Below are positions 1-64,000 of a stretch of 64,000 bases of DNA, in pieces. Below the pieces are notes generated by a model. The model saw nothing but the letters and a program-made list of their open reading frames with translations, was not told the DNA's origin and made no database searches. Each line of letters opens with the position of its first letter. The first letter of the stretch is position 1. The stretch comes from a virus: the IMG/VR virus record IMGVR_UViG_3300028569_002824, positions 60,474-124,473 of that record. One strand, given 5' to 3'. The position numbers were made by a program, and so were the translations under genes.

Positions 1-49
1 CTGCTTAAAAACGAGACACCATTCATTACAGCGTTTTTTATTAAAGCTA

Positions 50-154
50 TCATAATAGTGAAACAAAAGCAGCTCCAGTTAAAAATCCTAAAGTAAATAC
101 AATCTTTGTTGGGTGATTCCAAAACAATTCTGTTATTTTCTCTTTAATATCCAT
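50..154 (-). CDS. small single-pass membrane protein (34 aa)
   Basis: A 34-codon ORF starting 5 bases after the stop of the spanin-like gene upstream of it. A short charged N-terminus (DIKEK) is followed by a hydrophobic stretch (IVFTLGFLTGAAFVSLL) that fits one membrane helix. It is not recognised. Position next to a lysis-type gene makes a holin or antiholin-like role conceivable, but that is only inference. Bases 1-49 hold no gene I can support; a possible start at 24-26 would run off the window edge. Confidence 0.45.
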   Translation of the reverse strand: MDIKEKITELFWNHPTKIVFTLGFLTGAAFVSLL

Positions 155-158
155 AATT

Positions 159-779
159 TTATAAAATTCCTTTAATTCGCAAATACGTCGCTCCGCCTAT
201 TGCTATTAACAACCCCACAATAATTAAGTTTCTCTGGAGAAGAGCTAGATCTTTTTCGACTAACTTTTTTTGCATTATATTGAGATCGTTTATCATTTTA
301 TCTCTATTTTCAGCTTGTCTGATTAATTCTTCATCAACCTGCTTTTTAGCATCAATCAGTCCGATAGTATCTCTCTGAATTTGAGCAAACGTTTCTTTAT
401 CCTTTAATAATTGTTGGTACTCTTCAGTATTAACAACTACGACAGTATCATGTCTGTATCTTTCTGGAATTACAATCATTCGTTGTTTATTAACAGGAAC
501 TGAGTCAAACTTACTACCGCTCGATACGGTGCTTATGTGTATGTCAATTTTTTTATAAACAGCTTCTATAGGAATTCTGTTTTTTGGGGGTTTTACAATT
601 CTCGTAGCTTCTGTAATATATTTGTCCGTTAAATCTATCCTCGCTACTTCTAAAGAATCTTTAGACGCATATACAACTTTCGACAAAGCTTCGGACTGTT
701 TTTCAGTGTATACAGTACAGCTAGATGTTATTAACAACACCATTATTGCCATGCAAAGAGTCTTGTGATATTTACTCAT
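159..779 (-). CDS. putative unimolecular spanin (u-spanin-like lipoprotein)
   Basis: 206 aa with a lipoprotein-type N-terminus (hydrophobic core then ITSSC, Cys21), a long charged middle with coiled-coil character (about 120-183, e.g. KKQVDEELIRQAENRDK), and a C-terminal membrane helix (about 184-200, NLIIVGLLIAIGGATYL) with a short basic tail. Established knowledge: u-spanins such as T1 gp11 have exactly this order, lipobox at the N-terminus for the outer membrane and a C-terminal helix in the inner membrane, and fuse the membranes at lysis. The -3 residue of the lipobox is Thr rather than Leu, so lipidation is not certain. Alternative: a generic envelope-spanning lipoprotein. Confidence 0.5.
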   Translation of the reverse strand: MSKYHKTLCMAIMVLLITSSCTVYTEKQSEALSKVVYASKDSLEVARIDLTDKYITEATRIVKPPKNRIPIEAVYKKIDIHISTVSSGSKFDSVPVNKQRMIVIPERYRHDTVVVVNTEEYQQLLKDKETFAQIQRDTIGLIDAKKQVDEELIRQAENRDKMINDLNIMQKKLVEKDLALLQRNLIIVGLLIAIGGATYLRIKGIL

Positions 780-833
780 TACAAATACTTATGCTAAACT
801 GTAAATTTAACTTAGATGAAACTTAAAACCACG

Positions 834-1037
834 TCACATCGTACCCAACTCTAAGTTCGTGTCAATAATTTTTTGCAGTTTTTCCTCATGCAACTCAACA
901 AGAGCGTCAATTGATTGTCTTTTAGACCACATTTTAAATCTAAACTTTTCAACGATTGCTGCTAAATCATCCGTTAGTTCGTCAAGTGGAGGTTTAGTTA
1001 GCAAAAAATGAGCGACTTCTTCTATTGTCATGTGCAT
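834..1037 (-). CDS. small hypothetical protein, paralogue of the one at 59517-59762
   Basis: 67 aa, not recognised. Shares a scattered pattern with the 81-aa protein at 59517-59762: (T/S)IE(E/Q)...FLL....(L/F)DEL near the N-terminus and a C-terminal stretch ending (I/M)I(D/E)TN. A putative promoter abuts the first ATG, so the second ATG (Met3, 1029-1031) may be the real, leaderless start. Function unknown. Confidence 0.65.
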   Translation of the reverse strand: MHMTIEEVAHFLLTKPPLDELTDDLAAIVEKFRFKMWSKRQSIDALVELHEEKLQKIIDTNLELGTM

Positions 1038-1065
1038 ATAGTATAATAATAATTTGAGTTGTCAA
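1038..1065 (-). promoter_or_regulatory. sigma70-like promoter
   Basis: On the minus strand TTGACA (1060-1065), 16-base spacer, TACTAT (1038-1043), directly in front of the gene at 834-1037. Transcription would start about at the second ATG, giving a leaderless mRNA. Inferred from consensus only. Confidence 0.5.
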
Positions 1066-1081
1066 TACAGCAGTTTTAAAA

Positions 1082-1523
1082 TGGTGGAGGTGAGGGGATT
1101 CGAACCCCTGTTTTTATAATCTCTGCTAAAAGATACTACATGCTTTAATGAATTTGACATTTGTTGACTAAAGGCTGTCTTGGCTCATTGACCATGCTTT
1201 TTAAGTCTGCCTGTATGTGTGAATAAAGATCACATACTACCTATGACTAGTTTTACCGCGTTAGTCATCTCACGCAAGAACCTCTGCGTTTCAAAATACT
1301 TTTAGAGGATCCAGTATTAGGCTCTTAAGCTTCGAGAGAATAAGCTTCATCAGCGGTAACGAGAAACTCGCTAGCGTTGTTAAAGATATACTCCGCCTCA
1401 GCAAAGAGGTCAGAATTATCAAGTTCTGCATTTAGGTTTTTAATAGATGTTTAAAGAGGCCAACTATTATCCTCTACATGCACTTTTAGTTTTTAATTAT
1501 AAATCGAAAACCAGTACACCCCC
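1082..1523 (-). ncRNA. ssrA: tmRNA (transfer-messenger RNA)
   Basis: The 5' end GGGGGTG (1517-1523) pairs with CACCTCC before an encoded CCA (1082-1084), forming the alanine-tRNA-like acceptor stem; the T-arm GGGGTTCGAATCCCC lies just inside. After the 5' end come the conserved GTGCATGTAGAGG and GTTGGCCTCT blocks. Pseudoknot 1 is visible: AGAGG/CCUCU and AAUAG/CUAUU, then 12 single-stranded bases and GCA as resume codon. tmRNA tags stalled nascent chains and frees ribosomes together with SmpB; no smpB is in this window. About 442 nt, longer than E. coli's 363. Confidence 0.92.
1325..1429 (-). other. tmRNA tag reading frame (34 codons plus stop)
   Basis: From the GCA resume codon (1427-1429) the frame encodes A-ELDNSDLFAE..., ending ...DEAYSLEA before TAA (1325-1327). 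The tag is acidic and about three times the E. coli length; it ends LEA, not the usual LAA/VAA. The resume codon is placed by its spacing from pseudoknot 1, matching E. coli within one base. Confidence 0.75.
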
Positions 1524-1582
1524 AAAATTTCAAAGATCTGTTTTTATTGTATTACTTAATCTAAAACTGTCAACAGCTAATG

Positions 1583-2065
1583 TTATTGGACGTGAGTTGG
1601 AATGTGTAATTGCAAAATAGTATCATCACCATATTTCTCAAATGCTTCGTCAACATCCTTATTGTGTGCAGTTATGGCGTCATCAATAACAGAAAGCGTT
1701 TCACTTAAATCGCTTACTGATGGATGGCTCGTGCTAAACAATGACTCGATTCCGCATCTGTTTATTAATAATTCCTCTAAGAAGGAGCTAGTGTGTTCAT
1801 CGAATTCAAAATTCCACCCAATTACAATCGGCCATTCACCTACTCCTCTCCACGAACACTGCAAGCTAACCAGCCGCGGAATATTTACGTTTATTGGACG
1901 TTGAGTATCCATCAATAGATTACTTCTGGACTTCTGTAACGTCGTAACAAGAGCGGTAAATTCTGGGTTTTGCTCTTCAAGCACACGAACTTCTTGTTGT
2001 ATACAGGCTATTTGCGCAGCTAACTCTTCGAGTTGTTTTTGCTTCTGTAGTATATTTAACTGCAT
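1583..2065 (-). CDS. hypothetical protein with N-terminal coiled coil
   Basis: 160 aa, not recognised. Residues 1-45 are heptad-like (LQKQKQLEELAAQIACIQQE), the rest is mixed. It lies alone between the tmRNA and the convergent/divergent gene at 2135. Soluble, no signal peptide. Bases 1524-1582 between it and the tmRNA hold no gene I can see. Confidence 0.6.
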   Translation of the reverse strand: MQLNILQKQKQLEELAAQIACIQQEVRVLEEQNPEFTALVTTLQKSRSNLLMDTQRPINVNIPRLVSLQCSWRGVGEWPIVIGWNFEFDEHTSSFLEELLINRCGIESLFSTSHPSVSDLSETLSVIDDAITAHNKDVDEAFEKYGDDTILQLHIPTHVQ

Positions 2066-2134
2066 ATCTTGATCATTGCTTATAGCAAAACTACAAAAAA
2101 TTCAACTGGTACACACAAAACATTAAATAACATT

Positions 2135-2686
2135 ATGAAGTTTATTGATACATTACTAGCAAATAGCTCTCAACAAGAAGCAAAATTATACGGACCCTCA
2201 GAAAAAGCTGCTGTTAAACCTGATACAGGAATAACAATACAAAATCCTGGAGCATTTCATGTAATAAAAGATTGTGCAAGACTTGCTCATGGTTATATTC
2301 CGTTGTTTGTATTCGAATACTTTCCATCTCCATTTGATACATTAAAAGGAAAATTTACAAAGGAAGATATAATAGAATTAGTTGACGCAGCAAAAACAGA
2401 TGTGTTTATAAAACATTTAATAACAGTTATTGTGATTAAAGCCGCTCAAATATTTCCAGAAGTCATCTTAAACTCTTCTGGTAGTTATGTGCCACCACCG
2501 GTTCCAGCACCGTTAGATTACATTCCTTTTAATCAAACCGATAATGTTAATTTAGACGAAATTCATGATCCGTACGGAGAATATAGTGTAAGCGAACAGA
2601 AGACCGTTTCTATAGGAACTCCAGAGGTATTGGACAATACACAAGCTAATATAGCTCTTTTAGTGAGAGCGTTTGATTGCAAATAA
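2135..2686 (+). CDS. hypothetical protein
   Basis: 183 aa from the ATG at 2135. The frame is open further upstream to a TTG at 2069, but that would overlap the opposite-strand start region and has no support, so the internal ATG (MKFIDTLLANS) is preferred. A proline-rich segment (YVPPPVPAPLDYIP) sits in the middle. Isolated on the plus strand; ends one base before the stop of the convergent sulfotransferase. Function unknown. Confidence 0.6.
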   Translation: MKFIDTLLANSSQQEAKLYGPSEKAAVKPDTGITIQNPGAFHVIKDCARLAHGYIPLFVFEYFPSPFDTLKGKFTKEDIIELVDAAKTDVFIKHLITVIVIKAAQIFPEVILNSSGSYVPPPVPAPLDYIPFNQTDNVNLDEIHDPYGEYSVSEQKTVSIGTPEVLDNTQANIALLVRAFDCK

Positions 2687-3379
2687 TCAGGGTTGCAACT
2701 TATTATAACCAAACAATGTAAAATCGTCGTGGTAAAGATCATTAATCAGTTTTATTGATTCGCTGTCAAGAAAATTAAAATAGTTAGGAGATTCCCTTTG
2801 ATGTTTTACTGGGTGACTTTGATTCCAAAAACGATTAAATTTGGAAAACACACACTCAAGTTGTCGCAAGCTATCTGTTAATGCTTCGGTTTTTAATACA
2901 ATAAACCGATCATCGATTGTGTTTTGTTGATTTAATAAAAATACATATTGAGGGAAAACATGATATGCTCCCCAATTTGGTGTTTTAAGCAATATACGTA
3001 ATTGTTTGTTTATTACGTCAACTGAATCTGTAGGAACCGCACTTTTTCTCCAAAATAACTCACTAATAGCTCGATTGTATGGGTTTCTAACAACACTTAA
3101 AAATAGATCTACCTCGTCAATTTTTACGTCAAGTTGCTTTTCGTGGGTAATGATTGTATTAAATGACTGATGCTGTGAATGAATTTTTTTTAAATTACAA
3201 TCTGAAAACTCACGTCTTTCTGAAAGGGGCGTTCCGGCCGGAGTAAATAAAGTCTCTGTGTATTTGCCTGTACTTCTTATGTGAGACTCAATAGAAGTTC
3301 CTCCTGTTTTTGGAATATGTATAAATAATATTTTATTAAACTTAACATCAGAGTCAGCAATTGACGTATAACAAGGCAT
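2687..3379 (-). CDS. sulfotransferase family protein
   Basis: 230 aa. Residues 21-29 (HIPKTGGTS) are the 5'-phosphosulfate loop and 98-106 (RNPYNRAIS) the 3'-phosphate binding motif of the Sulfotransfer_2-type fold, which moves sulfate from PAPS to a carbohydrate or other acceptor. Length fits the short bacterial/phage members. Cytoplasmic, no signal or membrane helix. It heads a run of small minus-strand genes away from the two glycan islands, so its acceptor cannot be guessed. PAPS would have to come from the host. Kinases with a similar P-loop are a less likely alternative. Confidence 0.8.
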   Translation of the reverse strand: MPCYTSIADSDVKFNKILFIHIPKTGGTSIESHIRSTGKYTETLFTPAGTPLSERREFSDCNLKKIHSQHQSFNTIITHEKQLDVKIDEVDLFLSVVRNPYNRAISELFWRKSAVPTDSVDVINKQLRILLKTPNWGAYHVFPQYVFLLNQQNTIDDRFIVLKTEALTDSLRQLECVFSKFNRFWNQSHPVKHQRESPNYFNFLDSESIKLINDLYHDDFTLFGYNKLQP

Positions 3380-3386
3380 ACTTTAT

Positions 3387-3590
3387 TTACCACCCCTCAT
3401 CAAACCATCCAGCTTCTTTTCCGTTCTCCAAGCACGGTGAACACACAGCATATTGATTATTATTTATTAATGAGCCGCACATTGTGCATAGAGTATCATG
3501 CTTCGTGGAGTTCTGTTGTTGTGTGTGAGTGGGAGAGTTAGATTTGTCTAGTGACTTGCAACTATCTAAATAATCTTGAATAGATGGCAT
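3387..3590 (-). CDS. small zinc-ribbon-like protein
   Basis: 67 aa. Two Cys pairs, CTMC and CSPC, about 16 residues apart in the C-terminal half suggest one zinc ribbon; the N-terminal half is low-complexity and polar. Ends AGWFDEGW. Function unknown. Confidence 0.6.
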   Translation of the reverse strand: MPSIQDYLDSCKSLDKSNSPTHTQQQNSTKHDTLCTMCGSLINNNQYAVCSPCLENGKEAGWFDEGW

Positions 3591-3623
3591 ATGAATTTAA
3601 TTAACGAATGGTAGTAAAAAATT

Positions 3624-4169
3624 TTACGACCACCCACCAGTAAACAATTCCTTTCCTGTTTCTTTTTTCCATTTAGTAACAGGCTCTATTAAGTCTACTT
3701 TTAGACGGTCAGACGCAAACCTAAGCATCCTTAAGTTGGGCCAAGCTTGGTAACGGACCTTAATAATTTCACGCAGTGCTTGTTCGGGGGTTTTACCCTG
3801 CATAACCCACGCAATAATTCCTATTGCAGTAGATCTTGACACTCCAGCAAAACAGTTGACCCCAAGATTAAAAATTTTGTCTGAGTCTATTAAAGGTTGG
3901 ATGAACGATATAATGCTATTAACGTGTTGAACTTGTGGTCCCTGTTCTTCTATATGTTTTTGAATATACACATCATTATCTTCATCCGACCAATCAAAAA
4001 AGTATTGAGCAAAGTGTGGCGTTCCTCGTTGACTGAAGTTTTTCTTAATCATACGAATTTTATTTTGATCAGCCTCATCAACAGCAGATATCCACGCGTT
4101 TTGTTTAATTTCTTTAAAGGAAGCTGAAACAGCTGTATCTAAGTCTGTAATAATTATACTATGTATCAT
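3624..4169 (-). CDS. tyrosine / dual-specificity phosphatase-like protein
   Basis: 181 aa. The stretch VNCFAGVSRSTA (about 102-113) is the CX5R signature of cysteine phosphatases (nucleophile Cys, Arg six residues later), followed by the helix IGIIAWVMQGKTPEQAL typical of dual-specificity/protein tyrosine phosphatase folds. A general-acid Asp before it is plausible (FDWSDED). In phage these enzymes could strip phosphate from proteins, RNA ends or inositol-type metabolites; the substrate is not visible. Start overlaps the stop of the upstream gene by ATGA, indicating an operon. Confidence 0.75.
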   Translation of the reverse strand: MIHSIIITDLDTAVSASFKEIKQNAWISAVDEADQNKIRMIKKNFSQRGTPHFAQYFFDWSDEDNDVYIQKHIEEQGPQVQHVNSIISFIQPLIDSDKIFNLGVNCFAGVSRSTAIGIIAWVMQGKTPEQALREIIKVRYQAWPNLRMLRFASDRLKVDLIEPVTKWKKETGKELFTGGWS

Positions 4170-4366
4170 AAAGAGTTTAAAAATTGTTTGAGATCCCAGG
4201 CATATACTCCATGATCACCATTATCAAGAATAGGACACGTTTTACCTCTCATAAAATTATCCCACAATTCTACCAGCTCAAATGGAAGAACATACAGTAT
4301 GTCGCTTTCTCTGATGTTGCTGGATTGGTGTGTTTTTTGTTCTAAGTGATTAATCCAGTTTTCCAT
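4166..4366 (-). CDS. hypothetical protein (66 aa)
   Basis: Not recognised; acidic, Trp-rich for its size (ENWINHLEQ.., ELWDNFMRG). Overlaps the genes on both sides (17 bases upstream, ATGA downstream), so it is translated within the same operon as the phosphatase. Confidence 0.6.
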   Translation of the reverse strand: MENWINHLEQKTHQSSNIRESDILYVLPFELVELWDNFMRGKTCPILDNGDHGVYAWDLKQFLNSL

Positions 4367-4616
4367 TAGGGCCTAATAACGTTATTGCTTTTTTTGTGTC
4401 AAATTCGACTTTTGTATACTCACTTATTTTATTCAACAACTCTTTAGCAGAGGACTCGTATAAGTTATTGTGGTTAGACAAAATTACTTTACGTTCATTG
4501 TTTTGTTCGGTAATATATCCATATCCATCTCCTTCCCAACCGTGATGAAGAACAGGAAATTTGTAAACAATAGTCCCAAATTGATCTTCTATACGTTGTT
4601 CTAATGAGGTCTTCAT
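4350..4616 (-). CDS. hypothetical protein (88 aa)
   Basis: Not recognised. Mixed alpha/beta composition, contains HHGWEGDGYGYITEQN. Directly abuts the stop of the gene at 4617-5231 and overlaps the next gene, so co-transcribed. Confidence 0.6.
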   Translation of the reverse strand: MKTSLEQRIEDQFGTIVYKFPVLHHGWEGDGYGYITEQNNERKVILSNHNNLYESSAKELLNKISEYTKVEFDTKKAITLLGPNGKLD

Positions 4617-5231
4617 TTATAAAGGTTGTCCAACATTACGCTGTTGTTTAAATTTATCGTATAAAGATTTAATTTCTGGTGATTCCAACCAATTCAAAAA
4701 ATCTTTGTCTAATAAATCATATTTAGACACAAAGCCCCATGTTGTAACGGGCTTAGATGGAGCATCCTGTAACGTGTCTGACCAATTAAGTTTAAATCCG
4801 TATTCATCAACCACGTCCTCTTTGTTTTTATCCCAAGATCCAATAATACTGGGATATGGAGGATATGTAAATTCTGGATCATATTGACTTTGATCACTAA
4901 TATAATCTTGCGTAAGCAATGAATCACAAACTACGCTTGACAGATTAAAACTAAACGTATCCAAAGAATCAGTGGTATTGAAGGGTTCGTCATACGGACT
5001 AGCAAAAGCAGTCTCTAAATCAGGCTCAGACAAAATATTTAAACTAGGAGAGTATAAATGATTATACATATAATCTGTAGACAATCCCGAATTAGTTGAA
5101 ATAGATTCTGATGCATTGGCATAGTTATCTACTCTGTTCATTTTAGGCAAAGTAGATAATTTGCTTTTTGCTTTAATTAGGCTAATTTCTAGCTCTAAAT
5201 CATCTACGCGTTCTTCGATATATTTTTTCAT
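4617..5231 (-). CDS. hypothetical protein (204 aa)
   Basis: Not recognised. N-terminal 25 residues are heptad-like (ERVDDLELEISLIKAKSKL); the middle is rich in Ser, Asn, Tyr and Asp, like a disordered linker or surface protein; the C-terminal 50 residues look folded. First gene after a good promoter (5241-5268), so probably operon leader. Confidence 0.6.
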   Translation of the reverse strand: MKKYIEERVDDLELEISLIKAKSKLSTLPKMNRVDNYANASESISTNSGLSTDYMYNHLYSPSLNILSEPDLETAFASPYDEPFNTTDSLDTFSFNLSSVVCDSLLTQDYISDQSQYDPEFTYPPYPSIIGSWDKNKEDVVDEYGFKLNWSDTLQDAPSKPVTTWGFVSKYDLLDKDFLNWLESPEIKSLYDKFKQQRNVGQPL

Positions 5232-5240
5232 AACATGTAT

Positions 5241-5268
5241 AGTATATCCTTACTGAGAGTTTAATCAA
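5241..5268 (-). promoter_or_regulatory. sigma70-like promoter
   Basis: Minus strand: TTGATT (5263-5268), 16-base spacer, TATACT (5241-5246), nine bases before the ATG at 5229-5231. Very short leader expected. It lies over the 3' end of the upstream gene at 5265. Confidence 0.55.
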
Positions 5269-5549
5269 CTTAGATCAAGCTGTTGTTGCAAATCTTCGTT
5301 TACAAAATCGTTATAATCTTTGCCTAAGTTCTCTAAGTGTTCAGTAAACATCAGATCTATGTTCGAATCCTCGTTATATACATAATCAAATATCCAATCA
5401 TGCAGGCTTTCGTCTTTCAAATTTAATTCATCTATTAACCCGTTAAAATAATTTTCTTGTACCGCTTGTAGTTCATTAATGAACGTTTTGACTTTTGTAA
5501 TTACATCATCTGGATGATGTCCTGTTTTTGTATAATACTTTGGTTTCAT
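5265..5549 (-). CDS. hypothetical acidic protein (94 aa)
   Basis: Not recognised. Predicted helical, acidic (LKDESLHDWIFDYVYNEDSN). Start overlaps the stop of the gene at 5546-6298 by ATGA. Confidence 0.6.
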   Translation of the reverse strand: MKPKYYTKTGHHPDDVITKVKTFINELQAVQENYFNGLIDELNLKDESLHDWIFDYVYNEDSNIDLMFTEHLENLGKDYNDFVNEDLQQQLDLS

Positions 5550-6298
5550 AAATTTTGATCTAAGACATACGGCTCTTCTACAATAACGTAGTAACCTTCG
5601 TCACACTTTTCTATTCTTGAAGTTTTACCTTTAGGCAAAGGCGTTTTTTTAAATGCTTTATCAACAATAGACCACATGTCTTTATAATTTTGATTTTGCA
5701 TGTGTAGCTCTATGCTTTTTTGGTATTGTTTTGGAATAATAAAAGATTTTTGAGGTTTCCAATAACCATTATTTTCAAAAATTTTTGGAATAGGTACATC
5801 TGATATCTGCATCGCTCCATCTCCAGACACATCACAAATTCTTCTCGTTCCGTCATTTCTTTGATAGTGCTCGTATTGTTCAATAACCTTTTTAATTTCC
5901 CATGCAACAGTACCATCTTTGAGCTCTTTACATCCTACACCAAATGAAGAATTGGGATGGTCTAAATGCGGTCTGTTTTTTTTATTTTTCCATTCGTCAC
6001 TTTCTTCTATAACAGATCCGTTGTCATCGTATATATTATCGTATAGATCATAGAATCCACCATGCCCGTCATATTCTCTGTTTGGCGTAGGAGGAAAAAC
6101 AATACACCTGACAACATTTTCAATAAATTGACTCTCGTCGTAAGTAATATTCACATCCACAAACGCGTGATCAATCGCCATTTTAATTTGTCCGCTTCGA
6201 AGACGGCTGTAAACCTCCAATGCTGTCGTAAGAGTAGACAAATGTTTCTCATCAAACTCGATTAACACTTTTTTGAATTCAGTTTTTTTCTTTTTCAT
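5546..6298 (-). CDS. hypothetical phage protein (250 aa)
   Basis: Not recognised to function. N-terminal basic stretch KKKKTEFKK, then a helix-rich part (LSTLTTALEVYSRLRSGQ) of a style common in T4-like phage hypotheticals, then a beta-rich middle with DGHGGFYDLYDN. Soluble. Overlaps both neighbours by ATGA, so part of an operon. Confidence 0.65.
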   Translation of the reverse strand: MKKKKTEFKKVLIEFDEKHLSTLTTALEVYSRLRSGQIKMAIDHAFVDVNITYDESQFIENVVRCIVFPPTPNREYDGHGGFYDLYDNIYDDNGSVIEESDEWKNKKNRPHLDHPNSSFGVGCKELKDGTVAWEIKKVIEQYEHYQRNDGTRRICDVSGDGAMQISDVPIPKIFENNGYWKPQKSFIIPKQYQKSIELHMQNQNYKDMWSIVDKAFKKTPLPKGKTSRIEKCDEGYYVIVEEPYVLDQNL

Positions 6299-6453
6299 TG
6301 TATGTGATGATATTGATCTCCTACGTTAAATTTAAGAAACGTATCTCCATCGACTATTACTTCAGTAAGTCCCTCAAACTCATCTTCTACTATCATTGAA
6401 TACCGCTTGAATATCCAAAATCCGCAAACGTCTTTGTGTATTATTTTATTCAT
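6295..6453 (-). CDS. small hypothetical protein (52 aa)
   Basis: MNKIIHKDVC... to ...GDQYHHIQ. Complete frame whose TGA overlaps the ATG of the next gene (ATGA at 6295-6298), the same junction as elsewhere in this operon, which argues it is real despite its size. Beta-rich (MIVEDEFEGLTEVIVDGDTF). Function unknown. Confidence 0.6.
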   Translation of the reverse strand: MNKIIHKDVCGFWIFKRYSMIVEDEFEGLTEVIVDGDTFLKFNVGDQYHHIQ

Positions 6454-6517
6454 AATCTTATATGATACTCAAAAAATCCTCTATTGTTTTGCAATAAAAT
6501 CTAGCATTAGATTAGAT

Positions 6518-7183
6518 TTATTTCTCATGGTGTTTTAGAGTTATGACTCCACAATCATCAATTATAGCATACGTGATAGGTAGTTCACATTGAGATCCAA
6601 GATTTACGCACTCTATACCGCCAATATAATATTGTTTTGGGACATGCGTGTGGCCAAAACAAACAGCATCATAATTGTTATTGTAACAATGTTGGGAAAT
6701 TCTAATAGTTAACTCGTGGGCCGCTCCATGCCAAGTCTTTATGTATTTTTTTAGTTTTCTCGTAAAATGTTGTTTTTTGTCTAATTTTTGCAATAGGTAA
6801 TATACACCTGACGCAAGCTCCGTTAACACTGGTTTAGTGGTGATAAAGAAGTCCCATTTATCACCATGAGTAAATAAAATTCTCTTTTTATTTACTGTGT
6901 GCACATATTCTTCCACGAATTCAAAACCAAGAAGAGCAGAAACTGTCTCTAAATCCTTGTCGTGGTTTCCTTTAATGAACACACAATGTTTTTTCTTTGA
7001 AATCTTTCTTAATTCTGAAAGCACTTTCCACTGCTTTTTGCATAGCCTATGAATATTATAACTATCTAATAAATCTCCGCATAAAATGAACGTGTCATAA
7101 TTGTCTTGCTTGAGTATCTCTAGTGTGAGCTCAGCTTGACAAATTGGACTGCCGAGATGGATATCAGACAATGCTAGAATCAT
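6518..7183 (-). CDS. calcineurin-like metallophosphoesterase
   Basis: 221 aa. All five blocks of the two-metal phosphoesterase fold are present in order: SDIHLG (Asp7, His9), GDLLDS (about 36-41), GNHDK (about 71-75), HGDKW (about 110-114) and GHTHVP (about 176-181). The arrangement is closest to the LpxH/YaeI-like branch, which hydrolyses pyrophosphate or phosphodiester bonds. No signal peptide, so it acts in the cytoplasm. Substrate unknown; a role in nucleotide or nucleic-acid turnover, or lipid A precursor cleavage, are all possible. Confidence 0.85.
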   Translation of the reverse strand: MILALSDIHLGSPICQAELTLEILKQDNYDTFILCGDLLDSYNIHRLCKKQWKVLSELRKISKKKHCVFIKGNHDKDLETVSALLGFEFVEEYVHTVNKKRILFTHGDKWDFFITTKPVLTELASGVYYLLQKLDKKQHFTRKLKKYIKTWHGAAHELTIRISQHCYNNNYDAVCFGHTHVPKQYYIGGIECVNLGSQCELPITYAIIDDCGVITLKHHEK

Positions 7184-7184
7184 A

Positions 7185-7802
7185 TTATGTCCAAAAATAA
7201 TCCCGACGAGCGATTAATTGCGTTAAAATTTCTGTATCTTTTTCTTCTATTAGCTTTTCTATGCGATTTACTTCTCCGTACTTTACCTCGTAAGGAATAC
7301 CATCATCTTTAAATTGATATAGTTTTCTTCCTTGTTCGTCTGTAGTTTCCTCGAACATATCAAACAAATCGCCCTCTCTTTCTGGATAGGCGTTGTCTTT
7401 CTCCTTTTCTAGCTCAGGTCTTCTTTTAGTTATCCATTTATAGGAAAGTTCTAACCAACGTGCAAACTCTTGATGATGCTCTGTTGCAGACCAATCAACG
7501 ACACCATCAACATATTCATCTTCATAAAAGGCTTTAATAAATTCAAAATTAACATTAACGATCAAACCGGATATATCACTCCATTGTTTAGGTATGGCCT
7601 TACGTATTCTAGAATTGCTTGGTTTAAAAATAGGTTTAATACTATCATAATACCACATATTCCATTTATACGGAAGAATATCCCACATATCCCAAATACC
7701 AAACTTTTCGAATAGAAAACTGCGAACATTGTAACACACGCTTTTGTTTTCTGTAAATTCTTTTAAACAGTGATTTTTTGCCATAAATTGTTCGTTGGTC
7801 AT
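7185..7802 (-). CDS. hypothetical phage protein (205 aa)
   Basis: Not recognised. Trp- and Tyr-rich N-terminal half (IWDMWDILPYKWNMWYYDS), charged helical middle (ITKRRPELEKEKDN). One base from the next gene and overlapping the upstream gene by ATGA. Confidence 0.6.
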   Translation of the reverse strand: MTNEQFMAKNHCLKEFTENKSVCYNVRSFLFEKFGIWDMWDILPYKWNMWYYDSIKPIFKPSNSRIRKAIPKQWSDISGLIVNVNFEFIKAFYEDEYVDGVVDWSATEHHQEFARWLELSYKWITKRRPELEKEKDNAYPEREGDLFDMFEETTDEQGRKLYQFKDDGIPYEVKYGEVNRIEKLIEEKDTEILTQLIARRDYFWT

Positions 7803-8113
7803 ACCTCAGGGGATGTTGTATTTAAGTTGTGTTTTACTTCCTCCCAGAGTGAAGGAATGTCATAGCAAATTTCGTTTCCGTCTTTATCGTTTGCTAAATT
7901 AACTTTGTTTGTGAAGCCGATTCTTTCGTATAAATACCAATCGATCCAGTCCTTACCTTCTGTATCAAATACAACATTCAACAAATTTGTAATAACAGTT
8001 TGATATATATCATCATAGTCTATTAAGTTTACACCTAGCGTATATAGGGTATGAGACCGGTCTCTTGCTTTCTCTAAACTCTCGATGCTGATTTTAAATT
8101 GTTCGTAATTCAT
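7799..8113 (-). CDS. hypothetical protein (104 aa)
   Basis: Not recognised. Helical N-terminus, tyrosine- and aspartate-rich middle (LIDYDDIYQTVITNLL). Coupled to its neighbours by 1-4 base junctions. Confidence 0.6.
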   Translation of the reverse strand: MNYEQFKISIESLEKARDRSHTLYTLGVNLIDYDDIYQTVITNLLNVVFDTEGKDWIDWYLYERIGFTNKVNLANDKDGNEICYDIPSLWEEVKHNLNTTSPEV

Positions 8114-8115
8114 GT

Positions 8116-8712
8116 TTATGTGTGGTCTGATAAGCGTTCATATTCGACTTTAGCATCCACTGCTTCTGAATAAAGTCCAGGACCAATAACCAAAATTTTA
8201 GAATCTTGAGCAATTGCCAATAAATGCAAAACTACTCCATAAAGCTTTTTAGCAACATTTTCCCAATTTTGCTTTTCTTCTTGTTCTTTATGCCATAGGG
8301 CGTCAGTCTTAGATAAGATAGAGCATAATGATGTGACCTGACTTTTCACGACATCAACATCACAAGATTCTAACTCCTTTATTCGTGTTTCTAACTCTAC
8401 ATTTAGTAGAGCAACTGGCTCACACGCATAACAACATCCTTCAAATCCGGACTTGAGGTCAACAATCCTCTGCTTAAGCTCCTCAATTGCTGATTTTGCA
8501 TTATCTATATCAAAGGTGTCGTAGTTTGCGCGTAAATTAAGATATTCTTTTTTTGCAAACATTTGCTCTTGTAAAATTTGCTCTTTTAGATTGTCAATTT
8601 CTTGTTCTGCTGCTTGTAGTTTATTGCTGCAACTTATAAAATAACTATCAGCTAATTTTAAGTCTTCTTTAAGAAGCGTGAGTTTTTCTTTTAATTTTCT
8701 TTCCGTATTCAT
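8116..8712 (-). CDS. coiled-coil protein (198 aa)
   Basis: Residues 1-75 and 120-165 are long charged heptads (LKEKLTLLKEDLKLADS, AAEQEIDNLKEQILQEQ), separated by a Cys-containing turn (GCCYACEP), possibly a hairpin coiled coil with a metal or disulfide knuckle. No enzyme motif. Function unknown. Confidence 0.6.
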   Translation of the reverse strand: MNTERKLKEKLTLLKEDLKLADSYFISCSNKLQAAEQEIDNLKEQILQEQMFAKKEYLNLRANYDTFDIDNAKSAIEELKQRIVDLKSGFEGCCYACEPVALLNVELETRIKELESCDVDVVKSQVTSLCSILSKTDALWHKEQEEKQNWENVAKKLYGVVLHLLAIAQDSKILVIGPGLYSEAVDAKVEYERLSDHT

Positions 8713-8740
8713 ACTTGAGTATTAACATTAACGATTACGT

Positions 8741-8959
8741 TCAAAGCACAGTAATCCTTTTGTGTGATGCTTCTGCTAGTTCTTCGGTTTGATCATCAAC
8801 AGATTCAAAGATTCTCATGACAAGCGGAGATTCAGGATTTGCGTTAAACAAAACGTCGTTGATAAGAGGAAGGGTTTTTTGTGCCTTCTCTTTAGTTGAA
8901 AAATTACCTATAACAGTTACCCAATTCCCTTTATTTATGTATTGTATGTCGTATGTCAT
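8741..8959 (-). CDS. hypothetical protein (72 aa)
   Basis: Start taken at the ATG 8957-8959 (MTYDIQYINKGN); the frame is open to a TTG at 8995 but that codon has no support. Beta-strand N-terminus like small ferredoxin-fold or SPOR-type domains (WVTVIGNFSTKEKAQKTL), which is reminiscent of but not proof of such a domain. Confidence 0.55.
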   Translation of the reverse strand: MTYDIQYINKGNWVTVIGNFSTKEKAQKTLPLINDVLFNANPESPLVMRIFESVDDQTEELAEASHKRITVL

Positions 8960-8991
8960 GCTGTGAATAATACGAGTTAATATAGGACACG

Positions 8992-9192
8992 TCAATCAAA
9001 AAAACCTTCTTCTTTTAAATAATTGTCGATTCGTAAAACATCACTTTCTGATACATCACAACATTCACATCGCAAGGAATTCATGTAATTTAAAGTCAAA
9101 TTCAAAGATGCAACGCACCTCTTTCCGTTATAGTCAAAAACTATATTTCTTCGCACACAACTATTCAGCATAAGTTGAATGTCACTCATCAT
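8992..9192 (-). CDS. hypothetical protein (66 aa)
   Basis: Not recognised. Contains RCECCDVSES, a tight Cys cluster that could bind metal. Two ATGs in tandem at the start. Overlaps the small frame at 9182. Confidence 0.55.
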   Translation of the reverse strand: MMSDIQLMLNSCVRRNIVFDYNGKRCVASLNLTLNYMNSLRCECCDVSESDVLRIDNYLKEEGFFD

Positions 9193-9274
9193 TCATGTGA
9201 TTTTTACAACTCCAAATGACGTAAGCACATATTAAAAAGCTAATTAAAGCTATAAATGCGGTTATTTTGATCAC
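9182..9274 (-). CDS. possible membrane micropeptide (30 aa)
   Basis: GTG start; IKITAFIALISFLICAYVIW is a convincing single membrane helix, followed by SCKNHMNDE. Fills the otherwise empty space between two genes and overlaps the next start. No homolog known to me; low confidence. Confidence 0.3.
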   Translation of the reverse strand: MIKITAFIALISFLICAYVIWSCKNHMNDE

Positions 9275-9275
9275 A

Positions 9276-9944
9276 TTAAACGTTCCAAGCAGATAAAGTG
9301 AATTTAAAGGGATTTTCTTTGATGTTTTTTACTAGATCCAACATTTGTTGAGCAATTTCTCTAATTTCTGTTTGAGCATGTTCGTTGTTTCTCAACTTAA
9401 GAAAGTTTGCAAAACTACGTAAATTGAACATAACATCGGATTGTATTTGCGAGTTGTAAGTCTTAAAAAATCTTGCGGATTCCTTTGCTCTTTTTCTTCC
9501 AAGAACGGGTTCTATGTCTTTAATACATTGGTGATAGAGAGTATTTCCAAGCTCTGTATAATCTTTAAGTATGTTTCTCCATTTATCATCTGCGACCCCT
9601 AAAATATTATCATCAATATTAAAATTAGATTTAATATCGTTCCAATCTTCTGGAATATAAAACTTATTTTCTTTTAATTCTTTATACCTTGCTGACTCTG
9701 CATTTATACTTGCAATGCGGTGTTTCAATAAATGAATGTGGCTCGCAATATCGCAATCAATTAAAAAATGAACAGTTGCTTTTTCAAATGGTGTTTCGTG
9801 TCCATTTTCCCAAAGGTTTTTGATCAGTTTGCCTATTCTTAATTTTTTTTCCTCTGTTAATTCTCTAGATGTAGAAGTCCACGCTGAACAAGCAATAACC
9901 TCATCAGATCCATAATACCCCAATAGTTCTACGTTATTTTTCAT
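9276..9944 (-). CDS. thyX: flavin-dependent thymidylate synthase
   Basis: 222 aa from Met at 9942-9944 (MKNNVELLGYYGSDE). The ThyX signature is present as KHRIASINAESARY, in which His, Arg and the Ser/Ala-Glu-Ser-Ala-Arg-Tyr block bind FAD and dUMP. ThyX makes dTMP from dUMP using methylenetetrahydrofolate, FAD and NADPH. I chose this start over an upstream ATG at 9995 because it leaves only an 11-base overlap with the small gene at 9934-10092, aligns with usual ThyX N-termini, and gives a typical length. A phage copy raises dTTP supply for an AT-rich genome. Confidence 0.93.
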   Translation of the reverse strand: MKNNVELLGYYGSDEVIACSAWTSTSRELTEEKKLRIGKLIKNLWENGHETPFEKATVHFLIDCDIASHIHLLKHRIASINAESARYKELKENKFYIPEDWNDIKSNFNIDDNILGVADDKWRNILKDYTELGNTLYHQCIKDIEPVLGRKRAKESARFFKTYNSQIQSDVMFNLRSFANFLKLRNNEHAQTEIREIAQQMLDLVKNIKENPFKFTLSAWNV

Positions 9945-10092
9945 TATATTCGTCTCGCAAGCCATACTGCATCCACAATTCTTTATCCACTTCAATATCT
10001 CGCACGTATTGTTTAGATTTGTTTTCTAATCGTAAAAAATATTTGTCTCCAAACAAGTTGGTTCGTATTAGTTTATCGATTATTTTTTCCAT
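9934..10092 (-). CDS. small hypothetical protein (52 aa)
   Basis: MEKIIDKLIR... to ...GLRDEYNEK. Basic N-terminus, tyrosine-rich; overlaps the thyX start by 11 bases, typical of this operon. Not recognised. Confidence 0.55.
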   Translation of the reverse strand: MEKIIDKLIRTNLFGDKYFLRLENKSKQYVRDIEVDKELWMQYGLRDEYNEK

Positions 10093-10153
10093 TTATTAAA
10101 AGTGATTTTGATGTTCAAGAATAATTACGTATTTGATGGGTTTGTTGTTTTTA

Positions 10154-10411
10154 TCATTCAACTTTCCATCCCCACCTTAGATCAAACCACGCGTGCTCTT
10201 TTTCCAACATTTGCTTGTTAAATTTAAGATCTTTTTTGCCCTCTGTGATAAACCATTGTTTAAAATCCGCAGATTGGTCTGCTGACCAGCACTTTTGATT
10301 GTACCAGTCTTCATGCTGTTTAGTAAATTCCTCATTAAAAGTATCAAATCCAACATAAGTGAACATCTTATCCAACGCCTTTTTTACAAATTTATCAAAT
10401 TTATTTCTCAT
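10154..10411 (-). CDS. hypothetical phage protein (85 aa)
   Basis: Aromatic-rich helical protein (FNEEFTKQHEDWYNQKCW, HAWFDLRWGWK). Not recognised. Preceded by one of the best promoters in the window. Confidence 0.6.
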   Translation of the reverse strand: MRNKFDKFVKKALDKMFTYVGFDTFNEEFTKQHEDWYNQKCWSADQSADFKQWFITEGKKDLKFNKQMLEKEHAWFDLRWGWKVE

Positions 10412-10417
10412 TTGTAA

Positions 10418-10445
10418 ATATTAACTCATCAACAGAAAATGTCAA
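10418..10445 (-). promoter_or_regulatory. sigma70-like promoter
   Basis: Minus strand: TTGACA (10440-10445), 16-base spacer, TAATAT (10418-10423), six bases from the ATG at 10409-10411. Predicts an essentially leaderless mRNA. Confidence 0.6.
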
Positions 10446-10492
10446 ATATTTTTTTTTTGTTTGTTGTTTAATAAATTGATGTGCGCGTGTTA

Positions 10493-10759
10493 TCAAATAT
10501 TCCAAATCATTGAAGACACCGTATCTCCACATTGGTCGCAAGGTTCTGGATCGCACTCATAAAAATCATATTGGAAAAGCTTTACTACTTCAGATAATTG
10601 AATGTGGTTTTCTTTAACTTGTTCTTTTAATTTATTTATCACATGATTTATAATCTCTTCTTGTTCTTGTTCTGGTAAATTTACTAAACTTTCTCCGTTT
10701 ACATAAAAACCAAAAGCAGTACATCCTTCAGTTTCTTGAAATTTATATTTAGTTTTCAT
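10493..10759 (-). CDS. hypothetical protein (88 aa)
   Basis: Not recognised. The C-terminus carries CDPEPCDQC, a compact Cys cluster likely to bind zinc. Overlaps the membrane protein gene at 10749 by 11 bases. Confidence 0.6.
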   Translation of the reverse strand: MKTKYKFQETEGCTAFGFYVNGESLVNLPEQEQEEIINHVINKLKEQVKENHIQLSEVVKLFQYDFYECDPEPCDQCGDTVSSMIWNI

Positions 10760-10937
10760 GTTTAGGTTCAGGTTGCAAAATTTTTAACCGATTGTCTGTT
10801 TTTAGTTGATTGTTGATAGGGTTTTGTTTGTTAATAAAATACCCAAATACTATAGCTATTATTATTATTAACCACACAGTCACTCCAAATATTACATTTA
10901 ACCACATCTTTTTCATTACTGTATCTAAATTATTCAT
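10749..10937 (-). CDS. small membrane protein (62 aa)
   Basis: One strong membrane helix (about 13-33, LNVIFGVTVWLIIIIAIVFGYF), then a polar tail. No enzyme motif. Overlaps genes on both sides. Confidence 0.6.
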   Translation of the reverse strand: MNNLDTVMKKMWLNVIFGVTVWLIIIIAIVFGYFINKQNPINNQLKTDNRLKILQPEPKHEN

Positions 10938-11163
10938 GTGATACCGTTGAGACGTTTAAGTCATCAGTTGAATATAGTTTTTCTTTATAAGATCTCAAAA
11001 GAATTCGACCATAACGGGTGATGCTTTGTTTAGCATAATCATCTAACCTATCAAAACAACCATCAGCAATTAAACCGCTTTCGTACAAAGCGTGTTCCTC
11101 CATTACCTCCAAGTCGCTTTGGGTTAGCTCATGTTGCAATAATTTATGCTGAAAGTGATTCAT
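10930..11163 (-). CDS. hypothetical protein (77 aa)
   Basis: Helical, charged; contains KLLQHELTQSDLEVMEEHAL. Not recognised. Overlaps neighbours (8 and 20 bases). Confidence 0.6.
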   Translation of the reverse strand: MNHFQHKLLQHELTQSDLEVMEEHALYESGLIADGCFDRLDDYAKQSITRYGRILLRSYKEKLYSTDDLNVSTVSHE

Positions 11164-11644
11164 CGTCTTTTACTCCGGTATCTTTTTCTTTCCAATAGGC
11201 TTCTAGTGATTCGTCACAAGCAACATACCCATCTTTCCTAGCTTGTTCATAAGATAGAGTTCTGTACCAACCACCTCGTTTGCAGGATTCTCCATGTTTT
11301 CCGGTTACTTCACAAGTATATGCAGACCTTCTTTCTGCTTGGTCAATAATATCATTAAGAATATCACTTTCGATATTGTCTGCATTATTGATGGTTGTAT
11401 AGAAGGATAGAGTCCCAAACTTTTCTTTAATCTGATTTGCTACAACCTGTACTTGCATTCCACTTCTATAAAAACAGAGATCACAGAAATATTGCATTTT
11501 TCCCATGCATTCATCAAGAAGGTTATACCATCCATCATCACATTCCATTCCCCATGCCATACAAGTTTGCGTCTTATCTCCTTTATAGTCTCTGAGAATT
11601 TTAGGATATTTTTTAACGAGTTCTAGTTCTAGTTCTTCTTTCAT
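11144..11644 (-). CDS. conserved phage protein with Cys-rich end (166 aa)
   Basis: Pattern CMAWGMECDDGWYNLLD near residues 28-44, then QVVANQIKEKFGTLSFYT, then paired Cys (CEVTG..ESC) and a terminal GGWYRTLS...ARKDG block. This order is familiar from uncharacterised proteins of many tailed phages; the Cys pairs suggest zinc. Function unknown. Confidence 0.7.
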   Translation of the reverse strand: MKEELELELVKKYPKILRDYKGDKTQTCMAWGMECDDGWYNLLDECMGKMQYFCDLCFYRSGMQVQVVANQIKEKFGTLSFYTTINNADNIESDILNDIIDQAERRSAYTCEVTGKHGESCKRGGWYRTLSYEQARKDGYVACDESLEAYWKEKDTGVKDDESLSA

Positions 11645-11647
11645 ATA

Positions 11648-11965
11648 TTAAAATCCATCAAAATTGTTTTTTATCATTTCGTTTTCATTTTTTTCTTCCC
11701 AACATTTTTTGTTATAATCCCAATGCCTTGAGTCATAAAAATGTATCTCTAGTTCTAAGCCACAAAAGTTCAGCTTCAATCTAATACCAGCGTGATCTTT
11801 GCCTGTAAGTTTACAGTCAAACTCAAATGAGAGTAAGTTGTAATTTGAAAAAAAGGTCTCAATTTCTAAGTGTTTATTTTTAGATACCTGTTTATGGAAC
11901 GATTTAAGCTTATACCAAAAATTTGGCTTCTTCGTAAAGTTATAAATTGTAAAATTAAAATACAT
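11648..11965 (-). CDS. hypothetical protein (105 aa)
   Basis: Beta-rich, aromatic and basic; not recognised. Three bases from the next gene, same operon. Confidence 0.6.
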   Translation of the reverse strand: MYFNFTIYNFTKKPNFWYKLKSFHKQVSKNKHLEIETFFSNYNLLSFEFDCKLTGKDHAGIRLKLNFCGLELEIHFYDSRHWDYNKKCWEEKNENEMIKNNFDGF

Positions 11966-11974
11966 AAAAATAAC

Positions 11975-12187
11975 TTATCTCATTAGATGAAAGGCCTTTA
12001 TTGCATCTGGGTTATCTTCAGAACAATCTTTATACTCTCCGTAATACCACTTGGCTTCATGAGGACCGGTTATGTGCTTTAATTTTACTGCTTTTGGAGC
12101 GCTGTAATCTCCTTCATAACCGTCCACTACTACCAGAGTTTCTGGATCTAAGTTTTGCAACATGTCAATTAATTCTCTTGCTTTCAT
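11975..12187 (-). CDS. hypothetical protein (70 aa)
   Basis: Start at ATG 12185-12187 (MKARELIDML). Sequence KARELIDMLQNLDPETLVVV then GYEGDYSAP is typical of a small family of phage and bacterial proteins beginning with this helix-strand unit; function unknown. The frame is open to 12235 but the promoter at 12201-12228 lies inside that extension. Confidence 0.65.
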   Translation of the reverse strand: MKARELIDMLQNLDPETLVVVDGYEGDYSAPKAVKLKHITGPHEAKWYYGEYKDCSEDNPDAIKAFHLMR

Positions 12188-12200
12188 ATATATTGGATTA

Positions 12201-12228
12201 AGAATACATCTAAACAATAAACAATCAA
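12201..12228 (-). promoter_or_regulatory. sigma70-like promoter
   Basis: Minus strand: TTGATT (12223-12228), 16-base spacer, TATTCT (12201-12206), 13 bases before the ATG at 12187. Supports the shorter start of that gene. Confidence 0.45.
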
Positions 12229-12272
12229 CTTGCAAATTTTTCTGTGTATTTAAATTAACATTTCAAGGCATA

Positions 12273-13937
12273 CTACACTTCCAACGGAGGTTTGTTAGTA
12301 GTTGTCAGTAAGTTTATAGTAGAAGATTCTTTGCAATATTTATTATAAATTAAACGATCCCATTTAGTACGCTCCAAAAAAATGGTTTGTGTCTCCTGGC
12401 TCAGATCAGTAAAGTTTATTTCAGCTAAAGTATTATTAGAATTTTTTGAGATAGTAGCAAATATTTTATCAGCAAGAGAGTATGTTAAGTTGTAACAACA
12501 CGAAAATACAAAATTTAATAAATTGTCTATATGAGATATGTTGGAAATTGTATACTCGTCTAACATAGAGATTGCTGAGTCCACATGAGATTGGGATATT
12601 TCTACCTCATCAGCTACTCCAACCAGCTTTCTGATTAACCAACTATCTTGCATTTCACTCGACATTATATATTCATTAAAATTATTAGAAACAATCTTGC
12701 GCCGTTTACGCTCATGAGAAGAATTGTCACTTTTAAGGTAATTGAAGAATGATATTGTCTTTGAAAAACACTCTCTTAATGCAGCATAAAACATAGGAGA
12801 TGCGTCATTAGTTTTACATATTATTTCGAATAATTTAGACCGGATTAATTCAACTCCTGACGATTCAACGGAAATAGCAAACACAAAAAACTTCCAATTA
12901 TTATTGAATCCCTCTAATAAATTACTCAATAATATCTCTTTAATCTTAGATTCTGAGTTAACTGTTCGAAATTGCTTATTGTCATTAGAGACGCCATTTA
13001 AATCATGTACTAAAAGAGTAGCAACAACAAGACCTCTGTCATTTAAAACGCAAATATGCATCAGATCAGAATGCCTCCACTTGTGTAATTCACAATATTT
13101 AATCATCAATCGAAACATGACAGAGACCGCATACGTGCCTGCACATTTGGGAACATGAACAAAAACAGGAATTTTACGACAATATTCTGTTGAGGAAGGT
13201 TGCAGTGAGTTGTTTAGCGATCTTCTTAAACATTCGATTGCTGATCCTTTGGTTGTATAATTTGTACACTTTGTGTGAATAATTACAGAAGCGGGCTTTA
13301 TATTCTCATGTCTCAAAGTAATATCCATGGGATCAGATATGTTTAATATAAGCTCGCTATCCATGCACCTAGTTTGGTACATATGTTTAATTGACTCATA
13401 ATAAGCAAAATCGTAATTAGTTTTAATTTGCTCCAAACCTCTATTTACAAACACTTGATTTAAATGAGACAAAAACTCGTCTGTTCGGTTGTAAACTGCC
13501 ACTCCGTTAATATGATCTTTGTTTGGATCATTCTGAAAGGATGCATTTCCAAAATAACGAGATCCGTATATAAACCATTTATCTCCAGGGAGCTGACTTA
13601 ATTTTTCATTAATGTATTTATCAAACCCGTGTATCAATATACAATCAGATTCTAATACCAACACCCGTTTATATTCTTTTGTCTTATAATTCATTAAAAA
13701 ATGAAATATACGAGTAGTTGGATTAATTACATTGGAGTCATCAATGATAACAAAGTTAACAACAGAAGACATTCCAATTAACTTATTATAATATTCAGGG
13801 GTATATGTTAATTCATCTAAAAAAACGTATATGCTAATTTCTGTTACCAATGAATGGAGAATGCGGTTGATTAAGTCAAATAAACGACCATCCACCAATT
13901 CTTTATGATACGATTGAATAAATATTGCTTCGATCAT
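12273..13937 (-). CDS. two-domain protein: glycosyltransferase-like + sulfotransferase-like
   Basis: 554 aa. Residues 1-245 look like a GT-A glycosyltransferase (strand IEAIFIQSYHKEL, then RVLVLESDCI with an acidic ESD at 96-98 in the DxD position). Residues 256-545 start with IPVFVHVPKCAGTYA (P-loop 261-269) and match two stand-alone proteins here, 38562-39446 and 49998-50816, including SFFNYLKSD, the SSEMQDSWLIR block and an RxWD/RTxxD end. In the fusion the phosphate-binding motif reads RECFSKTIS, where the paralogues have RxPFSR. Likely adds a sugar and a sulfate (or modifies the same chain). Overlaps the next gene by ATGA. Confidence 0.7.
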   Translation of the reverse strand: MIEAIFIQSYHKELVDGRLFDLINRILHSLVTEISIYVFLDELTYTPEYYNKLIGMSSVVNFVIIDDSNVINPTTRIFHFLMNYKTKEYKRVLVLESDCILIHGFDKYINEKLSQLPGDKWFIYGSRYFGNASFQNDPNKDHINGVAVYNRTDEFLSHLNQVFVNRGLEQIKTNYDFAYYESIKHMYQTRCMDSELILNISDPMDITLRHENIKPASVIIHTKCTNYTTKGSAIECLRRSLNNSLQPSSTEYCRKIPVFVHVPKCAGTYAVSVMFRLMIKYCELHKWRHSDLMHICVLNDRGLVVATLLVHDLNGVSNDNKQFRTVNSESKIKEILLSNLLEGFNNNWKFFVFAISVESSGVELIRSKLFEIICKTNDASPMFYAALRECFSKTISFFNYLKSDNSSHERKRRKIVSNNFNEYIMSSEMQDSWLIRKLVGVADEVEISQSHVDSAISMLDEYTISNISHIDNLLNFVFSCCYNLTYSLADKIFATISKNSNNTLAEINFTDLSQETQTIFLERTKWDRLIYNKYCKESSTINLLTTTNKPPLEV

Positions 13938-16618
13938 ACATTACAGCATTTATTTTTTTTGGTTAGTGAAACAAAATCACCACCTTCATTAGTATCACCC
14001 TCATTAGCATCAACTTCATGAAAGTTAATTTTTACGTATTTTGTGCTATTATCATATCCGTTAGTTAAAAACGCGGTTCTTTTAAAGAATTTAAATTTTC
14101 CGATCTGCTCTAGTCTGTGAATATGTTTGTTGCACGAATCAATTGAATCTTTATTTAAAGCGAGTAAAGGAGAGCTTTCCGTGTTAATTCCATATTTTAA
14201 TTGACATCTTTTTATCTCTTCAATTTCTTGTTGTTGTGTAGTAACGCTTTTTAATTTCAAAACGTTGGTTATAAACGGAAAAAATATTGGATCTACACAC
14301 TCTTCGTCTACAACACATTCGTTACCGTCTAATACAGCCAACTGCTCGAAAATGTCAGTAAGCCCAATGGACTTCTTTGAAAGAGCTTTCCAAAAATTAT
14401 AAACCCCAACTATTGATTGATTTCTAATACAAAAATCAGACGAAAAAAAGTTCTGCTGTTCAATAAACTTGCGTATTCGAGTCAGTATATTCTCCGAACT
14501 AATAAATATACTATCATTTAAGTGTTGAATAAATAGATTTATAGTCAACGCAGACACAGTATTGTCTGGAGCTGTCTCTATTCTTTTACAAAACTTGTAT
14601 TGTATTTCTTCAAATATATTGTTAACTAATAATACAACTCGAAGATTTATTGAATGTTGGGTTATTTTGTTGATAAATGAATCTATATACATTTCTCCGT
14701 TTATAAGAAACTGATCACCCAATAAAAGAATACTTCCGGATTTTGTGTTATTAAACGCAAAATCCAACAGATGCTCATGAGCTTCTGCTTCAGATCCCCC
14801 ACTGGATACTTTTATTTTGTCTACTGTTCGGTTATGTCGGAGAATAGAAGAGCCGTTCGAAAGCATAGTCGTAAATCTAGGGGGTGATACGCCCAACATT
14901 TGAGCTATATCTCTATTCATGAATGATATGTTGTTATTAGCAATTAAGCTGTTCATTAAACTGTTTATTTTTTTTGCTGAATAGCAGATAATGCAAAGAA
15001 TACTTTTATCTTTAAGGCTGTTGGTCGATAATAGTTGGTTATAATCACAAGTTAATTCAGCTATATGAGTCGATTCACTTAATACGTTGTTGTGGTTATA
15101 TACTCCGATGACATCTTCATCAAAGATAAACACGTTTTCAACCGAAGTGTGTTTATCACAAACGTTTGTTGTAATGTTCCCATTAGACTCTCTTTCGACG
15201 AAAGTTATGCTGTTACGTTTAAACATCGTTTGAATTGTATCACTGTTGACGTCCTTGTTATTAATACTCAATGTTCCGTTTACAACGTTATTTGTTACGT
15301 TAAAAAGTGACGATTCTAGAGACAACCGAATATGCAACGACGAATCAGAATTCGCCACAATAGTGTTTTCTGAAAACAAGACTCCTCTGCAATGACCAAA
15401 CGAAGAAAGCAGTGAATTAGAATGATCACAAAACCCACTAATATTAAAATAATTGTTGTAAATATAAGTGTATTTAATTGGGGATTTAATTGGTTGATTA
15501 AAATCATGATCCCATCCAACATAATCAGAAAAAGACACGCTTTTACCGGGAATAAACTGGCGAGCAGCATCCTTTACTCTTTCTCCGTCCCCAATAGAAA
15601 CATTATATCTGACGCAATTATTAGCCGTTCCTCCTAAAAACATAATAAACCCACCAAAATTGTTGGTTGATTTATTTTTTTGTATTAGCAATAAATGGCT
15701 ATTCGGTCCAACAACAATTGCAGTAGAGCGCTTAACTCCATATGACCCACTAATTATATTACCTTCTATTATAATACTATCACAATTGCTCAACGAAATT
15801 CCTGAGGACTCCGACTGTGCACAATCATCAAAAAATTTTCCTGAGTTTGATATAACATTATTAACAACAGAACCTCTCGTTATATATGTTAACTGAAACG
15901 AAGAAGATGTAGTATTTATGGTTTCGTTATTTGTTAGTGTCACATCAGAAAAAACGGCACCGCTTAAGTCAGTCGCCTCGTCGTTAGGTTTGCTGTGGCT
16001 TAGAGAATATACGACGTTGAATAACACAGAATGACATCTAATTCCTTCAAATGCACATTTTTCTATTGTTATATTGTTGATGCAATTGCTGTTAATTTTA
16101 GTTGCAGTAAACATCAATGCTCCAGAAGAGACATTCGATGGATCCACACCATGGAAATACACTCGTTTAAAAATAATTCCAGAATAATCGTAGCTACTAA
16201 TTCGATCGTCATTAAAACTAACACATACGTTGCCTCTTTTAATCTCAAGATTACTGAAAATGACGTTGGAACAGTTTTTAAAATGAACGCTTCGAATTGC
16301 AGTTCTATCGTTTAATCGAGGCATAATAACTGGTCTATTCAAATCACTATCGCCGATTGCTTGATACGAACTAAACGTTATTTTTTCATTTTTTGTTCCG
16401 TGTACGTCACGTAAGACTAACGATCCAACGAAAGTCTGTCCATTCCGCAATAAAATACAGTCTCCCGGTTTGAACGGACAAATTGTGTGATGATCATTTA
16501 CTTTGCATAATGTTTTCCATGCCAGCGTTTCAGACTGGCCAGAATTTTCGTCTGAACCGTAAAGCGAATCAACAAAAAATGTTTGGGCATTTGTTGTGTG
16601 GGCCTGTTGTACTATCAT
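13934..16618 (-). CDS. right-handed beta-helix protein with unknown C-terminal domain
   Basis: 894 aa. Begins with FVDSLYGSDENSGQSE...WKTL, the usual opening of parallel beta-helix (pectate-lyase-like) proteins, followed to about residue 500 by short Asn/Ser/Ile-rich strands (NCSNVIFSNLEI, NCDSIIIEGNIISG). Such folds bind or cut polysaccharides or form tail spikes. No signal peptide. Residues about 545-894 form a second, alpha/beta domain (SILCIICYSAKK..., GSILLLGDQFL..., LRVVLLVNN) I cannot place. It sits in the minus glycan island between glycosyltransferases, so an epimerase, lyase or adhesin acting on the same glycan is possible. Confidence 0.65.
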   Translation of the reverse strand: MIVQQAHTTNAQTFFVDSLYGSDENSGQSETLAWKTLCKVNDHHTICPFKPGDCILLRNGQTFVGSLVLRDVHGTKNEKITFSSYQAIGDSDLNRPVIMPRLNDRTAIRSVHFKNCSNVIFSNLEIKRGNVCVSFNDDRISSYDYSGIIFKRVYFHGVDPSNVSSGALMFTATKINSNCINNITIEKCAFEGIRCHSVLFNVVYSLSHSKPNDEATDLSGAVFSDVTLTNNETINTTSSSFQLTYITRGSVVNNVISNSGKFFDDCAQSESSGISLSNCDSIIIEGNIISGSYGVKRSTAIVVGPNSHLLLIQKNKSTNNFGGFIMFLGGTANNCVRYNVSIGDGERVKDAARQFIPGKSVSFSDYVGWDHDFNQPIKSPIKYTYIYNNYFNISGFCDHSNSLLSSFGHCRGVLFSENTIVANSDSSLHIRLSLESSLFNVTNNVVNGTLSINNKDVNSDTIQTMFKRNSITFVERESNGNITTNVCDKHTSVENVFIFDEDVIGVYNHNNVLSESTHIAELTCDYNQLLSTNSLKDKSILCIICYSAKKINSLMNSLIANNNISFMNRDIAQMLGVSPPRFTTMLSNGSSILRHNRTVDKIKVSSGGSEAEAHEHLLDFAFNNTKSGSILLLGDQFLINGEMYIDSFINKITQHSINLRVVLLVNNIFEEIQYKFCKRIETAPDNTVSALTINLFIQHLNDSIFISSENILTRIRKFIEQQNFFSSDFCIRNQSIVGVYNFWKALSKKSIGLTDIFEQLAVLDGNECVVDEECVDPIFFPFITNVLKLKSVTTQQQEIEEIKRCQLKYGINTESSPLLALNKDSIDSCNKHIHRLEQIGKFKFFKRTAFLTNGYDNSTKYVKINFHEVDANEGDTNEGGDFVSLTKKNKCCNV

Positions 16619-16652
16619 TTGAGTTTATTTATCCAGTAACGGAGAAAAACTG

Positions 16653-17630
16653 TTATGAAATAGTATTTATAGTAGCATTATATAATTGTAAGTTATTTTC
16701 ATACACTAAGCTAAGTTCTGAATCCCAAAAGCTTGATGTAGCAGAATTTACGTAATTTTTATACTCAGAGCTATTATTCCAATCTTGATTTCTGTCTATT
16801 CTAACTTGAAATACGTCTATTATATTAGGTTTAACATACTTAAAATGAGCAATTGCAAAAACATCTTTAAAAAATTTCAAAAATTGATTTGTTTCACTCC
16901 AACCTTTGTATGCACTTTCTGGAGGCCACCAACACGTAAAGTCATTAGGAAGAATCCAATGCATACCTACAGATAAATGGTGTGTTTTATAAAAATCGTA
17001 CTTAAAAAAACTTTTTTTGGACAGACACACAGATGAAGAGTTTGGTCTTTTTGACCCGTTTGTTATTATGTGGCGAACCCCTCCTTTTACGTCAAGCGAT
17101 CCATCCGGAGCTATTGTAGCACGAATTGTATCTTCTGTAAATTTATGAAAGCAATTTGACTGAGCTGAAAACGGCTCACCTTCTTTAAGAATGTTTTGAT
17201 TAAACGAAGGTGGATAAAAGTCGACGAGAACGGTTTGTGCAATATTGGCGTTAGTGTCTTCCATAGATGAAACGAGTTGTGGAAGCGACATACCATCTTT
17301 AAGGAGTAAAATTTCGTCTATATCAACGACTAAACACCACTTGTCCAGAAGCAAATTATTTAAGATTGAATTTACCCAATCAATTCCAAATTTAGCATCA
17401 GCATAAGAACTGTTGTTGCTGTATACCTCTACATTTAAATTATCTATTGTCATTAAATATTCAACGGATCCGTCACTAGAGTTGTTGTCGATAAAAACAA
17501 AGTGAGTTACTCCTAACTTTTTATAATAATCAATAAAAAACGGAAGCAATAAAAGCTCATTCCAAATGACACATATTAATATTATACTCATGTCGTCAGG
17601 CGCTGAGTGAAATCGAATGGCGGTTTTCAT
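16653..17630 (-). CDS. glycosyltransferase, GT2/GT92-like (Glyco_tranf_2_4 type)
   Basis: 325 aa. Opens with VIWNELLLLPFFIDYYKKLGVTHF, then FIDNNSSDGSVEYL and VVDIDEILL (DxDE, about 98-103 of the GT-A metal site). This is the pattern of the family that includes bacterial and eukaryotic GT92-like enzymes, transferring a sugar from a nucleotide sugar. Cytoplasmic. Part of a run of same-strand glycan genes separated by under 35 bases. Confidence 0.8.
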   Translation of the reverse strand: MKTAIRFHSAPDDMSIILICVIWNELLLLPFFIDYYKKLGVTHFVFIDNNSSDGSVEYLMTIDNLNVEVYSNNSSYADAKFGIDWVNSILNNLLLDKWCLVVDIDEILLLKDGMSLPQLVSSMEDTNANIAQTVLVDFYPPSFNQNILKEGEPFSAQSNCFHKFTEDTIRATIAPDGSLDVKGGVRHIITNGSKRPNSSSVCLSKKSFFKYDFYKTHHLSVGMHWILPNDFTCWWPPESAYKGWSETNQFLKFFKDVFAIAHFKYVKPNIIDVFQVRIDRNQDWNNSSEYKNYVNSATSSFWDSELSLVYENNLQLYNATINTIS

Positions 17631-17648
17631 TAATTGTTTGTTTGAATA

Positions 17649-18380
17649 TTAGATTTGGGTAACAGGAATGTCGTTTATTGTTGCCAATAATTCAGCACAC
17701 GGTCTTTTATACATAAATGAAGGAAGTACCTTACTATTAGGCTTAAGAGCTGAATGTGGAAATTTTTGATCAATTTTTGTCATGTCGTCTAAGATCTGAG
17801 TTATCTCAGAATCAGATTCGTATAAATTACTCAAGCATTCATGGACGTTAAAGTATTTCCAGCGAACGTCAGCAGTAAAAGTCTTAATGACTTCTGTCTT
17901 CCACTTTTCTATTAAAGCAAACGCAGGTTGTGTGCATACCAAAAACCAGCTTGGAGCTATTCTGTTTCCAGCTATTGGATTTATACTCTTTGTAGAAAAC
18001 CAATAACTAAAAAACTTATTGGAGTCATCTACTAAAGAATTTATAAAATTCTCAAGTGGAAACATTGGATACACACTTGCGTCAACCCAAACTCCGCCAA
18101 ATTTAGACAACAACAGTAACCGCAACAAATCAGACTGACCAGAGCCAATCGGTCGCTCTCGAGCAGAGCATTTCAGTATATCAAAAAATTCAGGAACATG
18201 ATCTCTGATAGTGTTCCTGTTTAATACTCGGACCGACCATGTATCTCCATTGAACGCTTTCCAGCGATCAATACAAAGCTTGTTTAATGGCGGAACACTT
18301 TGATCATACTCTCCTTGATCCCAATACATCCAGATTATTTTATGAGTTATATTGGTTGTAGTAAATGTTGAGTGGTTCAT
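17649..18380 (-). CDS. capsular-polysaccharide-type glycosyltransferase (GT32-like)
   Basis: 243 aa. KIIWMYWDQG at the N-terminus, SDLLRLLLLSKFGGVWVDASVYP in the middle (Asp-x-x-x-x-x-x-x-GG-x-Y/W-x-D pattern of DXD sugar-binding enzymes) mark the Caps_synth / Gly_transf_sug group. Transfers a hexose from a nucleotide sugar in capsule or LPS assembly. Between a GT2-like and a sulfotransferase gene. Confidence 0.82.
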   Translation of the reverse strand: MNHSTFTTTNITHKIIWMYWDQGEYDQSVPPLNKLCIDRWKAFNGDTWSVRVLNRNTIRDHVPEFFDILKCSARERPIGSGQSDLLRLLLLSKFGGVWVDASVYPMFPLENFINSLVDDSNKFFSYWFSTKSINPIAGNRIAPSWFLVCTQPAFALIEKWKTEVIKTFTADVRWKYFNVHECLSNLYESDSEITQILDDMTKIDQKFPHSALKPNSKVLPSFMYKRPCAELLATINDIPVTQI

Positions 18381-18397
18381 AACAGAAAACGTGATGG

Positions 18398-19009
18398 TTA
18401 TGTTGTTTTTTCAAATGTGTAGTTAAACAGTTTAATATCATTAGCAAATCGTTCTTCGACAAACTTTGCTGTATCTGGAGTATATAACTCAGAATAATGG
18501 ATGTTGCTGTGAGTTGAGTTTAATCTTTTTATTCGCCCTCCATTAATACCAAACAAGTCACACATCAATTTAAAATAAACATCAAGTTCTTCGAAGCGAC
18601 CAATAAAATCGACATCAATATTACCTTTATTATCAGTGAGATATTGAGACGATTGATTGAACACCCAACTCGGAGCAGAATGCACAAATTCTTCAAAAGA
18701 CATATTTTGATCAATTGTATGGACGCTGTGTTTGTTTACTTTAAGATAGTTAAACCACGAAACTACTTTGTCCCACGGGTTTCTGACAAACCCAGCAGTA
18801 ATTACATTTTCGGTTGAATATGTTGTTTTTATAGCAGAAATTGAAACATGTTTACCTTCGATGTTGTGCAATTGAGTATTAGATTTATTTGTTTTAATAA
18901 ATGTCACGTCTTTGCTGTTACAAAAATCCACTAAAAAACGCTCAATCGATGTGGTACCGGTTTTAGGTACAGCAACGTAACAAAATGATAGTTCCTTACA
19001 ATAAATCAT
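18398..19009 (-). CDS. sulfotransferase family protein
   Basis: 203 aa from the ATG at 19007-19009, chosen because it overlaps the upstream stop by ATGA (19006-19009); a TTG three codons earlier is rejected. P-loop VPKTGTTS (about 14-21) and 3'-phosphate motif RNPWDKVVS (about 76-84) identify the Sulfotransfer_2-like fold using PAPS. Ends ...DDIKLFNYTFE, the standard C-terminal helix of this family. Immediately follows another sulfotransferase-like gene. Confidence 0.82.
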   Translation of the reverse strand: MIYCKELSFCYVAVPKTGTTSIERFLVDFCNSKDVTFIKTNKSNTQLHNIEGKHVSISAIKTTYSTENVITAGFVRNPWDKVVSWFNYLKVNKHSVHTIDQNMSFEEFVHSAPSWVFNQSSQYLTDNKGNIDVDFIGRFEELDVYFKLMCDLFGINGGRIKRLNSTHSNIHYSELYTPDTAKFVEERFANDIKLFNYTFEKTT

Positions 19010-19767
19010 ATTGTGCAAATTATACCTCTGTTTTTATAAAAATTCAATTCGTCCGCTACTAAATTATCTGCTGTCAATTTTAATTTATTAGAGAAAAACG
19101 ACGCAGTATCAAGCATAACGTTGCTGCTTATTAATAGGTTGAGTTGTTCGGGCATAAGTTTATACAGCGACGACGAACATTTTTTTGCATTTAATAATAA
19201 CGGTGCTTTGTCGTTTGAAAATAAATGATCTATTTGTAAATATAAATTTTTTCTCCAGCAAAATTTATAAATTTCTTGAACTGAGATTTTGTCATGAAAT
19301 ACCATATTATCCGGTAATGGACTATCAGGGAGCATTACTACATGTGTTGTACGTTTATTATTATGTTTATTAATTTGTTGACAAAGACTGTCAAAAGATT
19401 CAAACCCAGCTTCAGTTTGATTGCTTGTGCTATTAATGAATTGTTCGAAAGTTAATGTAAAGTCTGTGACAGATCCTTCTGAATTCAAAAACACATATTT
19501 GCTCAAATATCGTGAAACTAAGTTGCAATACGGATTTCTGCCAAATAAAACTAACTTATAATTACTGTAATCAACACCTTCGACTAGCGGACTTTTATAA
19601 AAGGTTTTGTAAATTTTAGAATTTATGTCTAAAAATCTAGCACAAGTATTATTTAGTATGGGACCTTTACTAAGATGGGTTATTATACTCAACAAAGAAG
19701 CGAATCCACAATTCTCATCCCATGCAAAAATTACATTGATTGGATTATTAATAACATGATACGTCAT
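19006..19767 (-). CDS. divergent sulfotransferase-like protein
   Basis: 253 aa. The P-loop region is changed (VIFAWDENCGFASLL, no PK motif), but FGRNPYCNLVSRYLSKYV (75-92) keeps the RNP..R..S block. Closely patterned on the protein at 27416-28210 (WGQKCGATHL, FYKSPL/YYKSPL, LFGRNPY, SKYVF/DKYVM). May be an active but divergent enzyme or a pseudo-enzyme partner. Overlaps genes on both sides. Confidence 0.6.
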   Translation of the reverse strand: MTYHVINNPINVIFAWDENCGFASLLSIITHLSKGPILNNTCARFLDINSKIYKTFYKSPLVEGVDYSNYKLVLFGRNPYCNLVSRYLSKYVFLNSEGSVTDFTLTFEQFINSTSNQTEAGFESFDSLCQQINKHNNKRTTHVVMLPDSPLPDNMVFHDKISVQEIYKFCWRKNLYLQIDHLFSNDKAPLLLNAKKCSSSLYKLMPEQLNLLISSNVMLDTASFFSNKLKLTADNLVADELNFYKNRGIICTI

Positions 19768-20419
19768 AAATTGCTTTTTTAATTTTATCCATTAAATCAC
19801 CATCGGTTGTAATGTCTCCGCTAACAACATTGGATGGGGTTTGCTTTTTTATAAAGTTCTGTATAATTTCTTGTTTATTTAAAACCCTGGTTCGTATTTT
19901 AGGAGCAACCTCCTCATCTTTATTTTCAGCAAAATCTGCACGAATTGAGCTAGACACTATGTTGTCAATGTTTCTAGTCAGATTAATATACACCACTCTA
20001 TCATAGTATTTGTTTAGCACATTTAAAAAACTTAAATCAGCAAACAAGTCCCACCGTATCTCTTTAAATCCAGTAACGGGCGAGTTAAAACATCTGAGTA
20101 AATATTTTTCTGCGCTATTTTTAACATTCTCGTGAAAGTGAGCATCAAAATAAAATTCGTTTCCAATATACGAAGAAGCTTTGTGAAGCTGACGGTTAAG
20201 TGCTTCCGAAGAAACCGTTTTCGGGGAATACATAACTGCTGGGTGTTTACGTATATGGTCTGTTCTATTACTTATTCTGAACAATAGATTTAACAAACAC
20301 AAGGTAGAGCCCATATCTTCTCCAAATATATTCACGCCGCTGTGTTCATTCAATTTATTCATTACAAAGGTAGAACCACATCTACCGGCTCCCATAATTA
20401 CCACAAACGTTGATTTCAC
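19748..20419 (-). CDS. sulfotransferase family protein (Sulfotransfer_3-like)
   Basis: 223 aa, GTG start. GAGRCGSTFVMNKL (10-23) is a P-loop with the CGST variant used by carbohydrate and tyrosyl-protein sulfotransferases; VVYINLTRNIDNIVSSSIRA supplies the 3'-phosphate Arg and Ser. Overlaps the next gene by 20 bases and follows the two-domain glycosyltransferase by 9. Confidence 0.75.
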   Translation of the reverse strand: MKSTFVVIMGAGRCGSTFVMNKLNEHSGVNIFGEDMGSTLCLLNLLFRISNRTDHIRKHPAVMYSPKTVSSEALNRQLHKASSYIGNEFYFDAHFHENVKNSAEKYLLRCFNSPVTGFKEIRWDLFADLSFLNVLNKYYDRVVYINLTRNIDNIVSSSIRADFAENKDEEVAPKIRTRVLNKQEIIQNFIKKQTPSNVVSGDITTDGDLMDKIKKAIYDVSCY

Positions 20420-20428
20420 AGCGTTGAT

Positions 20429-22288
20429 TTAATATGTTTCTGGCTGTAACAGGGTATCAATTAATTTACTTATATTTTCAGCAGGCAATTGCCAAAGATG
20501 ACCAATGCCTCCGTCAATATCCGACGCAGAATATAACGGGTTTATATCCACACACGGATAATTAATACACTTCAATTTAACTGCTTGATCACATTTAGGG
20601 TCGCAACACATAGACAGAAACTTATCAGCAGGCGCAATAATACTGTGTGGTAAGTATGTGCGCTCTTTTGCTTTTATTCTTTTGGTTCGTTTGACTTCCA
20701 TTACTCCAGGAGCTTCGTTGTGGATAACATACTCAAGATATTCTGGGTGGTGTGTAGCCTCTATTAATTTTTCTGCTCCTTTTAAACTGACTATATAACT
20801 CTCTGTTCCATGAAACATCAACCTGTGCTCTGGCTTAACATAGCTGAATCGTTTGTTTAATTGTACTAACTCATATCCACTAAGATTCACTAAGCAATTA
20901 TTTAAAAAATTAGTCAGAGAGGTCATGTCTGCATCATCCTCAGTAATAAGAGTATAAGGAATTTGCTCTTTTACTATTTGTTGCCATATTAGATAGTGAC
21001 TCAAATAACAGCCAACAGCTCCTGGAGCTCCTTTAAAATATAAGTCATACGTCAGTGTTGCTGGTCTGACGTGTAACCCGTATTGTTCACATATTAGCGG
21101 GTCTTTACGGGTATCAATGGCTTCGAACTTTCGAGTTGACGGAATCGACTCAGAAAACAATTTCCATCTATCTTGTTTTTCTGCCAAAGTAACACAGAAT
21201 ACACTGTTTACAACAGGTGCTGCGTCAAACGTTACACGTGTTACGTGTTTATTTTTATTCTCAGAGTTGTATTTAAATCGATTTATTCCTACATTGGGCT
21301 GATGGCAAATTAATCTGTTGTCGTAATTTGTCTTGGCCTTGTCAACAACTCGATACTTGCTGGTCCTTAGCTTGTCGTCATGATTAATATGAGAAACAAA
21401 CAATCTAGCATCACTCCAAATTACCTCTTTAATTCTTGGCTTTGTTTCCACTATTCGCCTAGCCAAATCCAAATCATCAAATCCCCAGCCAGTTAAATCT
21501 TCTCTGTAAAAAACAAAATCGCGTTTGTCACAAAACAACAATCCACTCATTGAGTGGCCAAATCTCCAATCTCCTCTTATAAAAAAACACTCACGAGAGT
21601 CATAAGATGAGCTATTTAAATTATCTAACCAGTCTCCATTTAAACAAAGGTGATCACAGTCTACTTTTAATATTTTATCATTGGTAGCAAAATCGAATGC
21701 TATATTATATGCTTTACCTAAATTAAAGGTAGATTCTCCTTCAACTCTAATCAGTTTAATTTGTCCGCTTTTGATCCATTTTTGTATTTTAGAATTCATC
21801 TCAAGCGGAATTTCTGAACTATAATCAACCAATACAATTTCAGTAATCAGCGAAAGTCCCATCCAAGACTCTAAACATTGAATTAAATGATCTTCTCTAT
21901 CCATGCACGCTACTACCAATGAAATTTGAATGTCAGTTGTTTTAACGTGACTTTTTATTGAAATTAATTGTGCTTGATTTGTGTCGTTTACCCAAGCACG
22001 CAAGCGGGATAATTCACACAGCACTTCCTTGTCAATATCTGTATGTTGACCGTTACTTACATCGTCACACTTACTTAAAATTAAGCTGACCAACTGATGT
22101 TTCTTCATTTGTACAAGAAGCGATCCAACCGAAACAAGAGTCTTTACGTCATTATTAGGAATGGTGCTAATCCAATCTTTTAATTCTGTTAAATTGTGTT
22201 GTCTGTTCTTAATTTGTACAGAAACTGTCTCACTCATTTCTTTTGCGATTTGGCTTGCATTAACGTTTGTTGATATTTCTGCTGTCAT
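20429..22288 (-). CDS. bifunctional glycosyltransferase: GT2/GT7C-like + GT25-like
   Basis: 619 aa. Residues about 115-330: QISLVVACMDREDHLIQCLESW, VLVDYSSE, KVDCDHLCLNGDWL and DLTGWGFDDLDLARR, the GT-A fold with the galactosyltransferase C-terminal (GWGxEDxD) motif. Residues about 355-600: FCVTLAEKQDRW, FEAIDTR, GAVGCYLSHYLIWQQIV, LITEDDAD (metal site) and ELVQLNKR, the LPS-type GT25 family. The second half is paralogous to the stand-alone enzyme at 46731-47495. First gene of the minus-strand glycan operon, behind a promoter at 22305-22332. Confidence 0.85.
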   Translation of the reverse strand: MTAEISTNVNASQIAKEMSETVSVQIKNRQHNLTELKDWISTIPNNDVKTLVSVGSLLVQMKKHQLVSLILSKCDDVSNGQHTDIDKEVLCELSRLRAWVNDTNQAQLISIKSHVKTTDIQISLVVACMDREDHLIQCLESWMGLSLITEIVLVDYSSEIPLEMNSKIQKWIKSGQIKLIRVEGESTFNLGKAYNIAFDFATNDKILKVDCDHLCLNGDWLDNLNSSSYDSRECFFIRGDWRFGHSMSGLLFCDKRDFVFYREDLTGWGFDDLDLARRIVETKPRIKEVIWSDARLFVSHINHDDKLRTSKYRVVDKAKTNYDNRLICHQPNVGINRFKYNSENKNKHVTRVTFDAAPVVNSVFCVTLAEKQDRWKLFSESIPSTRKFEAIDTRKDPLICEQYGLHVRPATLTYDLYFKGAPGAVGCYLSHYLIWQQIVKEQIPYTLITEDDADMTSLTNFLNNCLVNLSGYELVQLNKRFSYVKPEHRLMFHGTESYIVSLKGAEKLIEATHHPEYLEYVIHNEAPGVMEVKRTKRIKAKERTYLPHSIIAPADKFLSMCCDPKCDQAVKLKCINYPCVDINPLYSASDIDGGIGHLWQLPAENISKLIDTLLQPETY

Positions 22289-22304
22289 ATACCTTATATT
22301 AAGA

Positions 22305-22332
22305 ATAGTATATTGCTAAATCAACACATCAA
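22305..22332 (-). promoter_or_regulatory. promoter of the minus-strand glycan operon
   Basis: Minus strand: TTGATG (22327-22332), 16-base spacer, TACTAT (22305-22310), 16 bases before the ATG. An overlapping alternative is TTGATT with a 17-base spacer to TAATAT. Divergent from the clpC promoter. Confidence 0.45.
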
Positions 22333-22345
22333 ACAGAACGTAGTC

Positions 22346-22373
22346 TTGAATTTTTTATAAATTACATTAAGAT
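22346..22373 (+). promoter_or_regulatory. promoter of clpC
   Basis: TTGAAT (22346-22351), 16-base spacer, TAAGAT (22368-22373), six bases before the ATG at 22380. No Shine-Dalgarno; near-leaderless mRNA predicted. Confidence 0.45.
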
Positions 22374-22379
22374 TAAATT

Positions 22380-24908
22380 ATGTCCCAAAACTTTACTCCT
22401 CGAGCACAACAATCGTTAGCGTTAGCTAGAAAAGAAGCAGAAGCTCTTAATCATAATTATATCGGTACTGAACACTTGTTACTCGGTCTCCTCAAGCTCG
22501 GTCAAGGATTAGCGCTAAAAGTTCTGCAATCAATGGGTGTAGGCTCAGAAGAGGTGTATGAGCTGATAAAAGAAAATACAGAGCCGAGTGAAAATCAACC
22601 GAAACAATTAAAAGGAGAAAACATTCCGGTTACTCCGCGAGTTAAAAAGGTGCTAAGCATCGCTCAAAAGGAATCAGTAAAAATGGGACATACTTACATT
22701 GGTACGGAACATTTGCTGCTAGGATTACTCAGGGAAGAGGAAGGAATTGCTGCAAAAATTTTACTTCAGGATTTTGGCATAAGTTTCGAAGAAGTTAAAG
22801 AGCAAATTTTAAGAGAGATTGATCCAAATTATCAGAACAGCGAACCCGTTTTAGCAGGAGGAGAAGAAACTTCACAAAAACATCAATCAAAAAAAACTCC
22901 AGCATTAAAAGCGTATGGAACAGACTTAACTGAGCTAGCCGAGAAGGGAGAGTTGGACCCTGTTATAGGAAGAGAAAGTGAGATTGAGAGGACGATACAA
23001 ATTTTGTGCAGAAGAACTAAAAATAATCCAGTTTTAATAGGTGAAGCGGGCGTTGGAAAGACATCAATAGCCGAGGGTCTTGCTATTGAAATAGTATCAA
23101 AAAACGTACCTGATCTATTATTAAACAAGAAAATAATAACATTAGATTTAACCTCATTAGTTGCGGGCACTATATACAGAGGACAGTTCGAAGAAAGAAT
23201 CAAGTCTGTAATGAACGAGGTAAAGAAAAACAAAAACATAATTTTGTTTATAGACGAAATACACATGATGGTCGGGGCAGGTTCTGCTTCCGGCTCTATG
23301 GATGCATCTAATATATTTAAACCAGCTTTAAGTAGAGGGGAATTACAATTGATTGGAGCAACGACGTTAGCGGAATACAGAAAATATATAGAAAAGGATG
23401 CTGCTCTTGAGCGAAGATTTCAGCAAGTTAAAGTAGAAGCTCCAAGTATATCTCAAACAACACAAATCTTAAAAGGAATTAGAGCAAAATATGAACAACA
23501 CCATAATGCTAAATTTACAGATGAATCACTAGAAGCAGCTTCTGTGTTATCAGAGAGATATATTACCGACAGGTTTCTTCCAGATAAAGCAATTGATCTA
23601 ATCGATGAGGCAGGATCAAGAGCCAGAATAACATCAAGAGTGCGCCCTCCAAATCTTACCGACATTGAAAATTTAATTAAAGAGATGAGCGAGAAGAAGC
23701 AACAAGCCATCAAAAACCAAGAATTTGAACAAGCAGCTTTATTTAGAGATAAAGAGAGGAAAGCAAATACTGAGATGCAGAATTCTATAGCTCAGTGGAA
23801 TAAAAACAACAAAGAAACGGTCGTTGTTGTAGACAAAGATGACATTGCACAAGTGATTGCTAAATGGACAGGAATACCATTGTCTAGAATAGATCAAACT
23901 GAAGCAGACAAAATACTAAACATGGAAGCGGAGTTAAGCAAACGGATTATTGGTCAACCTGATGCAATCGATGTTGTGTGTAAGGCAATTCGAAGAGCTA
24001 GAGCTGATTTAAAAGATCCAAAAAGACCAATAGGTAGCTTTTTGTTTCTTGGTCCAACGGGTGTTGGAAAAACGTTTTTAGCTAAAGGTATTGCAGAAAT
24101 AATTTTTGGAACAAAAGATTCAATTATACAAATAGATATGAGTGAATATATGGAAAAATTCTCAGTATCAAGATTGATCGGATCTCCTCCCGGTTATATT
24201 GGATATGAAGATGGTGGACAACTTACTGAAAAGGTCCGCAGAAAACCGTATTCCGTGGTTTTATTTGATGAAGTTGAAAAGGCCCATCCAGAGGCATTGA
24301 ATTTGTTGTTACAAATATTCGAGGAAGGAACGATTACAGACTCGATTGGTAGAAAGATAGACTTCAGAAATACGGTTATAATATTAACATCTAATGTTGG
24401 AGCAACAATGGCCGTTAAACAAACTAGTCTCGGATTTGGAATAAAGGAAGAACCATCAGGCAGCTATGATATAATGAAAGAAAAGACAATGGTAGAAGCA
24501 AAATCGTTTTTTAAACCCGAATTATTAAATCGAATTGATAGTGTTGTTGTTTTTAAGTCTCTCAGAAAAGAGGACTTAAAAAAAGTAGTTGAGTTAGAAT
24601 CAGATCAACTCATCATGCGCCTCAAAGAGAATAAAGATATAGAATTAGTTTTAGATGAATCTGCAAAGGAGTTTGTTGCAGAAAAGGGATTTAGCACAGA
24701 ATATGGAGCACGTCCAATTAGACGCGCTGTTGAAACTTATTTGGAAGATCCTATAGCAGAAGAATTACTTAAAGAACACATAAAAAGTAAAGACAAAGTT
24801 ACAGCAAGCTGTGTTGACGGTAAAATAGTTTTTATTAAAAAAGATGTTTTTGTTGATCTGCCTGCAAACAAACGCAACCCTTCAAAAAAATTAAAAAATC
24901 CAAAATAA
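22380..24908 (+). CDS. clpC: ClpC-type AAA+ unfoldase/chaperone
   Basis: 842 aa, full length for ClpC. Two N-domain repeats (1-140, each with YIGTEHLLLGLL), AAA-1 with Walker A GEAGVGKT (221-228) and Walker B LFIDEIH, a UVR-like middle segment (EFEQAALFRDKE), AAA-2 with Walker A GPTGVGKT (558-565) and LFDEVEKAHP, Arg fingers (RRF, LLNRID), and a C-terminal D2 small domain. The loop SLGFG (about 683-687) matches the VGF/LGF ClpP-binding loop, so it can probably dock on host ClpP. ClpC unfolds proteins for degradation, usually with adaptors. First gene of a plus-strand pair with a glycosyltransferase, joined by TAATG. Confidence 0.95.
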   Translation: MSQNFTPRAQQSLALARKEAEALNHNYIGTEHLLLGLLKLGQGLALKVLQSMGVGSEEVYELIKENTEPSENQPKQLKGENIPVTPRVKKVLSIAQKESVKMGHTYIGTEHLLLGLLREEEGIAAKILLQDFGISFEEVKEQILREIDPNYQNSEPVLAGGEETSQKHQSKKTPALKAYGTDLTELAEKGELDPVIGRESEIERTIQILCRRTKNNPVLIGEAGVGKTSIAEGLAIEIVSKNVPDLLLNKKIITLDLTSLVAGTIYRGQFEERIKSVMNEVKKNKNIILFIDEIHMMVGAGSASGSMDASNIFKPALSRGELQLIGATTLAEYRKYIEKDAALERRFQQVKVEAPSISQTTQILKGIRAKYEQHHNAKFTDESLEAASVLSERYITDRFLPDKAIDLIDEAGSRARITSRVRPPNLTDIENLIKEMSEKKQQAIKNQEFEQAALFRDKERKANTEMQNSIAQWNKNNKETVVVVDKDDIAQVIAKWTGIPLSRIDQTEADKILNMEAELSKRIIGQPDAIDVVCKAIRRARADLKDPKRPIGSFLFLGPTGVGKTFLAKGIAEIIFGTKDSIIQIDMSEYMEKFSVSRLIGSPPGYIGYEDGGQLTEKVRRKPYSVVLFDEVEKAHPEALNLLLQIFEEGTITDSIGRKIDFRNTVIILTSNVGATMAVKQTSLGFGIKEEPSGSYDIMKEKTMVEAKSFFKPELLNRIDSVVVFKSLRKEDLKKVVELESDQLIMRLKENKDIELVLDESAKEFVAEKGFSTEYGARPIRRAVETYLEDPIAEELLKEHIKSKDKVTASCVDGKIVFIKKDVFVDLPANKRNPSKKLKNPK

Positions 24909-25714
24909 TGAATTTTAATAATTCAGATCTGAATTTAGCTTTAAGCAAGATTACTGATCCAACTGTTGTGATAACGTTCGTTGATAAGGAGTACGTTCAG
25001 TTGCTTGCTGTGTTTTCTTTTTTTTGGACAAAATTAAAAATTAGTAATTTATTGATAATTTGTTTGGATCAAATATCGTTGGACAGAGTAACAAAGTTGG
25101 GATTGTTGGGAGTACACATTCCTTATCAAATACGCAATCGTCATTGTTTTTGGAGGGAGCGTTTCGAAATTATTAATATTATTTTCAAAAAAACTAAAAA
25201 GCATATCGTACATACAGATATTGATTGTTTTTGGTTTAAAAATATCATTCCTCAACTAGAAACAGATGATGGGGATATATTTTACTCTAGAGGAAACACA
25301 TATCCCAAAGATATAGCCGAAACATACGGATTTGTATTGTGTTGTGGGTTCTTTTTTGTGAAATATCACACTCACACAAAGGAATATTTTGACGATATAC
25401 TAACAAACAGCAATTCAAAGGACGATCAAGTAATGACTAATACGTACGTTTTAAATAACGCTGAATCGATTACAAAGATTGTGTCTGTCGATAGAATGTT
25501 TGATGAGGTAATTATACTAAAAGAAAGAACAATTAAAACGATAAGACAAAATATTATTCCCAGATGGCATGGGGGAATTAGAGAAGCTAGCTTATTTCAT
25601 CCGTTTTTGACTGGACCCATTAATGAAAAGGTTGATACAATTACAAATCAATTATTGCACTACTTGAATGAAAACTCTCTATACAACGAATTTAAAAATT
25701 TGACTGTATGTTAA
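24908..25714 (+). CDS. nucleotide-diphospho-sugar transferase (GT77-like)
   Basis: 268 aa. KKHIVHTDIDCFWFKNI holds the DxD motif with the Trp that follows in Nucleotid_trans (GT77-like) enzymes; GFVLCCGFFFVKYH and DDQVMTN are the next conserved blocks. Adds a sugar from a nucleotide donor. Start overlaps the clpC stop (TAATG), so the two are co-translated. Confidence 0.75.
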   Translation: MNFNNSDLNLALSKITDPTVVITFVDKEYVQLLAVFSFFWTKLKISNLLIICLDQISLDRVTKLGLLGVHIPYQIRNRHCFWRERFEIINIIFKKTKKHIVHTDIDCFWFKNIIPQLETDDGDIFYSRGNTYPKDIAETYGFVLCCGFFFVKYHTHTKEYFDDILTNSNSKDDQVMTNTYVLNNAESITKIVSVDRMFDEVIILKERTIKTIRQNIIPRWHGGIREASLFHPFLTGPINEKVDTITNQLLHYLNENSLYNEFKNLTVC

Positions 25715-25716
25715 GA

Positions 25717-25920
25717 TTAAAGTTTCACACTATGAGGAAAAGCGCGAAAACCGTTCTTCCTCCACGTTCCACGGTAACGTGTGATCCACTCTACCAGGGC
25801 CCTGTCGAATCCAATATCGCTTCCTAATTTTTCGCTTTCAATCCATTTGTGTCGCAATATTTCGTCTCGCTCAGCAAGAAATTCTCGGTATATACTACTT
25901 TCTGTTATATAGTGTTCCAT
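25717..25920 (-). CDS. hypothetical protein (67 aa)
   Basis: Charged N-terminus (ILRHKWIESEKLGSDIGF), then WITRYRGTWRKNGF, a short pattern seen in small phage proteins with a DUF4032-like basic helix; I do not assign a family. Convergent with the glycosyltransferase. Confidence 0.55.
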   Translation of the reverse strand: MEHYITESSIYREFLAERDEILRHKWIESEKLGSDIGFDRALVEWITRYRGTWRKNGFRAFPHSVKL

Positions 25921-25961
25921 TTCAATTTTAAATATGTTGTGGTATAAAAGACTATATTTAA

Positions 25962-26153
25962 TTAATCTAAAAATCCTTCAACTTCTAAGTAATGTATTAA
26001 TCTGCTTGTTGCTATAATCGTTAAAGCATTAGTTGGCTTTATCTTAACGTTGGGTGGTTTGCCTGTGTTGGTCATGTGTTTTGCGTCAGAGGGTAATATA
26101 AATAATTGCAGATCTACGTCGTTAAATCTAAAAGGAAACCAAACTTCTTTCAT
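25962..26153 (-). CDS. hypothetical protein (63 aa)
   Basis: Beta-rich with PSDAKHMTNTGKPPNVKI; not recognised. Divergent from the gene at 26268 across a 114-base regulatory gap. Confidence 0.55.
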   Translation of the reverse strand: MKEVWFPFRFNDVDLQLFILPSDAKHMTNTGKPPNVKIKPTNALTIIATSRLIHYLEVEGFLD

Positions 26154-26191
26154 AGTATATATACTTATTATTTTAACTCCTGTTTATGCAA

Positions 26192-26219
26192 TTTGACCCG
26201 ACCAATAGTGTCATAATAA
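26192..26219 (+). promoter_or_regulatory. possible promoter
   Basis: TTTGAC (26192-26197), 16-base spacer, TAATAA (26214-26219) in the divergent gap; 48 bases upstream of the ATG at 26268. Weaker than the others. Confidence 0.3.
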
Positions 26220-26267
26220 CGCGCTTATAGCTGTAGCACTTGAATTCGATTTCGCTTAATTAATCCC

Positions 26268-26483
26268 ATGAAAACGCGTTCAAAAACCTTATCCGACAAT
26301 GCAATCCCTCTTGATGCTGAAACAATTAAAGAAAACATCAGAAAAAAAGTCAAAAATTCACTTGCAGATGCTTTAATTGAGCTGCTAAACATTCTTAATG
26401 CGGACTACAATCTACAAAGTAGTAAAAAATCAGAACGAGTGATTAACGTAATACATCAAATACACGCATTTGCATCGCAATAG
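26268..26483 (+). CDS. hypothetical helical protein (71 aa)
   Basis: Lys-rich N-terminus, then amphipathic helices (SLADALIELLNILNADYN). Not recognised. Precedes a GT2 gene by 21 bases. Confidence 0.55.
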   Translation: MKTRSKTLSDNAIPLDAETIKENIRKKVKNSLADALIELLNILNADYNLQSSKKSERVINVIHQIHAFASQ

Positions 26484-26504
26484 ATAAAACAGTCCCACTC
26501 GATA

Positions 26505-27419
26505 ATGAATATTGACTACCCCATAGTATCTATAATTACAGCTGTAAAAAACAGAGAGAGCGTAATTAACCGTTGTGTACAATCTGTAAATGATCAAACA
26601 TATACAAACATTCAACACGTTATAGTAGACGGAAATTCCACAGACAACACAAAATCAATATTATTAAATTCTGATTTACGCCACCAAACGGTGTTTACGT
26701 CAGAAGATGATTTAGGTATATACGACGCTATTAATAAAGGAATTAAATTGTCAGAAGGGAATTTTTTGTTGATACTTGGTTCTGATGATTGGTTAGAGCC
26801 AACAGGAATCCGTATTCTGATGGATAGCATAAAGCACAACGATGCTGATTTTGCAGTGGGATCAGCAATGGTGCGTTCCGCTATAAATCCTCAGCTAAAC
26901 AAACTATGGAAAATCAACAATTTTGATTTTAGATTACTCACTAGTGGAATGCCATTTTCTCATCAGTCATTATTAGCATCAAGAGATTGTTATGAGGTAT
27001 GCGGATTATATAACATGGCCTATAAGATATCAGCTGATTACGAATGGGTAAAATCTTTGTTTTTAAAAAAACTGAAGATTGCGATAGTTGAAGAATGTGT
27101 AGTAAACGTCTCAGCAGACGGTATATCTGCTAATAGTTCTCTTTGGAAACAAGAGCACCAAGAACAAATATATGAACATTACAAAAATCCTCTATTGTTG
27201 CGCTCTATAATGAGTTACATTGAATATATGAACGGCGAACGTCAACTAGAAGAGCAAGAGATCCGTAAAATAATATCAGAATCTACAAACATTGATATTA
27301 CTAAATCGATTGCGTTAATAATGTTAGATCGACTATGTAGAAAAACCCATCACAATCCTCTTAATATCGACCTGAAACAACTTAATTTAAATCAAACGAG
27401 AAATAATCATTCTAAATGA
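26505..27419 (+). CDS. glycosyltransferase family 2
   Basis: 304 aa. VSIITAVKNRESVINRCVQSV, then VDGNSTDNT, the acceptor-loop AINKGIKLSEG and LGSDDWLEP (DDx metal site) make a textbook GT2 N-terminal domain; similar to the WcaA/colanic-acid-type enzymes. Uses a nucleotide sugar to extend a surface glycan. Overlaps the next gene by ATGA. Confidence 0.88.
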   Translation: MNIDYPIVSIITAVKNRESVINRCVQSVNDQTYTNIQHVIVDGNSTDNTKSILLNSDLRHQTVFTSEDDLGIYDAINKGIKLSEGNFLLILGSDDWLEPTGIRILMDSIKHNDADFAVGSAMVRSAINPQLNKLWKINNFDFRLLTSGMPFSHQSLLASRDCYEVCGLYNMAYKISADYEWVKSLFLKKLKIAIVEECVVNVSADGISANSSLWKQEHQEQIYEHYKNPLLLRSIMSYIEYMNGERQLEEQEIRKIISESTNIDITKSIALIMLDRLCRKTHHNPLNIDLKQLNLNQTRNNHSK

Positions 27420-28210
27420 ATTGTCACAAAATAACAGCATCGAATCTCATTGTGTTATGGGGTCAAAAGTGTGGAGCTACTCATTTGAAAGAAATTTTAA
27501 TGCACATTGAGTCAGGGTCATATTATAACAATATAGGCAATGATCACGTAACTCATAGTATATATCAACGATATTATAAAAGCCCCTTAGAAGATAATCT
27601 TGATCAATATACAAATAATGAGGTGTTGTTATTTGGTCGAAATCCCTACTATAGAATATTGTCTTTGTATGTAGACAAATATGTAATGACAAATTCACCA
27701 ACGCCGGATATAGGAGATCGTATACAAACATTTAATGAATTTATTCAAGGACTAGCCAATACGGGGTTTGATAGTCGAGAATCACACCGACGTATATTTT
27801 CCGGCTTCTTTCCTTTAACTAAAAGTCGGTATTTTAATTTTTACAACTCTCATTGTCACATTAAACCAATATTGCTTGATGAAAACATAATACCGGATGC
27901 AAAGCTTACACATAATATAGATGCAATTAAATTATTATACGATTTATCGGGACGCTCAGACAAATACAGCGAGGTTCAACTCTTATTTGAAAAACAATGG
28001 AGCGTGAAACAAAATAAAAAGACCGAAAAATGTGACCTTTATGCCGACCTTGAACATGCACCATTGAACGAGTTAAGAGAGATATTAAAAACACACCGCC
28101 TAAATTGTGAGAGTTTTTTTTCTCCAACACTCAAAGAACAATTTGAGTTATTATATCAAGAAGAGTTTAGTTTATACTCGAAATGGGGAATAAAGTTTGG
28201 TCTGAAATAA
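27416..28210 (+). CDS. divergent sulfotransferase-like protein
   Basis: 264 aa, paralogue of 19006-19767 (shared YKSPL, LFGRNPY, DKYV/SKYV). RNPYYR at 75-80; the P-loop position is LWGQKCGATHLKEIL. Coupled to the GT2 gene, so probably acts on the same chain. Activity uncertain because the canonical Lys of the phosphosulfate loop is shifted. Confidence 0.6.
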   Translation: MNCHKITASNLIVLWGQKCGATHLKEILMHIESGSYYNNIGNDHVTHSIYQRYYKSPLEDNLDQYTNNEVLLFGRNPYYRILSLYVDKYVMTNSPTPDIGDRIQTFNEFIQGLANTGFDSRESHRRIFSGFFPLTKSRYFNFYNSHCHIKPILLDENIIPDAKLTHNIDAIKLLYDLSGRSDKYSEVQLLFEKQWSVKQNKKTEKCDLYADLEHAPLNELREILKTHRLNCESFFSPTLKEQFELLYQEEFSLYSKWGIKFGLK

Positions 28211-28271
28211 CATACTGCCAATCCACCAAAATAAAGTTGTCTTTAAAGAGGGTTTAATATATTCTTTACTT

Positions 28272-28802
28272 ATGAATATTTTTGTGACTAATATTAATCC
28301 TGTTATTGCAGCTCGTGAGCTATGTGACCAACATTGTCGTTCTAAAATGCAAATTGAATCTGCAATACTTCTCCAACATTGCTTTAACGATCAAATACTT
28401 TTAGCTGCTCCACCTACAAAAAAAGGACAACCTCGCAAGGCAGGCAAAGGGTATTTTAACCATCCTTGTGCTGTTTGGGTAAGAGAATCCAAACAAAACT
28501 TCGAATGGTTGGTTGAACACACTTTAGAAATGTTTAACGAACGAGATCGCCGATGGCCTCAATCTGCACCGCACTTTACAAAAACATTTATTGAATGGTG
28601 TAAAGATAATATAACCCGTACTGTTTATTGTAAGCAAGCAAAATTGACTCCGTTTGCTGTAGCTATCAACAAAGACTCAGTTTGTAGAACTCAAGTAGCA
28701 GGATTTTCTAATACTCCTATTACAGAACAATACCAGCGGTACATTAAGTTTGATAAGCCGTTTGCAACGTGGACCAACACCCCAAAGCCGCATTGGTATT
28801 AA
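28272..28802 (+). CDS. conserved phage protein (176 aa)
   Basis: Pattern NPVIAARELCDQH...K..IESAILLQ near the N-terminus, then HPCAVWVRESKQNFEWL and a C-terminal YCKQAKLTPFA region. This order occurs in a widespread but uncharacterised family of tailed-phage proteins (sometimes annotated as pyrimidine-dimer glycosylase-like, which I cannot confirm). Convergent with the HAD gene; stops overlap by four bases. Confidence 0.7.
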   Translation: MNIFVTNINPVIAARELCDQHCRSKMQIESAILLQHCFNDQILLAAPPTKKGQPRKAGKGYFNHPCAVWVRESKQNFEWLVEHTLEMFNERDRRWPQSAPHFTKTFIEWCKDNITRTVYCKQAKLTPFAVAINKDSVCRTQVAGFSNTPITEQYQRYIKFDKPFATWTNTPKPHWY

Positions 28803-29362
28803 TTATTGATGACGAAGGCTTCTGTAAGTTGTGCTTTTAAAAATAACGAAAGTGTCTTAGCATCGCTAAAACTATCTGTGCGCATTTCTACAGCAACTCC
28901 ACCAGCATCTCGCCAATGTTTTATATAAGGAGGAAAGTCATCAACTAATATGTTTGGTGAACCATCATCATCAATCGCGTAAACTGCTTTGTTTTGAGGA
29001 AATAATATTTCTACTGGTTGGGGACTCAAATGCTTTTTGATCCACGAAAGCTTTCCTTTTTTTGATTCGTCTCTGTCTATTGAAGCAGGACATGAGCATA
29101 TTTTATATTCTCCAGCAACAGAAACTGCAGCATTAATAACTGCTATGGTTTTGTCTTCAAATGTAGGAAGATTTGTAAAAAATTGTTGTACTCCTCCATG
29201 CTTTTTAAAAAACTTTGTTGCATCGCTCTTCGTTGTCCAAATTTTTTTAGCCTCGGTTTTCTCTTTTAGCGTTAGAACTTTATATGGCTTTTGATGAATT
29301 TCTTGAGCAACAAATCCAAATAAATCTGCAAGCACTCCATCCATATCTAAAAATATCTTCAT
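28799..29362 (-). CDS. HAD-superfamily 5'(3')-deoxyribonucleotidase-like protein
   Basis: 187 aa. FLDMDGVLADLF (4-15) is HAD motif I with both Asp residues; CSCPASIDRDESKKGKLSW follows the motif II/III region and DDDGSPNILVDDFP is motif IV. Matches the NT5C type that dephosphorylates deoxynucleoside monophosphates, common in T4-like phages for nucleotide balance. Works in the cytoplasm with Mg. Confidence 0.8.
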   Translation of the reverse strand: MKIFLDMDGVLADLFGFVAQEIHQKPYKVLTLKEKTEAKKIWTTKSDATKFFKKHGGVQQFFTNLPTFEDKTIAVINAAVSVAGEYKICSCPASIDRDESKKGKLSWIKKHLSPQPVEILFPQNKAVYAIDDDGSPNILVDDFPPYIKHWRDAGGVAVEMRTDSFSDAKTLSLFLKAQLTEAFVINN

Positions 29363-29392
29363 TCAAATTAAGAAGGTATCTTTGGATATTTT

Positions 29393-29677
29393 TTACTTTG
29401 CATCAAATTCGGATTGCTTTTTTTTCCTAGCAAGTTGAGCGGCCTCTCTAGCTAATACTTCTACTTGTGGGTTTTTATTAACATCCTGTGGGAATTTCAG
29501 TCCAGCAGCTTCATACACAGCTTTTTTCGCTACTCGCCCCGCAATCCGTATTGCTTCTTCCTGGTTGATTGTATTTGTGAGGTCGGTTGGAGAGTTTACT
29601 GTCAACTCTACATCTTTTTGGTTCTGTTGTGGCTTACTTTTACTCGCAAAAAGTTGTGCTGTGGTTTGTGGTTTCAT
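29393..29677 (-). CDS. hypothetical protein (94 aa)
   Basis: Start at ATG 29675-29677 (MKPQTTAQLFASKSKP). Ala/Lys-rich helices at the C-terminus (AIRIAGRVAKKAVYEAAG), no recognised domain. Could bind nucleic acid or sit in the head; this is a guess from composition. Confidence 0.55.
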   Translation of the reverse strand: MKPQTTAQLFASKSKPQQNQKDVELTVNSPTDLTNTINQEEAIRIAGRVAKKAVYEAAGLKFPQDVNKNPQVEVLAREAAQLARKKKQSEFDAK

Positions 29678-29685
29678 GAGTATAT

Positions 29686-29841
29686 TTATAAAGAATTGCA
29701 ATTGTTTTCAATATCTTTTAATTCGTCCGCGATTTCATTTTCAGTTTTCAATCTGTAGTTGCCGTTTTCCAATTTAATTACAACTCCCTCGGATAGTAAG
29801 TAATCCAAGTGAAGTTGGACTTGTTGTTCTGTATTGTTCAC
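29686..29841 (-). CDS. small winged-helix-like protein (51 aa)
   Basis: GTG start. EQQVQLHLDYLLSEGVVIKLENGNYRL has the helix-turn then beta-hairpin wing of a tiny winged-helix regulator. Complete frame, nine bases from the next start. Function unknown; a transcription or replication accessory is possible. Confidence 0.5.
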   Translation of the reverse strand: MNNTEQQVQLHLDYLLSEGVVIKLENGNYRLKTENEIADELKDIENNCNSL

Positions 29842-29933
29842 ATATTATATTATATTGGGTTTTATTTGTATGTCAAACGAAACACCAAAATTATATAAAC
29901 TAAAACCGTCTAAAGTCCGACTTATCTTCGTGG

Positions 29934-29990
29934 CTAAAATACTTTAATAATCAATGCATAAGCTTCTTCTAGTGATTTTTGGTCACTCAT
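29934..29990 (-). CDS. 18-aa minigene or remnant carrying the N-terminal targeting motif
   Basis: MSDQKSLEEAYALIIKVF then TAG. Matches the N-termini of the tagged proteins at 51513, 58541 and 63020 (DQxLLEEAY). Either a decayed copy that lost its body, or a free tag peptide. A 25-aa plus-strand frame at 29870-29947 overlaps it and is not supported. Confidence 0.4.
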   Translation of the reverse strand: MSDQKSLEEAYALIIKVF

Positions 29991-29995
29991 ATATC

Positions 29996-30214
29996 TTAAT
30001 ATTTATTATAATAGTCTAAATTTTCACGCAAATTATCAAGAGCCATGTCCTTAGCTACTGCGTTGTTTTTAATGTACTTCATCTCTATCTCGATGCCCTT
30101 GATTAATTCTCGATTAAAATCTTCTTTGCTCATTTTGCGTCTATTAGACGGTCCTTTTGCAAACAAACAAAGAAAAAATTTGTTATAAATTTTCTTTACG
30201 AATAATTTAAACAT
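29996..30214 (-). CDS. hypothetical basic protein (72 aa)
   Basis: N-terminal basic-hydrophobic stretch (FKLFVKKIYNKFFLCLF) then charged helix. Not recognised; may be membrane-associated. Confidence 0.5.
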   Translation of the reverse strand: MFKLFVKKIYNKFFLCLFAKGPSNRRKMSKEDFNRELIKGIEIEMKYIKNNAVAKDMALDNLRENLDYYNKY

Positions 30215-30218
30215 ACTT

Positions 30219-30407
30219 TTATTTAAATCTGTTTATTAAGCTTCTGTTTTGCTCTAGCATTTTTCCTAAAGTTAAACAACAAAAATCAATAAATTCTTGT
30301 GGTGCTATTTCGTTGCGTTTAAATTTGTCCAGAACAATAAAATACTCCCGAGCCATATTAATGTTGATCGGAATAACCACTTCATCGTTTTTGTGTTCAA
30401 ATTTCAC
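30219..30407 (-). CDS. hypothetical protein (62 aa)
   Basis: Helical, not recognised; four bases from the next gene. The 68-base gap 30408-30475 shows no gene. Confidence 0.5.
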   Translation of the reverse strand: MKFEHKNDEVVIPININMAREYFIVLDKFKRNEIAPQEFIDFCCLTLGKMLEQNRSLINRFK

Positions 30408-30475
30408 ATAAATTACTTATCTAATTAGACCTATAAAATACGAGAACCCGCATAAGCACGGGGCATTTTAGTGTA

Positions 30476-30829
30476 TTAATAATCCTCAAACCGTTTCGGA
30501 ACCGAGTCTGCTGGAGAGGGATAGTCAGCATCGTTTTTTCTGCTATTATTACTAATATTGGCAGCTATCCTTGATATTTCATACGCAACGTTGGCTGCTA
30601 CTTTTTGTCCGCCTGTCATTGCTGGGTGTAAATCTACTATTTCTGATATGTTTTGATTGAGTTCTTGTAACTGTGATAAAGATTTGACTCGACAGTCTTC
30701 TGCTCCTATCATATCCGCAGCGGTTCTGTACTCCATTAAAAGCACATCTACTATCTTATGCAAGTCATCAACTTTTGATTTAGTGTGAGCGATTAATTCG
30801 TGTATTGTGTTGAATTTAGTTGATATCAT
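30476..30829 (-). CDS. hypothetical helical protein (117 aa)
   Basis: Largely alpha-helical (HTKSKVDDLHKIVDVLLMEY), disordered C-terminus with Pro and Asp. Not recognised. Confidence 0.55.
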   Translation of the reverse strand: MISTKFNTIHELIAHTKSKVDDLHKIVDVLLMEYRTAADMIGAEDCRVKSLSQLQELNQNISEIVDLHPAMTGGQKVAANVAYEISRIAANISNNSRKNDADYPSPADSVPKRFEDY

Positions 30830-30850
30830 AACGCATTTTATGTATTTAGG

Positions 30851-31045
30851 TTATCGGCTTGGTGGCCTATAGTCTCCGGAATTTGTATAAGACGAATCTG
30901 TTCCCAAATCAGCACACCATTCACCAGCGCATGAAAAATCACTACCAGCACCGGTTAGCGTTCCTCCAATAGTTCCACACCCCGTCAAATAAGTAGTTAT
31001 AAATACTACAAAAGTCACCAGCAATATTAGTAATAAGTGTTTCAT
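30851..31045 (-). CDS. small lipoprotein (64 aa)
   Basis: Signal peptide of about 21 residues ending YLTGC, a canonical lipobox (Cys22). The mature part is Gly/Ser-rich with C..GEWC, which could form a disulfide. Likely outer-membrane or periplasm-anchored; in phage such peptides act in exclusion or lysis, but nothing specific is seen. Confidence 0.65.
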   Translation of the reverse strand: MKHLLLILLVTFVVFITTYLTGCGTIGGTLTGAGSDFSCAGEWCADLGTDSSYTNSGDYRPPSR

Positions 31046-31118
31046 GTGAACTCTACTCTCAACTAAACTTAATTTAAGTCAACCAAACTTAACCATCACC
31101 TCAATTTTTCCTCAAATA

Positions 31119-31670
31119 TTAAGTGTACTTTTCACACTCTTTAAACGTTTTTGCTGCAGAGTCTTTTATAGAAACCGTTGGACAAATTCCCCCAATTAAA
31201 GGCCACTGAACATTAATGGTTTCATCGTTCCAAAGAAGAGACTGATCTAATTCTGGTCTGTAAGGAGCAGACACTTTATAGTGAAAATCAGCAAAATCGC
31301 TTAGCACAAGAAACCCATGAGCACAGCCAGGAGGAACCCAAATGCGGTCATGATCCTCAGCATTCAACCAAAATCCTGCCCACATAGCATATGTATCCGA
31401 ACTCTGTCTTAGATCGACAATTACATCAAAGACGGTTCCAGATGTTACCCAAACAAGTTTGCCTTGGGCTGCATCTCCTGATTGGTAGTGCAATCCTCTA
31501 AGTACATGCTTTGGAGAGCGACTGTGATTGTCTTGCACAAAATCGACATCCAGACCAATATCACGAAACGTTTGGCGGTTCCAGGTCTCTAAAAAAAATC
31601 CTCTACCATCATTAAATGTTTTCGGTTTTAATAAAAACGCATCTTGAATTTTTGTGCTGTATATTTTCAC
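31119..31670 (-). CDS. rmlC: dTDP-4-dehydrorhamnose 3,5-epimerase
   Basis: 183 aa from the GTG at 31668-31670; a TTG at 31682 is less likely since the family begins near MKI..TKI. RGFFLETW, QDNHSRSPKHVLRGLHYQ (active His), VFDVIVDLR, WVPPGCAHGFLVLSD and the Tyr-containing YKVSAPYRPELDQSLLWND blocks are the complete RmlC signature. Converts dTDP-4-keto-6-deoxyglucose to the L-rhamnose precursor. No rmlA, B or D is nearby, so the host must supply those steps, or the enzyme epimerises another deoxysugar. Confidence 0.92.
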   Translation of the reverse strand: MKIYSTKIQDAFLLKPKTFNDGRGFFLETWNRQTFRDIGLDVDFVQDNHSRSPKHVLRGLHYQSGDAAQGKLVWVTSGTVFDVIVDLRQSSDTYAMWAGFWLNAEDHDRIWVPPGCAHGFLVLSDFADFHYKVSAPYRPELDQSLLWNDETINVQWPLIGGICPTVSIKDSAAKTFKECEKYT

Positions 31671-31746
31671 GGTTGAAGTCAAAGATATTTGTTAAAATTA
31701 ACAACGTCAGCGAAAGCAGGACAATCAAATATCCAGCAAACTTCAT
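31612..31746 (-). CDS. possible small membrane protein (44 aa)
   Basis: MKFAGYLIVLLSLTLLILTN is a strong membrane helix, then FDFNRENIQHKNSR. Its ATG overlaps the stop of the gene upstream by ATGA (31743-31746), the typical junction here, though it overlaps rmlC by about 59 bases. Plausible but unproven. Confidence 0.4.
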   Translation of the reverse strand: MKFAGYLIVLLSLTLLILTNIFDFNRENIQHKNSRCVFIKTENI

Positions 31747-32075
31747 GTTGTTATATTAGTTAACTCGCTGAATGCACCTTCTGAATCCTCAAAAATAAAC
31801 TCTTGCTCTTTTTCAGTCAATTCTTTTAAGTCGGAGATCAACTCTAGTGCATATTCGGAAGCGCCCGTCAAATGAACGAGTGTTTCAATTAGTTGTTTTG
31901 TTTTCTCACTTGCAGCAACATGAACAGACTTGACCGCAGAATCAAGTTCTTCTCCTGCCTCAGTTTTCTTATAAATTTTATTTAATTCGTAATTAACTTG
32001 TTTAGTTAGTTCACTATATTCTGTTAGGACATTAATCATTGTTGTGTTGTGTGTTATGTGCGGTGTTGTTGTCAT
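31743..32075 (-). CDS. hypothetical helical protein (110 aa)
   Basis: Acidic, helical (LELISDLKELTEKEQEF); an internal ATG after a His/Thr-rich lead (TTTPHITHNTT) may be the real start. Not recognised. Confidence 0.55.
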   Translation of the reverse strand: MTTTPHITHNTTMINVLTEYSELTKQVNYELNKIYKKTEAGEELDSAVKSVHVAASEKTKQLIETLVHLTGASEYALELISDLKELTEKEQEFIFEDSEGAFSELTNITT

Positions 32076-32149
32076 TGTGTATACATATTAAAGATATTGG
32101 TTGGACAGATCAACGTTAAAAACAGAGTAAACAGATAAATAATCAATAT

Positions 32150-32446
32150 ATGAAAAAAGAAAAAGCTACTACTAAAGCAACAACCGCGAAGAGAGGTCGT
32201 CCTCCTCTAAAGAATAATGCAACCTCTTCTAATAAGAAGACTGCAATACTTTCCGAAAAAAAACCCAAAGTTGCAAAAAAAAGTAAAGTAGACACAAACA
32301 AAAACGAAGAATGTATTGACCTAACAAGAGGACATTCTATTAATCCCGAGTGTAATAGAGGCACGTGCAAAAAAAATCACGGAATATTATCTGCTCTAAA
32401 AACAGTATCCGCTAGGCTGATTGAAAAGATTAAGAAAGCTCTCTAA
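32150..32446 (+). CDS. basic AT-hook protein (98 aa)
   Basis: Residues 1-53 are Lys/Ala/Thr-rich like a histone H1 tail, with KRGRPPLK (14-21), an AT-hook core (RGRP) that binds the minor groove of AT-rich DNA. Then ECIDLTRGHSINPEC...C...H, a possible zinc site, and a basic helix at the end. Fits a DNA-condensing or transcription-affecting protein acting on AT-rich DNA. Stands alone on the plus strand. Confidence 0.65.
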   Translation: MKKEKATTKATTAKRGRPPLKNNATSSNKKTAILSEKKPKVAKKSKVDTNKNEECIDLTRGHSINPECNRGTCKKNHGILSALKTVSARLIEKIKKAL

Positions 32447-32459
32447 GTTTTCTTAATCT
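32427..32459 (+). terminator. AT-rich hairpin at the end of the AT-hook gene
   Basis: Perfect 11-bp inverted repeat AGATTAAGAAA / TTTCTTAATCT with an 11-base loop, containing the stop codon. No U-tract follows, so termination is uncertain; it may also serve the opposite strand. Confidence 0.35.
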
Positions 32460-32475
32460 ATTCTTCGGCTTTATT

Positions 32476-32550
32476 TTGAACTCGGAAATTAAACAAGCAG
32501 TAATACTAATAATAGTATCAATATTGCTTTTTTTACTAGGAGTACGCTAG
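32476..32550 (+). CDS. possible membrane micropeptide (24 aa)
   Basis: TTG start; ILIIVSILLFLLGVR is a membrane-helix-like run. It fills the gap between two convergent genes. Only the hydrophobicity supports it. Confidence 0.2.
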   Translation: MNSEIKQAVILIIVSILLFLLGVR

Positions 32551-33509
32551 TAAACAATTCTTGAGGATATGATTTGGGTAGTAATATCTTCGTGAATATA
32601 ATCTTGTGCAGATTGTACTCTGCGATTAACTTCATCCTGTGCTGATTTGAATGACTGATTACTGTTATCAGCTTTAGTAATGTTCGCTGTTGTATGATAC
32701 CACTCGAGCCAACCTTTTGGGTCTTCACTGTTATTAGCTTTAGTAATGGTTGATGTTGTATGTGGACGTATATTACTACGAACAACTTGTATAACTTCTT
32801 TCTCTACATCACTAATGGAAGATAGCTGATTCTTAATTTTTAAAAATTCAGACTTTAACGCTTCTTGATTTATTTGAGGAGATTTAACAGTAGTAGTTTT
32901 TGAATATACTGTTTGGGGTTTGCTTTTATTGGGCTGCGGCGCAGCAGCAACGCGACTAGCAGCTTTGTTATTTAGTGTTGTTTCTACGGAGTTTAATTTT
33001 TGTTTAGCAATGGGCTTTTTAATATCAGGAACGAACGAAGATCGTATAGCGTTCGGATTGGGACAAAACCCTGCCTTAAAATTGCTGTCGTCTGCTGACG
33101 CAATTGGTTGTTTTAATGCAGGGGAGGAAGCTGTTAAAGAGTGTATGATGTTAACTGCTTTTTGAACTAAAGCATCAAGAGCCAGCTGTGCAATTGTATT
33201 TACAGCCTTTTTAATTGGAGATTCTTCTGAATACTTCTCTTCAATCTTTGTTGGTTTAAACGGGGAAAGGGCAACTACAACAGGCTTGCCTCTCTGTGGA
33301 AACATACTTGACGTATCCTTATTAATCATTCGTTGAAGCTCAGCTTCCTCTTGTTTTTTTACTATTAGCGCTTGTTTACGCTTCTCTGCTCTATAGGAAG
33401 AATACTTAGATATTGCGCAATATCCACCCACGTGTAGTAGAATTACTACAACGAGTGCTTGTTTAAATGAAATTGCTTTTCTAAATCTTTGGTGAAACAT
33501 AACACTCAT
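32547..33509 (-). CDS. membrane-anchored periplasmic-type protein (320 aa)
   Basis: One N-terminal helix (about 18-33, ALVVVILLHVGGYCAI) preceded by basic residues, then a long Ala/Ser/Lys/Pro-rich, largely disordered region and heptad-like C-terminus (EALKSEFLKIKNQLSSISDVEKEV). Resembles the layout of TonB/TolA-like or inner-membrane-anchored envelope proteins, without their C-terminal domain. A conserved-looking His lies in the helix. Clustered with two similarly anchored genes. Confidence 0.55.
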   Translation of the reverse strand: MSVMFHQRFRKAISFKQALVVVILLHVGGYCAISKYSSYRAEKRKQALIVKKQEEAELQRMINKDTSSMFPQRGKPVVVALSPFKPTKIEEKYSEESPIKKAVNTIAQLALDALVQKAVNIIHSLTASSPALKQPIASADDSNFKAGFCPNPNAIRSSFVPDIKKPIAKQKLNSVETTLNNKAASRVAAAPQPNKSKPQTVYSKTTTVKSPQINQEALKSEFLKIKNQLSSISDVEKEVIQVVRSNIRPHTTSTITKANNSEDPKGWLEWYHTTANITKADNSNQSFKSAQDEVNRRVQSAQDYIHEDITTQIISSRIVY

Positions 33510-33512
33510 TCT

Positions 33513-34124
33513 TTACATGAACTTAAGAACTTGTCCTACTTTAAGTTGTTTTGGGTCTTTTATTCCATTAATTTTCATTAGACGGGCAGAAACTAGATGA
33601 TACTTTTTTGCAATACCGTAAACTGTATCTCCGCTCTTAACTACATAATTTTTTACTAGTTTGTTTTGAACTTGCTTTGGAGGATGAGTTTCTACCTTTG
33701 GAACTGAAGGAGCTACTTGAACTTGCTTTGGAGGATGAGTTTCTACCTTTGGAACTGAAGGAGCTACTTGAACTTGCTTTGGAAAAAGATTTGATGGTGC
33801 TGCTATTTTAGTATGTGAACTGAGCGCTGCTGTCTGAGGTAAGGAGGGTTCTGCAGGCTTAGTATCCATTGGAACATCGCCTCGGTTTTTACTGTTTGTT
33901 TGAACCACTTCTTGCTTATTTTTATCTTCAGCGGACTTTTGAGCTGCATTAGAAGAAGAAAACCCAAGCACGCAGGCCGCACATACAACATGTGCAGCAA
34001 TGATTGCTCCTGTAATAACAAGAGTACGAGGTTCTTTGATTTTTGGTTCAGTTCTTTGTTTCTTCATATCAAACATATGTTCTTCTTCAGGAGTTACGTC
34101 AATGTGGTAGTGTTTATCATTCAT
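33513..34124 (-). CDS. membrane-anchored LysM-domain protein
   Basis: 203 aa. One membrane helix (about 34-52, TLVITGAIIAAHVVCAACVL), a Pro/Gln-rich linker with two exact copies of a 17-residue unit (PPKQVQVAPSVPKVETH), and a C-terminal LysM domain (YVVKSGDTVYGIAKKYHL...INGIKDPKQLKVGQVL). LysM binds peptidoglycan N-acetylglucosamine. Likely spans from the inner membrane to the wall; a lysis, superinfection or envelope role is plausible. Confidence 0.85.
   Translation of the reverse strand: MNDKHYHIDVTPEEEHMFDMKKQRTEPKIKEPRTLVITGAIIAAHVVCAACVLGFSSSNAAQKSAEDKNKQEVVQTNSKNRGDVPMDTKPAEPSLPQTAALSSHTKIAAPSNLFPKQVQVAPSVPKVETHPPKQVQVAPSVPKVETHPPKQVQNKLVKNYVVKSGDTVYGIAKKYHLVSARLMKINGIKDPKQLKVGQVLKFM
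33666..33767 (-). repeat. 51-bp tandem repeat, two copies
   Basis: Units 33666-33716 and 33717-33767 look identical, and a third partial copy begins at 33768. Encodes the Pro/Gln linker of the LysM protein; identical copies suggest recent slippage. Confidence 0.85.
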
Positions 34125-34411
34125 AAATTAGAATTAACGTTGGTTTTGGAGGACACATCAACTGTTAATTTGGATTTTTGTTTAGATGTCAAAATACGTC
34201 GCTCGGGGAAATTGCATTCCAGTGCGTCAGAATAAGGTCCGATTTTCCAAAATTTTTGTGAGGGAGTACACGGAAAGCACTTAGAAATCAAAAAATCTTT
34301 ATTGCTACACACAAATAAAAATCCCCAAAAAGAAGCTACTAACAATACATGTAGAATTACCGAAACACACGAGGTTATAAGCGAAGGGAGTGGTTGTTCT
34401 TTTCTAATCAT
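34121..34411 (-). CDS. membrane-anchored protein (96 aa)
   Basis: One membrane helix (about 11-31, TSCVSVILHVLLVASFWGFLF) and a small extracytoplasmic part with three Cys. Overlaps the LysM gene by ATGA. Same anchor style, including a helix His, as its two downstream neighbours. Confidence 0.55.
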   Translation of the reverse strand: MIRKEQPLPSLITSCVSVILHVLLVASFWGFLFVCSNKDFLISKCFPCTPSQKFWKIGPYSDALECNFPERRILTSKQKSKLTVDVSSKTNVNSNL

Positions 34412-34429
34412 ATGTTTGGGCGAATCGTT

Positions 34430-35440
34430 TCAATTGTCTTTATAATTTCTGTTAAGGATTTTAAATCCCAGAGGTCTTCTGGAATGTGTGAATCGTGGAT
34501 AGGAAGAAGGTCGGATCACAATTCCTTCCGCCTGTTCCTTAGAAACATACGTTTGCATATCAGCTAATTCCTGAAGTTTATTGATAGCAGTTTGCACATC
34601 ACAACCAATAAAAGAGCATTCAGAAATAAACGGGACAACGTGACATTTAAGTTCTACATTACAGAACCCTTTCATCTCTTGATAATTCATATATTCTCCA
34701 GAAGATTTTTTTATTTGAAACACAATGAACTCGTGATTCTCTAGTCGTAGAGGATTCTTCTGAATGCTAGGACCAACCAACTCACCTTGAAGTATTCCAC
34801 TAAACCCACACGATAAATTAAGCTTCTTAGCAACTTTCCAGAATAAGCTATTTTCTGTGTCTTTCTTTGACAAATTTCGAGAACAAACTTTAACAACAGT
34901 TCCACTTTCAACAACAACAGTCATAGAACTACCGTCAAGCTTTTGTGTAATCGTAACTGACGGAGATTTAATTACCTCTTCCACAATATCGAGATTAGAA
35001 AGACCGTTGTCCTCATCCGTTTTGGAGATCAAGTCTGTTGGAAAATCTCCAATATTTTCTCCAGCAAGATTAGCAGGAAGATCTTTTATGTATTTTTTAA
35101 TACCCAATAATTCAGTTACATCTGTACTCACCTCATACAAACTAAACGAATCTGGAAATTCAGATAGAGGAATGACTAAACCTGCTGAGTATTCTCCTCT
35201 GAGATTTATCATTTTTAGTCTAACTGGTTTATCTGGAGAAGATTTGTTTATTAAAAATTGTGCCCAAGGAGCATTGTGAGGAAGCAATGTATCAATTACG
35301 ATAAACACTACTTTGTCGCCCTCTTTATGTAATCCAGATTGTACAACTGATTGCCAGCCCATTACATGAGCTAATTCTAGTCGATCCGCATTTGAATGAG
35401 GCCGAATCGATTTGATTTTTTCAATAGAGGCTAGTTTCAT
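34430..35440 (-). CDS. RNA ligase (DRB0094/Rnl5-type)
   Basis: 336 aa. N-terminal OB-like module (MKLASIEKIKSIRPHSNADRLELAHVMGW) in front of the ligase domain is the hallmark of the Deinococcus DRB0094 family. Motif I is QKLDGSS (nucleotidyl Lys167), motif III about EFIVFQIK, motif IV EGIVIRPS (about 309-316), motif V GFKILN. Seals RNA nicks via an adenylated lysine. With 18 tRNA genes nearby, repair of tRNAs cut by host anticodon nucleases is a natural role, as for T4 Rnl1, but a kinase/phosphatase partner is not seen. Confidence 0.9.
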   Translation of the reverse strand: MKLASIEKIKSIRPHSNADRLELAHVMGWQSVVQSGLHKEGDKVVFIVIDTLLPHNAPWAQFLINKSSPDKPVRLKMINLRGEYSAGLVIPLSEFPDSFSLYEVSTDVTELLGIKKYIKDLPANLAGENIGDFPTDLISKTDEDNGLSNLDIVEEVIKSPSVTITQKLDGSSMTVVVESGTVVKVCSRNLSKKDTENSLFWKVAKKLNLSCGFSGILQGELVGPSIQKNPLRLENHEFIVFQIKKSSGEYMNYQEMKGFCNVELKCHVVPFISECSFIGCDVQTAINKLQELADMQTYVSKEQAEGIVIRPSSYPRFTHSRRPLGFKILNRNYKDN

Positions 35441-35474
35441 ATTATAATAAGCGTTGAATGTAACAAATTAACGA

Positions 35475-35500
35475 AACAGCCTGAGAATTCTCAGGCTGTT
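35475..35500. terminator. 26-bp perfect palindrome
   Basis: AACAGCCTGAGAATTCTCAG... is its own reverse complement over 26 bases. It lies between the FGE-like gene and the RNA ligase gene, so it may end the first transcript; the following T-run is weak (TTAATTTGTT). A protein-binding site is the alternative. Confidence 0.45.
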
Positions 35501-35510
35501 AACATCGGTC

Positions 35511-36350
35511 TTACTGTTGTATATTACGAGCAAGTCTAAAGCCAAGCCCTGGAGTTTTAATATCAGGAGTGTCGTGGAAACTCAGCTCGTTAAATTGATT
35601 TGAAAACCATTTATGAGTAGAATCAAAGTAACCTCCTGAACGATAGGAACGAAGCCGATTCCCTTTTAAATCCCAACACCATTCAGTTACGTTTCCAGAC
35701 ATGTCATAAATGCCTAGTTCATTTGCTAGCTTCGTTCCAACTTCATGTGCTGTGTCGTTACTGTTACCTTTATGCCAACAAACGTCATTTATTTCGTTGC
35801 TGCCGGAATATATAAATCCCTTTGACTTAACTCCTCCTCTAGCTGCCCATTCCCACTCAGCTTCAGTAGGAAGACGGTACCCATTAGCATTGACGTTTTG
35901 ATTTACAACAAAAGACCCACTATTTCCAAAGTCGAGTCTTTTGTACACTTTTCCCTGTACTTCATACACCGGAAGCAGTCCTTCCATTTCACTCTTTGAG
36001 TTACACCACTCGACAGCATCATACCAACTTATATGAGTGACTGGATATTTGTCTCCTAGTCCCTGTCCTACGTTTGATAGGCGATATCCATTTTTTACTG
36101 CCCATTGCATTACCGCTTTCCACTCACCCCAAGTCACTTCGTGTTTACTAATTTCAAATGATTTTACTAATTTTTCTGAAACTTTTGACTCTGCTGGCAA
36201 CTCTCCCTCCTTTACTTCGATTAATTCCGAAACATACACATCACGCAAAATGTCAGTGTTTGGTCTCATCTCTGGTGAAGACTCGACACCGTAACTTAAC
36301 GTCAAACAACTAACTGTAATAAATGCAATTAAATAATTTATTGTTTTCAT
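35511..36350 (-). CDS. secreted FGE-like (sulfatase-modifying-factor fold) protein
   Basis: 279 aa. Signal peptide about 1-23, then the FGE-sulfatase fold: SFEISKHEVTWGEWKAVMQW, VTHISWYDAVEWCNS, GYRLPTEAEWEWAARGG, DMSGNVTEWCWD and the terminal GLGFRLARN. The segment that holds the two catalytic Cys in formylglycine-generating enzymes (RGGSW.C....C) reads SGGYFDSTHKWFSN here, with no Cys, so it is unlikely to make formylglycine. This C-type-lectin-related fold is also used for ligand binding. Well-conserved family in Planctomycetes-Verrucomicrobia-type bacteria. Confidence 0.85.
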   Translation of the reverse strand: MKTINYLIAFITVSCLTLSYGVESSPEMRPNTDILRDVYVSELIEVKEGELPAESKVSEKLVKSFEISKHEVTWGEWKAVMQWAVKNGYRLSNVGQGLGDKYPVTHISWYDAVEWCNSKSEMEGLLPVYEVQGKVYKRLDFGNSGSFVVNQNVNANGYRLPTEAEWEWAARGGVKSKGFIYSGSNEINDVCWHKGNSNDTAHEVGTKLANELGIYDMSGNVTEWCWDLKGNRLRSYRSGGYFDSTHKWFSNQFNELSFHDTPDIKTPGLGFRLARNIQQ

Positions 36351-36359
36351 AGAATTACT

Positions 36360-36387
36360 ATCCTACAAAAAATAAACATTTAGTCAA
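36360..36387 (-). promoter_or_regulatory. sigma70-like promoter
   Basis: Minus strand: TTGACT (36382-36387), 16-base spacer, TAGGAT (36360-36365), nine bases before the ATG at 36350. The rest of 36388-36510 shows no gene. Confidence 0.4.
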
Positions 36388-36510
36388 CAATCTGATTTGT
36401 GTTTGTACATATACTAGATAAAATTACCGGAATATCAATCGTTTAAAATTTACTGATACTATGTTGTCTGTCGTTTCGTAGTTTAAATGCATATCGACGA
36501 TGCAAATAAT

Positions 36511-36849
36511 TTATACTTTACCTACGTTAAAACCACTATTTTTTTCATTCTTATGAACAAAAAAAGCATAGAGAGTCAACTCTTCTGTTACTTTGCCTTC
36601 AGACGATTTAAGAGTAAGCACACTTCCGTCCAGCATACATACTTCATTATCCCCCTCAGTAAAAGTTACAATTACGTGTACCTCGTTATCTTCTTCGTCC
36701 ACATCAGTCCAACTTAACGATAAAAATTCATTAAAAGGATCTCCGGTAAAATTGTATATTTGAGTTTCTAACAAACGACCTTCCAGTTCAACTACTGGAC
36801 ATTTTTGTAAAATTTTGTATACACCGTTAATAGGAATTAGTTGTTTCAT
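36511..36849 (-). CDS. hypothetical beta-rich protein (112 aa)
   Basis: Acidic, beta-strand-rich (NEVHVIVTFTEGDNEVCML). Not recognised; isolated. Confidence 0.55.
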   Translation of the reverse strand: MKQLIPINGVYKILQKCPVVELEGRLLETQIYNFTGDPFNEFLSLSWTDVDEEDNEVHVIVTFTEGDNEVCMLDGSVLTLKSSEGKVTEELTLYAFFVHKNEKNSGFNVGKV

Positions 36850-36957
36850 TTTAATACTATTGTATTTATCTCAACTCACGTTCTCGATAAGGTGAGTACG
36901 AAACTAATTTATTAAGAGTTCACTTTTAATCTTAATACGCTTAATATAATAGTTGGT

Positions 36958-37113
36958 ATGAACAAGATCGCAAACGAAGTTAAGCAACAAATTCAAGAAC
37001 GTATAAAAACAATAAACGAAAGTGTTCACACAAAAATTACACACGAGTTTAACTCAAACATGACCCGTTATTCTGCATTTAAAGCTCCTTGTATATCTAA
37101 ACAAAAGAAATAA
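36958..37113 (+). CDS. small basic protein (51 aa)
   Basis: MNKIANEVKQ... to ...CISKQKK. Complete ATG-TAA frame on the plus strand in an otherwise empty 260-base stretch, with a TATAAT at 36945-36950. Helical and basic. Function unknown. Confidence 0.5.
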   Translation: MNKIANEVKQQIQERIKTINESVHTKITHEFNSNMTRYSAFKAPCISKQKK

Positions 37114-37116
37114 AAC

Positions 37117-37187
37117 ATCTCCAAGGGGATTTGAACCCTTACTATGTCCGTGAAAGGGACAGGTGCTAACCATTACACTATGGAGAC
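37117..37187 (-). tRNA. tRNA-Glu(TTC)
   Basis: Anticodon loop CTTTCAC in a paired GTCC/GGAC stem; T-loop GTTCAAATC; acceptor GTCTCCA/TGGAGAT. CCA not encoded. A second tRNA-Glu(TTC) lies at 52044. Confidence 0.9.
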
Positions 37188-37190
37188 ATT

Positions 37191-37265
37191 TGGAGCACTG
37201 GGTCAGAGTCGAACTGACCATAAAGGGTTTTGCAGGCCCTCGCCTAGCCGATTAGCTTCCAGTGC
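37191..37265 (-). tRNA. tRNA-Cys(GCA)
   Basis: Acceptor GCACTGG/CCAGTGC perfectly paired, anticodon loop CTGCAAA, T-loop GTTCGACTC, CCA encoded. Confidence 0.9.
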
Positions 37266-37306
37266 GTAACTGATTTATCGTCTAGTTTTAAAAATAAACA
37301 ACAGAA

Positions 37307-37654
37307 TTAATCGTTAAACCAACCCAACACGTCATTAAACGCTTCTTCGAAGCGTGTCATGTGTTGTGCAGGCTCAAACGATTCTTTGACTTTTGCTTTC
37401 TTTTTCTTGTTTTTTGATGCAGCAAAATCTGCTCCTGTAATTTTATTAAAGGGAGGGGCTTTTTGAGCAAGTTTTTTCTGTTTAGGAGAAAGTTCCTTTT
37501 CGTCTTCTGACTTTTTGTTTTCTTCCTTTTCTTTGTGTTCTAAACACTCTTCGCACTCCTCACATTCACATCCATTCACAGCATACCTACAATGCTCTGC
37601 TTTTTCGAGCATAGTTGCATAAGCTTCACTAAGGAGTTTTTCATCATTATGCAT
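37307..37654 (-). CDS. Lys/Glu-rich protein with putative capsid-targeting N-terminus
   Basis: 115 aa. N-terminus HNDEKLLSEAYATML: LSE-A fits the (I/L)xE-(A/G/S) site cut by T4-type prohead proteases. Then a Cys/Glu segment (CECEECEECLEHKEKEENKK), a Lys-rich middle with ELSPKQKKLAQK, and an amphipathic C-terminus ending GWFND. Shares layout and the (E)L(S/T)(P/A)KQKKL motif with 37780-38055. Candidate internal head or core protein. Confidence 0.6.
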   Translation of the reverse strand: MHNDEKLLSEAYATMLEKAEHCRYAVNGCECEECEECLEHKEKEENKKSEDEKELSPKQKKLAQKAPPFNKITGADFAASKNKKKKAKVKESFEPAQHMTRFEEAFNDVLGWFND

Positions 37655-37684
37655 AATATTTTACTTAATCAAACATCTAATGAA

Positions 37685-37700
37685 AAAGCATCCTTGCTTT
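37685..37700 (-). terminator. weak intrinsic-terminator-like hairpin
   Basis: Minus strand: AAAGCA-AGGA-TGCTTT followed by TT, downstream of the gene at 37780-38055. Short stem; tentative. The rest of 37655-37779 shows no gene. Confidence 0.25.
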
Positions 37701-37779
37701 GAAACCAGCTTATACAGCTTCTTTTACTGTATCACACAGATTAGTATTAAGAGCAGCAAGCCTACCAAACACCAAAAGA

Positions 37780-38055
37780 TCAGTCTTCAAAATAATTCCA
37801 AAAATCTTCGTACAATCTTTCGAAACTTTCTGCTACTTTTTCTTTCTTCGTCATCTTCTTCTTCTTCTTCATAGCAGCTTGAAGAGCTGGTGGCAATTTC
37901 TTTTGCTTGGCGGTAAGTTCACTCCCACCCTTTTCTGCTTTCTCTTCCTTCTCATCTTCCTTCTTAGCCCAAGGTGGGACCCAATCTTTCCCCTTTCCTT
38001 TCTTCTCTAAGATTAATTCATATGCTTCAGCTAATAGCTTTACGTCGTTGTTCAT
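37780..38055 (-). CDS. Lys-rich protein with putative capsid-targeting N-terminus
   Basis: 91 aa. MNNDVKLLAEAYELILEKKG: LAE-A fits the T4 prohead-protease site. Then basic low-complexity sequence with ELTAKQKKLPPAL and KKKKKMTKKEK, and a C-terminal SFERLYEDFWNYFED like the neighbour's. Paralogue of 37307-37654. Such small basic proteins with cleavable N-termini are typical of T4 internal and core proteins. Confidence 0.6.
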   Translation of the reverse strand: MNNDVKLLAEAYELILEKKGKGKDWVPPWAKKEDEKEEKAEKGGSELTAKQKKLPPALQAAMKKKKKMTKKEKVAESFERLYEDFWNYFED

Positions 38056-38103
38056 AATGCTATTTAAGGAAAAGGCTGTATATTTATGATGTAAAATAAG
38101 CCG

Positions 38104-38175
38104 AGCCGGGTATCGGATTCGAACCGATGACCTACGGTTTACAAAACCGTTGCACTACCACTGTGCTAACCCGGC
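38104..38175 (-). tRNA. tRNA-Thr(TGT)
   Basis: Acceptor GCCGGGT/ACCCGGC, anticodon loop TTTGTAA between ACGGT and ACCGT, T-loop GTTCGAATC. CCA not encoded. Confidence 0.9.
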
Positions 38176-38189
38176 AACACGAAAAAAAT

Positions 38190-38260
38190 AGCGGGTGAGA
38201 GAATCGAACTCTCCTAAAGATGCTTATGAGACACCTGAATTCGCCAGAATTCTAACCCGC
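38190..38260 (-). tRNA. tRNA with CAT anticodon (Met or Ile2)
   Basis: Acceptor GCGGGT/ACCCGC, anticodon loop CTCATAA, T-loop GTTCGATTC. The D-arm is odd: two GAATTC copies flank TGGC, giving a very small loop. No initiator C1-A72 mismatch, so elongator Met or, if modified by the phage TilS, Ile2 reading AUA. Confidence 0.8.
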
Positions 38261-38274
38261 ATTATAAATCTTAC

Positions 38275-38457
38275 TTATCTACAAACAGGAGCACAAACTG
38301 CCTTGCAGTCTTTCGGTTGTTTGCATGACTTTTTGCTGCAAGCACACGCACAAACTGCCTTGCAGTCTTTCGGTTGTTTGTATGACTTTTTGCTGCAAAC
38401 ACACGCAGAAACAACTAAGAGAATTACTAAAACAAAAAGAATATTGATGATTTTCAT
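38275..38457 (-). CDS. Cys-rich small lipoprotein with internal duplication
   Basis: 60 aa. Signal peptide with VVSAC (Cys19) as lipobox, then two 19-residue units (CSKKSYKQPKDCKAVCACA and a near copy), Cys about every 4-8 residues, highly basic. Could bind metal or form a disulfide-knotted cap at the outer membrane. No homolog recognised. Confidence 0.6.
   Translation of the reverse strand: MKIINILFVLVILLVVSACVCSKKSYKQPKDCKAVCACACSKKSCKQPKDCKAVCAPVCR
38291..38404 (-). repeat. 57-bp tandem repeat, two copies
   Basis: 38291-38347 and 38348-38404 differ at only two positions by eye. Encodes the duplicated Cys unit of the lipoprotein. Confidence 0.85.
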
Positions 38458-38561
38458 ATATCAATATATTATTGCCTTTTAATAAAAAGACAACAAAGGA
38501 CGTGTTTATTTTTTACTGGGTAGTGTTGCTAAAACACCTGCCGTCGAAATAAGTAACAAGA

Positions 38562-39446
38562 GTGCAAACAACAAACGACGATACAGATAAAATAAGAAAA
38601 ATACCAGTTTTTTATCATATACCAAAAAATGCAGGAACGTATGTTTCTGATTTGTTTCTTATTGCTTTTAGATATTACAGAAGAACATACACGGATTGGC
38701 TGAGAACACATATTCCAGAAAGAGATTCCATTAAATGTCTGCAATTAATTAAAGACGGCTTTCTGGTAGCAAAACTATTAGTCGGAGATCCAAATTCGTT
38801 TTGTGAGCACAATTTAAAATTCATAAAAAAACACTCTAAGACAGAATGGGACATTCAACTTGAAGACATACTCCCAGAGGCGTTAACGAATGTTTTTTTA
38901 TTTGGGGTTATAGTCGAAGGAAGAGGGTTGAAGATAAATAATCTCGTTTTAAATTTATTAAATGAATATATTCCACATCAGTTTCTAATATTAAGAGAAC
39001 CGTTTTCAAGAGCCCAATCACTTTACAATTATATTAAATCAGAAAGTTCGATTCATGAACGTACTCACGGACTTATTAAAGCTGACACGTTCGAAGACTA
39101 TATAATGTCAGAACAACTTGAGGATAGCTGGATAATAAGAAATTTAATTCAAGTCGAAAATTCAATTCCACTTAACGAACAACACTTTAATGACGCTGTT
39201 AATATATTATCTCGATTTAACATATATCCCATTAAAAACATAATACTGGCAGTTCAAGAAGCATTTTTAACCTGCTATGACTTTGATATCCTAAAAGTTA
39301 AACTTAACAAGTCGGATGAAGTCCATAAAAATGAGGGCAAAAAGGTTTGTAAACTACAACTGGAAAACTTTTCACCAAAAATTCAACAGACTTTCAACAA
39401 TAGAACTTTTTTGGATAACAAGCTATACAACACTTTTATAAAATAA
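38562..39446 (+). CDS. sulfotransferase-like protein (stand-alone paralogue of the 12273 fusion domain)
   Basis: 294 aa, GTG start (no ATG available). IPVFYHIPKNAGTYV (P-loop), ILREPFSRAQSLYNYIKSE (3'-phosphate motif, about 145-163), SEQLEDSWIIRNL and a terminal NNRTFLDNKLYNTF mirror the C-terminal half of the fusion at 12273 and the protein at 49998. First gene of the plus-strand glycan island; overlaps the next by TAATG. Confidence 0.7.
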   Translation: MQTTNDDTDKIRKIPVFYHIPKNAGTYVSDLFLIAFRYYRRTYTDWLRTHIPERDSIKCLQLIKDGFLVAKLLVGDPNSFCEHNLKFIKKHSKTEWDIQLEDILPEALTNVFLFGVIVEGRGLKINNLVLNLLNEYIPHQFLILREPFSRAQSLYNYIKSESSIHERTHGLIKADTFEDYIMSEQLEDSWIIRNLIQVENSIPLNEQHFNDAVNILSRFNIYPIKNIILAVQEAFLTCYDFDILKVKLNKSDEVHKNEGKKVCKLQLENFSPKIQQTFNNRTFLDNKLYNTFIK

Positions 39447-40081
39447 TGTACGATATTAATAAAAAGTTTATATTTACACATCCACCTAAATGTGGAGGAA
39501 CGTCTATTGAAGAACTTGTTGGGTTTTTAGCCTTAAGAGACAAATTTCCATCAGTTGCGCCGTTTAAACACGCTTCTTTAGAAACTCATATACAAAAATT
39601 AACAGAAAAAAAAGTACCACTCGAAGATATTTTTAAGGTATCGATAATAAGAAACCCATGGGCAAGAGTTGTGTCATTTTACAACCACCATAAACACAAA
39701 GCATATGATTTTTATACAAACGAACAACCAAATAACCCATTACCTGCAATAGTTGTTGATGCGAGAAAATTAACATTTAATGAGTTTGTTTGCAAATATT
39801 GCAAACATAACTTTAATTTCAACACAGTTACTAAACCGTATATGTTTGCTGATGATAATTTTTTCGTAGATTACGTAATTAGGGTAGAGCACATAGAAGA
39901 AGACCTTTATAAAATAAAAGATAAGCTACAAATTAATTTACCTTCTGTTATTCCTTGCAGAAATGACATGAATCAATTTACAGCACGAAAACCGTATTCA
40001 GAGTATTTTGATCAGAAAACAAAAAACTACATAAAACAGCTGTTTGAATGGGACATCAATAATTTTGGTTATACATTTTAA
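39446..40081 (+). CDS. sulfotransferase family protein
   Basis: 211 aa. HPPKCGGTS (12-20) and RNPWARVVS (69-77) give both PAPS-binding motifs; C-terminal helix IKQLFEWDINNFGY is typical of Sulfotransfer_2-like proteins. Co-translated with the preceding gene. Carbohydrate sulfation is the likely role. Confidence 0.82.
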   Translation: MYDINKKFIFTHPPKCGGTSIEELVGFLALRDKFPSVAPFKHASLETHIQKLTEKKVPLEDIFKVSIIRNPWARVVSFYNHHKHKAYDFYTNEQPNNPLPAIVVDARKLTFNEFVCKYCKHNFNFNTVTKPYMFADDNFFVDYVIRVEHIEEDLYKIKDKLQINLPSVIPCRNDMNQFTARKPYSEYFDQKTKNYIKQLFEWDINNFGYTF

Positions 40082-40089
40082 GTAAGGCT

Positions 40090-41091
40090 ATGGAAAAAAA
40101 CACCAATGATTTCATCTTAAAGCGAGAGTTTTCTGCAACCCACAAGCCTGTCGAATGGAAGAGTCGTGATGTTGTGATGATACACGAAAAGCTAAATTCT
40201 ATTATTTTACATATAGAACCTAGCTGGGCTCCAACCGCAAATGCTAGGCTGTCTTTGTTAAAAACTATAACATCAAAAAATATATTGATATTAAACTTGA
40301 ATAATTGTTCAGCGTATGGTCACATATACAGCGAAGTTTTATCAGAACTATATGCTGTTAGCGAAACGTACTCAGAATATGATTGTGTTATTACTGTTTT
40401 ATCATCAAGGATGAAAGATTTAATTCAATTTTTTGATTTAAAATTATCAAACAAAATCAAATTCATCGAAAAAAACCAAGAGGTTTTGTTGAATTTTGAA
40501 GAGCTACGAATTGTTAATCACTCCCCAAGATCATATGTAAATAAAGCTAAAAACGTTATCGCGTTGAAAGAGGCTTTTCATTCTTCAAAACCAATTGCAA
40601 AAAAAGACCGAGAATTTTTGTTATACTGTTCCAGAAACTCTCCTACTGCTAAACACGGCAGAAGATTAACTCAAGAAACTGAAACAAAAATTATTGAAAT
40701 GCTGGAGCAATACGCTAATAAGAATAATTTAAACTTTTACTTATTAACAGGACAAGAAGCTGACGGTACAATTACTCCTATTTCAAAACAATATGACCTC
40801 TTCAGTAATGCAAAATTAGTTGTTGGAGTTCATGGTGCAGTTATGTCGAATTTAATTTTTCTTGACCCACTAAAATCTTCTAAAATTATAGAAATTTGTC
40901 CAGCTTCCGGAAAATGCTTTAAGGAGCTTTTTGATGGAGCAATTGACACTTTTGCTGAATATCACACAATTTTATATAAAACGTCTCCTAAAACAGCAAC
41001 ACTTGAAGGGCGAAGTTTTTTTAATGCTTTAAGTAAAGAAGAATCTACAATAGATATACATGAATTAAAACAATTACTGGATACAATATGA
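40090..41091 (+). CDS. GT61-type glycosyltransferase
   Basis: 333 aa. LLYCSRNSPTAKHGRRLTQE, then LVVGVHGAVMSNLIFLDP (about 250-267) and ICPASGKCFKEL are the hallmark blocks of family GT61 (DUF563), a group transferring xylose, GlcNAc or similar in plants and bacteria. Paralogue of 44468-45412. A purine-rich TAAGG precedes the start, one of the few Shine-Dalgarno-like sequences. Overlaps the next gene by ATGA. Confidence 0.82.
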   Translation: MEKNTNDFILKREFSATHKPVEWKSRDVVMIHEKLNSIILHIEPSWAPTANARLSLLKTITSKNILILNLNNCSAYGHIYSEVLSELYAVSETYSEYDCVITVLSSRMKDLIQFFDLKLSNKIKFIEKNQEVLLNFEELRIVNHSPRSYVNKAKNVIALKEAFHSSKPIAKKDREFLLYCSRNSPTAKHGRRLTQETETKIIEMLEQYANKNNLNFYLLTGQEADGTITPISKQYDLFSNAKLVVGVHGAVMSNLIFLDPLKSSKIIEICPASGKCFKELFDGAIDTFAEYHTILYKTSPKTATLEGRSFFNALSKEESTIDIHELKQLLDTI

Positions 41092-41924
41092 AAAATATTT
41101 CTTCACCAATACTTAAAACTACCCACAACCGAACGGCTGGTTTTTTTTCTAATTGCTCGGTCCGATTAGAACAAATTAAAAAGTATTTCAACGAAAAAAA
41201 CGAACCTCCTCATGCGATAGACTCAAGCGGACAGTTTAGAAATTACAAGGAAAATATTGATGATCTAGATGAAGATTTAGCAAAGTATTTTTTTGAAGAA
41301 AAACTTTTTGATAAAAATACAGAAAAACACACATATTCAAATGTCAATCAATTTCAAGACTTCAAAAATATCGATTTTAAAAATAATACACTGATTGTAG
41401 AAGCGTATTTTTCCCCCAGCATTACAATAAGAAACATTATAGAAGTTTTCGAAAAAAAATATTCATTAGATTATGATAATATATGTTCCGTTTACTATAG
41501 AGGAAACGACAAGGAGACCGAAACGGGGTTAGCTGACTATGAAGAATTCTTTAATAAGACTGAGGAAATTTTGCAAAAGAATCCACAAATAAAATTCTTA
41601 ATACAAACAGACGAGCTCGAATTTGCAGAAGCATTTAAACAGAGGTTTCCAAATAGTTTTTGGTTTGATGAAATGTCTATGATAAATCATGATCCGAAGT
41701 CATCTGTTCATCATTCTATACCAAGAAATAAGAGAAAGGAACATGCTTCATATTTTTTCGCCGCTGTTCTTATTATGTCAAAAACAAAACATTTAATAAC
41801 ATATTCAGGCAATTGCGGTCTTTGGGTAGTTTTGTATAAGGGTAATACAAAAAACGTACATCAATATTTAAAAACCAAAAATCAGAAAACTGGTGAAATT
41901 AAAAAAGATTGGGGATGGATATAA
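41088..41924 (+). CDS. fucosyltransferase-like GT-B protein
   Basis: 278 aa. CSVYYRGNDKETETGLADYEEF carries the basic RxxD block of the NodZ/FUT8/O-fucosyltransferase superfamily, and KHLITYSGNCGLWVVLYKG matches its C-terminal donor motif (S-N..S-W-x). Would transfer fucose from GDP-fucose. N-terminal 60 residues unmatched. Joined to the next gene by TAATG. Confidence 0.65.
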   Translation: MKNISSPILKTTHNRTAGFFSNCSVRLEQIKKYFNEKNEPPHAIDSSGQFRNYKENIDDLDEDLAKYFFEEKLFDKNTEKHTYSNVNQFQDFKNIDFKNNTLIVEAYFSPSITIRNIIEVFEKKYSLDYDNICSVYYRGNDKETETGLADYEEFFNKTEEILQKNPQIKFLIQTDELEFAEAFKQRFPNSFWFDEMSMINHDPKSSVHHSIPRNKRKEHASYFFAAVLIMSKTKHLITYSGNCGLWVVLYKGNTKNVHQYLKTKNQKTGEIKKDWGWI

Positions 41925-42820
41925 TGATCAATTCTATTAGTGATATTCTTAATTTTAGGTACGATCCACGTTTTTTAACGTGGTTTAAGCCAAATTTATT
42001 ATCACAGCAAGAAATTGAAAAACACTTATTAATAGCACCGCTCGTGTTTAAAAACTTCGACATTAGTATAATTCATCAACAAATAAATGTTAATACTGAC
42101 TTTACGACAAATGATGTTTATTGTGACGTTGTCCGACTTCGTAGGATAAAAACCATTCTTACGAATCATCCAGGTGAATTTGATAATCTTGTGTGCTCTG
42201 GAGATGATATACATTTAAGTAGAAATATTGAATATTTAAAAGAAGTTAAACATTTATTTAAACATATTTATTACGAAGCAAAAGACATAGAATGTGATTG
42301 GGTAACCACCATACCAATGGGTACAATTATGGCCTATATGTTAAGATGTGGAGGAGATCAAATACTACACCATATAAACAAACCAAAAAATAAAACTAAG
42401 CTAATTGGTTCTGCTTTTGGTAGTAGATGGCCTTTAGTAACCAAAAAAGTTCAAGACAGAGGATTGTTAGCAGAGTTCACGCAAAGCTCTCCATTTATGG
42501 ATAATATGTTTTGCAATCCATTAGATTATTTTGAAAAGCTAAGTGATTATAAATTTTTTGCTTGTCCATTAGGGAATGGTATTCAGACTCCTAAGATATG
42601 TGAATCTATTCTATGTGAAACAGTACCTGTAGTAACAAATCATATTGCGCACAGAGAACTAAGAGACATTTACAATTTACCACTCTTAATAGTAGATAAA
42701 TGGGAGGACTTAACAGAAGACTTCTTAAACGAAGCTTATGACAGTAAGTATAAACATATAGATTGGCAAAAAGAAAAAGCAAAGTTTTTAGTAGAAAACT
42801 TTAAAAATCTATTAAAATAA
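41924..42820 (+). CDS. exostosin-like (GT47) glycosyltransferase, copy 1
   Basis: 298 aa from the ATG overlapping the upstream stop (MINSISDILNF; copy 2 starts MINSIKEILNF). C-terminal half has KFFACPLGNGIQTPKICESILCETVPVV, the family's nucleotide-sugar motif (acidic E..LCE.VPVV). The first 115 residues differ from copy 2, the last 160 are nearly or fully identical (see repeat). Two bases before the WcbI gene. Confidence 0.75.
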   Translation: MINSISDILNFRYDPRFLTWFKPNLLSQQEIEKHLLIAPLVFKNFDISIIHQQINVNTDFTTNDVYCDVVRLRRIKTILTNHPGEFDNLVCSGDDIHLSRNIEYLKEVKHLFKHIYYEAKDIECDWVTTIPMGTIMAYMLRCGGDQILHHINKPKNKTKLIGSAFGSRWPLVTKKVQDRGLLAEFTQSSPFMDNMFCNPLDYFEKLSDYKFFACPLGNGIQTPKICESILCETVPVVTNHIAHRELRDIYNLPLLIVDKWEDLTEDFLNEAYDSKYKHIDWQKEKAKFLVENFKNLLK

Positions 42821-43525
42821 ATATGAAAAAAATACTCTTCCACGGAAATTGTCAAACTTGTGCTATATCAAGATGGTTTGAGCAAAATTATTCAACCAAA
42901 TATCAATTTATTAATTGTACAGAAGCTAATTTAGCTATGTATTGGAGTCGTAGTAATCCAACATTTGCTTTGTGGACTCCTCCCAACGTTAAGAAATTAC
43001 AGAATACAAAAACCAGGAAAGCCGTACAAGAAAAAATAAGAGAGGCTGATATTTTTGTGTTCATGCATCATACAACAAACATTGACGAACTTAACACTGT
43101 TAATCTACACGATAACGTAGCACGGGGCTTGAAAATATGCCTTCCTAATAACAGATTTAGTGCATATCCAATATGTAGCCGGAGCTTAAAAATTTACCTC
43201 GAGTATATAAGACAAAATATAACTAAAGATCCTGTAAAAATAGCAGAGTATATTAAAAATGAAGACGATCCAGTTTTTACTGAATTATTATACACACAAT
43301 ATCCATTTGAGGGATATACAGAAAAAAGTTTATCCCAAAACCCAAGCCAACACGAAAAATGCGTTGAGCTATATGACAAGGTAATACCCATAAACGATTT
43401 TGTTGAAAAAAATTGGAAAGACCATTTGCTATTTTCTAGTTTGAATCATCCAACAGAAATGTACTACAGAGAGCTAATTTCAAGGTTGTTGACTCTGTTA
43501 GGAGAAGATCTCGATTTATTAGAAA
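42516..43525 (+). repeat. 1,010-bp direct repeat, copy 1
   Basis: Matches 48771-49780 with no difference that I can find by eye; offset 6,255 bases. Covers the 3' end of the GT47-like gene and most of the WcbI-like gene. Before 42516 the copies are about 90% alike back to 42240; after 43525 they diverge at once. Confidence 0.9.
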
Positions 43526-43674
43526 AAACGCCCTTTATCAAGCACCCTGAAGGAGAAGGTGAAGGTGGCGTTTCTATAGATATAACTGAATTTTTATTTT
43601 TTAAAAAACACGTTCCGAACTTATTAATCCCAAAAGACATTAAACTACAAAGTTTCAATGGATATCTACAATGA
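42823..43674 (+). CDS. WcbI-like polysaccharide biosynthesis protein, copy 1
   Basis: 283 aa. KKILFHGNCQTCAI (2-15), with the HGNCQ nucleophile-elbow-like motif, is the start of the WcbI family (SGNH-like, proposed acyltransferase in capsule synthesis). The next motif block DKVIPINDFVEKNW follows in the middle. C-terminal 45 residues differ from copy 2 (49078), ending in SIDITEFLFFKKHVP. Probably acylates the glycan made here. Confidence 0.75.
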   Translation: MKKILFHGNCQTCAISRWFEQNYSTKYQFINCTEANLAMYWSRSNPTFALWTPPNVKKLQNTKTRKAVQEKIREADIFVFMHHTTNIDELNTVNLHDNVARGLKICLPNNRFSAYPICSRSLKIYLEYIRQNITKDPVKIAEYIKNEDDPVFTELLYTQYPFEGYTEKSLSQNPSQHEKCVELYDKVIPINDFVEKNWKDHLLFSSLNHPTEMYYRELISRLLTLLGEDLDLLEKTPFIKHPEGEGEGGVSIDITEFLFFKKHVPNLLIPKDIKLQSFNGYLQ

Positions 43675-43748
43675 AGAAAATAAACATGAGATCTTACAAA
43701 CAATTTAACTTGCCAACTCAATCACTGAACAGTTAATTAAAAACCAAT

Positions 43749-44435
43749 ATGATAACAGCCCTACTAGTATCAGTGAATTATTCAGATTGTTTAAAAGTAG
43801 CTTTACCATACAATGTTCTCCAATTCGATCAAATTATTATACTGACGATAGAAAGTGATAAAGCATGTCAAGAAGTCTGCAGTAAGCATTCCAACGTTAA
43901 GTGTTTAGTCTTTCCAGACAATCTTATAAAAAAGAATGGAAGACAATTTAATAAAGGAGCTCTTATAAACAAAGGGTTTGAATATCTAAATGAGATTGGA
44001 TATTCAGATTGGCTTGTAATGACAGATTCTGATATCGTCTTTCCAGAAAACTTTAAAGAATTGATCCTTAGTAAAGAGAAAGACCCAAACATATTATACG
44101 GAATGGGAAGAAAAACGTGCAATTCATCAACAGATATAGAAAATCAAATTCGTCTCATCGATAATACAAACACCAAAGAAGCTTTTTTTGGATTTTGTCA
44201 AATTTTTATGTATAAAACTAATGAGTTTAAATATGAAGAGCACAACGTAGTTAGAGGTGACGTAATATTTTTGTCACAATTCTCTGAAGAGCTTCGAAAA
44301 TTACCAATACCAGAACGGTGGCGTCAAAAAACCTTTAAAAATATCCCTAATTTTATTACCCTACCAATAAACGTCATTCATTTAGGAGAGTCTGGAGTAA
44401 ATTGGACTGGTAGAAAATCTCAAACGTTTGTTTAA
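43749..44435 (+). CDS. GT-A glycosyltransferase-like protein
   Basis: 228 aa. ITALLVSVNYSDCLKVALP, LVMTDSDIVFPE (DSD metal motif, about 97-103) and EEHNVVRGDVIFLSQF form a GT2-like core without the usual C-terminal extension. Probably nucleotide-sugar dependent. Located between WcbI and GT61 genes in one plus-strand run. Confidence 0.65.
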   Translation: MITALLVSVNYSDCLKVALPYNVLQFDQIIILTIESDKACQEVCSKHSNVKCLVFPDNLIKKNGRQFNKGALINKGFEYLNEIGYSDWLVMTDSDIVFPENFKELILSKEKDPNILYGMGRKTCNSSTDIENQIRLIDNTNTKEAFFGFCQIFMYKTNEFKYEEHNVVRGDVIFLSQFSEELRKLPIPERWRQKTFKNIPNFITLPINVIHLGESGVNWTGRKSQTFV

Positions 44436-44467
44436 ATTCGATAAACGACTACTAAAAACACAAAAAT

Positions 44468-45412
44468 ATGATTATAACAACATATAAAGGACAGCTGGAC
44501 GGATGCGCCTATATTCAAAACCAATCGCATATAATTGACGAGCCAACGATAAACGAAAGCGAAAGAGAAACAATCAAAATAGTTGCGGAAAATATACTTG
44601 TACTCAAACTAAACCGTCCTTTTGCGCACGGTCATATATATACTGACGCTCTTCCGGAATTATATGCAGTCGATGAAATGTTTCCTGAATATGATTGTAT
44701 ATTAATACAATTTTCGAAGTTTGTTAAGAATAAAATAGACTTTTTTAACTTAAAAATATCAGATAAAATTAAGTTTATTTCTCCTACTCCTCTCAACGTA
44801 TATTTATTAAATTTTCAGCGATTAGACATTGCCACTCCCGATCCGAAGAACCTCGCTCAATCAAAAAATATTTTAAATTTAAAAGCAGCCTTTCATGAGT
44901 CACGGCCTATAATAAATACGTCCAAGCCTTTTGTGTTATTTTGCTCAAGAACTACTCCTGGAGCTAGAGGAGGTAGGAATATAACCAAACAAAACGAAAA
45001 CGAGGTTGTCGAGCATTTAAAACAATATGCAGAAGAAAACAATCTGGAATTTTATTTTCTAACTGGTCAAGAGCCAGACGGGAGCTGCGTTACGCTTGCG
45101 AAGCAATATGAGCTATTTAGTAATGCTAAGATCGTAGTTGGTTGCCATGGCGGAGCTTTTTCAAATTTAATTTTTTTAGATCCTGCAAAAAAACCAAAAG
45201 TTATAGAATTTTGTCCTCATCCATATAAAAGTTTTAAGTATTTGTCTGATCATGCATTTGGAACATTTGCGGAATATTGTCAAATTCCTTATATATTACC
45301 ACCTGAAGTAGAATCAGAAACTAAAAATATGCCTGATATTAGAAAATGGAACAAGATTGTAAAAAACATAAACAGAAAAGAATCTACTATAAGTTTGTGC
45401 AAACTTGAATAA
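44468..45412 (+). CDS. GT61-type glycosyltransferase, paralogue of 40090
   Basis: 314 aa. LFCSRTTPGARGGRNITKQ, IVVGCHGGAFSNLIFLDP and EFCPHPYKSFKYL repeat the GT61 blocks of 40090-41091; overall similarity is clear but well below the identity of the 1-kb repeat, so an older duplication. Transfers a pentose or GlcNAc-type sugar. Confidence 0.82.
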   Translation: MIITTYKGQLDGCAYIQNQSHIIDEPTINESERETIKIVAENILVLKLNRPFAHGHIYTDALPELYAVDEMFPEYDCILIQFSKFVKNKIDFFNLKISDKIKFISPTPLNVYLLNFQRLDIATPDPKNLAQSKNILNLKAAFHESRPIINTSKPFVLFCSRTTPGARGGRNITKQNENEVVEHLKQYAEENNLEFYFLTGQEPDGSCVTLAKQYELFSNAKIVVGCHGGAFSNLIFLDPAKKPKVIEFCPHPYKSFKYLSDHAFGTFAEYCQIPYILPPEVESETKNMPDIRKWNKIVKNINRKESTISLCKLE

Positions 45413-45426
45413 CTACTACCATTAAA

Positions 45427-46125
45427 ATGATTACAATTAAAGACCACGGCAGGTTAGGAAATGCAATTTTTAGAAATTGTGCGGCTAGCATAATGTCAAA
45501 AAAGTTTAACATTAAAGTTGAAAAATATGCAAAACTTGAAAAAATACAAATATTACAGCCCAGATTCCACCAGCAAGGAACTCGAATATTTGAAAACATA
45601 ATTACAGTTACTGGAGTAAACTTTAACAAAATCTTAGAAACCCCTAGTATTGATTATGGTTTGTATTTATTTTATCACTGTCAAAACAAACATTTTATAT
45701 TAAATTATAAACAAGAAATTTTAAATCAATTCAATTTACAATATGATCAACATCACAAAGACGATTTGTTTGTTCATGTGAGATTGGGTGATTGCATCCC
45801 GAATAATAGAGTCCCCAACCTTAATTATTATGTTCAAGCTATCGAACAATCTAAATTCAAAAAAGGATATATTAGTAGCGACGACCCTTCTAACGAAATT
45901 ATAACATATTTGATTAATAAATTCAATTTAACTTTGTATGAAAATAAACCAGCAGAAACTATAAATTTCGCAAAAGATTTTGGTAATTTAGTTTTAAGCA
46001 AAGGAACGTTTAGTTGGTGGATGGGATTCTTAAGTAAAGCTGGAAGCGTTTTATATCCTAAGGGTGGTCCTCGATGGCATGGAGACATATTTGTGTTTGA
46101 CGAGTGGACACCAATTGAATTTTAA
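45427..46125 (+). CDS. alpha-1,2-fucosyltransferase (GT11)
   Basis: 232 aa. IKDHGRLGNAIFRNCAAS (2-20) and FVHVRLGDC plus VLSKGTFSWWMGFLSKAG are the three GT11 motifs (GxLGNxxF, HxRxGD, SxFSWWxxxL). Uses GDP-fucose to add alpha-1,2 fucose, as in blood-group-like and O-antigen glycans. Slightly short for the family (about 290). Confidence 0.9.
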   Translation: MITIKDHGRLGNAIFRNCAASIMSKKFNIKVEKYAKLEKIQILQPRFHQQGTRIFENIITVTGVNFNKILETPSIDYGLYLFYHCQNKHFILNYKQEILNQFNLQYDQHHKDDLFVHVRLGDCIPNNRVPNLNYYVQAIEQSKFKKGYISSDDPSNEIITYLINKFNLTLYENKPAETINFAKDFGNLVLSKGTFSWWMGFLSKAGSVLYPKGGPRWHGDIFVFDEWTPIEF

Positions 46126-46156
46126 AAATCCGTATATTCTAAATAAATAATATAAT

Positions 46157-46738
46157 ATGAACAATGTAAATATTAACAAAAGAGGCTTTTGGGAAGATCC
46201 TATCAGTAAGCACTCTCGACACGTACATGATCGTGCTTTAAATGCTGAAATTATCAAATTACTAAAAGATTTAAATGTTACTTCTATCCTGGATTTAGGT
46301 TGTGGACCTGGATTGTATAGCAAAAACTTTATTGAAAATGGATTTGATTGCAAATGCTATGATGGAAATCCGTATACAGAAGAGGATACTAACGGAAGAT
46401 GCCAAGTATTAGACTTATCAACGTTGGTTGAATTAAATAGAAAATTTGACTGCGTATTATCTTTGGAGGTAGGGGAACATATACCAAACCAATACGAAGA
46501 TATTTTTATCCAAAATATAACAAACCATTGTTCTAATATTATTATATTGTCTTGGGCAATTCCAGGTCAATCTGGGGACGGACATGTAAACTGTCAAAGC
46601 AATGATTACATAGAAGTTTTGTTGAAAAATAAAAATTTTTTGCGTAACTTGGAGTTAGAAAAATCTCTTAGAAAAAGTGCAAAACGTCGGTGGTTTAAAA
46701 ATACTTTAATGGTATTTGAAAAAAATACTAATGAATAA
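46157..46738 (+). CDS. SAM-dependent methyltransferase
   Basis: 193 aa. SILDLGCGPGLYSKNF (motif I, 43-58), CYDGNP (motif II), CVLSLEVGEHIP (motif IV) are the class I Rossmann methyltransferase fold. In this glycan island it probably methylates a sugar or glycan end. Overlaps the GT25 gene by eight bases. Confidence 0.85.
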   Translation: MNNVNINKRGFWEDPISKHSRHVHDRALNAEIIKLLKDLNVTSILDLGCGPGLYSKNFIENGFDCKCYDGNPYTEEDTNGRCQVLDLSTLVELNRKFDCVLSLEVGEHIPNQYEDIFIQNITNHCSNIIILSWAIPGQSGDGHVNCQSNDYIEVLLKNKNFLRNLELEKSLRKSAKRRWFKNTLMVFEKNTNE

Positions 46739-47495
46739 TAACATAAAAATATATTGTATAAATCTTGTTGATTCGCCGAGACCATCTTACAACAATCCTT
46801 TATTTCATTGTGAAAGAATTGAAGCCGTAGATACAAGATTAAATCCTGATATTTGCGTGGGCTATGGATTAACTGTATCACCAGTAAACAGCACATGGAA
46901 AGTGCTTTTAGAAACCTGCCCAGGAGCAATAGGTTGTTATCTTAGTCATTACAAAATTTGGCAAAAAATAGTAAAAGAGAACATTTCTCAGGCTTTAATC
47001 CTCGAGGATGATGCTGACTTTTTGGATGTGGATAAGTTTTTACAGCAAGACTTGTCTTTACTTAAATATGAGAATTATGATTTAGTGCAATTGAATAAAA
47101 GACCAAAGTATCACCACGGGATATTCGGCACAGGAACCGAGAGTTATATTCTAAATAATGAAGCAGCAAAAAAATTAATAAAACTTACTCACGAGCCAAT
47201 TTTATTAAAAAACGTTGCTGCTACTCGGGATGCTACCAACGTATTTAAATTTTTTAAAGACAATCCGTCCGTAAAGCCTATCGTTCATAAGTACCCCAAA
47301 ATGAGCATTATTTGCCCTGTTGATATTTTTATGGGGATGAGCTGCGATAAAAACGTTGACAAAAATATACGATTGACTTGTCTATCATCTGAACATATAG
47401 GTTTGAATAAACGTTATAGCAAAAAGTCAAACATAATTAGAGAGATACCGGTATGGCGAATGACACAGAGTATGTTATCTCGTTATTTAAAATAA
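46731..47495 (+). CDS. GT25-type glycosyltransferase
   Basis: 254 aa from the ATG at 46731, preferred over an upstream TTG because of the eight-base overlap. CINLVDSPRP, ERIEAVDTRLNPDIC, GAIGCYLSHYKIWQKIVKE and LILEDDADF are the LPS GT25 motifs. Paralogue of the C-terminal half of the 20429 fusion, sharing IEAVDTR, GA(V/I)GCYLSHY.IWQ, ELVQLNK/DLVQLNK. Adds galactose or glucose to LPS-type acceptors. Confidence 0.88.
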   Translation: MNNNIKIYCINLVDSPRPSYNNPLFHCERIEAVDTRLNPDICVGYGLTVSPVNSTWKVLLETCPGAIGCYLSHYKIWQKIVKENISQALILEDDADFLDVDKFLQQDLSLLKYENYDLVQLNKRPKYHHGIFGTGTESYILNNEAAKKLIKLTHEPILLKNVAATRDATNVFKFFKDNPSVKPIVHKYPKMSIICPVDIFMGMSCDKNVDKNIRLTCLSSEHIGLNKRYSKKSNIIREIPVWRMTQSMLSRYLK

Positions 47496-47532
47496 TTACG
47501 ATTATTAATTCAGTTAAAACCCCCTTTCTCAT

Positions 47533-48162
47533 ATGATCTCTCACGAACTAAAATGCATATTTATTCATATCCCTCGAACAGCAGGGTCCAGTATTGAGCG
47601 AGCATTAATCAATGACGATTGGTGGCAAATTGAACGTAAAACAAAGCATCTAGTTGCAAGTCAAGCTAAGAAACTTTATTCTGAATATTGGAATGACTAT
47701 TTTAAATTTTCATTTGTCCGCGATCCATATTCAAGAATGCTGAGTATGTCTACTTTCAATCCCATGCGTAAAATATACTTTGGGGATACCGTTCCGTTCG
47801 CTGGTATAATTACGGATCAACATATAAATGAGTATAAAAAATTATTTGGAACACCTATTTTAATAGAGCATGATTACCGATTTTATAAAAGGGAAGAAGT
47901 CGAGAATGAAACACACAGAGAAAATTGCGTATATGGAAATATACTAGACGAACCAATTGATTATATTGGAAAATTTGAAACACTAGAAGAAGATTTTAAA
48001 AATATATGCAATACGCTCGGATTGAGAGAAAAAGAGTTGGGAAAATTTGGTCATAGCCCACATGGGCATTCTTTGAGTGTAGAAGCTAAAGTTCTTATAA
48101 ATAAACTTTACGAAGAAGACTTTTTAAAATTTAATTACCATCAAGTAACATATCCAGATTAA
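47533..48162 (+). CDS. sulfotransferase family protein
   Basis: 209 aa. HIPRTAGSSIER (12-23) and RDPYSRMLSM (63-72), then IGKFETLEEDFKNIC: a full Sulfotransfer_2-like domain. Middle contains a His/Asp loop (IEHDYRFYKREE). In the plus-strand glycan run, 10 bases before the second GT47-like gene. Confidence 0.82.
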   Translation: MISHELKCIFIHIPRTAGSSIERALINDDWWQIERKTKHLVASQAKKLYSEYWNDYFKFSFVRDPYSRMLSMSTFNPMRKIYFGDTVPFAGIITDQHINEYKKLFGTPILIEHDYRFYKREEVENETHRENCVYGNILDEPIDYIGKFETLEEDFKNICNTLGLREKELGKFGHSPHGHSLSVEAKVLINKLYEEDFLKFNYHQVTYPD

Positions 48163-48172
48163 GTAAACCCAA

Positions 48173-49075
48173 ATGATTAATTCTATAAAAGAAATTCTGA
48201 ATTTTAGGCATGGCGTCAGATTTTATAAGGGGAATTGGACTTATCCTGCAGTGTCAATAGAAACGATTAACGATATGTTAATTCCAAAGCCACTTGTCAG
48301 CAAGCACTTTAAATTAGTTATTTTTGAAGATGGTGTGCATATTAATTATGATTCAACATCCAACGATGTGTATTGCGACCGCCTCAGCATGGGTAATTTA
48401 AAAAAAGCACTTAATAATCTCAATGGGATACAGTTGAACAATGTTGTATGTGCAGGACGCGATCCACACTTAAGCGTCACACTTGAACAATTAAAAGAGG
48501 TAAAACATTTATTCAAAAAAATTTACTACGAAGCAAAAGACATAGAATGTGATTGGGTAACCACCATACCTATGGGTACGATTATGGGATATATGTTAAG
48601 ATGCGGAGGAGACAAAATACTTCATCATATAAACAAACCAAAAAATAAAACTAAGCTAATTGGTTCTGCTTTTGGTAGTAAATGGCCTTCAGTAACCAAA
48701 AAAGTTCAAGACAGGAGATTGTTAGCAGAGTTCACACAAAGCTCTCCATTTATGGATAATATGTTTTGTGATCCATTAGATTATTTTGAAAAGCTAAGTG
48801 ATTATAAATTTTTTGCTTGTCCATTAGGGAATGGTATTCAGACTCCTAAGATATGTGAATCTATTCTATGTGAAACAGTACCTGTAGTAACAAATCATAT
48901 TGCGCACAGAGAACTAAGAGACATTTACAATTTACCACTCTTAATAGTAGATAAATGGGAGGACTTAACAGAAGACTTCTTAAACGAAGCTTATGACAGT
49001 AAGTATAAACATATAGATTGGCAAAAAGAAAAAGCAAAGTTTTTAGTAGAAAACTTTAAAAATCTATTAAAATAA
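48173..49075 (+). CDS. exostosin-like (GT47) glycosyltransferase, copy 2
   Basis: 300 aa. N-terminal half (KGNWTYPAVSIETINDMLIPKP) is only distantly like copy 1, while residues from about 120 on are 90-100% identical. This points to gene conversion or a recent duplication followed by acceptor-domain exchange, with the donor half kept. Followed after two bases by WcbI copy 2. Confidence 0.75.
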   Translation: MINSIKEILNFRHGVRFYKGNWTYPAVSIETINDMLIPKPLVSKHFKLVIFEDGVHINYDSTSNDVYCDRLSMGNLKKALNNLNGIQLNNVVCAGRDPHLSVTLEQLKEVKHLFKKIYYEAKDIECDWVTTIPMGTIMGYMLRCGGDKILHHINKPKNKTKLIGSAFGSKWPSVTKKVQDRRLLAEFTQSSPFMDNMFCDPLDYFEKLSDYKFFACPLGNGIQTPKICESILCETVPVVTNHIAHRELRDIYNLPLLIVDKWEDLTEDFLNEAYDSKYKHIDWQKEKAKFLVENFKNLLK

Positions 49076-49780
49076 ATATGAAAAAAATACTCTTCCACGG
49101 AAATTGTCAAACTTGTGCTATATCAAGATGGTTTGAGCAAAATTATTCAACCAAATATCAATTTATTAATTGTACAGAAGCTAATTTAGCTATGTATTGG
49201 AGTCGTAGTAATCCAACATTTGCTTTGTGGACTCCTCCCAACGTTAAGAAATTACAGAATACAAAAACCAGGAAAGCCGTACAAGAAAAAATAAGAGAGG
49301 CTGATATTTTTGTGTTCATGCATCATACAACAAACATTGACGAACTTAACACTGTTAATCTACACGATAACGTAGCACGGGGCTTGAAAATATGCCTTCC
49401 TAATAACAGATTTAGTGCATATCCAATATGTAGCCGGAGCTTAAAAATTTACCTCGAGTATATAAGACAAAATATAACTAAAGATCCTGTAAAAATAGCA
49501 GAGTATATTAAAAATGAAGACGATCCAGTTTTTACTGAATTATTATACACACAATATCCATTTGAGGGATATACAGAAAAAAGTTTATCCCAAAACCCAA
49601 GCCAACACGAAAAATGCGTTGAGCTATATGACAAGGTAATACCCATAAACGATTTTGTTGAAAAAAATTGGAAAGACCATTTGCTATTTTCTAGTTTGAA
49701 TCATCCAACAGAAATGTACTACAGAGAGCTAATTTCAAGGTTGTTGACTCTGTTAGGAGAAGATCTCGATTTATTAGAAA
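48771..49780 (+). repeat. 1,010-bp direct repeat, copy 2
   Basis: Partner of 42516-43525. The two ends break inside genes, so recombination between them would delete about 6.2 kb (ten genes' worth of glycan functions) and leave functional hybrids. Confidence 0.9.
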
Positions 49781-49950
49781 GAACTGAAAATATTGAACAC
49801 CCCAAAGGAGAACGAACAGGAGAATTTATAAACATAAACGAATTTGCATTTTTTAAAAAACATGCTCCAAATTTAATAATGCCAAGAGAAACGGGAACTA
49901 ATCAGATGATAAGTTTTAATGGCATATTCGCACCATTTAAATCAAAATAG
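49078..49950 (+). CDS. WcbI-like polysaccharide biosynthesis protein, copy 2
   Basis: 290 aa; first 234 residues identical to copy 1, then LLERTENIEHPKGERTGEF instead of LLEKTPFIKHPEGEGEGG and a different end (SFNGIFAPFKSK). HGNCQ motif intact. The swap affects only the C-terminus, which may set acceptor or partner choice. Confidence 0.75.
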   Translation: MKKILFHGNCQTCAISRWFEQNYSTKYQFINCTEANLAMYWSRSNPTFALWTPPNVKKLQNTKTRKAVQEKIREADIFVFMHHTTNIDELNTVNLHDNVARGLKICLPNNRFSAYPICSRSLKIYLEYIRQNITKDPVKIAEYIKNEDDPVFTELLYTQYPFEGYTEKSLSQNPSQHEKCVELYDKVIPINDFVEKNWKDHLLFSSLNHPTEMYYRELISRLLTLLGEDLDLLERTENIEHPKGERTGEFININEFAFFKKHAPNLIMPRETGTNQMISFNGIFAPFKSK

Positions 49951-49997
49951 CTCTAATGTGAATTTAAAACAACCAATAACATTACCAAGCTCTTTAA

Positions 49998-50816
49998 ATG
50001 AAACTTCCAATCCCGATATTTTACCATGTACCAAAAAACTCAGGCACTTATCTGTACAATTGTATCTTAAGCGAAATTAAAAAAATTAATAAACCTACTC
50101 ATGTCATTAGAGTAATAGACGGCCAATATATTTTAGCAAAAATAGTTATAAATAGCGACTTATCCTTTTTCGAAGATAAACTCACTTCAATAAATAATAC
50201 AAACGTAGCTCGAAATTTAAACGTTTCAGATTTAACAGAAGACCTTCTCAAAAACTTATCTGTTGTGTTTGTTTCTGTTGAAGCAAGAGGGTTTAGACGT
50301 TTACACGATTCATTAAAATCACTTTTTTTGTTTTTATCAAAATTTGTTTTACACAAATTTATAATATTAAGAGACCCCTTTTCTAGAGAGCAATCGTTAT
50401 ATAGTTATTTAACTTCAGAGAAATCCAAACACGAACATACTCACAACAGATTCAAATCACAGTCGTTCGAAGAACATGTAATGTCGAAACAGCTTCAAGA
50501 TAGCTGGATCATAAGAGTGTTGTCAGACATACCAGCTGGAACAACATTAACCGAAGAACACTTTAATAAAGCCTGCAATTTTTTAGAAACGATTGAAACA
50601 TACGATATAAATCAAACAGATAAAGCAATCCGAGATGTGTTATTGAAGTGTTTTGATGTAATTAACTTCGATCCACACGAAATTGGTTCATCCAAAATGA
50701 ACAAAAACGAATATAATAAACTTAAATTTAGCGAACTTTCATTAGATACGCAAAAAAGATTTAACGACCATAAGTATTTGGATCTGCAATTATATAAACG
50801 GTTTGTGAATAAGTAA
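49998..50816 (+). CDS. sulfotransferase-like protein, third paralogue of the 12273 domain
   Basis: 272 aa. IPIFYHVPKNSGTYLY (4-19), ILRDPFSREQSLYSYLTSE (about 122-140), SKQLQDSWIIRVL and a C-terminal FNDHKYLDLQLYKRF match 38562-39446 and 12273-13937. Middle is shorter. Four bases before a methyltransferase gene. Confidence 0.72.
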   Translation: MKLPIPIFYHVPKNSGTYLYNCILSEIKKINKPTHVIRVIDGQYILAKIVINSDLSFFEDKLTSINNTNVARNLNVSDLTEDLLKNLSVVFVSVEARGFRRLHDSLKSLFLFLSKFVLHKFIILRDPFSREQSLYSYLTSEKSKHEHTHNRFKSQSFEEHVMSKQLQDSWIIRVLSDIPAGTTLTEEHFNKACNFLETIETYDINQTDKAIRDVLLKCFDVINFDPHEIGSSKMNKNEYNKLKFSELSLDTQKRFNDHKYLDLQLYKRFVNK

Positions 50817-50820
50817 TGTT

Positions 50821-51402
50821 ATGGAACATTTTTATGAAAATATTAGAGGGTGGTTTTCATTTCCTAATCTCTACAAGCAAGTTGTGGCAAAGCACCAATC
50901 AGAAGCTCATTTTGTAGAAGTTGGTTCTTTTTTAGGAAAAAGCACTTGTTGTATGGCTGTTGAGATTATTAACTCAAACAAAAACATAAAGTTTGATTGT
51001 GTAGATATCTGGACTGACGACTCAATTAATTATTTGGAAGGAAATAAAAACAACAAGTTAGACTGCATTGAGAACAACAGGGCGTACAACGAGTTTTTAA
51101 AAAACACAGAAACTGTCCGCTCGACCATTAATCCGATTAGATTGCCTTCCACTGAAGCATCTAATTTATATGCTGATAATAGTTTAGATTTTGTTTTTAT
51201 AGATGCCAACCACTCTTACGAGTTCGTAAAAGATGATATAAAACATTGGTATCCCAAAGTCAAAAAGGGTGGCATTTTAGCTGGACATGATTATAGACCA
51301 GCATGGCCAGGTGTTATACAAGCAGTCAATGAGTTCATTTCAAAAAACAACTATTCGTTAGAAATAAAGTCTGAACATTGTTGGGGATTCACTAAACATT
51401 AA
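50821..51402 (+). CDS. SAM-dependent methyltransferase (Methyltransf_24-like)
   Basis: 193 aa. FVEVGSFLGKSTCCMA (32-47, motif I), CVDIWTDDS and FVFIDANHSYEFVKDDIKHW, then GGILAGHDY are the signature of the class I family often next to capsule genes, where it methylates sugars. Last gene of the plus-strand glycan island. Confidence 0.85.
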   Translation: MEHFYENIRGWFSFPNLYKQVVAKHQSEAHFVEVGSFLGKSTCCMAVEIINSNKNIKFDCVDIWTDDSINYLEGNKNNKLDCIENNRAYNEFLKNTETVRSTINPIRLPSTEASNLYADNSLDFVFIDANHSYEFVKDDIKHWYPKVKKGGILAGHDYRPAWPGVIQAVNEFISKNNYSLEIKSEHCWGFTKH

Positions 51403-51429
51403 ACTAGTTGTTTAACACAGCTAAAAAAG

Positions 51430-51502
51430 CTACGGAGATAGGACTTGAACCTATAACCCTCAGATCCAAATTCTGATGCACTACCAATTGTGCTACTCCG
51501 TA
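51430..51502 (-). tRNA. tRNA-Gln(TTG)
   Basis: Acceptor TACGGAG/CTCCGTA, anticodon loop ATTTGGA between TCAGA and TCTGA, T-arm ATAGG/CCTAT intact. CCA not encoded. Its 5' two thirds is copied in the pseudogene at 51969. Confidence 0.9.
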
Positions 51503-51512
51503 TTAAATTAGA

Positions 51513-51893
51513 CTAAGAGTTGTTTGATAAAAAGACGTTGTTGCAGCGATTCATAATCGGCAGGGCAATCGGAAACTTTAAAGGCTTAATAATAATTATT
51601 TTTGAAGATTTATCTTCGATTAATTTATGAAATTGTTTTTGATCTGGATCTACAACAAGATTTACTCGATCTGCAAGAGCTGAAGGAATTGAAACTTCAC
51701 CAAACGTTATAATGGTAACTGATCTTTCATTTTTGTAATGATCAACAAAAATATAAATCTGTTTGAAAGGAATGTCAGTTTGATTGGTAAATTGTATACA
51801 AGCTGGATCATGAGATTCGAGAGCATCAGATAGGCTCGTGCCATTTACTTTTTCGTAGGCTTCTTCTAATAATATTTGATCTTTTGTTTTCAT
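51513..51893 (-). CDS. protein with putative capsid-targeting N-terminus (126 aa)
   Basis: Start at ATG 51891-51893: MKTKDQILLEEAYEKV. Compare T4 internal protein III, which starts MKTYQEFIAE; LEE-A fits the same cleavage rule. The rest is a compact alpha/beta body (FKQIYIFVDHYKNERSVTIITFG) with no known motif. Candidate head-packaged protein. The frame is open upstream to 51944 but that part is junk-like. Confidence 0.6.
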   Translation of the reverse strand: MKTKDQILLEEAYEKVNGTSLSDALESHDPACIQFTNQTDIPFKQIYIFVDHYKNERSVTIITFGEVSIPSALADRVNLVVDPDQKQFHKLIEDKSSKIIIIKPLKFPIALPIMNRCNNVFLSNNS

Positions 51894-51968
51894 GTACATT
51901 ATATTTAAGGTATTTTGTTTTTTTTTTGCAGCATTATTGAACAAATTTGTATTTAATCAAAATATCCT

Positions 51969-52037
51969 CATGGAGGGACTCGAACCTATAACACTTAGAT
52001 CCAAATTCTGATGCACTACCAATTGTGCTACTCCGTA
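51969..52037 (-). pseudogene. chimeric tRNA pseudogene (Gln 5' part, Leu 3' part)
   Basis: From 52037 down to about 51985 the sequence matches tRNA-Gln (51430) almost perfectly; the last 25 or so bases and the flank match tRNA-Leu (52229). The T-stem is now ATAGG opposite CCCTC and the acceptor has a C-A mismatch, so it cannot fold normally. One base change (TCTGA to TCTAA) also breaks the anticodon stem. Confidence 0.75.
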
Positions 52038-52043
52038 TTAAAC

Positions 52044-52118
52044 TGGCACTCCCAAGGGGACTTGAACCCCTGCTACCTCCGTGAAAGGGAGATGTGCTAA
52101 CCGCTACACTATGGGAGC
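52044..52118 (-). tRNA. tRNA-Glu(TTC), second copy
   Basis: Acceptor GCTCCCA/TGGGAGT, anticodon loop CTTTCAC, T-loop GTTCAAGTC, CCA encoded. Similar in the D-arm to the copy at 37117. Confidence 0.9.
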
Positions 52119-52125
52119 AAAAATT

Positions 52126-52210
52126 CGGAAGAGGAGAGATTCGAACTCTCGGAGGCGTTCGCCTCGGCGGTTTAGTAAACCGCTGCAATAGACCACTCTG
52201 CCACCCTTCC
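52126..52210 (-). tRNA. tRNA-Ser, anticodon ACT
   Basis: Class II tRNA with a long variable arm (GAGGCG..CGCCTC). Anticodon loop TTACTAA between GCGGT and ACCGC gives ACT, reading AGT/AGC; bacterial genes nearly always have GCT here. Acceptor GGAAGGG/CTCTTCC. CCA not encoded. Confidence 0.8.
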
Positions 52211-52228
52211 TTTTATTTAATTAAAATA

Positions 52229-52310
52229 TGCTCATGGAGGGACTCGAACCCACATTCCTCGCGGAACCAGATCCTAAGTCTGGCGCGTCTGCCAATTTCG
52301 CCACATGAGC
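52229..52310 (-). tRNA. tRNA-Leu(TAG)
   Basis: Class II, acceptor GCTCATG/CATGAGC, anticodon loop CTTAGGA between CCAGA and TCTGG, T-loop GTTCGAGTC. Source of the 3' part of the pseudogene. Confidence 0.9.
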
Positions 52311-52317
52311 TTTAAAA

Positions 52318-52393
52318 TGGTGCTCGGGGTGGGACTCAAACCCACGATAGCCTGCGTGTAAAGCAGGTACTTTAGTCGCTAAGTTACCCGAGC
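52318..52393 (-). tRNA. tRNA-Val(TAC)
   Basis: Anticodon loop TTTACAC between CCTGC and GCAGG; acceptor GCTCGGG/CCCGAGC; T-loop GTTTGAGTC; CCA encoded. Confidence 0.9.
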
Positions 52394-52401
52394 CTTAAAT
52401 G

Positions 52402-52475
52402 TAGACCTGGTTGGGCTCGAACCAACGACCTGTTCATTATCAATGAACTGCTCTAACCAACTGAGCTACAAGTCT
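52402..52475 (-). tRNA. tRNA-Ile(GAT)
   Basis: Anticodon loop TTGATAA between GTTCA and TGAAC; acceptor AGACTTG/CAGGTCT with one G-T pair; T-loop GTTCGAGCC. Reads AUU/AUC; AUA would need the CAT tRNA plus TilS. Confidence 0.9.
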
Positions 52476-52480
52476 GAAAA

Positions 52481-52554
52481 TGGTGCAGCATGAGAGAATC
52501 GAACTCTCGTCTGGGCTTTGGAAGAGCTCCGTTCTACCATTAAACTAATGCTGC
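52481..52554 (-). tRNA. tRNA-Gly(TCC)
   Basis: Anticodon loop CTTCCAA; acceptor GCAGCAT/ATGCTGC; T-loop GTTCGATTC; CCA encoded. One A-C mismatch in the anticodon stem. Confidence 0.85.
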
Positions 52555-52559
52555 AAATT

Positions 52560-52633
52560 TCGAGCATGCGGGATTCGAACTCGCGACCTCCTGGTCCCAA
52601 ACCAGGCGCTCTACCAAGCTAAGCTAATGCTCG
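52560..52633 (-). tRNA. tRNA-Pro(TGG)
   Basis: Anticodon loop TTTGGGA between CCTGG and CCAGG; acceptor CGAGCAT/ATGCTCG; T-loop GTTCGAATC. Confidence 0.9.
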
Positions 52634-52639
52634 TCAAAA

Positions 52640-52724
52640 TGGTGGGCAGTGCAGGACTCGAACCTGCGAAGCCCGAAGGCAGGAGATTTACAGTCTCCGG
52701 TAATTGCCGCTATACGAACTACCC
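52640..52724 (-). tRNA. tRNA-Tyr(GTA)
   Basis: Class II; anticodon loop CTGTAAA between GGAGA and TCTCC; acceptor GGGTAGT/ACTGCCC; T-loop GTTCGAGTC; CCA encoded. Confidence 0.9.
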
Positions 52725-52751
52725 ATTATTGTTTTTATTTAATCTATTAAG

Positions 52752-52828
52752 TGGCGTTTCCAGCTGGGCTTGAACCAGCAACCTACGCTTTAGAAGAGCG
52801 TTGCTCTATCCAATTGAGCTATGGAAAC
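52752..52828 (-). tRNA. tRNA-Arg(TCT)
   Basis: Anticodon loop CTTCTAA between ACGCT and AGCGT; acceptor GTTTCCA/TGGAAAC; T-loop GTTCAAGCC; CCA encoded. Reads AGA/AGG, favoured in AT-rich genes. Confidence 0.9.
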
Positions 52829-52832
52829 AAAG

Positions 52833-52907
52833 TGGTACCCCAGGTAGGAGTCGAACCTACGTTCGCGGTTTATGAAACCGACGTTCTAACCGTTGAACTA
52901 CAAGGGT
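52833..52907 (-). tRNA. tRNA with CAT anticodon (Met or Ile2)
   Basis: Anticodon loop TTCATAA; acceptor ACCCTTG/CTGGGGT with a T-T mismatch; T-loop GTTCGACTC; CCA encoded. It lies eight bases downstream of tilS, which suggests it may be the lysidine substrate tRNA-Ile2, but acceptor identity bases do not decide it. Confidence 0.8.
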
Positions 52908-52915
52908 ATTAAAAA

Positions 52916-53575
52916 TTAATTCTTTACTACACTATCTAAATGTTCTTTCGTCTTCTTGAAGACTACTTTGTGGAGTCCTTTATATTTCTTATCAATTATT
53001 GGAAGAACTACTTTTCTAGTCCAGTTTCTCATTAGAGTCATATCAGAGTTTAGTTCGTCCTCTCTGATATACTCAACTAAATTACTATCCATTGCATGCT
53101 TGGCGAAGTCAATCTTTTTGTTTAATAAAAATGGACGAAATACAGTTACTTCAGGATACTTGCAGTAGAATTGGATTGGCACAAACTCTGGATGTCCTTT
53201 TAAGAAGTTCAAGAAGTAAGATTCTACACAATCATCTAGGTGGTGTGCTGTGCAGATGAAATCAATTCCTTGACTCTTTGCATATTCTCTAAGAGCTTTG
53301 TATCTTAGATTTCTGCAGAAGTCTTCTTTGCTTCCTTTGGAATATTTTTCAGTAGCTGTGATTGTGTGTAGAGGGATTTGTTCTTTGTAGCAAAATCTTT
53401 GAACGTCCTCTGCAATTTGGTCATCTTGTTCAATGAACTTGTTGTTAATGTGTACTGCAATAAAGTTGAAGTTTTTCTTTTTGAGGGAGTGGCAAGCTGC
53501 TACGCTATCGATGCCTCCAGAGAGTGCAAAGATAAACTTTGTGTTTGGAAAATATGATTTATTATATTGTAGCAT
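52916..53575 (-). CDS. tilS: tRNA(Ile)-lysidine synthetase (short form)
   Basis: 219 aa, the N-terminal PP-ATPase domain only (E. coli 432 aa). SGGIDS (19-24) is the ATP pyrophosphatase loop; AVHINNKF, GSKEDFCRNLRYKAL and CTAHHLDDCVESYFLNFLKG are the TilS-specific blocks. The enzyme attaches lysine to C34 of the CAT tRNA-Ile2 so it reads AUA. Embedded among 14 tRNA genes, directly upstream of a CAT tRNA. Short TilS proteins are known to be active. A TtcA-like thiolase is the alternative, but the Cys motifs for that are absent. Confidence 0.88.
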   Translation of the reverse strand: MLQYNKSYFPNTKFIFALSGGIDSVAACHSLKKKNFNFIAVHINNKFIEQDDQIAEDVQRFCYKEQIPLHTITATEKYSKGSKEDFCRNLRYKALREYAKSQGIDFICTAHHLDDCVESYFLNFLKGHPEFVPIQFYCKYPEVTVFRPFLLNKKIDFAKHAMDSNLVEYIREDELNSDMTLMRNWTRKVVLPIIDKKYKGLHKVVFKKTKEHLDSVVKN

Positions 53576-53587
53576 TTAATTTGAAAG

Positions 53588-53673
53588 TGGTACCCAGGGC
53601 GGGACTCGAACCCGCACACCATTACTGATAAGGGATTTTAAGTCCCTTGTGTCTGCCATTTCACCACCTGGGC
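53588..53673 (-). tRNA. tRNA-Leu(TAA)
   Basis: Class II; anticodon loop CTTAAAA between AGGGA and TCCCT; acceptor GCCCAGG/CCTGGGT; T-loop GTTCGAGTC; CCA encoded. Reads UUA, the commonest Leu codon in such AT-rich genes. Bases 53674-53734 show no gene. Confidence 0.9.
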
Positions 53674-53734
53674 TTTTATAAAATGTATACTCTATTAATA
53701 AGAAGGATTGGTCAACAATGTTTTTATAAAAAAA

Positions 53735-53806
53735 CTCCTGAGGTAGGATTCGAACCTACGACCAATCGGTTAACAGCCGACCGCTCTACCACTGAGCTAC
53801 TCAGGA
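53735..53806 (-). tRNA. tRNA-Asn(GTT)
   Basis: Anticodon loop CTGTTAA between GTCGG and CCGAT; acceptor TCCTGAG/CTCAGGA; T-loop GTTCGAATC. Confidence 0.9.
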
Positions 53807-53835
53807 ATAATTTATTTTCTCCGATTTTTTTATCC

Positions 53836-53857
53836 GGTTCATCGGGAACCTTTTTTT
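53836..53857 (+). terminator. orphan intrinsic-terminator-like hairpin
   Basis: GGTTC-ATCGG-GAACC followed by seven T on the plus strand, between tRNA genes that all run on the minus strand. No plus-strand gene ends here that I can see. A second small inverted repeat, AGATTCA-GT-TGAATCT, lies at about 53880-53895. Confidence 0.5.
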
Positions 53858-53951
53858 GTCACTGTCAAAGATCGTTGTTAGATTCAGTTGAATCTTGAAT
53901 AGGAACCATCCTTTAATTACCACAAAAAGGCAACAATTATTATTTAAAAAA

Positions 53952-54024
53952 TGGAGGCAGGGGGATTCGAACCCCCGACATCCAGCTTGCAAAGCTGGCG
54001 CTCTACCAACTGAGCTATACCCCC
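53952..54024 (-). tRNA. tRNA-Ala(TGC)
   Basis: Anticodon loop TTTGCAA between CCAGC and GCTGG; acceptor GGGGGTA/TGCCTCC; T-loop GTTCGAATC. First gene of the tRNA cluster in transcription order. Bases 54025-54141 hold no gene. Confidence 0.9.
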
Positions 54025-54141
54025 GTCATTCATAATACTTTTTATCATAAACTGCTGTGTGATATACTTAATATATAAGGTTGTCTATTACCTGAATCAC
54101 CCAACTATAATTTATTATTTGTTAATCACATCTACATTGAT

Positions 54142-54169
54142 TTGAGATGCATGGTATGTTAATTATAAT
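54142..54169 (+). promoter_or_regulatory. sigma70-like promoter
   Basis: TTGAGA (54142-54147), 16-base spacer, TATAAT (54164-54169), 38 bases upstream of the sulfotransferase start at 54208. Best -10 of the plus-strand promoters. Confidence 0.55.
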
Positions 54170-54207
54170 ATGTAGCACGTAATTTTCAAAACAAATAATT
54201 TAAACAA

Positions 54208-54945
54208 ATGAAACCAACTATCTATGTTCTTCACGTAGGAAAAACTGGAGGGACCGCATTAAAATTAGCATTACTTGAAGGACAAAAATTAAAGAATTGT
54301 ACAGGAGAGCAAAACAATATTTTCCTTTATAACAAACATTTCAACAGAATAAACAAAATACCGTTAAGCAAACAGAAAGCCACTATCTTGCTTTGTGCTC
54401 ACTCTACTTCTATTGAGGATATTCCAGTGGGAGACAAAATAGTAATATTCTTAAGGGATCCTATAACCAGATTCGTCAGTGCATTTTATCATCGAAGGAG
54501 AATGTATAAAAACCAGTCAGAGCAAGAGAAAATATTGTTTAGTTATTTTCGTACACCAAACCAACTAGCAGCTTCTCTGTCAAATGTGTGTTGTGATAAA
54601 AATAAATTAGCATTGAGTGCACTACACGAGATTGGCCATATACACCATCTAATCCACTGGTACAAGAGCATAGAATATTTCAATTCTCGCATTGACGATA
54701 TACTTTTTATTGGGTTTACAGAAACGTTAGATAGTGATTTTGATAAGTTAAAAAAACTGTTAAATCTTCCGTCTAAAATAACTCTCCCTAAAGACTCCAT
54801 AGGAGTTATGAAAGGACCAACTAGGATACGAGAGCAAGACAAGATAATTCAAGAGCCTGGATTGACATTCCTAAAAGAGTGGTACAAACAAGATATTGAA
54901 TTCGTGGCTCTATGCAAAGAGATAATGGCGAGCAGAACTTTATAA
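54208..54945 (+). CDS. sulfotransferase family protein
   Basis: 245 aa. LHVGKTGGTALKLAL (8-22) and FLRDPITRFVSAFYHRR (81-97) give the PAPS motifs in the form used by heparan-sulfate-type and related bacterial enzymes. Middle is His-rich (HEIGHIHHLIHW). Lone plus-strand gene with its own promoter and flanked by tRNAs, so possibly a recent arrival. Confidence 0.82.
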   Translation: MKPTIYVLHVGKTGGTALKLALLEGQKLKNCTGEQNNIFLYNKHFNRINKIPLSKQKATILLCAHSTSIEDIPVGDKIVIFLRDPITRFVSAFYHRRRMYKNQSEQEKILFSYFRTPNQLAASLSNVCCDKNKLALSALHEIGHIHHLIHWYKSIEYFNSRIDDILFIGFTETLDSDFDKLKKLLNLPSKITLPKDSIGVMKGPTRIREQDKIIQEPGLTFLKEWYKQDIEFVALCKEIMASRTL

Positions 54946-54983
54946 AAGCATATATCACCACGTGAATTACGTAGATGGTTATT

Positions 54984-55754
54984 TTATGTGAGTTGGGGAG
55001 CACCAGGCTGCTCCATTAAGTCTGTATGTTCTCTCATAATCCAACTTTTCAGTTCTTTATAATTAGTAAAAAGAGATTCAATTGGTTCGGTTGTCTGTTT
55101 TCTGAACGAGGAAACAAGATCTGTTCGCGGTGGGCACGTAATGCCTAAATCACGTATGATTAATTCAACTCCACTTAAATTAACCACGTCATCATAATCC
55201 ACTACAGTAATCAAATTGTCTGGTTGAGATTTCACACGATCCACAATTGATTGAAATTTACGATGACTCATCAAAATTGTATTAAACATCTTTACATTAA
55301 AAGTTAGCATAGGAGTAGACGAATCACTGTCTGAGAGTTTGCACCATTTGCCTGTTGATACAGCTCTAGCATGGGATATATATCTACTGACTGGGTGTCT
55401 GTTGAGAATTATTTTTCTGAATTCACTTGAATGTACGACGTGATGTATTACATCCGAGTGATGTCCATGTAGGAGTTTGAATCCCACTGCCTTACAATGT
55501 GTATTCATGGCGAGAATCTCGTTCATATATTTTAACGGATTCTGTTGAACTTCTTCTTTCCAGTCAGAGTATCTTCCGCTGTTTGCTTTGAGCCAGTTCC
55601 TATCAGTATATTCCGTGTAAGGCTTGAACAGCTCACAATAACATTTAATATCAGGAACTCTATCTAGTAAGTCAACAAGCAATGAGGATCCGGACCTATG
55701 AAGGGATAATACAACGAATTTAGATTTAATTTGAAAGGGTAAGTTAGGCATCAT
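54984..55754 (-). CDS. sulfotransferase family protein (NodH/StaL-like)
   Basis: 256 aa. FVVLSLHRSGSSLLVDLLDRVP (13-34) and KIILNRHPVSRYISHARA carry the P-loop and the 3'-phosphate site; the RSGSS version is typical of NodH-like and antibiotic sulfotransferases. Convergent with the previous gene. Acceptor unknown. Confidence 0.8.
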   Translation of the reverse strand: MMPNLPFQIKSKFVVLSLHRSGSSLLVDLLDRVPDIKCYCELFKPYTEYTDRNWLKANSGRYSDWKEEVQQNPLKYMNEILAMNTHCKAVGFKLLHGHHSDVIHHVVHSSEFRKIILNRHPVSRYISHARAVSTGKWCKLSDSDSSTPMLTFNVKMFNTILMSHRKFQSIVDRVKSQPDNLITVVDYDDVVNLSGVELIIRDLGITCPPRTDLVSSFRKQTTEPIESLFTNYKELKSWIMREHTDLMEQPGAPQLT

Positions 55755-55765
55755 GTTGGTGCTAC

Positions 55766-55793
55766 ATTATATCAATATTCGTTAACAAATCAA
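55766..55793 (-). promoter_or_regulatory. sigma70-like promoter
   Basis: Minus strand: TTGATT (55788-55793), 16-base spacer, TATAAT (55766-55771), 11 bases before the ATG at 55754. Confidence 0.6.
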
Positions 55794-55822
55794 TAAAAAA
55801 ATTTTAGCTGCAAATAAAGGTA

Positions 55823-56020
55823 CTAATGGACTTTTGTGAAAGTAATTCCCCAACAATTATTTCTAATTTGTATGCCGCGAAAAATTACTCTTTTGTTCAT
55901 ATTGTTTCTCACCATAAATGACATTTCATCCACCTCAATAATACGATTAGCTTTTTTAGCTTCTTGTAGTAATTCTTTTACAGCAGCGTTTTGAACTAGC
56001 TTTACGACTTCATCACTCAT
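55823..56020 (-). CDS. hypothetical protein (65 aa)
   Basis: Helical N-terminus with VKELLQEAKKANRI (contains LQE-A, though internal), beta C-terminus. Not recognised. Overlaps the gene upstream by eight bases. Confidence 0.55.
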   Translation of the reverse strand: MSDEVVKLVQNAAVKELLQEAKKANRIIEVDEMSFMVRNNMNKRVIFRGIQIRNNCWGITFTKVH

Positions 56021-56585
56021 TGTTAGATTTAGTCAAATCTTTAATAGAACGTGTCTGCTGTAGTCGACTCAATAATGATGCCAAGATATTTTTAATTATG
56101 TTTTTTGTGTTTGTGTAAGGACATTTACTAATAAATTTTGTGTGGTCGTCTTTCATAATATTTTGAAGTTGTTCTGTTGTCCAATTCTCATAGTATCCAA
56201 TTTTCTTGAGATGCAAACGTGCTAAACTCATTTTTGCTCTCGGCTGACAAAAAACTATATTATACACACAATTATTTGTTTGGACGTTTTTTATAAAGGT
56301 AGCTTTTTCTCTTGGGTCGGGAATGAATATAAATTCTGGAAATTTAATATTACAACAGTCAGTAAAATTTTCTACGTCTTCAAGTGAGTAAGAGTGCGGC
56401 AATATATACAAAATAAGTTCGAATCTACCACAGTCCGGCACGAATGCATTTGTGTCCACAAGCTCGATAATGTTATATTTTGCTGTCTTAGCAAAAGGAC
56501 ATACGGAGTGCCCGTTAAGAGAGGTATGTTTCTCTGAAACCTCTTTTATCCATTTTTTAATGTGTTTACTTACACTGCTTTGCAT
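56013..56585 (-). CDS. conserved hypothetical protein with CPFA motif (190 aa)
   Basis: GHSVCPFAKTAKYNI near residues 25-39 resembles the CPFA motif of DUF1415-like proteins and of some phage hypotheticals; later CCNIKFPEFIFIPDP. Function unknown. Next to an amidotransferase-like gene but 20 bases apart. Confidence 0.55.
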   Translation of the reverse strand: MQSSVSKHIKKWIKEVSEKHTSLNGHSVCPFAKTAKYNIIELVDTNAFVPDCGRFELILYILPHSYSLEDVENFTDCCNIKFPEFIFIPDPREKATFIKNVQTNNCVYNIVFCQPRAKMSLARLHLKKIGYYENWTTEQLQNIMKDDHTKFISKCPYTNTKNIIKNILASLLSRLQQTRSIKDLTKSNNE

Positions 56586-56604
56586 ATATTCAAGGCAATC
56601 AAAC

Positions 56605-57798
56605 TCAGTTTATTGCTTTCGTGTTAGTACGAGCGGATTTTGTTGAGATCAACTTGTCGTTAACTCTCCTTTTTATTTTGGTGTAGTTTGAATGATTGTT
56701 TTTCCACCAAGCTAGATGCCATGTCATGAATAACTTAATTAATTCTTTGTAGTCTCCTCTTTTAATTTCAGGAAACCATCTCCAATATGGAACACTGCAT
56801 CCTACTTTATGAGTTCTATGCAGTATTTCATCAGGGAGTAAGTGATCAAAAGCGTTCAACAATACAGTTTTTGGTTTACCGTGAGTATAGTCTAATTGTT
56901 TATCATAACTAAAAGCAAACGTTTCAACCGCCTCACTTTTAAACGGATCAATCAAAGTTAATCCATAATATTCTTCCAGAAAACACTCGTTATACTGTTC
57001 CTGATCATCACAGTTACCCATAATATCATGCAATCTATTTGTAATCGGTCCGCCTGTAGTATTAAATTCGGTTTTTATTGTGTCGGACATTCCAAGCAAT
57101 CGTAATAAAATTTTATCTGGCGAGCCGATAGCTTTTTCACACATTGTGTTGTAACCGCTAAACATAGGACTATCGTGTATTAGCTTGTGAGTTTCAAGTG
57201 CGAACCCTATTTTAAAATGTCCAAAACAATAATCAGCATGAGACCCAATTAAAATATTCTTGTACCCAGCCTCTTTAATTTTTCTCATTAAACAATCAAG
57301 TGCAAAAAATCCTGAATGTCTACTTAACAACCCGTTTTTTGCTATGATCTTTTTAAGATGAGGAAGGTCTTTTTGTGGAGTAACTAAATTCATTTTAGCT
57401 CCTATTTTATTTGCTACCACTTTAGCAAAATGAACCTCTCCGAGCCCTTGCTCAGTTCCGTTATCAAGAGTCCAAACTTCTTTTGGTTCCCATAACATAG
57501 TAATTATTGATGAGTCTACTCCACCGCTTAAAAGCACAGCAGTGTCGTCTCCATATTTATTTTTCAATGAACAAGTCCGTTCTTGGATTATTTCTGTTAA
57601 CGTATTCCCAGAAAGCTTGTCGTAAAAATCCTGATTTTCTTCTTTTTTATAAAAAACATTTTCGTATGGAGTTGTGCCATTACTCAGTGGAGATCCATTT
57701 AAAATGGTATTTATTTTAATAAAAAGCGGATTTTCTACTACATCCATCAGGTTTGTAGAACTCAATCCTGTTTTGTTGTTAGTAAAATAATATTTCAT
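56605..57798 (-). CDS. asparagine-synthase-like ATP-PPi amidotransferase
   Basis: 397 aa. LLSGGVDSSIITML (89-102) is the PP-loop of the Asn_synthase domain; ILIGSHADYCFGHF, RTHKVGCSVPYWRWF follow in order. The N-terminal glutaminase domain with catalytic Cys2 is absent (the N-terminus is KYYFTNNKTG), so ammonia or a partner glutaminase is needed. Relatives amidate uronic acids in O-antigens, or build lactams and peptides. In this glycan-rich phage, uronamide formation is a reasonable guess. Confidence 0.8.
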   Translation of the reverse strand: MKYYFTNNKTGLSSTNLMDVVENPLFIKINTILNGSPLSNGTTPYENVFYKKEENQDFYDKLSGNTLTEIIQERTCSLKNKYGDDTAVLLSGGVDSSIITMLWEPKEVWTLDNGTEQGLGEVHFAKVVANKIGAKMNLVTPQKDLPHLKKIIAKNGLLSRHSGFFALDCLMRKIKEAGYKNILIGSHADYCFGHFKIGFALETHKLIHDSPMFSGYNTMCEKAIGSPDKILLRLLGMSDTIKTEFNTTGGPITNRLHDIMGNCDDQEQYNECFLEEYYGLTLIDPFKSEAVETFAFSYDKQLDYTHGKPKTVLLNAFDHLLPDEILHRTHKVGCSVPYWRWFPEIKRGDYKELIKLFMTWHLAWWKNNHSNYTKIKRRVNDKLISTKSARTNTKAIN

Positions 57799-57804
57799 TG
57801 AGAT

Positions 57805-57832
57805 TAATTAAACAAAAACCGTATTAAGTCAA
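57805..57832 (-). promoter_or_regulatory. sigma70-like promoter
   Basis: Minus strand: TTGACT (57827-57832), 16-base spacer, TAATTA (57805-57810), six bases before the ATG at 57798: a leaderless start is predicted. Confidence 0.45.
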
Positions 57833-58566
57833 ACGGAATCAGAGGAGTTGTTCTTAAAGTGAGTAGTAATAACACGTCGGTCTGAGCAACGAAAACGGCC
57901 ATGTTCGTCTATAATCTCTCCAATAAAAGCAAACTCATCTAAACATCTGGATCGCTTTATCTTAGTGCTTATACCTTCATAATTGAAAAATTCATCATGC
58001 ACGAACAAATCAGAAACAATAAGTTTGTAAATCACATCAGCTAAAAAACGTTGATCTACTGTACAGTCTCTTTTTCTGGTATTTTTTTGGATATATGTAG
58101 ACATTAATTCAGAAAAATTTGGAATTGAGTTTCCTTTAGCTCCCCACATACCAGCATTAATTAGATAGCGATGTCCTTTTGGATGGTCTCTTATTATGTG
58201 AAATTTTTTTTCTGAATTAATCCATTCGTTTACAGCAATTTCATCTCTAATACTTATTCTGGAATCACAATCTCTAGATATGAAACGCTCTACTTGCTGG
58301 TCTGCTAAGGGCCTAAAACGCCAAAGTGACCCTAAAAATCCACTATTTTCTTCTCGTGTGTTTATTAGACGTACATTTAATGCAGCTAACTCATCTAATA
58401 CGATAGACGGTACGGAATTGTTGTGGTATACCCACATTTTCCAGTCTCGAAAATAAGTTTCTTTGAGTTCAGCGTTTTTGATAGCACCCGTTGTATAAAT
58501 TGGGTTGTCTCCATATAAAGAAAAGCTAATAACTTTCACACTAAATCTTGTTGTATGTTTGATCAT
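57829..58566 (-). CDS. glycosyltransferase-like protein of unknown family
   Basis: 245 aa from the ATG at 58564-58566 (MIKHTTRFSVKVISFSLYG); an upstream TTG is rejected. FLGSLWRFRPLADQQVERFISRDCDSRIS, WINSEKKFHIIRDHP and INAGMWGAKG are recognisable as a family common in cyanobacteria, marine bacteria and large viruses near TPR or glycosyltransferase genes, with RDCDSR as a DxD-like site. Function inferred only. Overlaps the next gene by 26 bases. Confidence 0.65.
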   Translation of the reverse strand: MIKHTTRFSVKVISFSLYGDNPIYTTGAIKNAELKETYFRDWKMWVYHNNSVPSIVLDELAALNVRLINTREENSGFLGSLWRFRPLADQQVERFISRDCDSRISIRDEIAVNEWINSEKKFHIIRDHPKGHRYLINAGMWGAKGNSIPNFSELMSTYIQKNTRKRDCTVDQRFLADVIYKLIVSDLFVHDEFFNYEGISTKIKRSRCLDEFAFIGEIIDEHGRFRCSDRRVITTHFKNNSSDSV

Positions 58567-59074
58567 ACTCGAGCTGAGCAATACGGTAATAACCTTGATC
58601 TCCGTCTTTTACGAGATAATCACCCTTCTTAAGAACCATGTCTTCTCCCCACGGAGCTTTAAATGTAATTGGTTGTTCGATGTTATCCACTCTTGCTACT
58701 GTTCTAGGACTTTGTTCAGGAATTACTGTCTCTCCAATCTTGCCTGTATATAATTTAGGAAACTTAGCTACCTTTACAACATATTGTTCTTTACTTGGCC
58801 CAGACATTATAACATCTTCGGGTTGTGCGACATTTTGCGTTTCTTTACCGTCCGCAGTATTAGTAACAACTTGTTGTTGTTCTTTTGCTACAGCGTATGA
58901 CATCGCAGGCATATTTTCCGTACTGTTAGCAAACGCATATTTCTTTGGTTGTTTTGTTGTTTGCTTCCATTGCAAAGACGGAAGTATAGACTCAAGACCA
59001 TTACCTCCCTCATTCTCTTTAATATATATGGATTGGTATGCTTCTTCTAATAATGTTTGGTCTTTGGATTTCAT
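58541..59074 (-). CDS. protein with putative capsid-targeting N-terminus (177 aa)
   Basis: MKSKDQTLLEEAYQSIYIKE: same N-terminal tag as 51513 and 63020, LEE-A cleavage-like. The body is unrelated to them; the C-terminus (PITFKAPWGEDMVLKKGDYLVKD, YYRIAQLEYD) looks like a small beta-barrel. Candidate internal head protein carrying an effector domain. Confidence 0.6.
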   Translation of the reverse strand: MKSKDQTLLEEAYQSIYIKENEGGNGLESILPSLQWKQTTKQPKKYAFANSTENMPAMSYAVAKEQQQVVTNTADGKETQNVAQPEDVIMSGPSKEQYVVKVAKFPKLYTGKIGETVIPEQSPRTVARVDNIEQPITFKAPWGEDMVLKKGDYLVKDGDQGYYRIAQLEYDQTYNKI

Positions 59075-59116
59075 GTGAAGTTATTTATAGTAGGAATGTG
59101 CATTTTAATGTACAGG

Positions 59117-59380
59117 TTAAATCAGATCAACAAATACAGGAGTGGACTCTCCGACATAAGCTCCTTGTACGTTGAAGTCAAAATACTCCATTGCCTCTTC
59201 TTCTGACAGCGTTTGCTGAAGAATATGCAAACATTTGCTCTTGTCGTATAACGCAAACGGAGGTTTAGTGAATTGTCTTCCTATACCTAAAAATGCATCT
59301 TCAAAACCAGAAGCTAACATAACTTTCTCTTCTGGAGAAATCATACGAGAAGCTACAGCTTCTAATTCTTGTTCGGTCAT
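59117..59380 (-). CDS. hypothetical acidic protein (87 aa)
   Basis: Starts TEQELEAVASRMISPEEKVM; ends FDFNVQGAYVGESTPVFVD, a run I associate with uncharacterised phage proteins. Joined to the next small gene by TAATG. Confidence 0.6.
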   Translation of the reverse strand: MTEQELEAVASRMISPEEKVMLASGFEDAFLGIGRQFTKPPFALYDKSKCLHILQQTLSEEEAMEYFDFNVQGAYVGESTPVFVDLI

Positions 59381-59520
59381 TACCCAGCCTTATCAATAAT
59401 ATTAGAACTCGAAGTGATGGTCGGATCAATGTCCGTAACTGAAATTGTGCTTGTAATTTCTGCAATGTTTACACCATACTTCCAATGGTATGTTTCGTCT
59501 GTTTGTATATGTTTTTTCAT
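59380..59520 (-). CDS. small hypothetical protein (46 aa)
   Basis: MKKHIQTDET... to ...SSNIIDKAG. Thr/Ile-rich beta-like. TAA overlaps the ATG of the next gene (TAATG, 59378-59382) and its ATG overlaps the previous stop region, as in the rest of this operon. Confidence 0.55.
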   Translation of the reverse strand: MKKHIQTDETYHWKYGVNIAEITSTISVTDIDPTITSSSNIIDKAG

Positions 59521-59762
59521 AAGTTGTTATCTGTTATTATATTAATTAAAAAATTGTTAGTTTCTATCATTTCAGTTAGTTCCTCCCGAAATGACTCGAG
59601 GTATTGTATAGCGGTAGTACCTGGCAATGTTCCGTTTCTGTATCGAGTTACTATGTCTTGTATGCGCGTGCTTTTTGGTAATTCATCAAAAGGCACATCA
59701 CGCAACAGGAAAAGCTTTGCTTGTTCGATAGATACAGTTAAGTGTGCTTCTTGGTTAGTCAT
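59517..59762 (-). CDS. small hypothetical protein, paralogue of 834-1037
   Basis: 81 aa; VSIEQAKLFLLRDVPFDELP and EELTEMIETN match the protein at 834-1037. Overlaps neighbours by four bases or fewer. Unknown function. Confidence 0.6.
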   Translation of the reverse strand: MTNQEAHLTVSIEQAKLFLLRDVPFDELPKSTRIQDIVTRYRNGTLPGTTAIQYLESFREELTEMIETNNFLINIITDNNL

Positions 59763-60037
59763 TAAATTGGTGAGTCATTTTGCTCGTTGCGAGAATTTAA
59801 TCCTTCGTTAAGAAGAGATGGAATATCTTTAACGGTTTCTGGAGTAAGGCTGAAATTTCTTCCTGTATTAAAAAAGTGCTTCGGATCTTTATTGAGCTCC
59901 GTTATGCAACATTTCAGCAAACGTTTATGTTGTCTTTCTTCTTTCCAAAGTGTACTTATGTGGCACTTTAGCGAACGTTTGCGTTGTCTTTCTGCCTTCC
60001 AAAGAGTTAGTTGGCTGTAAATTTTTTGTAGGATCAT
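59762..60037 (-). CDS. basic protein with tandem LWKxERQxKR repeat (91 aa)
   Basis: Residues 12-47 are two 18-residue units (LWKAERQRKRSLKCHIST / LWKEERQHKRLLKCCITE), strongly basic and helical; the rest is polar. Each unit could be a nucleic-acid-binding helix. Not recognised. Confidence 0.55.
   Translation of the reverse strand: MILQKIYSQLTLWKAERQRKRSLKCHISTLWKEERQHKRLLKCCITELNKDPKHFFNTGRNFSLTPETVKDIPSLLNEGLNSRNEQNDSPI
59897..60004 (-). repeat. 54-bp tandem repeat, two copies
   Basis: Encodes the two LWK units above; copies differ at several positions, so older than the LysM-linker and lipoprotein repeats. Confidence 0.7.
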
Positions 60038-60107
60038 TTTTAAATGATCTACTAAATTAAATAAAATTCAACGCTCGCAAACAGAAAAATTGGTAACTCC
60101 CATAAAT

Positions 60108-60431
60108 TCACTTAATTAGAAATCTGTTAAATTGTTTAACGCCTAACACCTTTGCAGCTTGTTTCACGGCGTTACTGGATTTACCTCCAACATTCCACTT
60201 ATAGATTCCCATGGGAGTTTCGTTCGTTTTCCAGTCATAAATAGTAGCTACTGACTGATCTTCAAACTCCAGAATCCACTCAGCTGTAACTTTCCCGTCA
60301 CCGCACGTTCGTCTAGGTTCTCCGAGCTTCTCTACAAGTTGGTTGTAAGTTGTAGTAATATACCCCTGCAAAGAAGTTCCGTTTGCTGTTTCGCTGTTAT
60401 TATCGACTTTAAATTTAGGAACAATAATCAT
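60108..60431 (-). CDS. conserved phage protein (107 aa)
   Basis: LVEKLGEPRRTCGDGKVTAEWILEF, then ATIYDWKTNETPMG..KWNVGGKSSNAVKQ. This arrangement (conserved IYDWK and WxxGG..S..A) is a widespread small tailed-phage family without a known role. Bases 60038-60107 hold no gene. Confidence 0.7.
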   Translation of the reverse strand: MIIVPKFKVDNNSETANGTSLQGYITTTYNQLVEKLGEPRRTCGDGKVTAEWILEFEDQSVATIYDWKTNETPMGIYKWNVGGKSSNAVKQAAKVLGVKQFNRFLIK

Positions 60432-60439
60432 ACCAGAAT

Positions 60440-60467
60440 AGTATATGGCATTATTATGTTAAATCAA
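60440..60467 (-). promoter_or_regulatory. sigma70-like promoter
   Basis: Minus strand: TTGATT (60462-60467), 16-base spacer, TATACT (60440-60445), eight bases before the ATG at 60431. Confidence 0.55.
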
Positions 60468-60508
60468 TTACCAACTTTTATAAAAGCGTTTTTTTTGTAT
60501 CATTTGAT

Positions 60509-61054
60509 TTAAAATTTATAATTAAACCGAATAAGATCATCTTGAAAATGCTTTTCTACTAATTGTATTGTCTCTGGAGTGTGATGTGATCTGTAGTCTT
60601 TTTCTCTAGGATTTGCTCTTTCTTTGGCGTGTATGTCTTTATTTATTTTTAAATTATATCTTTTGTTGATTTCATCAATGTCGTCATTTCTAGTTTCAAA
60701 CTTTATAATATAATCCAATTCTTCATCTATATAATCACAACACGTTAAACCCGCTTCCCATGGAACTTTAGGTATAGAGGTAAGAAATTCTTCTAAAGTT
60801 TCAAATTTTATTCCTCTCCGTCTGGTACTATACCACGTTGAACGATACATGGATATAACTCTATCAAATGGATTTCTGACGACAGCAAATTTAACACTAT
60901 TTGTCCACACATCAGGTCCACATAGGTTCTTTGCAAAACTGGCAGTATGATGCTTTTGATGGAGGGTAATTGAGCGGTCAGCAACAAGAGATCTTTCTAT
61001 TGAAGTGCCACTACATCTAGGAGGATGTATAAAGATAATATTGTCTATAATCAT
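60509..61054 (-). CDS. sulfotransferase family protein
   Basis: 181 aa. FIHPPRCSGTSIERSL (8-23) and VVRNPFDRVISMYR (58-71), IIKFETRNDDIDEI and a terminal FQDDLIRFNYKF. Short Sulfotransfer_2-like enzyme closest in layout to 39446 and 47533. Downstream of a lipoprotein gene by nine bases. Confidence 0.82.
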   Translation of the reverse strand: MIIDNIIFIHPPRCSGTSIERSLVADRSITLHQKHHTASFAKNLCGPDVWTNSVKFAVVRNPFDRVISMYRSTWYSTRRRGIKFETLEEFLTSIPKVPWEAGLTCCDYIDEELDYIIKFETRNDDIDEINKRYNLKINKDIHAKERANPREKDYRSHHTPETIQLVEKHFQDDLIRFNYKF

Positions 61055-61063
61055 ATATTGTTT

Positions 61064-61474
61064 TTATTTAATTTGTTCTGATAACATAATCTCCGGACGA
61101 TCCTCATGAAAGTAAGCACTCTCTACTGGAGTCTCATCATATCTCCACTTCATCCAAGCCTCAGCAATATCTTTCGGATCACTCCACCATGCTCTCAACG
61201 GAATTGATTGCCATTGACTATCCCATACCCACAACCGATTCTTTCCTGGAGGATAGAGATAAGCACAAGTAGCATGTCCCCAATTCTTTGTATGAATTGA
61301 TAAAACCTTTGCTTGTACACCACCCTTACGCAAACCTTGAGCCACAGCAATTGCTTCTGGAAGACAAGCCTTCCTGTACGAGCCAGCCCATTCAGGAACT
61401 CCTGTTGGAGGAGTACTCGTACAACCGATCAAAAAAAGCACTAAACACATACAGAGTTTTGACAAAATATTCAT
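61064..61474 (-). CDS. lipoprotein with transglutaminase/papain-like Cys-His-Asp pattern
   Basis: 136 aa. Signal peptide ending LIGC (Cys18) gives a clear lipobox. In the mature part, KACLPEAIAVAQGL, NWGHATCAYL and VWDSQW place Cys, His and Asp in the order and spacing of papain-fold transglutaminase-like peptidases, with the Cys at a helix start. Possibly acts on the envelope or on a partner peptide. Proposed from pattern only; an inactive binding protein is also possible. Confidence 0.6.
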   Translation of the reverse strand: MNILSKLCMCLVLFLIGCTSTPPTGVPEWAGSYRKACLPEAIAVAQGLRKGGVQAKVLSIHTKNWGHATCAYLYPPGKNRLWVWDSQWQSIPLRAWWSDPKDIAEAWMKWRYDETPVESAYFHEDRPEIMLSEQIK

Positions 61475-61479
61475 AAATA

Positions 61480-61527
61480 CTATTTAACAAACTCAACAAG
61501 TTTTAATAATTGTTGATCTTTATTCAT
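61480..61527 (-). CDS. 15-aa minigene or remnant with the N-terminal tag
   Basis: MNKDQQLLKLVEFVK then TAG, starting immediately at the TAA of the upstream cassette gene (TAAATG). Looks like the first codons of another cassette whose body is lost. Confidence 0.4.
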   Translation of the reverse strand: MNKDQQLLKLVEFVK

Positions 61528-61893
61528 TTAAAATATTCCTTCTAGTTCTGGAAGCTTTTTAATAAGCTCATCAAAGTTTGACTCCAGTGTTATCCGCATG
61601 TCCGATTTGTTAATATAATTGCTGATTGATGATCTCTCAATTGCATTTGTAAGGGTTGTTAATACAAGTTCTTTAAACTTGTCTAAATTTATTTTACCGT
61701 CTTCCTCTGTAATATCATAAATGATAAGAATAGGTCCTTTATCGGTTGTTTTAACAATTTCGTGACGAAAGTTAAATCTTTCTATAAATTTTTTGACGAG
61801 AGTCATGTCAAGAATATTTTCAAGCCAAATTTGAGCTTGCTTAGGAGCTTTTATTATTGAAGGATAGCTTATTTCTAGTTTAAACGTTTTCAT
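61528..61893 (-). CDS. cassette protein with KKLPELEGIF terminus (121 aa)
   Basis: Body helical/beta mix (KTFKLEISYPSIIKAPKQAQIWL, GKINLDKFKELVLTTL). Lacks the DQ-type N-terminal tag but has the C-terminal KKLPELEGIF. Stop touches the next ATG. Function unknown. Confidence 0.55.
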   Translation of the reverse strand: MKTFKLEISYPSIIKAPKQAQIWLENILDMTLVKKFIERFNFRHEIVKTTDKGPILIIYDITEEDGKINLDKFKELVLTTLTNAIERSSISNYINKSDMRITLESNFDELIKKLPELEGIF

Positions 61894-62393
61894 TAAAATA
61901 TATCTTTCAATTCTGGTAACTTGTCTTCCATCCGACGTACTTTTCGTCTCATACTTTGGTATTTACTTATATCTTCTTCTGAAAAGCCATTCATTTTTAT
62001 TGGTCCTACGACTCTTAAATCGTCTGGAAGTTGTTCCAATCTTTTAATTCCACTATGTTCTAAATTTAAATATCCACCCACTTTTAAATTTGTCGGAAGT
62101 GATTTAAGTTTTTCACAACGATGCAAATTCGCGTTTCCTATTACTGTTAAATTATCAGGAAGAGATTCAAGATTTGCGCAATTGCTGAGTATTAAGTTTC
62201 TTCCAACTAACTTCAATGTAGAAGGAAGTGATTTAAGATCCAAAGTTCCAGGTAAATATAAATGTGATGTACTTCCATTTTTAATGTACTTTTCTATTGC
62301 TGAATCTGTAGTTTCTCCAGGATAGTGACAATTTTCTTGCTTGTTTGACACTTCTTCATAAAGAAGTTCTAATTGCTTCTGATCCGTATTCAT
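61893..62393 (-). CDS. leucine-rich-repeat-like cassette protein (166 aa)
   Basis: N-terminus NTDQKQLELLYEEV (a degenerate tag). Residues about 45-140 are four to five 21-residue repeats of the LPxNLxVxGxLxL type (ESLPDNLTVIG, KSLPTNLKVGGYLNL), as in phage and bacterial surface repeat proteins. C-terminus DKLPELKDIF. Overlaps neighbour as TAATG. Confidence 0.6.
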   Translation of the reverse strand: MNTDQKQLELLYEEVSNKQENCHYPGETTDSAIEKYIKNGSTSHLYLPGTLDLKSLPSTLKLVGRNLILSNCANLESLPDNLTVIGNANLHRCEKLKSLPTNLKVGGYLNLEHSGIKRLEQLPDDLRVVGPIKMNGFSEEDISKYQSMRRKVRRMEDKLPELKDIF

Positions 62394-63020
62394 TTAAAAT
62401 ATTCCTTCTATTTCTGGAAGTTTCTTCCTCAGCCCTTGAAGCTTTTCTTCTTCTTTTCTCCACTCATAGGCTTTACGGACCCATTCTATTTCATTTTCAA
62501 TTTCTTTAATACTGGTTTTGTCGGTAAAAGCAAACTTGATATGGTGTTTGATGTATTTTTCAAAAGCTTCCGTGAGTTTAGAAACATCTTCTGCTGAAAC
62601 GGTTTCAACAGCGCCTGCTTGAAGTGGATCGAAAAACGTCAAACAAATTTTACTTTTTGAATTTGAGACAATCCTTTGAAATGTGAGCATCGTGTTTTTT
62701 GCCATTATTCTTACGACATACCCCTCATAAAGAGAATTAAAGTATTTTGTTATTTCTGGACCTAGGTTCAACTTTGCTAGCGTTTCATCAGGAATGTCAT
62801 GATGCATTTTCGTTAGCTTTATCCAAAATGCGGTATAAAGCGAAGTTGGTAAAAAATGAAAGCGCTTTTTAGTGTTTTCTGTTGATGTAATTGTCGAAGC
62901 AATTGTCGTTGCAAATCTCTGTGAAAGGTCTTTAGCAAGCAACTCTTCTTCTTTAGTAAAATTGAAGTCATTGACCGTCGACTCACCAATCGGTTTTAAT
63001 TTCTTTTGATCTTTGTTCAT
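62394..63020 (-). CDS. cassette protein (208 aa)
   Basis: N-terminus NKDQKKLKPIGESTVNDF (IGE-S fits the prohead-protease rule), a helical body, C-terminus KKLPEIEGIF. Body is unlike the neighbours. No enzyme motif recognised. Confidence 0.55.
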   Translation of the reverse strand: MNKDQKKLKPIGESTVNDFNFTKEEELLAKDLSQRFATTIASTITSTENTKKRFHFLPTSLYTAFWIKLTKMHHDIPDETLAKLNLGPEITKYFNSLYEGYVVRIMAKNTMLTFQRIVSNSKSKICLTFFDPLQAGAVETVSAEDVSKLTEAFEKYIKHHIKFAFTDKTSIKEIENEIEWVRKAYEWRKEEEKLQGLRKKLPEIEGIF

Positions 63021-63592
63021 TAAAATATTCCCTCTATTTCCGGAAGTTTTTTCTTTAGTTCTTCATACTTCTTGAGCCTCTCATTATGCTCTTTGAATTC
63101 TTCGTTAGAAAAATTGGAAGAATGAACCTTGCCTTTTACATCAACATAATGCTTTATGTCTTTTAGTTGCATGTCGGTTGCAGTCATAAATAGATCTTCT
63201 CCAATTTTTAAATTTTTAGGTAAAGCATTGATATAGGTATAACCAATGATTAAGTTCTCTCCAACTGTTAAGTTGTCTGGAAGGGAGGTTAATGACGAGC
63301 TTCTTAAGTCTAATCTTGCTGACACCTTCAAGTTTTTTGGTAAAGTTTTAAACTTTGAGCCTTCTGCGTCCATAGTTCCGGTTACGGTCATGTTATCTGG
63401 AAAGCGTTTAATTTTTGCATATCTCATTTGCAAATTTCCTTTGACTATAAAATTATCTGGAAAAGAAACTCCGTTTGCCCTTGTTAAATCTAAGTCTCCT
63501 ATGTTTCCAAAAGTGATATATTTGTCAATTATTGTTTGAGTTTCAACTGTGCTATAAGCCTCTTCAAGCAACGTTTGATCTACAGTTTTCAT
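63020..63592 (-). CDS. LRR-like cassette protein with full N- and C-terminal tags (190 aa)
   Basis: N-terminus KTVDQTLLEEAYSTV, middle of LPDNLTVGENL / LPKNLKISxRLDL repeats (about 50-150), C-terminus KKLPEIEGIF. The only gene here showing both tags intact. The LRR-like part is distantly similar to 61893-62393. Confidence 0.62.
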   Translation of the reverse strand: MKTVDQTLLEEAYSTVETQTIIDKYITFGNIGDLDLTRANGVSFPDNFIVKGNLQMRYAKIKRFPDNMTVTGTMDAEGSKFKTLPKNLKVSARLDLRSSSLTSLPDNLTVGENLIIGYTYINALPKNLKIGEDLFMTATDMQLKDIKHYVDVKGKVHSSNFSNEEFKEHNERLKKYEELKKKLPEIEGIF

Positions 63593-64000
63593 TTAAAATA
63601 TTCCCTCTATTTCCGGTAGCTTAGCTTCCATCTTCCTAACCTTTGGAGAGTTTTCATCTATATCAGCATTTGCAATAATTTTTTGGCTAGCATAATATTC
63701 CATTCCATCCATCCAATAGTCAAGATTTTCAATTGCTCTGTCTAATTCCAACAAATAATCTTCTACAATATTTGTTGGAATATCAATAATTTTGAATCTT
63801 AGAGAATTTTGATCTATTTTAGTGTCAAATGCATATTTTTTTGTTGGATTATAATATTGCTTCATTAGAGTTTCTGCGTGCCTTGTAAGTCTCCAAGCAA
63901 TGCCATCTACGAGTTCTGGTGTTGTTTTGTTTCCATGCATGTCTGTTGAATTCATCTGTACTATAATATCAGCAACTGCACTGGTTTCTTCTCCTTTCAT
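63593..64000 (-). CDS. cassette protein, 5' end beyond window (135+ aa)
   Basis: C-terminus AKLPEIEGIF as in the neighbours. The first in-window Met has no DQ tag, so translation probably starts outside the window. Body unlike the others (EDYLLELDRAIENLDYWMDG). Confidence 0.5.
   Translation of the reverse strand: MKGEETSAVADIIVQMNSTDMHGNKTTPELVDGIAWRLTRHAETLMKQYYNPTKKYAFDTKIDQNSLRFKIIDIPTNIVEDYLLELDRAIENLDYWMDGMEYYASQKIIANADIDENSPKVRKMEAKLPEIEGIF

What the first reader, a model, noticed from the sequence alone, without database searches (positions are those of the whole stretch)
61480..64000. Tandem cassette array: conserved ends, swapped middles
Five consecutive genes end in nearly the same peptide, KLPE(I/L)(E/K)(G/D)IF, and four carry some form of the DQ-type start; each stop touches or overlaps the next ATG (TAAATG or TAATG). 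The interiors include LRR-like, helical and mixed proteins. The matching DNA at both ends suggests duplication with replacement of the core, like a cassette system for making variant head or effector proteins.
Basis: partly seen in the sequence, partly recalled or inferred. Interest (0 to 1): 0.7.

Follow-up and report, generated by a model that had tools for sequence, protein, structure and literature searches.

The report
Phage gene array with shared tails
A giant relative of phage T4 carries at least five back-to-back genes whose proteins share an ending and often a start but differ in the middle, most likely a set of fast-changing proteins loaded into the virus head and injected into the host, though no experiment or close relative yet confirms that.

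Summary
Five genes on the minus strand (61528-64000) end in KLPE(I/L)(E/K)(G/D)IF; every stop touches or overlaps the next ATG; a 15-codon stub (61480-61527) follows. The array runs off the end of a 124 kb fragment of a T4-type giant myovirus. Only three full genes plus the stub have the DQ start. The tail occurs nowhere else in the contig, and an exact search of IMG/VR and of GTDB genomes found none.

The tail is conserved as a peptide: synonymous differences are common (pS 0.54), amino-acid changes few (pN 0.10). Two cores are homologous LRR-like proteins; the other three show no similarity to them or to each other. A related phage (G018) has a parallel array of eight genes with a T4-like start (MKSFKTFLTE), its own tail (RFSKRRQWKK), seven related cores and one unrelated core.

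The DQ start resembles T4's capsid-targeting sequence. It sits on diverse proteins, is absent from homologues of one of them, and such genes have T4-type late promoters more often than others (14/28 versus 246/1417).

Best reading: a T4-internal-protein-like set of virion effectors with a second, C-terminal tag. Core replacement is likely but not proven. All cores but the LRR pair are orphans, so exchange between phages could not be tested.

The parts
63593..64000 (-). g1: 135-aa orphan core, tail KLPEIEGIF; 5' end at the contig end, true start may lie beyond
63020..63592 (-). g2: 190 aa, N-tag MKTVDQTLLEEAY, LRR-like core (LPxNLxV repeats), tail KLPEIEGIF
62394..63020 (-). g3: 208 aa, N-tag MNKDQKKL..IGES, orphan core, tail KLPEIEGIF
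61893..62393 (-). g4: 166 aa, N-tag MNTDQKQLELLYEE, LRR-like core homologous to g2, tail KLPELKDIF
61528..61893 (-). g5: 121 aa, no DQ tag, orphan core, tail KLPELEGIF
61480..61527 (-). stub: 15-codon ORF MNKDQQLLKLVEFVK*, N-tag only, probable remnant of a lost sixth gene
62993..63053 (-). junction block g2/g3 (tail + TAATG + N-tag); 84% identical over 61-62 nt to 62366-62427 and 61500-61560
62366..62427 (-). junction block g3/g4 (tail + TAAATG + N-tag)
61500..61560 (-). junction block g5/stub (tail + TAAATG + N-tag)
58541..59074 (-). non-array gene with the same N-tag (MKSKDQTLLEEAY) on a PGDYG-like core; its homologues in other phages lack the tag
59082..59089 (-). T4-type late promoter TATAAATA directly before the tagged gene at 59074
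51513..51893 (-). non-array gene with the N-tag MKTKDQILLEEAY
37307..37654 (-). non-array gene with related N-tag MHNDEKLLSEAY
37780..38055 (-). non-array gene with related N-tag MNNDVKLLAEAY, TAAATA upstream of its ATG

Best explanation
The array is a late operon of phage-specific virion-internal proteins that works like the T4 internal proteins. A short N-terminal tag targets each protein to the prohead core and probably carries a prohead-protease site; a variable core acts in the host after ejection. In this phage lineage the proteins also share a C-terminal tail, KLPE(I/L)xxIF, conserved as a peptide, which I infer binds a common partner (scaffold, shell or protease) or is clipped at LPE. 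The genes arose by tandem duplication; cores then diverged and in several cases were probably replaced, with the tail-stop-start-tag junction kept. Shown: the tandem array, the peptide-level conservation of the tail, the portability of the N-tag, its link to late promoters, and a parallel array in a related phage. Inferred: head packaging, cleavage, ejection, host target and the role of the tail.
For: T4-type phage: terminase, tail sheath, UvsX and DNA polymerase. N-tag DQxLLEEAY-like on many unrelated proteins here and in relatives. In one case (58541-59074) the tag is an N-terminal addition missing from four homologues in other phages. N-tagged genes have TAAATA just upstream of the ATG in 14/28 cases versus 246/1417 for other genes, p = 1e-4; in G018 the same element precedes the tail sheath, the likely tube gene and array genes h1 and h5. 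The G018 array starts MKSFKTFLTE / MKPFDTFIAE, close to T4 ipII and ipIII MKTYQEFIAE, read directly from T4. T4 IPs have 10-19 residue CTS propeptides and diverse cores (PMC9026906, PMC3012670), and T4 Alt is cut at both ends, at ITE-6 and LTE-619 (PMC5694885). Tail pS 0.54 versus pN 0.10.
Against: No virion proteomics. No sequence homology to any IP, and no PHROG, Pfam or PADLOC match above threshold for any array protein. g5 lacks the N-tag. The array's own promoter is off the contig. The T4 IPs are described as basic, but g1 (pI 4.7) and g5 (pI 5.9) are acidic (PMC9026906). The G018 tail has no LxE site, so C-terminal cleavage cannot be general. No prohead protease was identified in the fragment.
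Confidence: 0.47

Rival explanations
1. Plain tandem paralogues: one ancestral gene was duplicated several times, selection kept both ends, and the cores diverged beyond recognition, with no replacement by foreign cores.
For: In G018, seven of eight cores are recognisably homologous. In the window g2 and g4 are homologous. The order of predicted elements in a low-confidence model of g5 (strand, helix, two strands, helix) is loosely like that of the G018 core.
Against: g1, g3, g5 and the LRR cores show no similarity at all (core z-scores -0.9 to 1.2). An LRR repeat is not a plausible divergent state of the other cores. G018 h6 keeps the tail on an unrelated 110-aa core. The pre-tail of g4 matches g1, not g2.
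Confidence: 0.3
2. Active cassette exchange: the junction blocks are homologous recombination sites at which whole cores are swapped, deleted and imported between phages.
For: Junction DNA is 84% identical over 61-62 nt, spanning tail, stop/start and N-tag. A tag-only stub looks like a deletion product at a junction. The pre-tail and core similarities disagree for g1, g2 and g4.
Against: Synonymous divergence in the tails is high, so no recent exchange is visible. No other phage with this tail was found, and cores g1 and g3 have no relatives at all.
Confidence: 0.15
3. The conserved ends are translation signals: the end of each gene carries the ribosome-binding site of the next, and the shared tail peptide is a by-product of translational coupling.
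For: GAAGGAATATTTTAAATG puts an AAGGA-like site about 9 nt before the next ATG.
Against: KLPE lies 5' of that site and its codons vary only synonymously. g4/g5 lacks GGA but keeps the tail. g5 keeps the full tail although only a stub follows it. The G018 tails do not consistently encode such a site.
Confidence: 0.06

Closest known systems
T4 internal head proteins IPI, IPII, IPIII and their capsid-targeting sequence
   Same: Short N-terminal element shared by otherwise different small proteins of a T4-type phage; late promoters near other genes with the element; fast-evolving, lineage-specific cores; the sister array in G018 starts almost like T4 ipII/ipIII.
   Different: Five or more overlapping genes in one array; a shared C-terminal tail, which I do not know of in the IPs (the three T4 IP C-termini printed do not resemble each other); no sequence homology; no virion data.
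T4 Alt, an ejected protein processed at both ends by gp21
   Same: An ejected head protein with functional elements at both termini; the tail here contains LPE, which fits the (L/I)-x-E pattern of the Alt sites.
   Different: The Alt C-terminal propeptide is 63 residues (PMC5694885); here only five residues follow LPE. The G018 tail has no such site.
SPN3US / phiKZ paralogous head proteins with shared propeptides (e.g. gp53/gp54)
   Same: Paralogues with identical N-termini and strongly diverged bodies in giant phage heads (PMC5694885).
   Different: Propeptides are long and N-terminal; I know of no shared C-tail or overlapping array.
PeSL mobile regulatory cassettes of T4-type phages
   Same: Repeated elements between genes that could serve as exchange points.
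   Different: As I recall, those are intergenic promoter/stem-loop elements; here there is no intergenic DNA and the repeat is coding.

Membership tests
T4 internal protein (IP) / CTS proteins | 10-19 residue N-terminal targeting propeptide ending at an (L/I)-x-E prohead-protease site | tested here: inconclusive
   g2 LEE|AY, g3 IGE|S, g4 LYE|E and stub LVE|F fit by sequence; g5 has no tag; start of g1 unknown; cleavage not assayed
T4 internal protein (IP) / CTS proteins | Conserved N-terminal tag on diverse mature cores | tested here: met
   Same tag on LRR-like, orphan and PGDYG-like cores; absent from PGDYG homologues elsewhere
T4 internal protein (IP) / CTS proteins | Late expression | tested here: inconclusive
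   Other tagged genes enriched for T4-type late promoters; the array's own promoter is beyond the contig end; G018 h1 and h5 have the element
T4 internal protein (IP) / CTS proteins | Sequence homology to IPI, IPII, IPIII or Alt | tested here: not met
   No PHROG or Pfam family above threshold for any array protein
T4 internal protein (IP) / CTS proteins | Present in the mature head and ejected with DNA | not testable with these tools
   Needs virion proteomics; virus is uncultured
Doubly processed ejection protein (T4 Alt type) | C-terminal (L/I)-x-E site cut by the prohead protease | tested here: inconclusive
   LPE is invariant in all five tails but not present in the G018 tail; cleavage not assayed
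PeSL-type mobile cassette | Intergenic promoter plus stem-loop repeat between genes | tested here: not met
   Genes overlap or abut; the repeat is coding

The most novel reading that the evidence does not exclude
Giant T4-type phages load sets of variable effectors into their heads through a two-ended address: an N-terminal capsid-targeting tag plus a lineage-specific C-terminal tag, so that any core placed between the two is packaged, giving each phage lineage its own expandable effector array.
Probability: 0.22. Interest if true: 0.7.

Novelty: new variant of a known kind. Interest (0 to 1): 0.45.

Why it matters
T4 internal proteins are known as injected counter-defence proteins with a shared N-terminal address and diverse bodies. 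An array in which the C-terminal address is shared as well, with a parallel but different tail in a related phage, would offer a natural set for asking what a C-terminal propeptide does in head loading (an open question for T4 Alt in PMC5694885). It also gives a sequence signature, tandem genes with a shared tail and unrelated cores, for finding uncharacterised injected effectors in uncultured giant phages.

Tried and rejected
Database searches with g1-g5 gave only LRR repeat hits: Edwardsiella phage Edno5 for g2 and weak faecal-phage hits for g4. Degenerate tail and junction patterns in IMG/VR and GTDB gave no hits or only chance hits, checked by translation; the pattern was over-specified and would have missed g3, g4 and the stub. 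AlphaFold of g5 alone was low confidence (pLDDT 55). The G018 core model (pLDDT 67) found no convincing fold match in BFVD or PDB. Profile comparison of the G018 family with g1, g3 and g5 gave no signal. A scan of 14 phage records for adjacent genes sharing C-tails found only this array and the one in G018. HTVC008M had no N-tagged genes. Rejected: chance similarity, and RBS-only conservation. PeSL and integron-like cassettes were rejected because the repeat is coding and the genes overlap (the integron comparison is from general knowledge; attC-type sites were not searched for).

Full report
What is there. The window is bases 60474-124473 of a 124,473-base linear IMG/VR record. The virus is a T4-type giant myovirus: T4-like large terminase, tail sheath, UvsX, DNA polymerase and helicase, and, judged by eye from the ORF list, GroEL-, DnaK- and ClpB-like proteins. 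The array lies at the very end of the record, minus strand, and runs off it. Five ORFs end in KLPE(I/L)(E/K)(G/D)IF. The junctions are TAAATG or TAATG. After g5 there is a 15-codon ORF, MNKDQQLLKLVEFVK*, whose DNA matches the start of g4: a tag without a body, best read as the remnant of a lost gene. The DQ start is therefore on g2, g3, g4 and the stub, not on g5; the start of g1 cannot be judged because its ATG is the last three bases of the contig.

Chance. On the last 12 residues the ten array pairs score 33-57; among 11,925 other gene pairs of the contig only one pair scores that high (60), and the next is 32. The contig contains a 96%-identical duplication of two genes, which would account for that pair. 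The tail pattern has four matches in the record, all in the array, and none for the reversed control. A scan of neighbouring genes in 14 phage records found shared C-tails only here and in one relative.

The tail is a conserved peptide. Codons of the five tails differ mostly at synonymous sites: pS 0.54, pN 0.10 over nine codons; pS 0.71, pN 0.03 over KLPE. Only five sequences are available, so the numbers are rough, but the direction is clear. This argues against both recent recombination and a purely DNA-level signal such as the RBS of the next gene, although the last codons also contain an AAGGA-like site about 9 nt before the next ATG.

The middles. g2 and g4 are homologous LRR-like proteins (E = 1e-13). 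With 20 N-terminal and 14 C-terminal residues removed, no other pair exceeds shuffled sequence (z -0.9 to 1.2). g1, g3 and g5 have no detectable relatives in phage records, PHROGs or Pfam (g1 and g3 were also scanned for in IMG/VR). The nine residues before the shared tail are similar in g1 and g4 (SPKVRKMEA / RRKVRRMED; 0.04% of genome pairs score as high) but not in g2 and g4, the pair with homologous cores. This conflict suggests that a body or an end has been exchanged inside the array; it rests on one pair among ten.

A parallel array. In the related record G018 (locus L184, 527-4805) eight tandem, mostly overlapping genes share a start such as MKSFKTFLTE or MKPFDTFIAE and a tail such as RFSKRRQWKK. 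Seven cores are homologous; h6 has an unrelated 110-residue body and matches the family profile only in the tail (positions 168-187, E = 0.006). Synonymous differences in these tails are saturated. The starts closely resemble T4 ipII and ipIII, MKTYQEFIAE, read from the T4 record.

The start tag. DQxLLEEAY-like starts occur on several other ORFs of this contig and on many in relatives. On 58541-59074 the tag sits on a PGDYG-like core whose homologues in Yersinia, Vibrio and Xanthomonas phages start without it, so it is a portable module. Across 14 records, tagged genes carry the T4 late-promoter core TAAATA within 10 nt of the ATG in 14 of 28 cases against 246 of 1417 for other genes (p = 1e-4). 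The presence of L-x-E in the motif is partly built into the search and is not counted as evidence.

How it most likely works. In T4, internal proteins carry 10-19 residue capsid-targeting propeptides, have diverse bodies, are loaded into the prohead core and injected, and at least IPI blocks a host restriction enzyme (PMC9026906, PMC3012670). Alt is trimmed at both ends by the prohead protease, at ITE-6 and LTE-619, with unknown purpose at the C-terminus (PMC5694885). By analogy the array would be a set of injected proteins with an N-terminal address and a second, C-terminal element that binds a common head component or is clipped at LPE. The first part rests on the evidence above; the second is inference. 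LPE is invariant here but absent from the G018 tail, so a binding role is more general than cleavage.

Verdict. It is a new variant of the T4 internal-protein theme, with a C-terminal tag that I have not seen described for it (a few literature searches found none). Main limits: orphan sequences, truncated array, no virion data, and a database that may hide near-identical records.

Noticed in passing
window 59082-59089; 14 related records (L126-L185 and G000): The T4 late-promoter core TAAATA ends 5-7 nt before the ATG in 161 of 260 cases where it lies within 10 nt of a start. Pelagibacter phage HTVC008M shows the same spacing for TATAAATA, while the T4 stretch checked has 13-32 nt. This spacing would put the ATG near the transcription start, suggesting leaderless late mRNAs.
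   Followed up: partly
window 42228-43637 and 48483-49889: A 1.4 kb stretch covering parts of two genes of the glycan/sulfotransferase-like cluster is present twice at 96% identity, about 6.3 kb apart, with different flanks.
   Followed up: partly
window 37115-38261 and 51429-54024: 18 tRNA genes in two clusters, with small genes carrying the LLxEAY-type tag lying among or next to them.
   Followed up: no
L004:11987-13312 (record 51987-53312): A 441-aa glycine-rich orphan with the DQ tag (MKNSDQKKLESIYES) and a TATAAATA promoter right before its ATG: a further candidate virion protein.
   Followed up: partly
window 60509-61054, 54208-54945 and many others: Numerous proteins starting like P-loop sulfotransferases (IFIHPPRCSGTS, YVLHVGKTGGTA) and glycosyltransferases are scattered over the contig; judged by eye only.
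   Followed up: no
record G000:C1:1-257 (L002): Short tandem repeats at the left end of the record, including a 125-b perfect repeat; possible assembly end or terminal repeat.
   Followed up: no
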